From Trujillonella endophytica (GTDB lineage Bacteria; Actinomycetota; Actinomycetes; Mycobacteriales; Geodermatophilaceae), in NCBI RefSeq assembly GCF_900110555.1, contig NZ_FOEE01000022.1:1-41063 (forward strand): a stretch of 41,063 nucleotides of DNA, read 5' to 3'. The notes under the pieces were generated by a model. The model saw only the letters and a program-made list of their open reading frames with translations, was not told the origin of the DNA and ran no database searches. Below, piece after piece: positions 1 through 41,063 of the stretch. Numbering within the stretch: the stretch's first letter is position 1; the number at the start of each line of letters is the position of its first letter. The translations under genes were made by a program, and so were the position numbers.

Positions 1-219
1 CAGCTGCTCGCGTAACGCGACGATCCGCTCGACCAGCCACTCCGGTGTCGCCGACGGCGAGACGTGCGGCCGCCGAGAGCGCTCCGTCCACACGCCCTCG
101 GCGGCCACCCGCGCCCGATGCCGGTAGAACGTCCGCGGCTCGACCCCGTTGACCCGGCACCACTCCGCGACGTTCTCGATCGGCACGCCGACCTGCAACG
201 TCGCATCCAGCAGCTTCAT
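1..219 (-). CDS. IS481-family transposase, N-terminal 73 residues (cut by window edge)
   Basis: ATG at 219 opens a frame that is still open at base 1, giving 73 residues. The segment MKLLDATLQVGVP...EWCRVNGVEPRTFYRHR is a helix-turn-helix of the kind that opens IS481-group DDE transposases. It is followed by RSRRPHVSPSATPEWL, which resembles the SRPHRSP linker typical of that group. The DDE catalytic core is outside the window, so activity cannot be judged. The gene sits 100 bp inside the element end at 319 and would be transcribed from the terminal region. IS481 rather than IS3 is preferred because of the SRPH-type linker. Confidence 0.75.
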   Translation of the reverse strand, partial: MKLLDATLQVGVPIENVAEWCRVNGVEPRTFYRHRARVAAEGVWTERSRRPHVSPSATPEWLVERIVALREQL

Positions 220-319
220 GACTGGCGCTCGCTTCCCCACACCACCTCATCGGCGTTGTGATGATCAAGCGACACATGTCATGAGACTTCAGGACTGACA
301 GATGTCCTCGGACTCAACA
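1..319 (-). mobile_element. Right end of an IS481-type insertion sequence (partial)
   Basis: The element runs off the left edge of the window. It contains the 5' end of a transposase read leftward and about 100 bp of non-coding terminus. Read leftward, the outer end begins TGTTGAGTCCGAGGACATC at 319, which fits the TGT...ACA ends usual in the IS481/IS3 group. The boundary at 319 is supported because, from 320 on, the sequence matches the loop and right arm of the hairpin at 7586-7626. The other terminus and the target duplication lie outside the window, so the insertion cannot be proven here. Confidence 0.7.
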
Positions 320-351
320 CGCAGGAAACCTCGGCTCTCGCACTCCGGTCA
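320..351. terminator. Half of a convergent-gene hairpin, truncated by the IS
   Basis: This 32-bp stretch matches 7599-7630 at 28 of 32 positions, including the loop core AGGAAACCT, the right arm CGCACTCCG and the final TCA that is the stop codon of the leftward gene. The left arm needed to close the stem is absent; IS sequence occupies its place. What remains cannot fold like the copy at 7586-7626. Confidence 0.55.
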
Positions 352-1554
352 GCGGGTGACGCGGCGGCTGGTCAGCCAGGTCGCCGCGCGCGCGACCACC
401 GAGGACTCCACGCCGGCGTCGTCGCCGCCTCCGGGCTCGTCCGCGCGCGACCCGACCGCCGTCCACCAGTCGGCCGCCGGCACCGGCGCCAGGACGTCGA
501 TGCGCTCCCCCGGCCGCGGGACGGCGACGCGGACGCCGGACCGCAGCGCCGCCGTGCACAGCCGCTGGACCGGCTCGGCCCAGCGGTGGAAGCCGAGGTT
601 GAACGTCGCCCAGTGCACCGGCACGAGCAGCCCGCCGCCGAGGTCGCCGTGCGCGCGGACCGCCTCCTCGGGCGTCATGTGGATGTACTTCCAGGCGTCG
701 TTGTAGGCGCCGACCGGCAGCAGGGTCAGGTCGAACGGGCCGAGCCGGGCGCCGATCGCGGCGAAGGCCGGCGTGTAGCCGGTGTCGCCGCCGAAGAAGA
801 CCCGGTGCCGCGGGCCGGCGACCACCCACGACGACCACAGCGTCGTGTCGCGGGTGAGGAACCGGCCGGAGAAGTGGCGCGCCTCGGTGCAGACGAGCGT
901 GAGGCCGGCGATCTGCACCTCGCCGTCCCAGTCCAGCTCGACGATCCGGTCCTCCGGCACGTCCCAGCGGCGCAGGTGGGCGCCGATGCCCAGCGGGACG
1001 ACGAACGGCGCGCTCTGCCGCTCCAGCAACTCCCGCACGGTCGGCAGGTCCAGGTGGTCGTAGTGGTCGTGGCTGATCAGCACCGCGTCGACGGCCGGCA
1101 GGTCGCCCAGCGGGGTCGGCGCGGGGTGCAGCCGCTCGGGTCCGACCAGCGGGGACGGCGAGACCCGCTGCCCCCACACGGGGTCGACCAGCACCCGGTG
1201 CCCGTCCACCTCCAGCAGCGCGCTCGAGTGCCCGAACCAGGTGACGGCGAGCTCCGCGGCGTCGGCCGGGAGCCGCGACGGCGCCAGCGGCACCGGCCGG
1301 CCGGGGACCCCGTTCAGCCGGCCCGCCCGCATCTGCCGCAGCAGCGTGCGGCGGTCCTCGGAGCCGGGCAGCGACGGCGTGGCCAGCGTGTTCCAGAACC
1401 GGCCCTCGGAGAAGTGCGGTGATCCGGCGACGTGCGGGCGCAGCGCCCGGCGGCTCGCGCCGAGGGCGACCGGCAGGCCCCAGGCCGCGCGGGTCACCCA
1501 GGCGACCGGTGCGGAGAGCAGGGCGGCGGCGACCAGTCCGCGAGGCAGGGGCAT
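349..1554 (-). CDS. Metallo-beta-lactamase-fold hydrolase (NAPE-PLD/UlaG-like)
   Basis: A 401-residue protein whose metal-binding motif is S-H-D-H-Y-D-H (His162, His164, Asp166, His167), followed by GGDTGY (Asp ligand) and a late PVHWATFNLG His region. The order and the TLWSSWVV...FFGGDTGY block resemble the NAPE-phospholipase D/UlaG branch of the superfamily, whose bacterial members mostly have unknown substrates. Residues 5-30 are hydrophobic and could be a signal anchor. The ATG at 1554 is chosen because family similarity ends there, and the small gene at 1620 is divergent with 65 bp between. The stop codon lies inside the truncated hairpin at 320-351, so the IS has probably removed its normal 3' terminator. 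Confidence 0.85.
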   Translation of the reverse strand: MPLPRGLVAAALLSAPVAWVTRAAWGLPVALGASRRALRPHVAGSPHFSEGRFWNTLATPSLPGSEDRRTLLRQMRAGRLNGVPGRPVPLAPSRLPADAAELAVTWFGHSSALLEVDGHRVLVDPVWGQRVSPSPLVGPERLHPAPTPLGDLPAVDAVLISHDHYDHLDLPTVRELLERQSAPFVVPLGIGAHLRRWDVPEDRIVELDWDGEVQIAGLTLVCTEARHFSGRFLTRDTTLWSSWVVAGPRHRVFFGGDTGYTPAFAAIGARLGPFDLTLLPVGAYNDAWKYIHMTPEEAVRAHGDLGGGLLVPVHWATFNLGFHRWAEPVQRLCTAALRSGVRVAVPRPGERIDVLAPVPAADWWTAVGSRADEPGGGDDAGVESSVVARAATWLTSRRVTR

Positions 1555-1619
1555 CACCCGAGCATCCCAGCCGGGCCGCCGGAGTGCCGCCGGCGCCGTC
1601 GAGCGCCCATGCTGGGGGG

Positions 1620-1760
1620 ATGCGCGCCGAGGACGACGACCCGGGCGGCGACCCCGCTTGCTGGCTGCACCGGGTGTGCCCCGGGTGCGGTCGGCTGGTC
1701 GAGGGCGAGCCGCGCCCCGCCCGCTGCCCGGAGTGCGGGGAGCCGCTGCCGGCGGAGTGA
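1620..1760 (+). CDS. Small double-CxxC zinc-ribbon protein (46 aa)
   Basis: The frame encodes 46 residues with two CPxCG knuckles, VCPGCGRLVEG and RCPECGEPLP, separated by about 14 residues, which is the spacing of a zinc ribbon. An acidic N-terminus (RAEDDDPGGD) precedes it. A G-run (TGGGGGG) directly upstream could serve as ribosome-binding site, although spacing is short. It is divergent from the hydrolase at 1554 and ends 12 bp before the convergent Rieske gene. Function is unknown; such mini zinc ribbons are common actinobacterial orphans. The paired Cys motifs make chance translation unlikely. Confidence 0.6.
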   Translation: MRAEDDDPGGDPACWLHRVCPGCGRLVEGEPRPARCPECGEPLPAE

Positions 1761-1772
1761 GTCCGGCACCGC

Positions 1773-3071
1773 TCAGCCGCGGCCGGCGACCAGGTCGGCC
1801 AGCGCCCGCCGCAGCGCCACCCCGCACGCGTCGGCCGGCACGTGCAGTTCCTCGCGCGGCCGCAGCGGCAGGCCGGGGAGGCCGAGCTGGGCGTGCAGCT
1901 CCAGGTCCTCGGCCAGCGCCCCGCGCACGTCGCCCACGGCCGCGGCGAGCGCGTCCGGCCCGGGCAGCGGTCGCCCGGGCCCCGCCGACAGCAGCACCCG
2001 GGTGTAGACGCGGGTGGAGTCGGCGTCCTCCGGCTGCAGGAGGTGCACCAGCGTGCGGACGGCCCCGGTCCGCGGGCAGTCCACGCGCAGCCGCACGCGG
2101 AACGGCACCCGGTACACGGAGGTGGCCACGCGGGACGGACCGGCGGGCGGCGGGTGGGGCGAGGCGTCGAGGTCCTGCACGGCGGTGAACCCGCCCGGCT
2201 CCTCGACCACGTCGACGGCGGGCACCTCGGGATCGGCCGTCAACCGGCCCACACCGTGGACGACGGGGACGTGCGCGGCGTCGAGGAAGGTGTCCAGCAG
2301 CGGTCCGGCCGGGACGGCGGCGCGCTCGGGCGCCAGCCAGTCGCCCACGAAGCGCCGGTCCCCGACCTCGGGCAGGTCGAGGGGCGCGTCGGCGGACCCC
2401 GCGGGCTCGGCCGGGGCGAGCTCCACCACGCCCCCGCGCTCCCGGACGCCGCCCGCCGGGGGCTCCACCGCCACCGACCCGGCCGTGCGGCGAAGCACCC
2501 ACGTCCGCCCGAGCAGCCGGACCATGAGCCAGCCGCCGGGCCGCAGCTCCCGGGAGAGCGCCACCGGGTGCCAGGCGTGCCGCAGCCCCGGGTGCAGGTT
2601 GTCCAGCAGCGGCCCGCCGAGGTCGGCCGGCGCTGGCACGGGCTCCGGCTCCGGCGGGGAGACCGGCCGCGGGGGCAGCGCGACGGCGGTGCGCTCCGGG
2701 GCCAGCCAGACCCAACCGTGGCGCTCCTCCACCGCCCAGGGCGGCGTCAGGTCCGCGCGCGGCGGCGGGCTGCCGGCCGGCCCCAGCGACGGGACGTCCA
2801 CGCAGCGGCCGTCGCCGTCGAACCGCCACCCGTGGTACGGGCACTGCAGGGTTCCGTCGACGGTCGTCGCGGCGGTCAGCGGCACCAGCCGGTGGGGGCA
2901 GCGGGCCGGGAAGGCGCTGACCTCGCCGCCCGGGCGCAGCCGGACCAGCACGTAGGCGCGGCCACCGGCGCCCACCGGCACGGGCGTCGTCCCCACCGCG
3001 GTGGCGCGCGCCACGGGGAACCACCCGGTCGTTGTCCTCTGGACCTCGGCCATGACCCATTGCAGCGCCAC
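1773..3071 (-). CDS. Rieske [2Fe-2S] non-heme iron oxygenase, alpha-subunit type
   Basis: The 432-residue protein has a Rieske cluster motif C58-P-H60...C77-PY-H80 and a mononuclear iron motif D264-AA-H267-VPVV-H272, so both metal sites look intact. This is the layout of aromatic ring-hydroxylating or demethylating oxygenases; the substrate is unknown. Between the two sites lies an extra segment (about 165-245) that repeats the outline of the Rieske domain: WHPVALSRELRPGGWLMVRL and VRERGGVVELAP echo TGWFPVARATAV and VEERHGWVWLAP near the N-terminus, but the Cys/His part is missing. The GTG at 3071 is chosen for the upstream GGGA; ATG at 3053 is an alternative. No reductase or ferredoxin gene is adjacent. 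Confidence 0.85.
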   Translation of the reverse strand: MALQWVMAEVQRTTTGWFPVARATAVGTTPVPVGAGGRAYVLVRLRPGGEVSAFPARCPHRLVPLTAATTVDGTLQCPYHGWRFDGDGRCVDVPSLGPAGSPPPRADLTPPWAVEERHGWVWLAPERTAVALPPRPVSPPEPEPVPAPADLGGPLLDNLHPGLRHAWHPVALSRELRPGGWLMVRLLGRTWVLRRTAGSVAVEPPAGGVRERGGVVELAPAEPAGSADAPLDLPEVGDRRFVGDWLAPERAAVPAGPLLDTFLDAAHVPVVHGVGRLTADPEVPAVDVVEEPGGFTAVQDLDASPHPPPAGPSRVATSVYRVPFRVRLRVDCPRTGAVRTLVHLLQPEDADSTRVYTRVLLSAGPGRPLPGPDALAAAVGDVRGALAEDLELHAQLGLPGLPLRPREELHVPADACGVALRRALADLVAGRG

Positions 3072-3154
3072 CGCGTTCCCACGGGGTTACGCCCGCCGGA
3101 CGTCTCTGCGTCAGATCGGTCTCAGCGGATGCCGAGCAGCACATCCCTCCTTAC

Positions 3155-3170
3155 TGTGTGCTCGATCACA
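3155..3170. promoter_or_regulatory. CRP/GlxR-like binding site upstream of the symporter operon
   Basis: TGTGT-GCTCGA-TCACA differs from the CRP/GlxR consensus TGTGA-N6-TCACA at one base. It lies 30 bp upstream of the DUF485 start at 3200. Possible -10 hexamers are TACTGT (3152) and TGTAGT (3173); the site overlaps either, which would suit repression, or activation from a promoter not recognised here. Acetate uptake is a known cAMP-CRP/GlxR target in related bacteria; the link here is inferred. Confidence 0.5.
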
Positions 3171-3199
3171 CCTGTAGTCCCTGGTCCAGGAGGCGCGCA

Positions 3200-3592
3200 G
3201 TGACATCACCCATGGACGAACGCCGGCTGCTCACCCCCGAGGAGTACCGGCAGGCGCAGGACTCGCCGGAGTTCACCGAGCTGCGCCGGCGCTTCCGCCG
3301 CTTCGCGTTCCCCATGACGGTGGCGTTCTTCACCTGGTACCTGCTCTACGTCCTGCTCTCCACCTACGCCGACGAGTTCATGGCGAAGGAGGTCTTCGGC
3401 AACGTCAACGTCGGCATCCTCCTGGGGCTGGGGCAGTTCGTGACGACGTTCCTCATCACCCAGCTGTACGTGCGGCACGCCGGGCGCAACACCGACCCGA
3501 TCGCCGACGAGATGCGCGACCGGCTCGAGCACCACGAGTACGCCCGGAAGACCCCGGCCGGCGGCGACCCGGAGGGGGCCACCCGTGCCTGA
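3200..3592 (+). CDS. DUF485 membrane protein (symporter partner, YjcH-like)
   Basis: A 130-residue inner-membrane protein with two transmembrane helices (FPMTVAFFTWYLLYVLLSTY and VNVGILLGLGQFVTTFLITQ) and a charged C-terminus. The pattern RFRRFAFPMTVAFF...YVLLS is the DUF485 signature. The GTG at 3200 is well supported: AGGAGG at 3188-3193 lies 6 bp upstream, while the in-frame ATG 12 nt further on has no such spacing. The gene overlaps the symporter by 8 bp, so the two are translationally coupled. In E. coli the equivalent yjcH precedes actP, and in corynebacteria a DUF485 gene precedes the monocarboxylate symporter mctC; this arrangement implies an accessory role in uptake. Confidence 0.92.
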   Translation: MTSPMDERRLLTPEEYRQAQDSPEFTELRRRFRRFAFPMTVAFFTWYLLYVLLSTYADEFMAKEVFGNVNVGILLGLGQFVTTFLITQLYVRHAGRNTDPIADEMRDRLEHHEYARKTPAGGDPEGATRA

Positions 3593-5204
3593 GACCTTGC
3601 TCGCGGCCGACGAGACGGTGGGCGAGCCCGCCGTCAACATCGCGATCTTCGGCGTCTTCGTGCTCATCACGCTGGTCATCACCTTCCGGGCCAGCCACAA
3701 CAACAAGACCGCCGCCGACTACTACGCCGCCGGCCGCAACATCAGCGGCACCCAGAACGGCCTGGCGATCGCCGGTGACTATCTCTCCGCGGCGTCGTTC
3801 CTCGGCATCGCCGGGGCGATCGCGCTGTACGGCTACGACGGCTTCCTGTACTCCATCGGCTTCCTCGTCGCCTGGCTGGTCGCCCTGCTGCTGGTCGCCG
3901 AGCTGCTGCGCAACACCGCCCGCTTCACCATGGCCGACGTCCTGGCCTTCCGGATGCGGCAGCGGCCGGTGCGGATGGCGGCGGCGCTCTCCACGCTCGC
4001 GGTCTGCCTCTTCTACCTGGTGGCGCAGATGAGCGGCGCCGGGGGCCTGGTCACGCTGCTGCTCGGCATCGAGGGGGAGGCGGCGCAGGCGCTCGTGGTC
4101 GTCCTCGTCGGCGCGCTCATGATCATCTACGTGCTCGTGGGCGGCATGCGTGGCACGACCTACGTGCAGATCATCAAGGCGTCGCTGCTCATCGCCGGCG
4201 CGCTCGTCATGACCCTGTGGGTGCTGACGGAGGTCGGCTTCAACCTGTCGACGCTGCTCGGCGACGCCGCGGGCAACGCCGGCGAGGGCGTGGACGTGCT
4301 GGCACCCGGCGCCCAGTACGGGGCGACGTCGACCAGCCAGCTGGACTTCGTGTCGCTCGGGCTGGCCCTGGTGCTGGGGACGGCGGGCCTGCCGCACGTG
4401 CTCATGCGCTTCTACACGGTGCCGACGGCGAAGGACGCCCGCCGCTCGGTCGTGTGGGCCATCTGGCTGATCGGGATCTTCTACCTCTTCAGCCTGATCA
4501 TCGGCTACGGCGCCGGTGCGCTGGTCGGCCCGAACGAGATCGCCAACGCGCCGGGGGCGGTCAACTCCGCGGCTCCCCTGCTGGCCTTCGAGCTCGGCGG
4601 CACCGTGCTGCTGGGGATCATCGCCGGCGTCGCGTTCGCCACGATCCTCGCCGTCGTCGCCGGCCTGACCATCACCGCGTCGGCGTCGTTCGCGCACGAC
4701 GTCTACGCGTCGGTGATCAAGAAGGGCGACGTGCCCCCCAACGGCGAGGTGCGGGTCGCCCGGATCACCGCCGTCGTGATCGGCGCCATCGCGATCGGCC
4801 TCGGCATCCTGGCGCTGCAGGCCGGGCTGAACATCGCCTTCCTGGTGGCGCTGGCGTTCGCGGTCGCCGCCTCGGCGAACCTGCCGACGATCCTCTACAC
4901 GCTGTTCTGGAAGAGGTTCACGACGCAGGGCGCGCTCTGGTCGATCTACGGCGGCCTGATCGCCTGCGTCGGCCTGATCCTCTTCTCGCCGGTGGTGTCC
5001 GGGGCCCCGGACGCGCTGTTCCCCGACGTGGACTTCTCCTGGTTCCCGCTGAAGAACCCGGGGATCGTCTCCATCCCGCTGTCGTTCTTCCTCGGCTGGC
5101 TGGGCACCGTGCTCTCCAAGGAGACGCCGGACAGCGACAAGTACGCCGAGCTCGAGGTGCGGTCGCTCACCGGGATCGGGGCGGAGAAGGCCGTCCCCCA
5201 CTGA
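3585..5204 (+). CDS. Sodium:solute symporter family protein (acetate/monocarboxylate type)
   Basis: The 539-residue protein has about 13 hydrophobic segments and the SSS family pattern: DYYAAGRNISGTQNGLAIAGDYLSAASFLG near the N-terminus, a central VGGMRGTTYVQIIKA sodium-symporter signature, and GTAGLPHVLMRFYTVP. These match ActP/MctC-like permeases for acetate, propionate or pyruvate. The GTG at 3585 is preceded by GGAGGGGG at 3571-3578 and overlaps the DUF485 gene. The 3' end overlaps the convergent PH-domain gene by 38 bp. A CRP-like site lies ahead of the operon. The exact substrate cannot be read from sequence. Confidence 0.92.
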   Translation: MPETLLAADETVGEPAVNIAIFGVFVLITLVITFRASHNNKTAADYYAAGRNISGTQNGLAIAGDYLSAASFLGIAGAIALYGYDGFLYSIGFLVAWLVALLLVAELLRNTARFTMADVLAFRMRQRPVRMAAALSTLAVCLFYLVAQMSGAGGLVTLLLGIEGEAAQALVVVLVGALMIIYVLVGGMRGTTYVQIIKASLLIAGALVMTLWVLTEVGFNLSTLLGDAAGNAGEGVDVLAPGAQYGATSTSQLDFVSLGLALVLGTAGLPHVLMRFYTVPTAKDARRSVVWAIWLIGIFYLFSLIIGYGAGALVGPNEIANAPGAVNSAAPLLAFELGGTVLLGIIAGVAFATILAVVAGLTITASASFAHDVYASVIKKGDVPPNGEVRVARITAVVIGAIAIGLGILALQAGLNIAFLVALAFAVAASANLPTILYTLFWKRFTTQGALWSIYGGLIACVGLILFSPVVSGAPDALFPDVDFSWFPLKNPGIVSIPLSFFLGWLGTVLSKETPDSDKYAELEVRSLTGIGAEKAVPH

Positions 5205-6681
5205 GGCGCTCCGGCTCCAGCGCGCCGGCCCAGGCCCCGGACGCCGCCCGGGCGAACGGGACGACGTCGGCCGCGGCGACGTCCACCGCCGCGTAGCCGC
5301 CGCTGCCGGCGCCGACGCAGGCGACGACCGTGGCCAGGCCGGCGCGCCGCTGGAAGGGGGACTGCCGGACCCGCCAGCCGACCACGGCCCGCCGCTGGAG
5401 CACCGCCCGCTCCTGCACGAGCCACCCGCTGCGGACCGCGAAGGAGCGCGGCCCGGCGGCGTGCCCGAGGGCGGCGTAACGCCCGAGGGCGACCGGCACC
5501 CCGAGGCCGGCGAGCACGAGGCCGGCGACGAACAGCGGCCACCACCCGGCCGGCCCACCGGCGAGCACGGCGGCGACGGCCCCGGCGCCGGCGACGGCCA
5601 GCCCGGGAGCGACCGCCCGCGCGAGCCGCCGCCGGCGCGCGGCCGGCGGATGCCGCCGCAGCGGGCCCGGGTCGTCGACCAGCCGGGCGGCCAGCTCCTC
5701 GGCCAGGACCCGGGGGCCGAGCGGCAGCAGCTGCCCCCGGCGCTGCGCGGCGCCCAGCCCCGTGACCAGGGCGTTGACCCGCGCTGCCCGCACCCACCGC
5801 ATCCCCAGCCCCGCGGCCACGGTGACCCCGCGGACCCGGTCGACCTCCAGCTCGGTGTGCCGCCGCGTGACCAGCCCGCGGACGGCGACCAGCGAGCCGC
5901 CGCGCCGCACCAGGCGGAACCCCCAGTTGACGAGCGCCGCGCCCACCACCGAGCCGAGGGCGAGCAGTACCGCGGCGACCGCGATCGCGACGGCCGCCCC
6001 CGCCGGGCCGGTGACCTCGGGCCCGTCCACCTCCGGTCGCAGGCCGCGCGGGATCTCGTCCACCAGCCGCAGCAGGGCCCCCAGAGCGGCGAGGGGCACC
6101 GCGAGGTAGCCGCCGACCAGGGGCGCGTAGAGCAGCCAGCGGCGGTCGAAGCGGGCCAGCACCTCCTCGGCCGGCGGTGCCGGGGGCTCCGGGGTGGGCC
6201 CGGCGGCGGACCGCCGGACGAGCAGGCCGGCGCGCAGGCGGTCGCCCTCGGCGCGGCCGACGCCGTCCAGCACGACCTCCTCGTCCTCGCCGGTGGCCGC
6301 CCCGGCGGCGGCATCGATGCGCACCCGCACCATCCCGAGCAGCCGGTGCAGCAGCGGCTGCTCCACCTCCACCCCGCGGATCCGGTCCCGCGGGACGGTG
6401 CGCGTCGAGCGGGCCAGCAGCCCCCGGGTGACGACGACCGACGCCGGCCCGTCGGTATAGGTGAAGCGCCACCACGAGACGGCGGCGAAGGCCAGCGACG
6501 CGAGCGTGGCGGCGACGGCGAGGAGCGCCACCGCCGTCGCCCCGCCGTCGAAGCCGATGGCCGCCCCGACCGGCAGCGCGATCCCCAGCACCTGCCGGGC
6601 CTGCCGGAAGGTGACGGTGTGCACCAGCACGATCCGCGCCGAGGTGCGCCGGGGCGCCGCGGCGAGGGCGGGACCGCTCAC
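5167..6681 (-). CDS. Membrane protein with three bacterial PH (bPH2/DUF304) domains, YdbT-like
   Basis: A 504-residue membrane protein with paired hydrophobic hairpins alternating with three bPH2 segments: FTYTDGPASVVVTRGLLAR..., FRLVRRGGSLVAVRGLVTRR... and RSFAVRSGWLVQERAVLQRR.... Each shows the 'topology-then-R-x-R-I/V' pattern of DUF304. This layout matches the YdbT protein of Firmicutes, which acts with the smaller YdbS in envelope protection; the actual role here is unknown. The GTG at 6681 lies only 2 nt behind the stop of the upstream PH gene, so the pair is co-translated. The 3' end overlaps the symporter gene by 38 bp on the other strand. Confidence 0.85.
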   Translation of the reverse strand: MSGPALAAAPRRTSARIVLVHTVTFRQARQVLGIALPVGAAIGFDGGATAVALLAVAATLASLAFAAVSWWRFTYTDGPASVVVTRGLLARSTRTVPRDRIRGVEVEQPLLHRLLGMVRVRIDAAAGAATGEDEEVVLDGVGRAEGDRLRAGLLVRRSAAGPTPEPPAPPAEEVLARFDRRWLLYAPLVGGYLAVPLAALGALLRLVDEIPRGLRPEVDGPEVTGPAGAAVAIAVAAVLLALGSVVGAALVNWGFRLVRRGGSLVAVRGLVTRRHTELEVDRVRGVTVAAGLGMRWVRAARVNALVTGLGAAQRRGQLLPLGPRVLAEELAARLVDDPGPLRRHPPAARRRRLARAVAPGLAVAGAGAVAAVLAGGPAGWWPLFVAGLVLAGLGVPVALGRYAALGHAAGPRSFAVRSGWLVQERAVLQRRAVVGWRVRQSPFQRRAGLATVVACVGAGSGGYAAVDVAAADVVPFARAASGAWAGALEPERLSGGRPSPPRSR

Positions 6682-6683
6682 GG

Positions 6684-7196
6684 TCAGGTCGCCTCGTCGC
6701 GGACCTGCTCGGCGCGCCGCGCCAGGTCGGCGGCGACCCGCTCGGCGACGTCGGCCGGCAGGTGCGGCACCTGCACGGTGCCCTTCGAGGAGGCGGTCAG
6801 CACGGCCACCGAGGCCAGCCCGTAGAGCTGCTGCAGGACGCCGCGGGTGACGTCGACGGTCTGGATGCGGGCGATCGGCACGAGCGTCCAGGTGCGGGTG
6901 AGCCATCCGGTCAGCGCGTAGACCGCCTCGTCGGTGACCTCCCAGCGGTGCACGCGGTGCCGGATCACCGGCTGCACGGCGATCGAGCCCACCGCGTACA
7001 GGCCGAGCAGCAGCGGCCCGGCCCAGGGCAGCGCCGACAGCGGGGCGTCGTCGGTGGGCAGGAACAGCAGCGCGGCGGTCAGCACGGCTCCCCAGACCAG
7101 CGTGCCGAGCAGGCCCTGGGTGGCCCACAGCCAGACGGCCGAGCGGGGCAGCGGCCAGGCCGGGGATCGGGCCGGGGCGCTGCTGGCGGCGGTCAT
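6684..7196 (-). CDS. Single bPH2 (DUF304) membrane protein, YdbS-like
   Basis: A 170-residue protein with two N-terminal hydrophobic helices (VWLWATQGLLGTLVWGAVLT and WAGPLLLGLYAVGSIAV) followed by one bPH2 domain: HRWEVTDEAVYALTGWLTR...VPIARIQTVDVTRGVLQQLYGLASV. It is the first gene of a two-gene operon with the triple-PH protein. The ATG at 7196 has GGGAGG about 10 nt upstream. Longer upstream frames (to 7406) run antisense to the rhodanese gene and are not used. The YdbS/YdbT pairing is family knowledge; a membrane or cell-envelope stress role is inferred. Confidence 0.87.
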   Translation of the reverse strand: MTAASSAPARSPAWPLPRSAVWLWATQGLLGTLVWGAVLTAALLFLPTDDAPLSALPWAGPLLLGLYAVGSIAVQPVIRHRVHRWEVTDEAVYALTGWLTRTWTLVPIARIQTVDVTRGVLQQLYGLASVAVLTASSKGTVQVPHLPADVAERVAADLARRAEQVRDEAT

Positions 7197-7254
7197 CGCC
7201 CGCCATCCTCCCAGCCGGGGCCGGGGGCGCCGCCGTGGAACCATGGGGGGCGTG

Positions 7255-7584
7255 ATGCCGCAGCAGGTTCCGACCGTGTCCGTCGCCGAGCTCCCCGCCG
7301 ACGCCGTCCTCCTCGACGTGCGTGAGGACGACGAGTGGGTGCACGGCCACGTCGAGGGCGCCACGCACATCCCCATGGGCGACGTGCCGGCGCGGCTGGC
7401 AGACATCCCGGAGGCCGATCCGCTCTACGTCGTGTGCCGCGTCGGCGGCCGCTCGGCGCGGGTGGCCGCGTGGCTGAACCAGAACGGCGTCGACTCGGTC
7501 AACGTCGCGGGCGGGATGGGCGACTGGGAGGCCGCCGGCCGGCCCATGGTCAGCGAGACCGGCCAACCCCCTTATGTCGTCTGA
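7255..7584 (+). CDS. Single-domain rhodanese-like sulfurtransferase
   Basis: A 109-residue rhodanese fold with the typical DVREDDEWVHGHVEGATHIP entry and the active-site loop C61-RVGGRSAR. A six-residue loop opening with Cys and ending near Arg fits persulfide-carrying sulfurtransferases. The C-terminal INVAGGMGDWEAAG-type block is complete (VNVAGGMGDWEAAGRPM). ATG at 7255 is used with the G-run at 7245-7250 as ribosome-binding site; ATG 7243 and GTG 7252 in the same frame are alternatives. It is divergent from the PH operon and converges on the acyl-CoA ligase across a strong hairpin. Confidence 0.9.
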   Translation: MPQQVPTVSVAELPADAVLLDVREDDEWVHGHVEGATHIPMGDVPARLADIPEADPLYVVCRVGGRSARVAAWLNQNGVDSVNVAGGMGDWEAAGRPMVSETGQPPYVV

Positions 7585-7585
7585 G

Positions 7586-7626
7586 CGGAGTGCGGGAGCG
7601 TAGGAAACCTGCGCTCCCGCACTCCG
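7586..7626. terminator. Bidirectional hairpin between convergent genes
   Basis: Arms CGGAGTGCGGGAGCG (7586-7600) and its exact reverse complement (7612-7626) form a perfect 15-bp stem. The 11-nt loop TAGGAAACCTG can extend the stem by AGG/CCT around AAA. It starts 2 nt after the rhodanese stop and its right end abuts the acyl-CoA ligase stop (7628), so it can serve both strands. There is no U-tract, which is common for actinobacterial terminators. Confidence 0.75.
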
Positions 7627-7627
7627 G

Positions 7628-9244
7628 TCAGGATCTGAGCTCGTACTCGGCGAACCTCGAGCGCAGGTCCTTCTTCGAGAACTTGCCGACGCTGGTCTTG
7701 GGCACCTCGTCGATGAACTCCACCGCGTCGGGCATCCACCACTTGGCCACGAGCGGCCGGATGTGGTCGAGGATGTCCGCCTCGGTCGCCGTCTCGCCGT
7801 CCTTGAGGACGACGCACGCCAGCGGGCGCTCGTCCCACTTCGGGTGCGGGATGCCGACGACCGCGGCCTCCTTGACCTTCGGGTGGCTCATGATCGCGTT
7901 CTCGAGGTCGACCGAGCTGATCCACTCGCCGCCGGACTTGATCAGGTCCTTGGTGCGGTCGGCGATCCGGATGGAGCCGTGCTCGTCCATGGCGGCGACG
8001 TCGCCGGTCTTCATCCAGCCGTCGCGGGTGGTGAGCTCCACTCCGGCGTCGGGGTTGTAGTAGTCCTGCGCGCACCAGGGCCCGCGGACCTGGAGCTCGC
8101 CGGTGGCCGTGTCGTCCCAGGGCTGCGGCTCGAGGGTCTCGGCGTCGACGATCCGCGCCTCGACGCCGAACAGCGGGGTGCCGGCGCGGGCCCGGCGGTC
8201 GGCCTTGGTGTCGTCGTCGGCGTCCAGGTAGGCCAGCGGCAGCGCCGCCGACGAGGCGACCGGGTGGGTCTCGGTCATGCCCCACGCCTGCAGGATCGGC
8301 AGCCCGACCTGCTCGCGGTAGGCCTCGCTCAGCGCCTTGGGCACCGCGGAGCCGCCGCAACCGATCTCGCGCAGCGTGTGCGGCTTGCCGGCCAGGTGGG
8401 GCAGCACGCCCTGCCAGATCGTCGGGACGCCGGCGGTGAAGGTGACGCCCTCGTCGACGATGAGCTGGGCCAGCGCCTCGGGCGCCATCATCGGGCCGGG
8501 CATGACCAGCGAGGCGCCGGCCGCCGGGGCGGCCTGGGCGATGCCCCAGGCATTGGCGTGGAACATCGGCACGACCGGCATCGCGACGTCGCGGACGCCG
8601 AGCCCGAACACGTTCGGCGCGATCACGGCCATCGTGTGCAGGAACGTCGAGCGGTGCGTGTAGACGACGCCCTTCGGGTTGCCAGTAGTTCCCGACGTGT
8701 AGCACATCGAGGCGGCGAGGTTCTCGTCCGTGACGCCGAAGTCGACCGGCTGCGCCTGCGCCAGCAGCGTCTCGTAGTCCAGCACCCGGGGGTCGTCGGG
8801 GATCTCGTTGTCGCCGCCGTCGTCCATCACCACGACGTGGCGCACCGTCGTCATGGTGTCGACCAGCTTCCAGAACAGCGGCAGCACGGTGCGGTCGACG
8901 AAGACGACCTCGTCCTCGGCGTGGTTGGCGATGTAGGTGAGCTGCTCGGGGAACAGCCGGATGTTGAGGGTGTGCAGCACCCGGCCGGTGGACGGCGCGG
9001 CGAAGTAGAGCTCCAGGTGCCGCTGGCTGTTCCAGCCGAAGGTGCCGACCCGCCCGTCGGCGCTGATGCCGAGGGTGTCCAGGACCCCGCCGAGCTTGCG
9101 GGTGCGCACCGCCCACTCGGCGTAGGTCGAGCGCACCGGCCCGGTCGGGCTGCCGGTGACGATCGTCCCGTCGCCGTAGTGCTGCTCCACGTGCCGGAAG
9201 ATCGCGTCGATGGTGAGGGGGTAGTCCTGCATCAGGCCACGCAT
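7628..9244 (-). CDS. Medium/long-chain fatty acid-CoA ligase (AMP-forming)
   Basis: A 538-residue ANL-superfamily enzyme that activates a carboxylic acid via an acyl-AMP to the CoA thioester. Core motifs are present in order: TSGTTGNPKG (phosphate loop), AWGMTETHPV, GWMKTGDVA, IADRTKDLIKSGGEWIS (hinge), and PKTSVGKFSKKDLR with the catalytic lysine near the C-terminus. The MQDYPLTIDAIFRHVE start block and overall length match AlkK-like medium/long-chain ligases; the substrate chain length is inferred. ATG at 9244 is used; ATG 9232 is possible. It shares the hairpin at 7586-7626 as terminator. No beta-oxidation genes are next to it. Confidence 0.88.
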   Translation of the reverse strand: MRGLMQDYPLTIDAIFRHVEQHYGDGTIVTGSPTGPVRSTYAEWAVRTRKLGGVLDTLGISADGRVGTFGWNSQRHLELYFAAPSTGRVLHTLNIRLFPEQLTYIANHAEDEVVFVDRTVLPLFWKLVDTMTTVRHVVVMDDGGDNEIPDDPRVLDYETLLAQAQPVDFGVTDENLAASMCYTSGTTGNPKGVVYTHRSTFLHTMAVIAPNVFGLGVRDVAMPVVPMFHANAWGIAQAAPAAGASLVMPGPMMAPEALAQLIVDEGVTFTAGVPTIWQGVLPHLAGKPHTLREIGCGGSAVPKALSEAYREQVGLPILQAWGMTETHPVASSAALPLAYLDADDDTKADRRARAGTPLFGVEARIVDAETLEPQPWDDTATGELQVRGPWCAQDYYNPDAGVELTTRDGWMKTGDVAAMDEHGSIRIADRTKDLIKSGGEWISSVDLENAIMSHPKVKEAAVVGIPHPKWDERPLACVVLKDGETATEADILDHIRPLVAKWWMPDAVEFIDEVPKTSVGKFSKKDLRSRFAEYELRS

Positions 9245-9534
9245 GGCGCGATCGTGCCAGTGGCGCGGCTCACCTTCTACCGGAAGTGCCCCGATCAGCC
9301 GCCGAGCGCCGAGACCTGGTCGACCAGCACCATCAGCGCGTCGTACGCCGGGTGGGGCGCACCCCGCCCGACGCATCGGCAGGGCCCGTCCACCCCAGTA
9401 GGGCCGGTCTCGGTCCGGCAACGGTCGCGGGAACGGCATCGGCGATGATCACGATCATCGCGGCGAGGTCGCCGTCCTCAGGTACGGCGGTGAGGACGGC
9501 GGCCGCAGCGTGGGGTCCGCGATCAGCGCACCGG
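9245..9534. other. Intergenic region without a supported gene
   Basis: 290 bp separate the ligase start from the P450 stop. Short frames here lack family features or good starts. The region should hold the ligase promoter. The one clear element is a dyad at 9443-9460: CGATGAT-CACG-ATCATCG, 7-bp perfect arms with a 4-bp spacer, the size of a TetR- or GntR-type operator. It sits about 200 bp upstream of the ligase start. Confidence 0.5.
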
Positions 9535-10761
9535 TCAGGGCGTGAGGACGACGGGGAGCTCGGCGAGGCCGCGGATCACGAACTCCGGACGGCGGCGGGG
9601 CGGGCGGCCCAGCTCCAGCCGCGAGGTCCGCTCCAGCAGCGCGCCGAAGGTGGCCTGCAGCTCCACGCGGGCCAGCGGCGCCCCGATGCAGAAGTGCACG
9701 CCGGCGCCGAAGGAGATCTGCGGATTGGGCGAGCGGCCGAGGTCCAGGGCGTCCGGATCGGCGAAGACGGCGGGGTCGCGGTTGGCGCTGCCGAGCAGCG
9801 CGGCGACCTTCTGCCCCCGGGCGACGGTCGCGCCGCCGAGCTCGACATCCTCGGTCGCGGTGCGCTCGAACAGCTGCAGCGGCGAGTCGAAGCGCATGAG
9901 CTCCTCGATCGCCGTCGGCAGGAGATCGGGATCGGCGCGCAGCCGGGCCAGCTGGTCGGGGTGCTCCAGCAGGGCCAGCAGCCCGTTGCCGGAGACGTTC
10001 ACCGTCGCCTCGTGGCCGGCGTTGAGCAGCAGGATGCAGGTGGTGACCAGCTCGTCCTCGGTGAGCTGGGCTTGGGCGGGGGCGGTCACGGAGTCGTCGC
10101 GCACCGAGACCAGGTGGCTGACGAGGTCCTCGCCGGGTGCGCGGCGGCGGTCGGCGACCAGTCCGCGCAGGTAGGCGACGAACTCGGCGGCGGCCCGCTC
10201 GGCGGCGTCCTCGACCGCCGTCGTCCGGCCGTACTCGTACATCTTCACGATCGCGTTGGACCACGGGCGCAGCAGCGGCCGGTCGGCGTGCGGCACGCCG
10301 AGCAGCTCGGCGATCACGGCGACCGGCAGCTCCTCGGCCATGCCGGCCAGGACGTCGACGGGCTCGCGGCCGGCCGAGCGCACGACCAGGCCGTCGACCA
10401 GCTCCCGGGCCAGCTCCTGCACCCACGGCCGCAGCCGCTCGACGTGGCCGCGGGCGAAGGCGGTGCTGATCAGCCGGCGCAGCCGGGTGTGGTCCGGCGG
10501 CTCCATCTCCAGGATCGCGTTGCGGTGGATCAGGTTGAACGACCCGAACCGCTCCGCGGGCTCCCGGTCCCGCCAGATGCGGCCCAGCCGCCGGTCGCGC
10601 AGGACGGCGCCGGCCTCGGCGTGGGTGAAGGCCAGCCACAGCCCCAGGCCGTCGTGCCACTGCACCGGCGCCTGCGCGCGGGCCCGGGCGAAGGCGGGAT
10701 AGGGATCGGCGACGACGGCGGGGTCGGCCAGGTCGATCGGCGGCGGGGCGGTGCTGGTCAC
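9535..10761 (-). CDS. Cytochrome P450 (bacterial CYP107/CYP105-like class)
   Basis: A 408-residue soluble P450. The heme-binding loop FGAGVHFCIGAPLAR places the thiolate at Cys358; EELMR gives the ExxR pair; LNAGHEATVN is the I-helix oxygen-binding groove, with Ala instead of the first Thr of the usual AGxET(T). MEPPDHTRLRRLISTAF is the C-helix block. The length and HP-rich N-terminus fit class I bacterial P450s that need separate ferredoxin partners, none of which are adjacent. GTG at 10761 follows TACGCT (10774-10769) by 7 nt, so the mRNA is probably leaderless. The substrate is unknown. Confidence 0.92.
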   Translation of the reverse strand: MTSTAPPPIDLADPAVVADPYPAFARARAQAPVQWHDGLGLWLAFTHAEAGAVLRDRRLGRIWRDREPAERFGSFNLIHRNAILEMEPPDHTRLRRLISTAFARGHVERLRPWVQELARELVDGLVVRSAGREPVDVLAGMAEELPVAVIAELLGVPHADRPLLRPWSNAIVKMYEYGRTTAVEDAAERAAAEFVAYLRGLVADRRRAPGEDLVSHLVSVRDDSVTAPAQAQLTEDELVTTCILLLNAGHEATVNVSGNGLLALLEHPDQLARLRADPDLLPTAIEELMRFDSPLQLFERTATEDVELGGATVARGQKVAALLGSANRDPAVFADPDALDLGRSPNPQISFGAGVHFCIGAPLARVELQATFGALLERTSRLELGRPPRRRPEFVIRGLAELPVVLTP

Positions 10762-10768
10762 GCCGTCG

Positions 10769-10826
10769 AGCGTAGGAGGGGTCGCCGGGTGTGCCGGCTC
10801 ACCGCCGTCGGGGCGCCGCCTAGCCT
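10769..10826. promoter_or_regulatory. Divergent leaderless promoters for P450 and SEC-C genes
   Basis: On the minus strand TACGCT (10774-10769) lies 7 nt before the P450 GTG. On the plus strand TAGCCT (10821-10826) lies 6 nt before the SEC-C ATG at 10833. Both match TAnnnT at the distance expected for leaderless transcripts. Confidence 0.5.
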
Positions 10827-10832
10827 GGAGGC

Positions 10833-11774
10833 ATGGCCCGCTCCGCGACCCGCCGCAAGCCCAGTTCCGCTCCCGCCGCCGAGGGGGGCGCCGTCAACCC
10901 CAAGGCGCCGTGCCCGTGCGGCTCGGGCCGCCGCTACAAGCACTGCCACGGCTCGGGCTACGCCCCGCCGGTGACCCGGCCGTTCGAGGGCCTGCCGGGC
11001 GAGCCCGACTGGGTGGCGCTGCGCGAGCTGGTGCCGGCCGCGACGGCCCCGCTGAAGACGACGGACGGCCGCGACGTGACGCTGGCCAGCGTCCTGCCGG
11101 GCGGGGCGCCGGCCCTGGTCCGGGCCAACGGCGAGATCATGCTGGGCGTCCAGCTCCCGGCCTCCTCCGACGACGTCAGCCGCGATCTGGGCACCGCCCT
11201 GGCCGCCGCCCTCGAGGCCCCGACCGGCGCGCCGGTCGAGCCGGGCCCGATCGGCGCCGCGGGCTCTGCGGGGCCGCGGCTGCAGGAGCTGCTCGACCTC
11301 TCCGCGCCGCTGGACGTCACCGTGCACGAGGACTTCGCCTTCTGGCTGGAGGGCACCGACCCCTCGCCGGCGGCGAAGGCCGGGCTGGAGCAGGCCAACC
11401 AGGCGGTGCTGCCCACGGTGCGCCTGCCCGGGCTCGGCGCGGCCTACTGGGTCCGGCCCAGCGACGAGCGGGCGCACCTGCGCTGGGTCCGCCCGGAGCC
11501 GGAGGAGAAGCTGCTCGACGCGCTGGCCCGGCTCTCGGCGTCGGAGCAGATCCTGCTCGGCGAGGGCACCCGCTACGCCGGGGCGTTCAGGGCGCACGGC
11601 CTCGTCGTCCCGGTGTGGGACCTGCCGGCCGACACCCTCGCCGACGACTGGACCGACGCTGCCACCGACTTCCAGGCCCGCCTGGAGCAGGCCCTGACGG
11701 TCACCGACCCGCTGACCTCCGACGAGCGCCGGGCCCGCGCCGGCCTGATCTCCCGCCAGATCACCCTGCGCTGA
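10833..11774 (+). CDS. SEC-C motif protein (DUF5926-like)
   Basis: A 313-residue protein whose N-terminus carries a SEC-C zinc hook: C27-P-C29-GSGRRYKH-C38-H39, the motif also found at the SecA C-terminus and in many unrelated cytosolic proteins. The rest (FEGLPGEPDWVALRELVPAATAPL... and LPGLGAAYWVRPSDERAHLRW...) matches what I remember of the actinobacterial DUF5926 family, whose function is not known. The ATG at 10833 has GGAGG immediately upstream and a TAGCCT -10 element 6 nt before it, so translation could be leaderless or SD-led. A 21-bp-stem hairpin follows the stop. Confidence 0.85.
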   Translation: MARSATRRKPSSAPAAEGGAVNPKAPCPCGSGRRYKHCHGSGYAPPVTRPFEGLPGEPDWVALRELVPAATAPLKTTDGRDVTLASVLPGGAPALVRANGEIMLGVQLPASSDDVSRDLGTALAAALEAPTGAPVEPGPIGAAGSAGPRLQELLDLSAPLDVTVHEDFAFWLEGTDPSPAAKAGLEQANQAVLPTVRLPGLGAAYWVRPSDERAHLRWVRPEPEEKLLDALARLSASEQILLGEGTRYAGAFRAHGLVVPVWDLPADTLADDWTDAATDFQARLEQALTVTDPLTSDERRARAGLISRQITLR

Positions 11775-11790
11775 CGGGGGCGCTCCCCAC

Positions 11791-11847
11791 CGAGTCCTGC
11801 GAACTCGTGGCCATCGCGCGCTGATCGCCACGAGTTCGCAGGACTCG
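11791..11847. terminator. Perfect 21-bp-stem hairpin
   Basis: Left arm 11791-11811 (begins CGAGTCCTGCGAACTCG) and right arm 11827-11847 are exact reverse complements over 21 bp, with a 15-nt loop. It begins 16 bp after the SEC-C gene stop and ends about 40 bp before the -10 element of the next gene. No U-tract follows. It most likely terminates the SEC-C transcript; the unusually long perfect stem could also mark a repeat family. Confidence 0.7.
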
Positions 11848-11898
11848 CGTGGCCCCGAGCCCACCGCGGCCGCGCTTCCTGGCATAGCTTCTGCCGCC

Positions 11899-12552
11899 GT
11901 GTCCCAGCAGCAGGAGCTGTCCCCGCGCGCGCAGCGCCGCCTCGAGAAGCGTCTCCGGGAGGCGCTGCCGCCCTACGACGGGCCGGAGGCGGCCTCGCCG
12001 CCGCTGCGGTGGGTGCGGCGGTTCACCCCGCTGGGCATCGGCCGCCGCCGGGTGGTCGTGCGGATCGGCGGCGGCCGGCTGCAGATCGTGCGGACGCCGC
12101 GGTTCGGCGGGGAGCGCGTGGTCGCCGAGGGGGCCCTGGCCGAGTTCCACGGCGCCGCGCCGTCGCGGGGCGGCCGCGGGCTGCACCTGTGGCACGGCGA
12201 CCGGTTGTTCCGGCTGACCGGTCGGTCGACAGCCCGCCACGAGGGCGGCGGGTCGGACTCCTGGACGCTCGGCGACGACCCGGTCAGCGCGGTCATCGCC
12301 GTCGTCCTGCTGCCGTTCCTGCTGGTCTACCTGCTGTGGCTGCTGATCGGCTCCTACACCGCCATGGTGCGGTCGGAGCGGGAGAACGCGGCCACCACCC
12401 TGCGGTGGCTGCGGCCCGTGCTCGGCGCACCGCTCCCGGGACGGGCCTACCGGCCGCCGCTGCCCGGGCGCTGGCCGGCGCTCGGGCGTTGGCTGGTGCG
12501 GCTGGCCGTGCTGGGCGCGATCGCGGCGGGCGCGGTGCTGGCCATCCGCTGA
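11899..12552 (+). CDS. Unknown membrane protein (217 aa)
   Basis: I do not recognise this family. The N-terminus is charged and helical (SPRAQRRLEKRLREALPPYDG), followed by a beta-rich soluble part (RRRVVVRIGGGRLQIVRTPRFGG), a strong transmembrane segment (VIAVVLLPFLLVYLLWLLIG, about 134-153) and a second C-terminal hydrophobic helix (LVRLAVLGAIAAGAVLAI). This would place the soluble domain in the cytoplasm or at the membrane face. GTG at 11899 is preceded by TAGCTT at 11885-11890, so a leaderless or near-leaderless mRNA is likely. It converges with the LAXTG gene with 19 bp between stops. Confidence 0.75.
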   Translation: MSQQQELSPRAQRRLEKRLREALPPYDGPEAASPPLRWVRRFTPLGIGRRRVVVRIGGGRLQIVRTPRFGGERVVAEGALAEFHGAAPSRGGRGLHLWHGDRLFRLTGRSTARHEGGGSDSWTLGDDPVSAVIAVVLLPFLLVYLLWLLIGSYTAMVRSERENAATTLRWLRPVLGAPLPGRAYRPPLPGRWPALGRWLVRLAVLGAIAAGAVLAIR

Positions 12553-12571
12553 CCCTCGACGGGCGGCGGCG

Positions 12572-13489
12572 TCAGGCCCGGCGGCGGCCCAGCAGCGTGA
12601 GCCCGGTGCCGAGCCCGAGGGCCACGACACCGCCGGCGAGGTAGGGCTTCGGGTCCATGCCGGTGTAGGCGAGCTGCCCGCCGCCGGGGCCGCCGCCGCT
12701 CACGACCGGGACGACGACCGGCTGGTGCTGCTCCGGCTGCGCCACGGGCTGCACCGGCTGCGGGTGCTGGGGCTGCGGCGCGGGTGCCGGCGCCGGTGCC
12801 GCCTCCGGGCAGATCAGCGCGTCGACGAGGTCGACCAGCGGCTGGGGCAGCCGGTCGAGCACCACGCCCAGGCCGATGCCCTCGAGCAGGTGCACGACCT
12901 CGCCCAGCGGCAGGCAGAAGCCCGCTGGGAGCTCGAGTCCCGGCAGTCCGCTGCAGTCGAAGGGGACGTCGGCCGGCAGCAGGTCCAGCACGGTCTCGCA
13001 GGTGAGCCCGGGCAGCTCCGCGCAGGCGGGGCCGGTCGGGTCGGTCACGCAGTCCAGCAGGACCGTCAGCGCCGGGCAGCCGCCGCCGACGCCGAGCACC
13101 CCGGCCAGCGCCGCGCACCCGTCCCCGATCGGGCCCACGACCGCGTCGGTGCCGGGGAGTCCGGGCAGCGCCACCGCGCCGGGAGGCTCGGTGCCCGGCT
13201 CGCCGGCACCGGTCGCCGGGGCGCCCCCGGGCGACGTCGCCGGCGGCTCGGCGTCCGTGCCCGCTCCGGCGTCCGCGGCGGGCGGGGGAGCCGGGGCCGA
13301 TCCGGGAGCTCCGCCCGGGGCGAGCAGCTCGGCGCACGCCCCAGGGGTCAGCGCGAGCAGGGAGCCGACGCACTCCTGCAGTCCCCGGGCCGGGTCCGGG
13401 GACGGCGTGGCCGACGCCGTTCCCGGGAGGAGCAGCAGCGCGCCCAGCGCCGTCAGCAGGGCGAGCAGCACGCGGGTCGTGCGGGTCAC
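12572..13489 (-). CDS. Secreted LAXTG cell-wall-anchored protein (class E-type sortase substrate)
   Basis: The 305-residue product has a signal peptide (TRTTRVLLALLTALGALLLLPG, cleavage near TASA-TP), an Ala/Pro/Gly-rich low-complexity part, a Cys-containing Leu/Pro-rich middle with about ten cysteines, and a C-terminal sorting signal: LAYTG at 273-277, a hydrophobic helix (about 284-300) and an RRR tail. LAXTG is the motif attributed to class E sortases of high-GC Gram-positives. The GTG at 13489 has GGGGGAA a few nt upstream. No sortase gene lies in the window. The passenger region is not recognised; the cysteines suggest disulfide-stapled short repeats. Confidence 0.8.
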   Translation of the reverse strand: MTRTTRVLLALLTALGALLLLPGTASATPSPDPARGLQECVGSLLALTPGACAELLAPGGAPGSAPAPPPAADAGAGTDAEPPATSPGGAPATGAGEPGTEPPGAVALPGLPGTDAVVGPIGDGCAALAGVLGVGGGCPALTVLLDCVTDPTGPACAELPGLTCETVLDLLPADVPFDCSGLPGLELPAGFCLPLGEVVHLLEGIGLGVVLDRLPQPLVDLVDALICPEAAPAPAPAPQPQHPQPVQPVAQPEQHQPVVVPVVSGGGPGGGQLAYTGMDPKPYLAGGVVALGLGTGLTLLGRRRA

Positions 13490-13607
13490 GGTTCCCCCGA
13501 GGAGTCGGCACCGGTTGGCGCGCTGTCCTACGAGCGGCGGGGAGGGAGGTCACGCGCTCCGCCGGACGAGCTGCGCGCCGCCACCTACCGTGACGGGCCG
13601 GTCCGCT

Positions 13608-14879
13608 TCACGTCACCGGATCGCGCAGGACCGGGCACGACATGCACCGCGGGCCGCCGCGGCCGCTGCCCAGCTCGGCGCCGGCGATCCGGACCACCTC
13701 GATGCCGGCCGCCTCGAGCGCGGCGTTGGTGACGGTGTTGCGCTCGTAGGCCACGGCCAGCCGCGGGGCCAGCGCGAGGGTGTTGTTGCCGTCGTCCCAC
13801 TGCTCCCGCTCCGCCGTCACCGGGTCCAGCCCGGTGTCGATCACCCGCAGCCGCTCGATGCCCATGGCGGCGGCGGCCGCGGCGAGGAACGGCCCGGGGC
13901 CCCGGACGACCAGGTCGGCGCCGTCCCCGTCGGCCGGCTCGCCCGCCCCGGCGGTGACCGTCCAGGCGAGCAGCGAGTCGGCCACCGCGGGGTACACGAC
14001 CATGGCGTCGACGTCGACCATCGTGGCGATGGTGTCCAGGTGCATGGTCGCCCGCTGCTGCGCGATCGGGACGGCGAGCACGGTGTGCGCCAGGCCGCGG
14101 GCGAACACCCGCCGGGCCAGCCGCTCGGCGCCGCCCGCCGTCGTCCGCTCGCCGACGCCGACCGCCACCACCCCGGGCGCCAGCAGCAGGACGTCGCCGC
14201 CCTCCAGGTGCTCCAGGGCCGGGTCGTAGAGCCGGCCGACGCCGGCGAACCGCGGATGGTGGGCGTAGAGGGCGCCGGTGATCGTCGTCTCCCGCCGGCG
14301 GGCCGGCATGGCCAGCGAGGTCACCGCCACCTGGTCGCCCACCCACACCGACGAGTCGCGGGTGAACAGGAGGTTGGGCAGCGGTGGGACGACGAACCCC
14401 CCGCGCGCCATGAGCTCCCAGCCCAGGCCGCGGGCCCCGGGCAGCTCGTCGTGCGCGAGGCCGGCGATCAGCGTCGCGGCCAGCTCGGCGGGTGGCAGGT
14501 CGCCCAGGTGGGCGGCCGCGACCCGGCGCAGGGTGGCGCCCAGCCGCGGGTCGTCGACCGCCGCCTCCACGAGCTCCGCGCGGGCCCCGGGGAGCTCCAG
14601 CACCTCGGCGAGCAGCCGGTCGACGTACAGCACGTCGACCCCGCGGGCGGCGAGCTCGGCGGCGAAGGCGTCGTGCTCCTCCTGCGCCCGCGCCACCCAC
14701 GGCAGGCCGTCGAACAGCAGCTCGTCGTTGTTGCGCGGGGTGAGCCGGCGGAGCTCGGCGCCGGGCCGGTGCAGCAGGACGGTGCGCAGCCGGCCGACCT
14801 CGCTGGCCACGCCGGGGCCCCGCCGGAGGGGCCCACCACCAGCGGGCGAGGGGTGGGGGGCGGCGGGGTCCTTCGACAC
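13608..14879 (-). CDS. arcA: Arginine deiminase
   Basis: A 423-residue enzyme that hydrolyses L-arginine to citrulline and ammonia. Diagnostic segments are [18 protein letters not shown] at the N-terminus, [31 protein letters not shown] (catalytic His), NNTLALAP and the C-terminal CMSCPVLR with the nucleophile at Cys415. All active-site blocks are intact. GTG at 14879 is chosen because it precedes SKDPAAP and sits 7 nt behind a CAGCCT -10-like hexamer; a later GTG (VASEVGRL) would also give a full domain. There is no arcB or arcC nearby, so it may act in arginine catabolism or acid response by itself. Confidence 0.93.
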
Positions 14880-14943
14880 CCGACCGAGGCTGGCACATCG
14901 GCCGCGCCGCGCGCTCGGTAGCGTCCGCCGTCGGGGGACAGCG

Positions 14944-14960
14944 CGGTCCCCGAGGGACCG
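14944..14960 (+). promoter_or_regulatory. Small hairpin overlapping the SDR ribosome-binding site
   Basis: CGGTCCC-CGA-GGGACCG is a perfect 7-bp stem with a 3-nt loop. It lies between a TAGCGT -10 element (14919-14924) and the SD GGAGG (14960-14964), and its last base is the first base of the SD. It could modulate SDR translation or be an operator half-site pair. Confidence 0.4.
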
Positions 14961-14970
14961 GAGGTGCGGC

Positions 14971-15738
14971 GTGGACCTGTTCGACCTGACCGGGAAGGTC
15001 GCCGTCGTCACCGGCGGCACCCGCGGCATCGGCCTGATGATGGCCCGCGGCCTGCTGCAGGCCGGGGCGTCGGTCTACGTCAGCTCCCGCAAGGCCGAGG
15101 CCGGCGAGGCCGCCGTCGCCGAGCTCGGGCAGTTCGGACGGGTCGCCTCGATCCCCGCCGACGTCTCCACCGAGGCCGAGTGCGTGCGGCTCGCCGAGGA
15201 GGTCGGCCGGCGCGAGGAGCGGGTGCATGTGCTGGTCAACAACGCCGGCGCCACCTGGGGGGCGCCGCTGGACGAGTTCCCGGCAGCTGCCTGGGACAAG
15301 GTGCTCGACCTCAACCTCAAGGCGCCGTTCTTCCTGACCCGCGCCTTCCTCCCCCTGCTGGAGGCCGCGGCCACCCCCGACGACCCGGCGCGCGTGGTGA
15401 ACGTCGGCAGCATCGACGGCCTGCACGCCCCGCAGCTGCCGACGTACTCCTACTCGGCGAGCAAGGCCGGCGTGCACCACCTGACCCGGGTGCTGGCCAA
15501 GGAGCTGGGGCCGCGGGCGATCACGGTCAACGCGGTGGCCCCGGGTCCGTTCGAGTCGAAGATGATGGCCGCGACCTTGGAGGCGTTCGGGGACGAGATC
15601 GCGGCGTCGGCGCCGCTGCGGCGGATCGGCCGGCCCGACGACATGGCCGGCGTCGTCGTCTACCTCGCCAGCCGGGCCGGCGCGTACGTGACCGGCGCCG
15701 TCATCCCGGTCGACGGCGGCCGCGCGACGACGCTCTAG
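14971..15738 (+). CDS. Short-chain dehydrogenase/reductase (NAD(P)-dependent)
   Basis: A 255-residue classical SDR. The cofactor motif TGGTRGIG (Gly15, Gly19, Gly21), the NNAG block, catalytic Ser147 and Y161-SAS-K165 are all present, and PGPFES and the C-terminal GAVIPVDGG fold closure are intact. Arg40-Lys41 after the second beta strand suggests NADP preference. The substrate is not evident; the sequence style is close to 3-oxoacyl-ACP reductase or gluconate/rhamnolipid reductase-type SDRs. GTG at 14971 has GGAGG 6 nt upstream. Its TAG stop overlaps the TAG stop of the convergent map gene in a shared CTAG. Confidence 0.9.
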
Positions 15739-16520
15739 GGCACGAGCTCCCGCGCCGGCAGGGTCAGGATCTCGGCGCCCTCGGGGGTGATCGCGATCGT
15801 GTGCTCGCTGTGCGCGGTCCGGCAGCCGGTCGCGCTCCGCAGCGTCCAGCCGTCGGCGTCGGTGACCAGTTCGGCGGTGTCGGCCATGACCCACGGCTCC
15901 AGGGCCAGCAGCAGCCCCGGGCGGAGCGTGTAGCCCCGGCCCGGTCGACCGGCGTTCGGCACGTGCGGATCCTGGTGCATCGTCGACCCGACGCCGTGGC
16001 CGCCGAAGTCGGTGTTGACCCGGTACCCCGCACCGGCCAGGACCGCGCCGATGGCGGCGGACAGGTCCCCGATCCGCGCGCCGGGCCGGGCCGCGGCGAT
16101 CCCGGCGCTCAGGGCGCGCTCGGTGGCCGTGATCAGCGCGGCGTCGGCCGGGGACGCCGCCGCGCCCACGACGAAGCTGACCGCCGAGTCCGCGACCACG
16201 CCGCGCAGCGAGACGGCGAGGTCGAGCGAGAGCAGGTCGCCGTCGGCCAGCGCGTAGTCGTGCGGGAGCCCGTGCAGCACGGCGTCGTTCACCGACGTGC
16301 AGATGTAGTGGCCGAACGGCCCGCGACCGAAGGACGGCGCGTAGTCGACGTAGCAGGACTCCCCGCCGGCCGCGGTGATCATCTCCCGGGTCCACCGGTC
16401 GATCTCCAGGAGGTTCGTGCCCACCGCGCACCGGCCCCGCAGCTCCTGCAGGATGCCGGCGACCAGGGCCCCGGCCTCCCGGGCCCGTGGCAGCTCCGTC
16501 GCGTCCAGGATCTCGATCAT
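15735..16520 (-). CDS. map: Type I methionine aminopeptidase
   Basis: A 261-residue enzyme removing N-terminal Met from nascent proteins with a dinuclear metal site. The ligands appear in order: LDLAV and VVADSA (Asp, Asp), GHGVGSTMHQDP (His), LLLALEPW (Glu) and SEHTIAITPEG (Glu). It has no N-terminal zinc-finger or SH3-binding extension. The ATG at 16520 has GGGGAGA 8 nt upstream. It lies apart from the ribosomal-protein cluster where the housekeeping map usually sits and is divergent from an XRE regulator, so it is probably a regulated paralogue (inference). A TACTCT -10 (16565-16560) lies inside the shared repeats. Confidence 0.92.
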   Translation of the reverse strand: MIEILDATELPRAREAGALVAGILQELRGRCAVGTNLLEIDRWTREMITAAGGESCYVDYAPSFGRGPFGHYICTSVNDAVLHGLPHDYALADGDLLSLDLAVSLRGVVADSAVSFVVGAAASPADAALITATERALSAGIAAARPGARIGDLSAAIGAVLAGAGYRVNTDFGGHGVGSTMHQDPHVPNAGRPGRGYTLRPGLLLALEPWVMADTAELVTDADGWTLRSATGCRTAHSEHTIAITPEGAEILTLPARELVP

Positions 16521-16549
16521 CGGTGCAGTCTCCCCGCTCGTCCCACAAC

Positions 16550-16580
16550 TATCCCGGTAAGAGTATCCCGGTACTAGAAT
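16550..16580. promoter_or_regulatory. Shared operator/promoter of map and the XRE gene
   Basis: TATCCCGGTA occurs twice as a direct repeat (16550-16559 and 16564-16573, 14-bp period). TAGAAT at 16575-16580 is a -10 element 7 nt before the XRE ATG, giving a leaderless mRNA. On the opposite strand TACTCT (16565-16560) is the -10 for map. The repeats cover the -38 to -15 region of the XRE promoter and the core of the map promoter, a position suited to repression of both. Confidence 0.6.
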
Positions 16581-16587
16581 CGGCATC

Positions 16588-16854
16588 ATGGTCCGGCTGC
16601 CGCTCACGCCCGCCGAGGTCGAGCGCGGGCAGCGCCTCGGCGCCCTCCTGCGGTCCGCCCGGGACGGGCGCTCGATGCTGGCCACGGCGCTCGACGCGGG
16701 GGTCTCGCCGGAGACGCTGCGGAAGATCGAGTCCGGTCGCGTGGCCACCCCGGCGTTCCCGACCATCGCGTCGATCGCCGCCGTCCTCGGCCTGTCCCTG
16801 GACGCGCTCTGGGCGGAGGTCAACCGGCCCGACGGCGAGCGCCTGGCCTCCTAG
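16588..16854 (+). CDS. XRE-family helix-turn-helix regulator
   Basis: An 88-residue protein that is almost entirely one HTH_XRE domain: RLGALLRSARDGRSMLATALDAGVS (helices 1-2), PETLRKIESGR (recognition helix and wHTH turn), PAFPTIASIAAVLGLSLDAL (helices 4-5). There is no sensory domain, so it is probably a simple dimeric repressor. It is divergent from map, and the double TATCCCGGTA repeat between them is the likely binding site. The ATG is 7 nt behind TAGAAT, so the message is leaderless. Its TAG stop shares a CTAG with the stop of the SARP gene on the other strand. Confidence 0.87.
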   Translation: MVRLPLTPAEVERGQRLGALLRSARDGRSMLATALDAGVSPETLRKIESGRVATPAFPTIASIAAVLGLSLDALWAEVNRPDGERLAS

Positions 16855-19800
16855 GGCGCGGCGTCCACGGACGGACGACGCCGCGCCGGGCGGCGGGCCG
16901 CGGACTCCGGCACCCGGGCCAGGTGCTCCTCGGCCAGCGCGACCTGGTGCGGCGACCCGACCGCCCGGCCCTGCCGGCGGGCGGCCTCCCACCAGTCCCG
17001 GGCCGCCACGGTGTCGCCCTGGTGCTCGGCCACCCGCCCGAGGAGCTCGTCGTAGGCGCCGAGGGTGAGCGCGGGCGTGCCCAGCACCGCCTGCCGGCCG
17101 CGGAACGGCAGCAACTGCACCACCGCCATCTCGATCTCCGGCTCGTCGCCCAGCAGGAGCGCGGTCTCGGCCTCCAGCAGGAGCGCGACGTCGCTGGCCC
17201 AGTCGCGGATCTGGGTGCGGCCCCACCGCTTGCGCAGCCGGTGCGCCTCGGCGAGGTCGCCGGACTCCGCCGCGGCCAGCACGGCCATGAGCTGGAGCAG
17301 CGGGTTGCCCTCGTCGCCGGTCTCGACGAGCAGGTCGATCGCCTCGGGCAGCCGGCCGTCGCCCCGGCGCAGGGTGAACTGGTGGGCGGCGAACGCGTGC
17401 CGGGCGTGCGGGGTGACCTTGGCGTACAGCTCGTAGGCCTCGGTGGTCAGCTCCTCGGCGCGCGCGGCGTCGCCGCGCAGCCAGGCCGCGCCGGCCTGCT
17501 GCCAGAGCACGTGCGGCCGGACCTCGGGGCCGGACAGCGAGATGGCAAGCCGGAGGGCGGCGTCCAGGTCGTCGTCGAATCCGCGCCGGTCGGCCAGGTG
17601 CAGCCGCAGCGCCGCGCGGTGGAGGCGGGCGAGGAACTCGGTGCGGCGGGGGAGGCCGCGCCCGGCCAGCGCCAGCGCCTCGTCGGTGGCCGCCAGCCGC
17701 TGCTCGGCCGCGCCCGGCCGGCCCCACACCGCCAGCGAGTAGTTGTTGAGCACCCGGCCCAGCAGCTCCGGATCGCCCACGCGCCGGGCCAGCTCGACGG
17801 CGCGCTCGGCGTACCGGGGCCCGCGCTGCAGGTCCTCGCTGAAGGCCAGTTCCACGCCCAGGGTGCCGAGCAGCCGCGCGGTCAGCCGGTCGCGGTCGAC
17901 GTCGTCGGCTGTGTCGGCCCCCGGCCCACCCATCTCCTCCCGGTGCTCCAGCAGGTCCTCCAGCAGCGCGACCATCTCGTGGTCGACGACGCCGTGCGGC
18001 CGCCAGTTCCACAGCGTGGGCGAGCCCCACACCGAGGCGGCCTCCAGCAGGCAGCGGCGGTCGCCGAGCTCGCGCGCGACGCCGATCGCCTGCGCGATGA
18101 CCTCCCGCGCCTCGGTCCGCTCGCCGCTGCGCAGCAGGTCGTCGCCGAGCGCGGTGAGCAGGTCGTGCCGGGTGCGGGCGGCGTCGGGTTCGGCGGGGTC
18201 GATCAGCGACAGCGCGCGGCGGGTGTGGGCGGCGGCCTCGCCGTGCGCCAGCCGGGCCCGTGCCGCCTCGGCCGCGGCGGTCGAGTACCGGCGGGCGGGG
18301 CCGGGCCCGGCGACCGGCACGGCCAGCACGAAGTGGTGGGCCAGCCGTTCGATCAGGGTGTCCTCGCCGGCGCCGCCCGTGCGGCGCAGCTCGAGGGCGG
18401 CGCCCAGGCGCGCGTGCAGCCGCGCCCGCTGCAGCACGCCCAGGCCATCGGCCAGGACCTCCTGCACGAGGGCGTGGGCGAACCGCCAGCTCCACGGCCC
18501 CTCCGCCTGCACGACCAGGCCCAGCGCCATCGCCGAGTCCAGGGCGGCGAGGGCCTCCTCGGCGGGGGTGCCGGCGCCCTCGAGCAGGTCGAGGGTCACC
18601 TCCCGGCCGGCCAGGGCGGCCAGCTCCAGCACCGACCGTGTGCCGGGGGGCAGGCGGTCCAGCCGGCTCTGCAGCACCGCGCCGATCGACGGCGGCACCG
18701 GCACCCGGCGGGGGTCCTGCGCGCCCGCCATCCAGCGGGTCAGCTCGACGACGAAGAACGGGTTGCCGGCCGTCCGGTCGTGGACCGCCGTGGCCAGGGC
18801 CGGATCGCCGGTCGAGCCGAGCTGGGCGTCCAGCAGCGCGGCGACCTCCGCGGAGTCCAGGCCCTCCAGCCGGAGCCGGCTGGCCACCGGCTCGCGCCCG
18901 AGACGGGCCAGGCAGTCGGCGACCGCCGCCGGCAGCTCCTCCCCGACGTCGCGGACCGTGACCAGCACCAGCATCGGCAGCCGCGGCAGGTGCCGGGTCA
19001 CCAGCGACAGCAGCTGGACCGACGTGGTGTCCGCGCCCTGCAGGTCGTCGAGGACCACCAGCAGCGGCTGGCGGGCGGCGGCGTCGGACAGCCGGCCCGA
19101 CAGGTCCTCGAACAGCCGGAACCGGGCCGCGTCGGCGTCGGACTCCGCGATGGGGCTGAGCCGCTCCTGGCCCAGGGCCTCGAGCACCTGGGTCCAGGGC
19201 CACAGCGCCGGGGCGCCCGCGTCGTCCGCGCAGCGGCTCCAGGCCACCGCCCAGCCCGCCGCGCGGGCCACCTCGGCGGTGGCCTCGGCCAGCCGGGTCT
19301 TGCCGATCCCCGCCTCGCCGCCCACGACCACCACGGCCGGGCGGCCCCCCGCGGCCAGGTCGAGGGCCACCCGCAGCTGGGCCAGCTCGATCGTGCGGCC
19401 GACCAGGGACTCCGCGCCTGGCAGCGGCAGCGGCGCCGCCGGCGCGGGCGACGCCATCACGGTGAGCTGCGGCCGCGGAACGCGTTCGGTCAGCCTCGGG
19501 TCCTGGCGCAGCACGGCCTGCTCCAGGTCGCGCAGCTCGGGGCCGGGGTCGATGCCCAGCTCGTCGCGCAGCAGGTCGCCGCAGCGGCGCAGCGCGTCGA
19601 GCGCGTCGGCCTGGCGGTCGGCGGCGTAGAGGGCGGTCACCAGCCGGGCCCACAGCCGCTCGCGCAGCGGGTGCTCGGCCACCAGCCGCTGCAGATCCGG
19701 GACGGCGTCCTCGGGGCGGCCGGCCGACAGCAGCGCGTCGCAGCGCCGCTCGCGGGCGCGCACGTACAGCTCGGTCAGCCGGAGGCGGTCCGTCGCCGCC

Positions 19801-20252
19801 GACGGCTGGTCGCCGAGCTCGGTCAGCGGCTCCCCGCGCCACAGGTCGAGCGCCTGGTCCAGGAGGCCCACGCCCCGCACCGGGTCGCCGGACTCGACGG
19901 CCCGGTCGCCCTCGTCGAGGAGCCGGGCGAACCGGAGGCTGTCGAGCTGGTCGACGCCGACCTGGATGAGGTAGCCGGGCGGGCGGGTGAGCAGCACATC
20001 CGGCGGCCGGCGCGGACCGCGGTCGGGTTCCAGCACGCGGCGCAGGTGCGAGACGTAGGCCTGCAGGGTCCCCGTCACCGTGGGTGGCGGCTGGTCCCCC
20101 CAGAGCGTGGCGATGATCCGGTCCAGCCCGACGACGCGGCCGGGCTCGGAGAGCAGCAGGGTCAGGAGTGCGCGCGGCTTGGCGCCGCCGACGTCGAGCG
20201 GGCGACCGTCGGGAGCCGTGACCTCGAGAGGCCCGAGGACGCGGAACTGCAC
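16851..20252 (-). CDS. AfsR/SARP-family regulator: BTAD + AAA ATPase + TPR (1133 aa)
   Basis: This large transcriptional activator begins with an OmpR-like winged helix (residues 1-95: VQFRVLGPLEVTAPDGRPL...ALLTLLLSEPGRVV), then a BTAD helical domain (about 100-255), an AAA/STAND ATPase with Walker A GGEAGIGKT (311-319) and Walker B LLVVLDD (397-403), and a C-terminal half of TPR-like helices to residue 1133. This is the AfsR/large-SARP architecture, which activates secondary metabolism or catabolic genes when the ATPase/TPR part senses a signal. GTG at 20252 is used because the conserved VQFRVLGPLEV starts there; TTG at 20324 would add 24 unconserved residues. An array of phased repeats lies 70 bp upstream. 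It shares its stop with the XRE gene (CTAG). Confidence 0.92.
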   Translation of the reverse strand: MQFRVLGPLEVTAPDGRPLDVGGAKPRALLTLLLSEPGRVVGLDRIIATLWGDQPPPTVTGTLQAYVSHLRRVLEPDRGPRRPPDVLLTRPPGYLIQVGVDQLDSLRFARLLDEGDRAVESGDPVRGVGLLDQALDLWRGEPLTELGDQPSAATDRLRLTELYVRARERRCDALLSAGRPEDAVPDLQRLVAEHPLRERLWARLVTALYAADRQADALDALRRCGDLLRDELGIDPGPELRDLEQAVLRQDPRLTERVPRPQLTVMASPAPAAPLPLPGAESLVGRTIELAQLRVALDLAAGGRPAVVVVGGEAGIGKTRLAEATAEVARAAGWAVAWSRCADDAGAPALWPWTQVLEALGQERLSPIAESDADAARFRLFEDLSGRLSDAAARQPLLVVLDDLQGADTTSVQLLSLVTRHLPRLPMLVLVTVRDVGEELPAAVADCLARLGREPVASRLRLEGLDSAEVAALLDAQLGSTGDPALATAVHDRTAGNPFFVVELTRWMAGAQDPRRVPVPPSIGAVLQSRLDRLPPGTRSVLELAALAGREVTLDLLEGAGTPAEEALAALDSAMALGLVVQAEGPWSWRFAHALVQEVLADGLGVLQRARLHARLGAALELRRTGGAGEDTLIERLAHHFVLAVPVAGPGPARRYSTAAAEAARARLAHGEAAAHTRRALSLIDPAEPDAARTRHDLLTALGDDLLRSGERTEAREVIAQAIGVARELGDRRCLLEAASVWGSPTLWNWRPHGVVDHEMVALLEDLLEHREEMGGPGADTADDVDRDRLTARLLGTLGVELAFSEDLQRGPRYAERAVELARRVGDPELLGRVLNNYSLAVWGRPGAAEQRLAATDEALALAGRGLPRRTEFLARLHRAALRLHLADRRGFDDDLDAALRLAISLSGPEVRPHVLWQQAGAAWLRGDAARAEELTTEAYELYAKVTPHARHAFAAHQFTLRRGDGRLPEAIDLLVETGDEGNPLLQLMAVLAAAESGDLAEAHRLRKRWGRTQIRDWASDVALLLEAETALLLGDEPEIEMAVVQLLPFRGRQAVLGTPALTLGAYDELLGRVAEHQGDTVAARDWWEAARRQGRAVGSPHQVALAEEHLARVPESAARRPARRRPSVDAAP

Positions 20253-20321
20253 GACGCGGGATCTTCGCAGGTGCGGGCCCTCCTGGGGAGGGTTCCGCGC
20301 GTGATCGGTGCCAGTCGCTTC

Positions 20322-20365
20322 CAAGTCACGGGCAAGTCGGGGTCAAGCGCCGGGCAAGGCGCGCC
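20322..20365. promoter_or_regulatory. Four 11-bp phased direct repeats (putative SARP box array)
   Basis: CAAG recurs at 20322, 20333, 20344 and 20355, exactly 11 bp apart: CAAGTCACGGG, CAAGTCGGGGT, CAAGCGCCGGG, CAAGGCGCGCC. SARP proteins are known to bind heptamer direct repeats with 11-bp (one helical turn) spacing. The array is centred between the divergent SARP gene (start 20252) and the FAD oxidoreductase (start 20435), 69 bp from each start codon. A weak -10 candidate, GAGGGT (20369-20374), begins 7 nt after the last heptamer, near the 8-bp distance described for SARP promoters. Confidence 0.7.
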
Positions 20366-20434
20366 CGCGAGGGTCTGCGCCATCCGAAGCGCCACCAGAG
20401 GCGCCGTCACCCGCTCCCGCGAGGAATGCCCCCC

Positions 20435-21892
20435 ATGAGCATCACACAGGACCCCCGGACCCCGCTCGCCGACCACGCCCTCGAGCAGGCCGCGCACGAG
20501 GCGCCGGCCGCGCCCGCCGCGGCGGTGCCCGCCGCCGACGTCGACGAGCTGCGCACGCAGGTGCACGGCCCGGTCTACGCCGCCGGGGACGACGGGCTGG
20601 CCGCGGAGGTCGCCGCCTGGAACGTCGCCGTGCAGCACACCCCCGCCGTCGCCGTCGGCGCGACCTGCGCGACCGACGTCGCCGCCGCCGTCCGGTTCGC
20701 CGTCGCGCACGGCCTGCCGGTCGCCGTCCAGGCCACCGGGCACGGCCCGGTCCGCAACGCCGCCGGCGCGGTGATGATCACGACCCGCCGCATGCAGGGC
20801 GTCGTCGTCGACCCGGTGCGCCGGACGGCGCGGGTGCAGGCGGGCGTCCGGTGGGCCGCCGTCCTCGAGGCCGCCGCCGAGCACGGGCTGACCGGGCTGT
20901 GCGGGTCCTCCTCCGACGTCGGCGTGGTCGGCTACACGCTCGGCGGGGGCATGGGCTCGCTCGGCCGCCGCTTCGGATTCGCCGCCGACCACGTGCACGC
21001 CGTCGAGATGGTCACGGCCGACGGCGTGCTGCGCCGGGTGGACGCGAGCAGCGACCCGGAGCTGTTCTGGGCCGTCCGCGGCGGCAAGGGCTCCCTCGGC
21101 GTCGTGACCGCGATCGAGATCGACCTGGTCCCGGTGCGCTCGGTCCTCGGCGGCGGCATCTTCTTCGCCGCCGAGGACGCCGCTGCCGTGCTGCACGCCT
21201 ACCGCCGGTGGGCACCGACGCTGCCCGAGGAGGTCGCCACCTCCGTCGCCGTGCTCCGGCTGCCGCCGCTGGAGGAGCTGCCGCCGCCGCTGCAGGGGCA
21301 GACCGTCGTCCACCTGCGGTACGCCTACTCCGGCGACGACCTCGCCGAGGGGGAGCGGCTGGTCGCGCCGATGAAGGAGGCGGGCCGGATCGTGCTGGGC
21401 GCGATCGTGCCGCTGCTCGCCACGGAGCTGGACGCCATCCACATGGACCCGCGCGACCCGATGCCGGCCTGGGAGAAGGGCATGCTGCTGGCAGAGCTGA
21501 CCGAGGAGACCGTCGACGCGTTCCTGGCCGCGGTCGCCCCGGAGGCGCCGCTGCCGCTGATCATGGCCGAGATCCGTCAGCTGGGCGGGGCGCTGTCCCG
21601 GCCCGCGGCGGTGCCCAACGCCGTGGCCGGCCGGTCCGGCGCCTGGTCCGTGCTGGTCATCGGCCCGATGGTGCCCGAGCTCGCGGACGTCGTCCCCCAG
21701 GTCGGGCGGGGCGTGCTCGGCGCGCTGGCGCCGTGGGCGGCCCCCGGCTGCATGCTCAACTTCCTGGGCGACGTGTCGGGCCCCGACGAGGTGCTGGCCG
21801 CCTACGTGCCCGCCGACGCCGCGCGGCTGCTGGCGGTCAAGCGCGCGGTGGACCCGACCGGCGTCTTCACGACCGGCCACGCGATCGGCTGA
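20435..21892 (+). CDS. FAD-linked oxidoreductase (PCMH/berberine-bridge-like)
   Basis: A 485-residue flavoprotein with a PCMH-type FAD-binding domain. ATGHGPVRN places His103 where the 8-alpha-histidyl FAD link occurs in this family. The second (6-S-cysteinyl) site is not apparent, since the usual Cys before the VGYTLGGGMG loop is replaced in SSDVGVVGYTLGGGMG, so FAD is probably bound through one bond only. The C-terminal RLLAVKRAVDPTGVF is the typical closing motif. ATG 20435 is chosen over ATG 20426 because GAGGA (20421-20425) is 9 nt upstream of it but only touches the other. It is divergent from the SARP gene and is its most likely target. The substrate is unknown. Confidence 0.88.
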   Translation: MSITQDPRTPLADHALEQAAHEAPAAPAAAVPAADVDELRTQVHGPVYAAGDDGLAAEVAAWNVAVQHTPAVAVGATCATDVAAAVRFAVAHGLPVAVQATGHGPVRNAAGAVMITTRRMQGVVVDPVRRTARVQAGVRWAAVLEAAAEHGLTGLCGSSSDVGVVGYTLGGGMGSLGRRFGFAADHVHAVEMVTADGVLRRVDASSDPELFWAVRGGKGSLGVVTAIEIDLVPVRSVLGGGIFFAAEDAAAVLHAYRRWAPTLPEEVATSVAVLRLPPLEELPPPLQGQTVVHLRYAYSGDDLAEGERLVAPMKEAGRIVLGAIVPLLATELDAIHMDPRDPMPAWEKGMLLAELTEETVDAFLAAVAPEAPLPLIMAEIRQLGGALSRPAAVPNAVAGRSGAWSVLVIGPMVPELADVVPQVGRGVLGALAPWAAPGCMLNFLGDVSGPDEVLAAYVPADAARLLAVKRAVDPTGVFTTGHAIG

Positions 21893-21895
21893 TGG

Positions 21896-23602
21896 TCAGT
21901 CGGGGAGCAGCACGCCCGGGTTGCAGATGCCGGTGGGGTCCAGCCGCTGCTTGACGGCGCGGAGCACCTCGACGCCCAGGGGGCCGATCTCCCGCTCCAG
22001 CCAGGGGCGGTGGTCGGCCCCGACGGCGTGGTGGTGGGTGAGCGTGCCGCCGGCGGCCAGGAGGGCGTCGGTGGCCTCCCGCTTGGCGGCCAGCCACTGC
22101 TGGATCGGCAGGTCGTCGTTCCGGTCGGCGAGGACGGTGACGTAGAGCGAGGCGCCGGTCGGGTAGCCGTGGGAGACGTGGCTGAGGACCAGCGGACGGC
22201 GGCCGGCCCGGGTGAGCGAGCGGCCCAGCGCCCGGCGGACGGCGTCGTAGACCACCGGCAGCGCCGACCAGGTCGCGGCGGTCTCGAGGGTCTCGACCAG
22301 CAGCCCGGAGTCCAGCAGCCGGTCGCGCAGGTAGGGCGCCTCGAACCGGTGCCGGCGCCACGACTCGCCCACCCGCCGGCCGGCCCGCACGGCGCCGCCC
22401 TCGCGCAGCACCGATGCCGCGGCCCGCCGCCGGGCGCGCACCAGCGTCGGCAGCCCCTCCCAGCCGACGACGAGCAGGCACCCCTCGCCGTGCCCGCGGC
22501 CGCGCAGCACCGCGCGCAGGGCCGTGGCCCCCGGGCCGCCGGCCATGAGCAGGTTCGCCCGGGTCTCGTCCGGGTCCGACAGCCGGACGACGTCGGGCAG
22601 CAGGTCGTGCCGCGCCAGGCGCTGCAGCCCGGCCAGGCCGGCGGCCCAGCTGCGGAACGACCACCCCTCGTAGGCGGTGGTCCGCGGCTTCGGGCGCACC
22701 CGCAGCCGGAGCTCGGTGATGACCCCCAGGGCACCTTCCGAGCCGAGCGCCAGCCCCAGCAGGTCGGGACCGGCGGCCGAGGCCGGCGGGTGCCCGAGCT
22801 CCAGCACCCCGGTCGGGGTGGCCAGGGTCAGCCCGGCGACCAGGTCGTCGAACCGGCCCACCCCGGTCGAGGCCTGCCCGGCGGAGCGGGTGGCCGCGTA
22901 CCCGCCGAGGGTGGCGAACTCGAAGCTCTGCGGCAGGTGGCCGAGGGTCAGCCCCTCGGGGGCCAGCGCCTCCTCCAGCGCCGGGCCGCGCATGCCGGGG
23001 CCGACGGTGACCAGCGAGGAGGGCAGGTCCAGGTCGTGCAGACCCGACATCCGGCGCAGGTCCAGCGCCACGGCCGGCCGGTCGTCGGCGTCCATGCCCG
23101 AGAGGCCGCCGACCACGCTGGTGCCCCCGCCGAAGGGGACGACGACGACGCCGCGCTCCGCGCACAGCGCCAGCAGGGCGGCGGTCTCGGCGGTGTCGCC
23201 GGGGGTGACGACGGCGTCGGGGGCGTCGGAGGCGTCGCCCTCCCGCCGGCGGAGCAGGTCCAGGTAGCTCCGGCCGCCGGTGCGCCGCAGCCGGGACAGG
23301 TCGTCGGTGGCCACGTTCTCCTCGCCGAGCAGCGCGACCATCGCGGCGCGGGCGTCCTCGGGGAGGCGGCTGGGGGCGAGCCGGATGTCGCCGACCCGGA
23401 CCGCCGGTGTCGACCGCGGGGTCCAGCCGAGCTCGCGGGCGAGGTGCCGGCGCGCGGCGCGGGGGAGGGCGGAGGAGAGGTCGGGATCGGCCTGCAGCTC
23501 CAGCGAGCCGTCGCCGTCGTCGTCGGGGGCCTCCTCGACCCGCGCCACGCGGGAGCCGCCCGGCCCCCATCCCTGGATCGTCAGTTCCGGCTGCTCGGGC
23601 AC
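21896..23602 (-). CDS. FAD-binding oxidase, alkyl-dihydroxyacetonephosphate synthase-like
   Basis: The 568-residue protein has a FAD_binding_4 domain (VVTPGDTAETAALLALCAERGV, VPFGGGTSVVGGL, GLTLGHLPQSFEFATLGGYAATRSAGQAS, GSEGALGVITEL) and a FAD-oxidase C-terminal domain ending HHHAVGADHRPWL...VKQRLDPTGICNPGVLLPD. The HHH...G..H block and DPTGICNPG are typical of AGPS/D-lactate dehydrogenase-type oxidases. Bacterial members of the AGPS branch are usually of unknown substrate. GTG at 23602 is only 15 bp from the divergent glpD start. Its stop is 3 bp from that of the convergent FAD oxidoreductase. I recall a similar glpD/flavoprotein pairing in mycobacteria, which supports a glycerophosphate or ether-lipid context. 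Confidence 0.88.
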   Translation of the reverse strand: MPEQPELTIQGWGPGGSRVARVEEAPDDDGDGSLELQADPDLSSALPRAARRHLARELGWTPRSTPAVRVGDIRLAPSRLPEDARAAMVALLGEENVATDDLSRLRRTGGRSYLDLLRRREGDASDAPDAVVTPGDTAETAALLALCAERGVVVVPFGGGTSVVGGLSGMDADDRPAVALDLRRMSGLHDLDLPSSLVTVGPGMRGPALEEALAPEGLTLGHLPQSFEFATLGGYAATRSAGQASTGVGRFDDLVAGLTLATPTGVLELGHPPASAAGPDLLGLALGSEGALGVITELRLRVRPKPRTTAYEGWSFRSWAAGLAGLQRLARHDLLPDVVRLSDPDETRANLLMAGGPGATALRAVLRGRGHGEGCLLVVGWEGLPTLVRARRRAAASVLREGGAVRAGRRVGESWRRHRFEAPYLRDRLLDSGLLVETLETAATWSALPVVYDAVRRALGRSLTRAGRRPLVLSHVSHGYPTGASLYVTVLADRNDDLPIQQWLAAKREATDALLAAGGTLTHHHAVGADHRPWLEREIGPLGVEVLRAVKQRLDPTGICNPGVLLPD

Positions 23603-23617
23603 GGCTACAGTCTGCCG
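23603..23617. promoter_or_regulatory. Overlapping divergent leaderless promoter, 15 bp between start codons
   Basis: On the plus strand TACAGT (23606-23611) lies 6 nt before the glpD GTG at 23618. On the minus strand CAGACT (23614-23609) lies 6 nt before the oxidase GTG at 23602. The two -10 elements overlap, and each -35 region must lie inside the neighbour's coding sequence, so the two promoters cannot be occupied at the same time. Confidence 0.55.
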
Positions 23618-25138
23618 GTGGTCCGCGAGACGCTCCTCCCCGGCGCGCTGACCGCGGCCCGGCGCGCCGCTGACCTGCAGGTCCTCGCCGGCGGGTCGGT
23701 CGACGTGGTCGTCGTCGGTGGCGGTGTCACGGGTGCGGGCGTGGCCGTGGACGCCGCGGCACGGGGGCTGTCGGTGGCCCTGTTCGAGCGCGCCGACCTC
23801 GCCTCGGGCACCAGCCGCTGGTCGTCGAAGCTGGTGCACGGCGGGCTGCGCTACCTCGCCCACGGGGAGATCGGCCTGGCCCGCGAGTCCGCCCGCGAGC
23901 GCGCCGTGCTCATGGGGGCGACCGCGCCGCACCTGGTCCGGCCGCTGCCGTTCCTCGTGCCCGACGTCGCCGGGCGGGACGTGACCGCCCTGGCCGGTGC
24001 CGGCGGGCGGCTCGGGGACGCGGTGCGCCGCTCGGTCCCGGGCGGCCGGGGCTCGCTGCCGAACACCCGGCGGGTGTCGGCGGCCGAGGTCGCGCGGGCG
24101 ACGCCGGCGGTGCGGCCGGGGCGGGGCGGTGTCGTCTTCTGGGACGGGCAGCTCGCCGACGACGCCCGGCTCGTCGTCGCCCTGGCGCGGACGGCGGCCG
24201 CGCTGGGCGCGCGGGTGGTCACCGGCGCGGCGGTGACGGGGGTGGACGGCGGCGTGGTCTCGGTGACCCCCTCCGACGGCGCCGGGTTCACGCTGCGGGC
24301 GGGCGCGGTGGTGAACGCCGCGGGCGTGTGGGCGCAGCGGCTGGCTCCCGGCGTCCGGCTGGTGCCCTCCCGCGGCTCGCACCTGGTCGTGCGCGCGTCC
24401 GTCCTCGGCGATCCGACGGCGGCGCTCACCGTGCCGCTGCCCGGCTCCCGCTCCCGCTACGTGTTCGCGCTGCCCCAGCCCGGCGGGCTCGTGTACCTGG
24501 GGCTGACCGACGAGCCGGTCTCCGGGCCCGTGCCCGACGAGGACCCGGTGCCCTCGGAGGCCGAGGTCGCGCAGCTGCTCGGGACGGTGAACCGGGTGCT
24601 GGCCGAGCCCCTGACCCGCGACGACGTCGTCGGCTCCTACGCCGGGCTCCGCCCGCTGGTGCTGCCCGCCTCGGCCGGGACCGGCCCCGGCGACGCCACC
24701 GCCGACCTCTCCCGCAAGCACCTGCTCTCCTGGGACGGCGAGGTGCTGACCGTCGTCGGCGGGAAGCTGACCACCTACCGCGCGATGGCCGAGCAGTCGG
24801 TGGACGCGGTGGTCGCCCGGCTCGGGCGGGGCGCGCGGCGGTCGGTCACCCCGCGGCTGCCGCTGGTCGGGGCCGCCCCGCGGGCCGCGCTCGCCCGCGT
24901 GGCCGCACCCGGCCGGCTGGTGGCCCGGTACGGGACGGAGGCGCCCGCGGTGGCGGCCCTGGGCGCCGAGCCGCTCGTCGAGGGGCGCCCGGAGACGGTG
25001 GGCGAGCTGCGGTTCGCGGTGCGGGCGGAGGGCGCCCGCACGGTCGGCGACCTGCTCGACCGGCGCACCCGGATCGGGCTGGTCCCGGCCGACCGCGAGC
25101 GCGCCGTGGCCGCGGCCGAGGCGGTCCTCGGCGAGTAG
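23618..25138 (+). CDS. glpD: Aerobic glycerol-3-phosphate dehydrogenase
   Basis: A 506-residue membrane-associated FAD enzyme oxidising sn-glycerol-3-phosphate to dihydroxyacetone phosphate and passing electrons to quinone. The N-terminal dinucleotide fold VVVVGGGVTGAGVAVDAAARG is followed by ADLASGTSRWSSKLVHGGLRYL, the GlpD signature; later blocks are VNAAGVWAQ, GSYAGLRPL and VVGGKLTTYR. The C-terminal helical domain ends with GDLLDRRTRIGLV and is shorter than in GlpD proteins of about 560-585 residues. No glpK or glpF is in the window. The leaderless GTG start is set by TACAGT 6 nt upstream. A 28-bp perfect palindrome 47 bp after the stop may terminate it. Confidence 0.92.
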   Translation: MVRETLLPGALTAARRAADLQVLAGGSVDVVVVGGGVTGAGVAVDAAARGLSVALFERADLASGTSRWSSKLVHGGLRYLAHGEIGLARESARERAVLMGATAPHLVRPLPFLVPDVAGRDVTALAGAGGRLGDAVRRSVPGGRGSLPNTRRVSAAEVARATPAVRPGRGGVVFWDGQLADDARLVVALARTAAALGARVVTGAAVTGVDGGVVSVTPSDGAGFTLRAGAVVNAAGVWAQRLAPGVRLVPSRGSHLVVRASVLGDPTAALTVPLPGSRSRYVFALPQPGGLVYLGLTDEPVSGPVPDEDPVPSEAEVAQLLGTVNRVLAEPLTRDDVVGSYAGLRPLVLPASAGTGPGDATADLSRKHLLSWDGEVLTVVGGKLTTYRAMAEQSVDAVVARLGRGARRSVTPRLPLVGAAPRAALARVAAPGRLVARYGTEAPAVAALGAEPLVEGRPETVGELRFAVRAEGARTVGDLLDRRTRIGLVPADRERAVAAAEAVLGE

Positions 25139-25185
25139 GCGGACCCCCGCGCGACATGATTCCGGCGGGAGCCGCGGTGCTGTCC

Positions 25186-25213
25186 CCGGTGCCGCGCTGC
25201 AGCGCGGCACCGG
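25186..25213. terminator. 28-bp perfect palindrome after glpD
   Basis: The 14-bp half CCGGTGCCGCGCTG is followed without spacer by its exact reverse complement (centre CTGCAG). As RNA it folds into an extremely GC-rich hairpin 47 nt after the glpD stop; as DNA it could be a cruciform or protein site. No U-tract follows. Confidence 0.55.
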
Positions 25214-25275
25214 CCGCAGTGCCGCGGCGGTGGTTCCGGTGCGTGTCTCAGCATATGGGAAGACGGTTCCACTGT

Positions 25276-25293
25276 ATGGACACCGCGGTCCAT
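25276..25293 (+). promoter_or_regulatory. Dyad overlapping the methyltransferase promoter
   Basis: ATGGAC-ACCGCG-GTCCAT has perfect 6-bp arms. Its right arm runs into CATGAT (25291-25296), a TAnnnT-like -10 element 6 nt before the ATG at 25303. The geometry suits a repressor covering the -10/-35 spacer. Confidence 0.4.
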
Positions 25294-25302
25294 GATCTCG
25301 CC

Positions 25303-26097
25303 ATGGACACCTACACCCACGGGCACGCCGAGCCGGTCCTGCAGTCGCACCGCTGGCGGACCGCGGAGAACTCCGCGCCGCACCTGCTGCCGCACCTGCG
25401 CCCGGGTCTGGACCTGCTCGACGTGGGCTGCGGGCCCGGCACCATCACCGTCGACCTGGCCCGGCGGGTGGCGCCCGGGCGGGTCGTGGGCCTGGACGTC
25501 TCCCCGGACCCGCTGGACGAGGCCCGGGCCGCGGCCGGGCGCGCGGGTGTCGCCGTCGAGTTCGCGGTCGGCGACACCTACGCGCTCGAGGCCGCCGACG
25601 ACTCCTTCGACGTCGTCCATGCCCACCAGGTGCTCCAGCACCTGAACGACCCGGTCGCGGCGCTGCGCGAGATGGCGCGGGTGTGCCGGCCCGGCGGCGT
25701 GGTCGCGGTGCGCGACGTCGACTACGCGACCTTCACCTGGTTCCCCGCCGACCGGGGTCTGGACCGGTGGCTGGAGGTCTACTACGGCGTCGCCCGGGCC
25801 AACGACGCCGAGCCCGACGCCGGCCGGCGGCTGCTGTCCTGGGCGCACGCGGCGGGGCTGCGGGACGTCGTCACCACCACGTCGTCCTGGTGCTACGCCA
25901 CGCCGGAGGAGCGCGAGTGGTGGGGGACCTCGTGGGCGGGCCGGGCGACGGCGTCGGCCTTCGCCGATCAGGCCCTGGCCTACGGGCTGGCCACCCCGGA
26001 GGAGCTCGACGACCTCGCCGCCGCCTGGCTGCGGTGGGCCGCGGCCGACGACGGCTGGCTCGGGATGATGCACGGGGAACTGCTCATCCGCGTCTGA
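25303..26097 (+). CDS. Class I SAM-dependent methyltransferase (UbiE/Methyltransf_11-like)
   Basis: A 264-residue enzyme with SAM motif I LLDVGCGPGTITVDLA, the acidic strand-2 end GLDVSPDPLDEA, motif II FDVVHAHQVLQHL and post-motif CRPGGVVAVRDVDYATF. The fold is complete, with a helical C-terminal extension. The methyl acceptor is unknown; related proteins act on small lipophilic substrates. ATG at 25303 is 6 nt behind CATGAT, so a leaderless mRNA is likely; in-frame starts upstream (25255, 25276) are less well placed. The end overlaps the convergent MerR gene by 14 bp. Confidence 0.9.
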   Translation: MDTYTHGHAEPVLQSHRWRTAENSAPHLLPHLRPGLDLLDVGCGPGTITVDLARRVAPGRVVGLDVSPDPLDEARAAAGRAGVAVEFAVGDTYALEAADDSFDVVHAHQVLQHLNDPVAALREMARVCRPGGVVAVRDVDYATFTWFPADRGLDRWLEVYYGVARANDAEPDAGRRLLSWAHAAGLRDVVTTTSSWCYATPEEREWWGTSWAGRATASAFADQALAYGLATPEELDDLAAAWLRWAAADDGWLGMMHGELLIRV

Positions 26098-26830
26098 CGG
26101 CGTTGGCCTGGACGGCGGCGCTCACCCACTCGGCGAGTCCCGGCGCGACCTGCTCGTAGGTGGCGGTGAACCGCTCGTCCTCGACGTACATCCGGCCCAG
26201 GCCGGCGTGCATCCCGGGGCTGCAGGCGTAGAAGTTCCGGCTGATCTGCTGCCGGTGCTCCTCGGCGAGGTCCATGGCCGGGGGCGTCTCGGGTGCCACG
26301 CCCGCCTGCAGGGCGTCGGCCATGCGGCGGGTCAGCGCCTCGCCCTCGGCCCGGATCCGGACCCAGTCGTCCTTCGTGTGGGCCGCGGTCCGCCGCGCGG
26401 ACTGCGCGTAGGCGTCGGTGTCGCCCCACCGCTCCCGCACCTCGGCCTCGTGCCGCTCCGGGTCGTGCTCGCCGAAGACCTCGAACCGCTCCTCGGGGGT
26501 CAGCCTGATGCCCATCTGCCGTGCCTCCATCTCCATCTCGACGGCGGCGACCATCGCCCGCGTCCGCTCCAGCCGCTCGCGCAGCAGCCGGTGCTGCCGT
26601 CGGAAGTGCTCGCCCGGGTCGTCGGCGGCCAGCAGCGTCGCGACCTCCTCGAGGGTGAACCCGAGCTCGCGGTAGACCAGTACTTGGTGCAGCCGGTCCA
26701 GGTCTGCCGCCGAGTACCGCCGGTAGCCCGACGCGGTGCGACCGGACGGCGAGAGCAGCCCGATCCGGTCGTAGTGGTGCAGCGTGCGCACGGTGACGCC
26801 GGCCAGCGCCGCGACCTCTCCCACGTTCAC
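26084..26830 (-). CDS. MerR-family regulator with TipAS drug-binding domain
   Basis: A 248-residue protein. Residues 1-70 form the MerR HTH (VNVGEVAALAGVTVRTLHHYDRIGLLSPSGRT...YRRYSAADLDRL), followed by a coiled-coil dimerisation helix (HFRRQHRLLRERLERTRAMV) and a C-terminal TipAS/albA-type domain (EVFGEHDPERHEAEVRERWG...SPGMHAGLGRMYVEDERFTATYE...). TipA-class proteins bind thiopeptides and other compounds. Here all the usual TipAS blocks are present, but ligand choice is unknown. GTG at 26830 has GGAGG 7 nt upstream. A textbook MerR operator lies directly ahead, so it is autoregulated. Confidence 0.92.
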   Translation of the reverse strand: MNVGEVAALAGVTVRTLHHYDRIGLLSPSGRTASGYRRYSAADLDRLHQVLVYRELGFTLEEVATLLAADDPGEHFRRQHRLLRERLERTRAMVAAVEMEMEARQMGIRLTPEERFEVFGEHDPERHEAEVRERWGDTDAYAQSARRTAAHTKDDWVRIRAEGEALTRRMADALQAGVAPETPPAMDLAEEHRQQISRNFYACSPGMHAGLGRMYVEDERFTATYEQVAPGLAEWVSAAVQANAVRRG

Positions 26831-26856
26831 CCGGGTTCCTCCCTCCGACGGGCGCC

Positions 26857-26887
26857 AGTGCACAGCCTGACGCCGCGTCAGGGTCAA
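26857..26887 (-). promoter_or_regulatory. MerR-type promoter/operator with 19-bp spacer
   Basis: Read leftward: -35 TTGACC (26887-26882), 19-bp spacer, -10 TGCACT (26862-26857). The spacer starts with a perfect dyad CTGACGC-G-GCGTCAG (26881-26867). The over-long 19-bp spacer carrying the dyad is the hallmark of MerR-activated promoters, and it drives the merR gene itself. Confidence 0.8.
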
Positions 26888-26945
26888 GGGTGCGGTGACG
26901 GAGGAGCGCAGCCGCACGGACTCGCGCCCTCCACAGGGGCGGGAC

Positions 26946-27548
26946 TCAGCCGGCGAGCGCCCGCACCGTCTGGACGGCCGCGACGACGGCGAAGACCAGG
27001 AACAGGACGGCGGCCACCCGGCGGATCAGCGGCACCGGCAGCCGGGCCGCGAGGTGCTTGCCGAGGAACACGGCGAGCCCGGAGACGACCAGCAGTGCTG
27101 CCCAGGCTCCGACGAAGACCGACAGGGGCTCGTCGAAGCGGGCGGCCAGGCCGGCGGTCGCCAGCTGGGTCAGGTCCCCCCACTCGGCGGCGAAGAGCAC
27201 GCCGAAGGAGATCGCGGCCGCCCGCACGAACGACGTCCCCCCGCGCGCGTCGGCGGCGACCTCGTCGTCCTCGGGACCGCTGTCGGCGCTGCGCCACAGC
27301 AGGGCCGCGCCGATCAGGAACAGCAGGCCCACGGCCCCGGTCACCACCGCCTCCGGGAGCAGCGAGAGCAGGCTCCCCGCGGTGACGGCGATCGCCACCT
27401 GGGCGAAGAACGCCAGGCCGACGCCGACGAACACCGGCACCGGAGCGAACCGGGTGGCCAGCACGAGGCTGGCGAACATGGTCTTGTCCGGCAGCTCCGC
27501 CGGCAGGACGAGGACGAACGCGGTCGCGACGACCGACAGCACCAGCAC
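26946..27548 (-). CDS. GDT1/TMEM165 (UPF0016) family cation exporter, likely Mn2+
   Basis: A 200-residue membrane protein with six predicted helices in two repeats. Each repeat carries the family's acidic signature: PAELPDKTMFAS (Glu18, Asp21) and AEWGDLTQLA (Glu122, Asp125), variants of E-x-G-D-(K/R)-(T/S). A charged loop (SADSGPEDDEVAADARGG) separates the halves. Family members exchange Ca2+ or Mn2+, and bacterial ones export Mn2+. GTG at 27548 gives the canonical length, since the two hydrophobic repeats start there. The 5' leader contains a yybP-ykoY-type riboswitch, which strongly supports manganese as substrate. Confidence 0.9.
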   Translation of the reverse strand: MLVLSVVATAFVLVLPAELPDKTMFASLVLATRFAPVPVFVGVGLAFFAQVAIAVTAGSLLSLLPEAVVTGAVGLLFLIGAALLWRSADSGPEDDEVAADARGGTSFVRAAAISFGVLFAAEWGDLTQLATAGLAARFDEPLSVFVGAWAALLVVSGLAVFLGKHLAARLPVPLIRRVAAVLFLVFAVVAAVQTVRALAG

Positions 27549-27623
27549 GAGGACTCTCTCTTCCGCTCGGCGCAGCCGGGCGGGGGTGGGGGCCTCCGAC
27601 CGGCAGCGCGCACACCACTGCCC

Positions 27624-27736
27624 GATCGAAGGTCTCGCCCACCCGCGCGGGGCGCGGGCCCGCTGACCGGGAGCCACCTCGCGGTGGCGCCAGCATGTCG
27701 ACCAGCGGTCGGGGGGCTACTCCCCTTCTGCGCGGA
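27624..27736 (-). promoter_or_regulatory. Mn2+-sensing riboswitch (yybP-ykoY type) ahead of the GDT1 gene
   Basis: Read leftward, the leader contains AAGGGGAGTAGCC (27727-27715) and, about 85 nt later, GGGCGAGACCTTCG (27641-27628). These are the two most conserved strands of the yybP-ykoY aptamer (GGGGAGUAG... and ...GCGAGACCUU). P1 can form between GAAGG and CCTTC next to them. The stretch between holds two further helices, for example CGACCGCTGGTCG and GCCACCGCGAGGTGGC. Downstream, GGCAG...CTGCC can form an expression-platform hairpin before the GTG at 27548. Confidence 0.85.
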
Positions 27737-27737
27737 A

Positions 27738-27743
27738 ACGATA
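27738..27743 (-). promoter_or_regulatory. -10 element of the riboswitch-GDT1 transcript
   Basis: TATCGT (27743-27738) matches TAnnnT and ends just before the riboswitch P1, so transcription would start close to 27731 and include the whole aptamer. No convincing -35 is visible. Confidence 0.5.
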
Positions 27744-27790
27744 GCCGGACCCGTGCCGGAATCCGCGTGCGCCCCGCCCGTGGCCGGCGC

Positions 27791-27796
27791 TACCGT
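27791..27796 (+). promoter_or_regulatory. Leaderless promoter of the MFS gene
   Basis: TACCGT lies 6 nt before ATG 27803, the same geometry as at pheA, serS and glpD in this window. It marks 27803 as the native start of the MFS reading frame. Confidence 0.55.
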
Positions 27797-27802
27797 CCCC
27801 GC

Positions 27803-29014
27803 ATGCCGTTCCGTTGACGCACCGACCGCTCCCGGCCGGCCCCGCTGCCGGCCGCCGCCCGCCCGCTGGCCCGCCTCGTCGTCGGCTGGACCGCGCTGGC
27901 GGGCCTGGTCCCGCTGTACCCGCTGTACGCCCTGCTGTTCCTGGACACCGGCCTGTCGCAGGGCGAGGTCTCGGGGTTGTTCGCGCTGTGGTCGGTCACC
28001 GCGTTCCTGGCCGAGGTCCCCGCCGGGGTGCTCGCCGACCGCTGGTCCCGGCGGGGCGCGCTCGTGCTGTCCGGCGTCGGCGAGGCCGCGGCCTTCGCGC
28101 TGTGGACGGCGGCGCCCGGTGCCGCCTCGTTCGCCGTGGGCTTCGTGGTGTGGGGCATCGCCGGGGCGCTCGTCTCCGGCACCGTCGAGGCGGTGCTGTA
28201 CGACGGGCTGGCGGGGCACGGCGCATCCGGCGCCTACGCCCGGGTGCACGGCTGGACGACGGCCGCCGAGCTCCTGGTGCAGGTGCCCACCGCCGGCCTC
28301 GCCACCGTTCTGGTCGCGGCCGGCGGGTACGAGCTGGTGGGCTGGGTCAGCGTCGTGGTCTGCCTGGCCGTCGCCGCGCTGGCGCTCCGCTTTCCGGACG
28401 CGCCCCCCGCGGTGTGCGCGGCGGCGCCGGACGGCGCGGCGGAGCCGGACGGCGCGGACGAGCCGCCGCTGGGGCGGGCCGTGGGGCTGGCACTGCGCCG
28501 GCCGGGGCTGCGCCTGGTCGTCGTCGCCGTGGCGGCGCTGGGCGGCCTCGACGCGCTGGAGGAGTACCAGCCCGTCCTGGCCGCCGAGTGGGGGGTGCCG
28601 GCGGCCGCGGTGCCGGTGGCCGTGCTGGCGGTGTCGCTGACCGGGGCACTGGGCGCGGCGCTCGGTGGCCGGGCCGCACGGCTGCCGGGCGTCGTGCTGC
28701 TCGGACTGCTGGTGGCCTCGGCGCTGCTGCTGGCCGGCGCGGCGCTGTGGGCGCGGCCCGTGGCGGTGGTCGCCCTGGCCTGCTCGTACGGGCTCTACCT
28801 CGCGGTTCTGGTCGTGGCCGAGACGCGCCTGCAGGAGCGGATCTCCGGCCGGTACCGGGCGACCCTCACCTCGGTGGCAGGGCTGGGCATCGAGCTCGCG
28901 TCGCTGCTGGTGTTCGCGGCGTGGGCGATGGGCGGCGCGCTCGCGGTCGCCGGGCTGGCGCTGGCCGTCGTCCCGCTGGTGGCCCGGGCGATGAGTGCCC
29001 GCCTACCGGCGTGA
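27803..29014 (+). CDS. MFS transporter with in-frame TGA at codon 5
   Basis: From 27818 to the TGA at 29012 one frame encodes a complete 12-helix major facilitator: TM1 GWTALAGLVPLYPLYALLF, the A-motif loop GVLADRWSRRGA, then EAVLYD and the C-terminal half ending ARLPA. The natural start is ATG 27803, 6 nt behind the TACCGT -10, but the frame reads M-P-F-R-TGA-R-T-D.... No ATG, GTG or TTG occurs in frame between the stop and TTG 27977, which would lose TM1. The gene is either freshly inactivated, started at a non-canonical codon, or read through (TGA-C is a leaky context). The body shows no other lesion. The substrate is unknown. Confidence 0.7.
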
Positions 29015-31828
29015 TCTCCGCGCGATGCGGGCGGCGAAGACCCCGGCGGCGTGGCCGTTGTCGATGTTGCTGACCACCACGCCGGGCGTGGAGGAGTTGA
29101 GCATGGTGAGCAGCGCGCCGAAGCCGCCGAACGACCCGGGCTGCCCGGTCGACGTCGGGACGGCGACGACCGGCACGTCGGTCGTCGCGGCCACCAGCCC
29201 GGCCAGGGAGGCGTCCAGCCCGGCGACGACGACCAGACAGTCGGCCCCGGCGAGCACCGAGGGGTCGGGCAGGCCGCTGTGCATCCGGCTGCCGCCGAGG
29301 TCGGCGAGCCGGACGACGTCGGTCCCGGCGACGCGGGCGGCGAACGCGGCCTCGGCGGCCACCGTGCCGTCACCGCCACCGGCGGACAGGACGACGACCT
29401 GCCCCTCCGGCTCGGGCAGCGCGCCGACGGCGGCCGACATGGCGGTGGCGTCCACCGTGGTCTGCCCGTCGAACTCCGCGGCCAGCGCCAGCAGGGTCTC
29501 GGCGGGGGCCCGGACGACGACCGCGGGCCGGTCCGGGTGCTCCCCGCGTGCCCGGCGGACCAGGGCGAGCACCTGCTCGGTGCTGCGCCCGGGAGCCCAG
29601 ACGACGTCGGGCTCGGCAGGCCGCGCGGGTGCCGGCGCGGACTCGGTCGGCAGCGGGACGCCGGGGTCCTCGGCTCGAGCCGGGGACAGCGGGACGTCGG
29701 CCGCCGTCGGCTCGAGCAGCAGCGCGGCGAACCCGCCGGCGACGCCTGTCGCCCCGGCCGGTGGCGCGGCAGCGGCAGGGGACACGGCATCGGCCGGCGG
29801 CGCGGCGGCGACCGGCGGCGCGGCAGCGGCGGGCGGCGCCGGGTCCGCGGTCCGCGGGGCGTCCCCGGGCTCCGCGGCGGGACCGGCGGGACCGGCGGGA
29901 CCGGCGGCCCGCTGGGTGACCGCCGGCAGGCTGACCACGCGGTCGCGGCCGCTGCGCTTGGCGTCGTAGAGCACGCCGTCGGCGGCGGCGAAGAGGGTGC
30001 GACGGTCGTCGCCGCGGGTGGCCGAGGCGACGCCCACGCTGATCGTGACGGGCCGGGTGAGCCCCTGCGCCGTCCAGTCGTGCGCGGCGACGGCGCGGCG
30101 GATCCGCTCCAGCGCGCGCTCGGCCTGTTCCGCCGTGGTGTCGGGCAGCAGGACGACGAACTCGTCGCCGGCCCACCGGCAGACCTCGTCGGTGTCGCGG
30201 CAGCCCTCGATGAGCAGGTCGCCCACCACCCGGAGCACGGTGTCGCCGCCGGGGTGGCCGATGGCGTCGTTGATCGACTTGAAGCGGTCGACGTCGACGA
30301 CGGCGAGGGCCGGGGTCGCGCCGGCGGCGATCAGCCCGTCGAGCCGCGCCTCCGCGTAGCGGCGGTTGGGCAGGTGCGTGAGCGGGTCCTCGTAGGCCTG
30401 CCGGCGGAGCTGACCGGCCGCCCGCTCGGTCTCCAGCAGGCTCTTGCGCCGGCCGAACAGCTCCACCCAGCGGGTGCGCCGCTCGTCGACCCGGTCGAGC
30501 TCGTCGGCGAGGTAGGCCTGCAGGTAGGGCAGGGCCCGGCCGGCGTCGTCGAGCTCGGCGTGCAGCGTGCACAGCTCGCGCAACGCGGCCCGCCGCAGCC
30601 GGGGGAGGCCGTGCTCGGTGGCCAGCGCCAGCGCCTTGGCCAGCTGCTCGTCGGCGCCCCCGCCGTCGCCCTGGCGGCGCAGCGCGCGGCCCAGCGCCAG
30701 CAGGGCCGCGGCCAGCAGGGCGCGGTCGCCGGTCGCGCTGGTGATCCGGACGGCGGCGCGCAGCGGGCCCGCGGCGGCGGCGTGCTCCCCGAGGCCGACC
30801 AGCGCCCAGCCGTGCACCACCTGCGCCGCGACCACCGCGTCGGCCGCCTCGGGCGGCAGCAGGGCCAGCGCGTCCTCGGCGAGGCGGCGCGCCTCGGCGA
30901 AGTGCGGCGCCGCGGACTCCGGCACGCCGTCGTCCAGCAGCCCCTCGCCGAGCTCCGCGCACAGCTCGCCCAGCCGGGTCGCGGCGCGGGCGACGAGCAG
31001 GGCGTCGTCGTCGATCGGGGCGGGAGCCGGGCCGGCGGCGGTGGGCTCGGCGACGGCGGCCAGCGCCGTCTCGTGTGCCCGGCGCTGGTAGTCCAGCGCG
31101 AGCGGCATGAGCTCCAGGTCGGCGAGGACCCCGGCCAGCGTGGCCAGCGTGTCGACCAGCAGGGCCGTGGGCGGGAGCGCCGGGTCCAGCAGGCTGGCCG
31201 CCTCGACGGCCTCGTCCATGGCCGCATCGATCCGCCGCGAGAGCAGCTCGATGCGCGCGTGCCGGGCCAGGCCGGCGGCCCGCTGCAGGTCGTCGTCCGT
31301 GGCGTCGAAGGCCGCCTTCGCCGAGCGGACCAGCGCGATCGCCAGCGCGGCGTGCGAGGCCGGCTCGGCCTGTGCGTCGCCCGCGTGCCCGGCCCCGTCG
31401 ACGAGGCCGGCCAGGCCGGCGTGCAGGTCCAGCGGGGGAGCGGCCTCCCCGGCCTGGGGCTCGACGGGATCGCCGACGAGGGTGAAGCCGGCCATCCGCA
31501 GCCGGCGGACGAGCAGCTCGGCCCGCAGCGTGTCGGCCCAGGCGCGGCCGAGGGTCGCCAGCGCGGTGGGGTCGGCGCCGTCGGGCGGGGTCGCGCAGGC
31601 CGCGTAGGGGGAGGCGTCGCACCCGATGTCGGCCAGCAACTCCTCGGCGTCGTCGAGGCGCCAGTCGGAGAGGGCAGCGGTCACCCGGTGGTGCAGGGCT
31701 CCCGGAGGCACGAGCGCACTGTGCACGCCGCCGTCCTCGCTGTCACGCACCGCTCCGGAGGCGCGCCGGGTCGGGGACGGACCGTCGTCCGTTTCGTCAC
31801 AGGAGTCCCAACGTGGCGAGACGGTCAC
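29003..31828 (-). CDS. TPR-like + GGDEF diguanylate cyclase fused to a LarB-like domain (941 aa)
   Basis: Three parts lie in one frame. Residues 30-460 are Ala/Leu-rich helical repeats (TPR-like sensor). Residues about 470-630 are a GGDEF domain with AGDEF at 553-557 and an inhibitory I-site R544-DT-D547 five residues before it, so c-di-GMP synthesis and product inhibition look possible. After a 110-residue Ala/Pro linker, residues 738-941 match LarB/PurE-like proteins (DVVWAPGRSTEQV, VVVVAGLDASLAGLV-type block, VPVVAVPTSTGQPG, LLTMLNSS, NIDNGHAAG). LarB makes the biscarboxylated precursor of the nickel-pincer cofactor, but its usual NSCA cysteine is Ser913 here. GTG 31828 overlaps the upstream stop (GTGA); GTG 31726, with GAGGA 7 nt upstream, is an alternative. 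Confidence 0.85.
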   Translation of the reverse strand: MTVSPRWDSCDETDDGPSPTRRASGAVRDSEDGGVHSALVPPGALHHRVTAALSDWRLDDAEELLADIGCDASPYAACATPPDGADPTALATLGRAWADTLRAELLVRRLRMAGFTLVGDPVEPQAGEAAPPLDLHAGLAGLVDGAGHAGDAQAEPASHAALAIALVRSAKAAFDATDDDLQRAAGLARHARIELLSRRIDAAMDEAVEAASLLDPALPPTALLVDTLATLAGVLADLELMPLALDYQRRAHETALAAVAEPTAAGPAPAPIDDDALLVARAATRLGELCAELGEGLLDDGVPESAAPHFAEARRLAEDALALLPPEAADAVVAAQVVHGWALVGLGEHAAAAGPLRAAVRITSATGDRALLAAALLALGRALRRQGDGGGADEQLAKALALATEHGLPRLRRAALRELCTLHAELDDAGRALPYLQAYLADELDRVDERRTRWVELFGRRKSLLETERAAGQLRRQAYEDPLTHLPNRRYAEARLDGLIAAGATPALAVVDVDRFKSINDAIGHPGGDTVLRVVGDLLIEGCRDTDEVCRWAGDEFVVLLPDTTAEQAERALERIRRAVAAHDWTAQGLTRPVTISVGVASATRGDDRRTLFAAADGVLYDAKRSGRDRVVSLPAVTQRAAGPAGPAGPAAEPGDAPRTADPAPPAAAAPPVAAAPPADAVSPAAAAPPAGATGVAGGFAALLLEPTAADVPLSPARAEDPGVPLPTESAPAPARPAEPDVVWAPGRSTEQVLALVRRARGEHPDRPAVVVRAPAETLLALAAEFDGQTTVDATAMSAAVGALPEPEGQVVVLSAGGGDGTVAAEAAFAARVAGTDVVRLADLGGSRMHSGLPDPSVLAGADCLVVVAGLDASLAGLVAATTDVPVVAVPTSTGQPGSFGGFGALLTMLNSSTPGVVVSNIDNGHAAGVFAARIARRSRR
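29876..29907 (-). repeat. 9-bp minisatellite in the GGDEF-LarB linker
   Basis: GGCGGGACC is repeated 3.6 times in the plus strand and encodes (GPA)n at the start of the Ala/Pro linker. The adjoining 29760-29840 is also made of near-repeats of GCGGC units. Length variation among strains is expected and would only change the linker, because the unit is in frame. Confidence 0.7.
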
Positions 31829-33504
31829 TCGCTGTCCCCGCCGGTGGTGCCCGGCGCGCGCACCCGGTTGCGCCCGCCCCGCTTGGCGCTGAACAGGTGG
31901 AGGTCGGCGGTGTCGAACAGCGACCGCCACCCCGCCGGCACGGTCTGCTCGGCGTCGCGGGGCGGCGCGGTGGCCACGCCGATGCTGACGGTGACCGGCT
32001 CGGGCAGCTGGAGCTCGCCCCAGTCGGCGGCGGCCACGGCGGCCCGCAACCGCTCCATCGCCAGCAGCGCCTGGCTCGCGGTGGCCTCGGGCAGCACCAC
32101 GAGGAACTCGTCGCCGGCCCAGCGGTACACCTCGTCGCCGGTGCGGCAGTGCTCCCGCAGGAGGTCCGCCACCCGGCGGAGCACCTCGTCGCCGCGCGAG
32201 TGGGAGGTGTCGTCGTTGACGGCCTTGAACCGGTCGACGTCGACGACCGCGAGCGACAGCGGCGCGTCGCCCAGCGGCATGCTGCCCAGCCGGCGTTCGG
32301 CGCTGCGCCGGTTGCCGAGGCCGGTGAGCGGGTCCTCGAGGGCGTAGGTGCGCAGCACGGCGGCCTGCCGCTCGGCCTCGCGCAGTCGGCTGCGGCGCAC
32401 GAACATCTCCGCCCACAGCTCGCGGCTGCGCGCGTGCGCCCGGCCGGCCTCGCCGCGGTAGGCCTCGAGCCAGTGCAGGGCCTCGGCGGGCCGGCCCTGG
32501 GCGGCGGTGGCCTGGCCGAGCTCGAGCAGGCACTGGCGGTAGCGGCGCCGGTCGCCCGCGGCGGCGAAGGCCCCGGCCGCGTCGACCAGCAGGTCGGTGG
32601 CCTCCTCGGCGTGCCCGCCGCCGGCCCGGTCGGCGGAGAGGCGGGCGAGCAGCCTCGCCAGCACGAGGTCGGTGTAGCCCCGCAGCCAGATGCCGCCGTC
32701 CCGGTGCACCCGGCGGTGCGCCCGGCGGAGGGGGCCCAGCGCCCCGTCCCGGTCCCCGGCGCAGGCCATCGCCCACGCCTGGACGACGTCGAGCAGGTCG
32801 CCGTCGGCGGGCTCCGGCTCCCGGTCGAGCGAGCGGGCCTCGGTGGCGCAGGCGAGCGCGACGGCGGCAAGCTCGCCGGCGCGCCGGTCCTGTCCCCGCC
32901 GGCGCTGGGTCTGGGCGAGCTCCACGTGCTGCTGCGCGCACAGCAGCAGCAGCTGCCACCGGTCGGCGAGGTCCGGCAGGTCGGCGGCGATGCGTGACCC
33001 CTGCAGGGCCTGCGCCACCGCCAGTTCCTCGAGGTCGAGGGCGCCGAGGGTCAGCGACAGCCACAGGTGCGCCTGGTGGTGGGCCCGGCCCGGCCCGGGG
33101 CCGCCGGTGCCCCCGGAGGCACCCCCCGACGCCTCGGCCAGCAGGCTGGCGTCGACGGCCAGCAGCATCGCGGCGTCCACGTGGTCGGCGGTCGCCTCCA
33201 CGTGGGCGAGGTAGGCGAGCGTGAGGGCGGTCAGCGCCGTGGGCGGACAGCCGCCGAGTGCCGTCCGCGCGGCCCCGACGGCGGCCGTGGCGGAGTCGAT
33301 GTCGGCGTCGATCAGCGCGCGGCGGGCGTCGAACGCGTGCCGCCAGGCGACCCACGCGGGGTCGGTCGGGGCGGCGAAGAGCTCCGCGGTGTCGTCGTGC
33401 TCGCGGGCGAACGCCGGGGGGTCGACGCGGTCGCTGGCCGCGAGAAGACGCCAGAGAGCAGCATCCAGATCACGCTCCGTGACGCGGATGGTGCCGGGGG
33501 TCAC
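31825..33504 (-). CDS. TPR-like sensor + GGDEF diguanylate cyclase (559 aa)
   Basis: The N-terminal 370 residues are helical repeats without a membrane segment, followed by a linker helix (ELWAEMFVRRSRLREAERQA) and a GGDEF domain: LEDPLTGLGNRRSAERRL, VVDVDRFKAVND, an RTGD I-site and AGDEF at 463-467. It would make c-di-GMP from two GTP in the cytoplasm. It is a paralogue of the next gene (same TPR-linker-GGDEF order) and its TGA overlaps that gene's GTG, so the pair is co-translated. GTG at 33504 has GGAGGG 4 nt upstream. The input signal of the helical domain is unknown. Confidence 0.88.
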   Translation of the reverse strand: MTPGTIRVTERDLDAALWRLLAASDRVDPPAFAREHDDTAELFAAPTDPAWVAWRHAFDARRALIDADIDSATAAVGAARTALGGCPPTALTALTLAYLAHVEATADHVDAAMLLAVDASLLAEASGGASGGTGGPGPGRAHHQAHLWLSLTLGALDLEELAVAQALQGSRIAADLPDLADRWQLLLLCAQQHVELAQTQRRRGQDRRAGELAAVALACATEARSLDREPEPADGDLLDVVQAWAMACAGDRDGALGPLRRAHRRVHRDGGIWLRGYTDLVLARLLARLSADRAGGGHAEEATDLLVDAAGAFAAAGDRRRYRQCLLELGQATAAQGRPAEALHWLEAYRGEAGRAHARSRELWAEMFVRRSRLREAERQAAVLRTYALEDPLTGLGNRRSAERRLGSMPLGDAPLSLAVVDVDRFKAVNDDTSHSRGDEVLRRVADLLREHCRTGDEVYRWAGDEFLVVLPEATASQALLAMERLRAAVAAADWGELQLPEPVTVSIGVATAPPRDAEQTVPAGWRSLFDTADLHLFSAKRGGRNRVRAPGTTGGDSE

Positions 33505-33562
33505 GCAACCCTCCACTCGGCTTCGGCGGGCCGGCTGCTGCCGGCGGCGAGGCGGTTCCCCC

Positions 33563-33585
33563 GGGGTGCACGCTCCGTGCACCCC
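33563..33585. promoter_or_regulatory. Perfect dyad between the GGDEF operon and pheA
   Basis: GGGGTGCACG-CTC-CGTGCACCCC has perfect 10-bp arms and a 3-nt centre. It lies 8 bp upstream of the pheA -10, covering the -35 region, and 59 bp upstream of the GGDEF start. It could be a repressor operator for both directions. Confidence 0.6.
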
Positions 33586-33593
33586 GCCCGCAC

Positions 33594-33599
33594 TACCCT
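33594..33599 (+). promoter_or_regulatory. pheA leaderless -10 element
   Basis: TACCCT matches TAnnnT and is followed by 6 nt (CGTCGG) and the pheA ATG at 33606. No Shine-Dalgarno sequence is present, so the mRNA should start at or next to the ATG. Confidence 0.55.
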
Positions 33600-33605
33600 C
33601 GTCGG

Positions 33606-34580
33606 ATGCCCGCGTCGCCGCTCGACTCCGTACCTCCTGGTACGCAGCCCACCAGCACGTCTCCGACGACGTTCGCCTACCTGGGCCCCGAGGGTACCTT
33701 CGCCGAGGCGGCACTGAGCAGGGCAGTCGGGGATGCCGCCCCGCGCTCCCCGCGGCCGACCGTGGCCGCCGCGCTCGCCGCCGTCCGGGCCGGCGAGGTC
33801 GACGCGGCGCTGGTGCCCTTCGAGAACAGCATCGAGGGATCGGTGCCCGCCACGATGGACGGGCTGGCCGACGGCGATCCGTTGCTGATCGCCCGCGAGG
33901 TCTTCCTGGAGCCCAGCTTCGTGCTGGCCGCCCGGCCCGGGACGACGCTGGCCGGCGTCCGGTCCGTGGCCAGCCACCCGCACGCGCTGGCCCAGACCGC
34001 CCGCTGGCTGGCGGCCACCCTGCCCACCCTCGCGCCGCAGACGGAGACCTCCACGGCCGGCGCGGCGGAGGCGGTCGCGGCGGGCCGCTACGACGCCGCC
34101 GTCTGCGCCCCCATCGCCGCGCAGCGCTACGGGCTCACCGCGCTCGCCGAGGACATCGCCGACCACCGCGGCGCGGTCACCCGGTTCGTGCTGGTCGCGC
34201 CGCCCGGCCCGCTGCCGGAGCCGACGGGCAACGACAAGACCTCGCTGGTGGCGGTCGTGGCGGACCGCACCGGCGCGCTGCTGGAGGTCCTCCGCGAGTT
34301 CGCGGCGCGCGGGATCAGCCTGACCCGGATCGAGTCCCGCCCCACCCGCGAGCGGCGCTGGGTCTACTCCTTCTCCCTCGACTGCGAGGGGCACGTCGCC
34401 GACGCCCGGGTCGGGGAGGCGCTGGCCGCGCTGCACCGGGTCTGCGACGACGTCCGCTTCCTCGGTTCCTATCCGCGCGCCGACGACCGGGAGAACCGGC
34501 CGGTGGCCGGGGAGGCCACCGACGCCGCGTTCACCGACGCCGACGAGTGGCTGTCGCGGGTCCGCGCCGGGCGGCTGTAG
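33606..34580 (+). CDS. pheA: Prephenate dehydratase
   Basis: A 324-residue monofunctional enzyme converting prephenate to phenylpyruvate in phenylalanine synthesis. The catalytic half runs from FAYLGPEGTFAEAAL through VPFENSIEGSV to T192-R193-F194 (the essential TRF motif). It is followed by an ACT regulatory domain with GALLEVL (223-229) and ESRP (243-246), the phenylalanine-binding signature, so feedback control is expected. A 20-residue Ser/Thr/Pro tail precedes the fold, and a 35-residue acidic tail follows the ACT domain. It is convergent with the MMPL gene, 9 bp apart. Proximity to serS is common in this group of actinobacteria (from memory). Confidence 0.95.
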   Translation: MPASPLDSVPPGTQPTSTSPTTFAYLGPEGTFAEAALSRAVGDAAPRSPRPTVAAALAAVRAGEVDAALVPFENSIEGSVPATMDGLADGDPLLIAREVFLEPSFVLAARPGTTLAGVRSVASHPHALAQTARWLAATLPTLAPQTETSTAGAAEAVAAGRYDAAVCAPIAAQRYGLTALAEDIADHRGAVTRFVLVAPPGPLPEPTGNDKTSLVAVVADRTGALLEVLREFAARGISLTRIESRPTRERRWVYSFSLDCEGHVADARVGEALAALHRVCDDVRFLGSYPRADDRENRPVAGEATDAAFTDADEWLSRVRAGRL

Positions 34581-34589
34581 CGGCGCGGC

Positions 34590-36719
34590 TCAGACGCGTT
34601 CGATCTCGCGTTCGGGCTCGGTGACGGGCTCGACCGGGCCGCGGGCCAGCCGGCCGGGCCACCAGATCCGGTCGCCGATCAGCCGGACCGCGGCGGGCAC
34701 CAGCAGGGTGCGGACGACGAACGTGTCCAGCAGGACGCCGAAGCCGACCAGGAAGCCGAGCTGGATGAGGATCACCAGCGGCAGCACGGTGAGCGCGCCG
34801 AAGGTGGCGGCCAACACCAGCCCCGCGCTCGTGATCACCCCGCCGGTGACGGCCAGGGCCCGCAGCACGCCCTCCCTCGTCCCGTGCCGGAGCGACTCCT
34901 CCCGGGCCCGGGTCATGAGGAAGATGTTGTAGTCGATCCCCAGTGCCACCAGGAACACGAACCCGATGAGCAGCACCTGCGGATCGCTGCTGGGGAAGCC
35001 GAACAGCGGATCGAAGACCAGCGCCGCGACGCCGACCGTGGCCAGCACGCTCAGGGCCACCGTCGCGACGAGCAGCACCGGCGCGACGAGCGCGCGCAGC
35101 AGCAGCGCCAGCACGACGGTGATGACCAGCAGCACCAGCGGCACGATCACCGCCAGGTCCCGCGAGGCGGTGTCCTGGGTGTCGAGGTCCTGCGCGGTCG
35201 GGCCGCCGACCAGCGCCTCGCCGTCCACCCCGCTGACGGCGGTCCGGAGGTCGGCCACGGTCTCCTGCGCGCGGGTGCTGTCCGGGGCGTCGTCCAGGGT
35301 GGCGTCGAGCCGGACCAGGCCGTCGACCTCCACCGGCGCGGCCTGCGGATCCGGCGGGCCCCCGGAGCCGGTGAACGGCTCGACGCCCGCGACGCCGTCC
35401 ACCCCGGCCGCGGCCTCGGCGACGGCCTCCCAGCCGTCGGCCGGGGTGACGATGGTCGCCGGGGTGGCCGAGCCCGCGTCGTAGTGCCGGGCCAGCGCGA
35501 CCTGGCCCTCGCCGGACGGCGACCCGCCGCGCACCGCCTCCGACAGCGGGATGCCCTCGGCGTCGAAGGTGGGCACGAACGCGGCGAGGACGACGAGCAG
35601 GCCGAGGCTGCCCAGCAGGGCCCGTCCCGGGCGGCGGCCGACGAGGCCGGCGATCCGCTCCCAGCCGCGGCCGTGCGGGTGCTCGCTGCCGTACGCCGGC
35701 CGGAACGGCCAGAACGCCGCCCGGCCCAGCAGCACCAGCACCGCCGGCAGGAAGGTCAGCGCGGCGACCATGGCCAGGGTGATGCCGACCGCCGAGATCG
35801 GCCCGAGGCCCCGGTTGCTGCCCAGGTCGGAGAAGAGCAGGCAGAGGACGCCGAGCACGACGGTCGCGGCCGAGGCGGCGATCGGCTCCCACGACTGCCC
35901 CAGCGCCACCTTCATCGCGGCCGCCGGCGACTGCTCCCGGCGCAGTTCCTCGCGGTAGCGGGCCACCAGCAGCAGGCCGTAGTCGGTGGCCGCGCCGACG
36001 ACCAGGATCGAGGCTATGCCCTGGCTCTGCCCGTTCACCTCGATCCACCCCTGGTTCGCCAGCAGGTAGGCGACCGCGAGCGCGGCCACCAGCGCCAGCC
36101 CGGCGGTGAGGATGACCAGCAGCGGCAGGAGCGGGCTGCGGTAGACGACGAGCAGGATCACCAGGACGACGCCGAACGCGGCGAGCAGCAGCAGGCCGTC
36201 GATGCCGGAGAAGCCCGCGGCGAAGTCGTTGAACAGTGCCCCGGGGCCGGTGACGTACTCCGTCGTCCCGTCGATCGCGGGCAGCGCGCGCAGGTCGTCG
36301 ATGACGTCGGCGAGGGCGTCACCGAGATCCGGGCTGAACGGCAGCACGGCCTGGGCCGCCTCGCCGTCGTCGGACGGGATGACCGGCGAGGCCTCGCCGT
36401 TCAGGGCGCCCGCGCCGTCCGCGATCGCGACGGCGTCGGCGACCCGGCCCTCGATCTCGGCGAGGGCGGCCGCGTCGAGCGGCCCCTCCTCGCTCTCCCA
36501 CAGCAGGATCACCGGCAGCGAACGCTCGGTGTCGAACTCGCGGAGGAGCTCGGAGACCCGGGTGGACTCCGCGCTGTCGGGCAGGAAGGCCGCGGAGTCG
36601 TTGGTCTGGACGTCGCCGAGCTTCCCGCTGAACGAGCCCAGCGGCGCGGAGAGCGCGAGCCAGGCGAGGACCACGAGGGCCGGCAGCAGCCAGCGGGCGA
36701 CGGAGGTCCTGCGCGGCAT
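34590..36719 (-). CDS. MMPL-family RND transporter
   Basis: A 709-residue inner-membrane exporter with the MmpL layout: TM1 (WLLPALVVLAWLALSAPLG), a periplasmic domain, TM2-6, TM7, a second periplasmic domain and TM8-12. The proton-relay segments GAATDYGLLLVARYREE in TM4 and LGIDYNIFLMTRAREE in TM10 carry the expected Asp-Tyr pairs. The compact size matches MMPL proteins regulated by MarR repressors. ATG 36719 has GAGGG 8 nt upstream, a TATCGT -10 (36742-36737), and is divergent from marR with a shared dyad. Cargo may be lipids, drugs or toxic acids; this cannot be decided from sequence. Confidence 0.92.
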   Translation of the reverse strand: MPRRTSVARWLLPALVVLAWLALSAPLGSFSGKLGDVQTNDSAAFLPDSAESTRVSELLREFDTERSLPVILLWESEEGPLDAAALAEIEGRVADAVAIADGAGALNGEASPVIPSDDGEAAQAVLPFSPDLGDALADVIDDLRALPAIDGTTEYVTGPGALFNDFAAGFSGIDGLLLLAAFGVVLVILLVVYRSPLLPLLVILTAGLALVAALAVAYLLANQGWIEVNGQSQGIASILVVGAATDYGLLLVARYREELRREQSPAAAMKVALGQSWEPIAASAATVVLGVLCLLFSDLGSNRGLGPISAVGITLAMVAALTFLPAVLVLLGRAAFWPFRPAYGSEHPHGRGWERIAGLVGRRPGRALLGSLGLLVVLAAFVPTFDAEGIPLSEAVRGGSPSGEGQVALARHYDAGSATPATIVTPADGWEAVAEAAAGVDGVAGVEPFTGSGGPPDPQAAPVEVDGLVRLDATLDDAPDSTRAQETVADLRTAVSGVDGEALVGGPTAQDLDTQDTASRDLAVIVPLVLLVITVVLALLLRALVAPVLLVATVALSVLATVGVAALVFDPLFGFPSSDPQVLLIGFVFLVALGIDYNIFLMTRAREESLRHGTREGVLRALAVTGGVITSAGLVLAATFGALTVLPLVILIQLGFLVGFGVLLDTFVVRTLLVPAAVRLIGDRIWWPGRLARGPVEPVTEPEREIERV

Positions 36720-36744
36720 GACGATTTCCCTCGAACGACGATAT

Positions 36745-36759
36745 TCTCGACCTTCGAGA
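36745..36759. promoter_or_regulatory. MarR-type operator between MMPL and marR genes
   Basis: TCTCGA-CCT-TCGAGA is a perfect dyad with 6-bp arms. It overlaps the spacer of the MMPL promoter (-10 TATCGT at 36742-36737 on the minus strand) and lies just ahead of a marR -10 candidate, TTAGGT (36762-36767). This fits autorepression and repression of the pump. Confidence 0.6.
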
Positions 36760-36800
36760 GATTAGGTCGGTTCGGATGCAGCGGCAAAGCGGGAGGCGGG

Positions 36801-37289
36801 ATGGACGACCCGACTGAGGCGCGCCGCGAGGTCGCGCTGATGCTGCGCCGGCTGAACGTGGAGCTGGACGCCGTCAGCCAGCGGTTCGCGCTCACCCACG
36901 GGTTGAACCGCACCGATGTCCGGGCGCTGGTGGCGATCATGGACGCCGCCCGCCGCGGGGAGGCCCTGTCCGCCGGGGCGCTCGGTTCGGCGGTCGAGCT
37001 GCGGTCGGCGTCGGTGACGGCGCTGGTGGACCGGCTGGAGCGGGTGGGCCACGTGCGCCGGGTCCGCGATCCGGAGGACCGCCGGCGGGTGACGCTGGAG
37101 ATGTCGCAGCAGGCCATGGCGGCCGGCGCGGACCACTTCGGCGGGCTGGCGCGGGACATGATCGCCGCGCTGGCCGGCTACACGGACGCGGAGATCGCCG
37201 TCGTCGCGCGCTTCCTGGGGGAGATGACCGAGGTGGTGGCCCGGCACGCGCGGGTCGAGGCTGAGGAGCAGGACCCGGCTCAGGGGTAG
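36801..37289 (+). CDS. MarR-family transcriptional repressor
   Basis: A 162-residue winged-helix regulator: dimerisation helices at both ends, DNA-recognition part LSAGALGSAVELRSASVTALVDRLERVGHV and the wing RVRDPEDRRRVTLEMS with the DxRR motif. The ATG at 36801 has GGGAGG 4 nt upstream. It is divergent from the MMPL pump and is expected to repress it until a phenolic or similar ligand binds. The last codons lie in a small duplication (37265-37308) that also spans the stop of the facing gene. Confidence 0.92.
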   Translation: MDDPTEARREVALMLRRLNVELDAVSQRFALTHGLNRTDVRALVAIMDAARRGEALSAGALGSAVELRSASVTALVDRLERVGHVRRVRDPEDRRRVTLEMSQQAMAAGADHFGGLARDMIAALAGYTDAEIAVVARFLGEMTEVVARHARVEAEEQDPAQG

Positions 37290-37308
37290 GGAGCAGGACC
37301 CGGCTCAG
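37265..37308. repeat. 25-bp-period duplication across two convergent stop codons
   Basis: GGAGCAGGACCCGGCTCAG occurs at 37265-37283 and 37290-37308. The first copy encodes the MarR C-terminus (EEQDPAQ) and the second carries the stop of the GroES-like gene (TCA at 37305-37307). Either gene end may have been changed by the duplication. Confidence 0.6.
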
Positions 37309-37634
37309 AGATAGAGGCCGGTGGACTCCTCGATCCGCTCGGCGGCGACGGCGTGCACGTCGCGCTCGCGCAGGATCACCAGCTCCTCGCCGTGCACCTC
37401 GACCTCGTGCTGGTCCTCGGGGGAGAAGAGCACCTGGTCGCCGACCTTCACCTGGCGGACGCTGCCGCCGACCCCGCGGGCCTCGCCCCACACCAGGCGC
37501 TTGGCGACCTGGGCGGTGGCGGGGATGAGGATGCCGCCGGTGGAGCGGCGCTCGCCGTCCTCCCGGCGCAGCGACACGAGCACCCGGTCGTGCAGCATCT
37601 TGATCGGCAGCCCGTTGCCCTTGATCTCCGCCAC
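37305..37634 (-). CDS. GroES-like (Cpn10 family) protein
   Basis: A 109-residue Cpn10-fold protein: PIKMLHDRVLVSL, the mobile-loop region REDGERRSTGGILIPATAQVAK, GVGGSVRQVKVGDQVLFSPEDQHEVEVHGEELVILRERDVHAV. The TGGILIP motif that contacts GroEL is present. It lacks a groEL neighbour and the tail (AAERIEESTGLYL) is unusual, so it is probably a second co-chaperonin. GTG at 37634 is chosen because TACCGT (37647-37642) sits 7 nt upstream (leaderless); GTG 37643 is an alternative. It is preceded by four 24-bp tandem repeats. Confidence 0.85.
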   Translation of the reverse strand: MAEIKGNGLPIKMLHDRVLVSLRREDGERRSTGGILIPATAQVAKRLVWGEARGVGGSVRQVKVGDQVLFSPEDQHEVEVHGEELVILRERDVHAVAAERIEESTGLYL

Positions 37635-37663
37635 GCCGGTCACGGTACGCGCGGCCTCCCGGG

Positions 37664-37757
37664 GCACCTCCGCGGAGTTGCCCCGGTGCAGAAGTGCGGA
37701 GTTGCACGGGGCAGAAGTGCGGAATTGCCCCGGGGCAGAAGTGCGGAATTGCGCGGG
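37664..37757. repeat. Four tandem ~24-bp repeats upstream of the GroES-like gene
   Basis: Units start at 37664 (degenerate), 37688, 37711 and 37735 and read GCAGAAGTGCGGAATTGC plus CCCGGG-type ends. GGGGCA (37708-37713) and TGCCCC (37726-37731) pair around the unit core, and the same can form in neighbouring copies, so the transcript would carry a row of small stem-loops. The array fills the whole gap between the zincin stop and the GroES-like promoter. Confidence 0.75.
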
Positions 37758-37761
37758 GGGA

Positions 37762-38109
37762 CTAGCCCCAGCCGAGCTCGTGGAGGCGCTCCTCCTCGAT
37801 GCCGAAGTGGTGCGCGATCTCGTGGACGACGGTGATCATGACCTCCTCGACCACGTCGTCCTCGGTCTCGCAGATGTCGCAGATGGCCTCGCGGTAGATC
37901 ATGATCCGGTCCGGCAGTTCGCCGCCGTAGTGCCAGCCGCGCTCGGTCAGCGCGAAGCCCTCGTAGAGCCCGAGAAGCTCCGGCTCCTCGGGATTGCGGT
38001 CCTCCACGAGGACGACGACGTTGTCCATCAGCGCCATGAGCCCGGCCGGTACCTCGTCCAGGGCGTCGGCGACGAGCTCCTCGAACTGCTCGAGCGGCAG
38101 CGCCTTCAC
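37762..38109 (-). CDS. Zincin-like metallopeptidase family protein (DUF1025-like)
   Basis: A 115-residue minimal zincin with VVHEIAHHFGI (His96, Glu97, His100) and a further His110 in RLHELGWG. A CDIC pair (Cys78, Cys81) and the PDRIMIYREAI block are typical of this small, cytosolic family with no known substrate. GTG at 38109 starts MKALPLEQFEELV. It lies 7 bp downstream of guaB1 on the same strand, so the two are probably co-transcribed. The size matches the family norm. Confidence 0.9.
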   Translation of the reverse strand: MKALPLEQFEELVADALDEVPAGLMALMDNVVVLVEDRNPEEPELLGLYEGFALTERGWHYGGELPDRIMIYREAICDICETEDDVVEEVMITVVHEIAHHFGIEEERLHELGWG

Positions 38110-38116
38110 GCCGCCG

Positions 38117-40946
<2,830 letters not shown>

Positions 40947-40950
<4 letters not shown>

Positions 40951-41063
40951 CCGAGCTCGCGAGGTGCACGGGACCGAGGGCAGAGCCGTGACCGAGCTCG
41001 CGAGGTGCGCGGGACCGAGGGCAGAGCCGTGACCGAGCTCGCGAGGTGCGCGGGACCGAGGGC
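40947..41063 (+). repeat. 41-bp tandem repeats, each with RBS and 14-codon mini-ORF
   Basis: Copies begin with GTGACCGAGCTCGCGAGGTG at 40947, 40988 and 41029; the third reaches the window edge. Copies 2 and 3 are identical as far as seen, and copy 1 differs by one base (CACGGG for CGCGGG). Each GTG opens VTELARC(T/A)GPRAEP and closes with a TGA that overlaps the next GTG (GTGA). GAGGG lies 7 nt before the GTGs at 40988 and 41029. The downstream gene probably starts with the same sequence. Confidence 0.85.

Follow-up and report, generated by a model that had tools for sequence, protein, structure and literature searches.

A LarB-like domain without the catalytic cysteine is fused to a GGDEF protein in Geodermatophilaceae

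A gene of Trujillonella endophytica appears to join a diguanylate cyclase to a domain resembling LarB, an enzyme of nickel-pincer cofactor synthesis, which raises the questions of whether the fusion is real, where the LarB-like part came from and what it does there. The gene lies in a 41,063-nucleotide stretch of DNA (the window; contig NZ_FOEE01000022.1, Table 1). Translation of the window gave 941 codons without a break, and Pfam and NCBIfam matches bore out the initial annotation of a TPR-like region, a GGDEF domain, an Ala/Pro linker and a LarB-like domain in one frame. The start is uncertain: one candidate is the GTG at 31828, with a 4-nt overlap with the upstream stop; a codon-usage caller places the start at 31684. 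The TPR_MalT match of the fusion (residues 310-438) scored 33.6 bits, below the Pfam cut-off of 45; the same region of a relative matches in 25/25 loci. The tandem TPR-GGDEF partner was likewise found in the loci of all 25 relatives, and 12 of them have a similar MFS transporter gene nearby, beyond larC wherever larC still adjoins the fusion. These loci were called with a home-made codon-usage script, which left pheA uncalled in one of the 25 (L044) and larB uncalled in L131, though the genome survey places larB there.

Table 1. Features of the fusion gene and its neighbourhood in the window.
Feature	Position	Strand	Basis or remark
Fusion gene, TPR-like / GGDEF / linker / LarB-like	29003..31828	-	941 codons + stop
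TPR-like sensor region, residues ~49-440	30509..31684	-	TPR_MalT match and relatives
GGDEF domain, residues 478-630, with AGDEF signature and RDTD inhibitory-site motif	29939..30397	-	Pfam and sequence
Ala/Pro-rich linker with short tandem repeats	29615..29926	-	TRF, linker lengths, model
GGFAALL element in linker, residues 698-704, possible relic of LarB N-terminal 'LGFA'	29717..29737	-	
LarB-like pseudoenzyme domain (probable), residues 739-941	29006..29614	-	Profile, alignment, fold
Ser913 codon, position of LarB Cys221	29090..29092	-	Alignment
Upstream tandem partner TPR-GGDEF gene, without LarB domain	31825..33504	-	Stop overlaps GTG at 31828
pheA (prephenate dehydratase), divergent	33606..34580	+	Marks presumed ancestral larB-larC site
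MFS transporter, convergent	27977..29014	+	12-nt overlap with fusion stop
GDT1-family cation antiporter	26946..27548	-	Syntenic in many relatives

The GGDEF domain scored 131.3 bits against a gathering cut-off of 23.8 (PF00990), and the AGDEF signature and RxxD inhibitory site that had been annotated are both present. Among 79 unique intact frames that hold the GGDEF and LarB-like parts together, the active-site signature is AGDEF in 74 and AGDEY in 5; the RxxD site, an optional feature, occurs in all 79, as RDTD in the T. endophytica gene and in all five AGDEY frames. Judged by these motifs, the GGDEF domain looks normal as a cyclase domain. Literature searches for LarB with GGDEF and for nickel-pincer with diguanylate cyclase returned nothing fitting by title, and those for LarB pseudoenzymes and GGDEF pseudoenzymes nothing related by title. 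A search for Geodermatophilaceae with diguanylate cyclase returned one study, by its title on a sigma/anti-sigma switch.

The C-terminal domain matched the NCBIfam LarB model NF033503 over profile positions 8-208 of 209 with 144.3 bits, below the equivalog cut-off of 175, and the Pfam AIRC/PurE model with 41.4 bits (cut-off 30). Assignment as LarB thus falls short by profile score, but the match in fold is solid: the predicted structure (pLDDT 87.5) has both the N-terminal subdomain and the PurE-like core of LarB, and in Foldseek alignments of some 200 columns it reached a TM-score of 0.85 against LarB chains, at 36-37% identity.

A gene of this kind could also be an annotation or assembly artefact, two genes having been joined where the GC-rich linker was misread. 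The linker is indeed rich in short GC-rich repeats (for example period 18 x 4.7 at 29755-29839 by TRF), in keeping with the in-frame Ala/Pro repeats noted initially, and the frame is interrupted within it in two relatives. However, the fused-type domain was found in 26/35 Geodermatophilaceae genomes in a first survey and in 62/63 in a second (the exception being G247), where it was judged by score and frame length, with the GGDEF part confirmed only in fetched loci. The domain lies in a single frame of at least 900 codons in 57 of these 62 genomes, a length to be read with the knowledge that frames can be long by chance in high-GC genomes: some canonical LarBs sit in frames of 815-938 codons, and G300, outside the family, has one in an 882-codon frame. 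Of the other five genomes, three have the frame truncated at a contig end and two have it broken in the linker; the frame break in L145 and L147, both single-contig genomes, lies before the LarB-like domain. The number of independent assemblies, together with the 79 intact frames, practically refutes an artefact, and this explanation was dropped.

Is the fused domain still an enzyme? The alignment confirmed the annotated change of NSCA to NSST in T. endophytica, with Ser913 at the position of L. plantarum Cys221, the catalytic Cys of LarB. This Cys is absent from 88/88 unique fused domains that cover the position and is kept in 17/17 separate LarBs from genomes holding both forms, so relatives share the fusion and its Cys loss. 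Ser127 is replaced in 87/87 unique fused domains with that position (the AGTSD loop reads AGGGD in T. endophytica), and Tyr204 is lost in every one with that position. Among 89 unique fused domains, Thr126 is retained in 8, His158 in 9 (T. endophytica included) and Arg159 in 1. Because the first 15 canonical LarBs were chosen by a pattern requiring the Cys, which left out 5 of 20 loci, residue counts were redone once with a profile-based choice, for which the canonical profile still came from the same 15, and once with LarBs that exceed the NCBIfam cut-off. A domain that works on NaAD or a similar compound without the Cys, feeding the nickel-pincer or a new pathway, would fit the preserved fold and the Asp at position 180 (82/89 unique fused domains; 20/24 canonical LarBs). 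Against this stand the universal loss of Cys221 and Ser127, the separate Cys-bearing LarBs of 17 of 26 carriers and the gene content of T. endophytica, and we consider it exceedingly unlikely. The domain is probably non-catalytic, as first proposed.

Searches of the T. endophytica genome found no LarB, LarC or LarA, and no LarE over its cut-off. In relatives, larC, which with larE had been suggested as a check, adjoins the fusion downstream on the same strand within 0.8 kb in 13/25 and lies 4-5 kb away in 3 more. Family members without the fusion have a plain pheA/larB-larC arrangement. Nine of 26 carriers, T. endophytica and eight others, are without LarB and LarE over the cut-offs, and a direct tie of the fusion to nickel-pincer synthesis was rejected for this reason; the fused domain has been kept even where LarB, LarE and in most cases LarC have gone.

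We estimated dN/dS by the pairwise Nei-Gojobori method. The median over 34 pairs was 0.20 for the LarB-like domain, 0.22 for the TPR part, 0.06 for GGDEF and 0.46 for the linker; between T. endophytica and a lar-less relative (L035) the domain gave 0.17, with higher values, up to 0.36, in other lar-less pairs. By these ratios the LarB-like domain is under purifying selection, also in genomes without LarB and LarE. A functionless tail left over from gene fusion would explain why the domain evolves faster than GGDEF, why deletions have eroded it in L046 and L047 and why the frame is broken in L145 and L147. It would not be expected to persist in 62/63 family genomes, to have a dN/dS as low as that of the TPR part and far under that of the linker, or to be more conserved than true LarB anywhere. 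In the 17 genomes holding both forms, residues 84-112 are tighter in the fused domain (0.82 vs 0.61), whereas it is less conserved over the whole length (0.72 vs 0.82) and in the catalytic loops (identity 0.57-0.77 vs 0.87-0.99). Given its dN/dS and wide retention, a neutral remnant is very unlikely and was dropped.

The main rival to the reading we prefer is that the remodelled pocket binds a small molecule without turnover and so gates c-di-GMP synthesis, the candidates being an NaAD/NAD-type dinucleotide, another nucleotide or a phosphate-free metabolite. LarB is itself a dinucleotide-using enzyme (literature consulted: PMC11796402, PMC9283937). In the fused domains D128, E134, D151, T200, S201, D231 and G233 are kept in at least 87/89, and new residues have become fixed or common: G181A (89/89), G156R (82/89), Y204Q (71/89) and K57R. 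The near-fixed G156R, Y204Q and G181A suggest a selected pocket, which also fits ligand sensing. On the other side, S127 and Y204 have disappeared throughout and T126, H158 and R159 almost throughout, and no part of the fused domain is less conserved than its AGTSD, DVGVAGLHR and AGMEGALP loops. Ligand sensing is in our estimate a possibility, at roughly one chance in three. Its narrower form, a pocket re-specialised through Arg156, Gln204 and Ala181 for a dinucleotide of the NAD pathway or a related metabolite, is doubtful; if true, a captured cofactor-synthesis enzyme would have become a metabolite gauge for c-di-GMP signalling. The initial annotation envisaged a sensor for a dinucleotide or metabolite; a sensor of the LarB dinucleotide was not supported as worded, in view of the lost Ser127 and Tyr204, the relaxed loops and the persistence of the domain after loss of LarB, LarE and mostly LarC. 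These relaxed loops weaken but do not overturn the idea of an NaAD sensor, and NaAD would still be made by NAD synthesis in lar-less genomes.

In the phylogenetic tree, the 21 fused domains included make up a single clade (100/100) with a long stem of 0.93 changes per site. It is nested in a clade (98/87) that also takes in all but one (L017) of the ten pheA-linked native LarBs; another clade comprises 11 LarBs of family members that carry the Cys, and 4 more (g1/g4) belong to neither. The tree does not single out the nearest native LarB. Since most native LarBs grouped with the fused domains are pheA-linked, import of a LarB from elsewhere was rejected. The single clade with these LarBs, the adjoining larC and the plain pheA/larB-larC of non-carriers point to a native larB that was probably captured by the TPR-GGDEF pair and then became a pseudoenzyme.

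The linker may hold a trace of that event. It is 68-174 residues long among the 79 unique frames and was predicted with low confidence and no fixed packing of the domains (pTM 0.50). The initial annotation had the first ~40 residues of LarB missing, and the clear LarB match starts near residue 48 of the L. plantarum protein. Nevertheless, a [GA]FxxLL-like element occurs in 79/79 linkers against 0.5 expected by shuffling, with a pattern that was loosened after inspection of the linkers (a stricter one matched 36/79). It might be what is left of the LarB N-terminal 'LGFA', in which case the N-terminus may have been stretched by insertion rather than simply be missing.

We consider it likely that a TPR-GGDEF cyclase captured a native larB whose product lost LarB catalysis and was kept as a conserved non-catalytic assembly or regulatory module. 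The capture, by one of the tandem TPR-GGDEF pair from a pheA/larB-larC locus, would have taken place in the ancestor of most Geodermatophilaceae. The TPR part would receive a protein signal and the GGDEF domain would make c-di-GMP with feedback through the I-site. The LarB-like domain, flexibly tethered, would keep the self-assembling PurE/LarB fold, and its assembly would join GGDEF half-sites or keep them apart and in this way determine how active the cyclase is. Binding of a ligand in the remodelled pocket may modulate this assembly. Known LarB is octameric, and the assembly role is deduced from the fold. The eroded domains, the frame breaks, the absence from G247, the higher dN/dS in other lar-less pairs and the lower whole-length conservation than in true LarB count against a module.

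This appears to be a plain example of a signalling gene taking over an enzyme gene from an adjacent operon and converting its product into a pseudoenzyme module, with three states preserved within Geodermatophilaceae, a family of soil bacteria: plain pheA/larB-larC, fusion beside larC and fusion without lar genes. Diguanylate cyclases would thereby gain a partner domain for which we found no earlier description. Retention after loss of the pathway makes a non-catalytic function directly testable, and larB-like matches in this family need not imply nickel-pincer cofactor synthesis.

With GGDEF diguanylate cyclases (PF00990, TIGR00254) the fusion shares AGDEF, the RxxD I-site and a long helix running into the GGDEF domain, and it differs by the LarB-fold, putative pseudoenzyme domain added at the C-terminus after a long linker. 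With LarB (PDB 7mj0/7mj1/7mj2, 8soq/8stc/8std) the fused domain shares the fold across its whole length, a larC neighbour in relatives and probable descent from a native larB at the same locus; unlike LarB, it is without Cys221, Ser127 and Tyr204, stands behind a diguanylate cyclase and occurs in genomes without LarE or LarC. PurE (AIR carboxylase, PF00731) corresponds to the C-terminal part of the LarB fold, but the fused domain matches only positions 54-128 of the 148 in that profile, and a strong PurE match lies elsewhere in the genome.

Profile searches with LarB, GGDEF and PurE models all matched the fusion, in line with the domains assigned in the initial annotation. The GGDEF domain spans residues 478-630 (131.3 bits) and, together with its I-site, looks active from its residues. 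An AIRC/PurE-type match covers residues 861-937, and residues 736-937 match NCBIfam LarB with 144.3 bits, under the equivalog cut-off of 175. The TPR-like region matched TPR_MalT at 33.6 bits, below the cut-off. Residues 45-243 of L. plantarum LarB were aligned to the LarB-like domain by phmmer (E 1e-29), and an AlphaFold2 model of this domain (pLDDT 87.5) gave a TM-score of 0.85 against LarB chains. The start is either the GTG at 31828 or 31684, which the gene caller used. The fusion overlaps the MFS gene by 12 nt, and a similar MFS gene lies close to the fusion locus in 12 of 25 relatives. A GGDEF query against all genes called in the window found no match beyond the fusion and the upstream TPR-GGDEF gene. 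Extra GGDEF-matching genes of about 400-500 codons, none of them called in the window, occur near a GDT1-like gene in five relatives (loci L030, L033, L035, L036 and L043).

Features of the fusion locus in the window
Feature	Coordinates	Strand	Remarks
Fusion gene	29003-31828	-	single open frame, 941 codons
Second TPR-GGDEF gene, no LarB part	31825-33504		directly upstream of fusion; 4-nt overlap if GTG at 31828 is the start
pheA	33606-34580		divergent
MFS gene	27977-29014		convergent with fusion
GDT1 gene			after MFS gene

Relatives keep the fusion, a point on which the initial annotation had called for a check. The nearest named relatives of the window are Blastococcus, which places it in Geodermatophilaceae. 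Of 214 confirmed loci, 80 were kept; their titles name genera of Geodermatophilaceae or give the record as belonging to this family or its order, the one exception being a 'Bacillus sp.' record marked as unverified. A first survey found the fused-type domain in 26 of 35 Geodermatophilaceae genomes, including that of the window. In the other nine, assemblies of 190-550 contigs from three other genera, only matches of the separate-LarB type were found. In a second survey 62 of 63 family genomes had the fused-type domain; the remaining genome, G247, lacked it here and in a further search. Frames of at least 900 codons hold 57 of these 62 domains. Contig ends truncate the frames of three more, and in the last two (L145 in G186 and L147 in G342, both single-contig genomes) either a sequencing error or a real split breaks the frame within the linker, separating the GGDEF part from a LarB-like part that is otherwise well conserved. 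G342 also has, besides its fused-type match and two others, a partial LarB-like match (C1:1461594-1462019, 115.8 bits, 286-codon frame). The GGDEF query matched 79/79 unique intact frames from the fetched loci. Among the matches listed for 197 sampled genomes of the phylum, all LarB-like matches beyond the window's own genome had frames of 632 codons or fewer. One canonical-type match, in G300, which belongs to the order but not the family, has a frame of 882 codons.

Cys221 of LarB (L. plantarum numbering throughout) reportedly forms the pyridine adduct. Loss of this Cys, first noticed in the window, extends to all 89 unique fused domains, which have Ala (68), Ser (9), Thr (5), Gly (4), Pro (2) or a gap (1) at this position. 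Ser127 is replaced wherever the position is present and Tyr204 in 89/89, by Gln in 71, while Arg159, Thr126 and His158 survive in 1, 8 and 9 domains; the window's fusion is among those keeping His158. New residues are nearly fixed, with Gly181 changed to Ala in 89/89 and Gly156 to Arg in 82/89. All 24 unique canonical LarBs keep Cys221. Because the first canonical set had been picked by a Cys-containing pattern, the test was repeated in the 17 genomes that have a fused domain alongside a separate LarB scoring above the NCBIfam cut-off. Cys221 and Ser127 were kept in 17/17 LarBs and 0/17 fused domains. The Cys of close homologs, which the initial annotation had named as possible counter-evidence, is therefore confined to separate LarBs.

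The larC and larE genes suggested as a check were sought in the window's own genome, where no LarC, LarE over the cut-off, LarA, or LarB apart from the fusion was found. Nine carriers (G000, G001, G004, G005, G014, G020, G022, G027 and G028) lack LarB and LarE over the cut-offs, and because of them the fusion is, as judged by gene content, independent of nickel-pincer cofactor synthesis. Eight of the nine also lack LarC. The exception, G020, has a larC adjoining its fusion (L031, C7:51171-52274) that is perhaps a decaying relic, since its 311.8 bits would be a low score for an intact copy. In L029 (G019), the larC call that follows the fusion is split in two (9732-10909), though this genome has LarB and LarE over the cut-offs.

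Gene order points to an origin. In fusion genomes it runs pheA, TPR-GGDEF, TPR-GGDEF-LarB-like and often larC; the TPR-GGDEF partner was present in 25/25 relatives and pheA was called in 24/25. In 13 of 25, larC lies at most 0.8 kb downstream on the same strand; it is 4-5 kb off in three, elsewhere in two and missing in seven. The fusion frame shares 4 nt with larC in L046 and L148, as larB does with larC in six of eight outgroup loci. In the fusion-less family genomes G009, G018, G025 and G032, larB-larC adjoins pheA. Among outgroups, pheA adjoins larB-larC in L138 and L141, is one gene away in L135 and L137, about three genes away in L134 and L136 and farther in L139, and is absent from the stretch in L140. 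The GGDEF query matched no gene in the fusion-less family and outgroup larB-larC loci. A tree that took in 21 of the 89 unique fused domains placed these in one clade (100/100) with a long stem, nested in a larger clade (98/87) that also holds nine of the ten pheA-linked native LarBs. Eleven Cys-bearing family LarBs formed a separate clade, whose nearest rows were larE-linked. From gene order and tree position, we propose that an inserted TPR-GGDEF pair captured the native larB and that a second LarB took over its catalytic role; this direction of events is inferred.

The linker is 68-174 residues long (79 unique frames), Pro/Ala-rich and modeled with low confidence. A [GA]FxxLL-like element occurs in 79/79 linkers, compared with 0.5 expected by shuffling; this pattern was fixed after looking, and a stricter first version matched 36/79. 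In the 79-row alignment, its Phe is the sole invariant column between the VTQ that opens the linker and the LarB-like domain. Because 'LGF' precedes the conserved RxGxPEV in 28/36 canonical rows and in L. plantarum LarB, the element may be a LarB N-terminal relic displaced by insertion. Further short repeats, with patterns also fixed after looking, are PLG..EPLLGP-like (35 of the 79 linkers) and LDxLFG-like (40); such elements are possibly docking motifs.

Conservation of the fused domain was compared with that of LarB in the 17 genomes holding both. Four catalytic loops are far more relaxed in the fused domain: AGTSD (0.62 vs 0.87), DVGVAGLHR (0.57 vs 0.92), AGMEGALP (0.64 vs 0.96) and PTSVGYG (0.73 vs 0.95). 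Residues 48-83 and 130-145 are similarly conserved in both, residues 84-112 are tighter in the fused domain (0.82 vs 0.61), and the whole domain scores 0.72 vs 0.82. Median dN/dS over 34 close pairs was 0.20 (LarB-like domain), 0.22 (TPR), 0.06 (GGDEF) and 0.46 (linker). In five pairs with both members lacking LarB and LarE, the LarB-like domain gave 0.17 (window gene and L035), 0.16, 0.28, 0.33 and 0.36. Loop relaxation and dN/dS together indicate that the domain is under selection, though by all signs not for LarB chemistry.

Carriers of the fusion keep a LarB-fold domain that lacks the catalytic Cys, is under selection and is independent of LarB and LarE. The TPR part would receive a signal, the GGDEF domain would make c-di-GMP with product feedback, and the LarB-like domain may control cyclase pairing. 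The initial annotation had proposed a sensor for a dinucleotide or metabolite; because the pocket is relaxed, an assembly role is favored over sensing of the old LarB substrate. The chief rival is a remodeled sensor, its pocket re-specialized for a ligand, for which the nearly fixed new residues speak. The favored assembly role would have a parallel among relatives of the LarB-like domain, which assemble into octamers.
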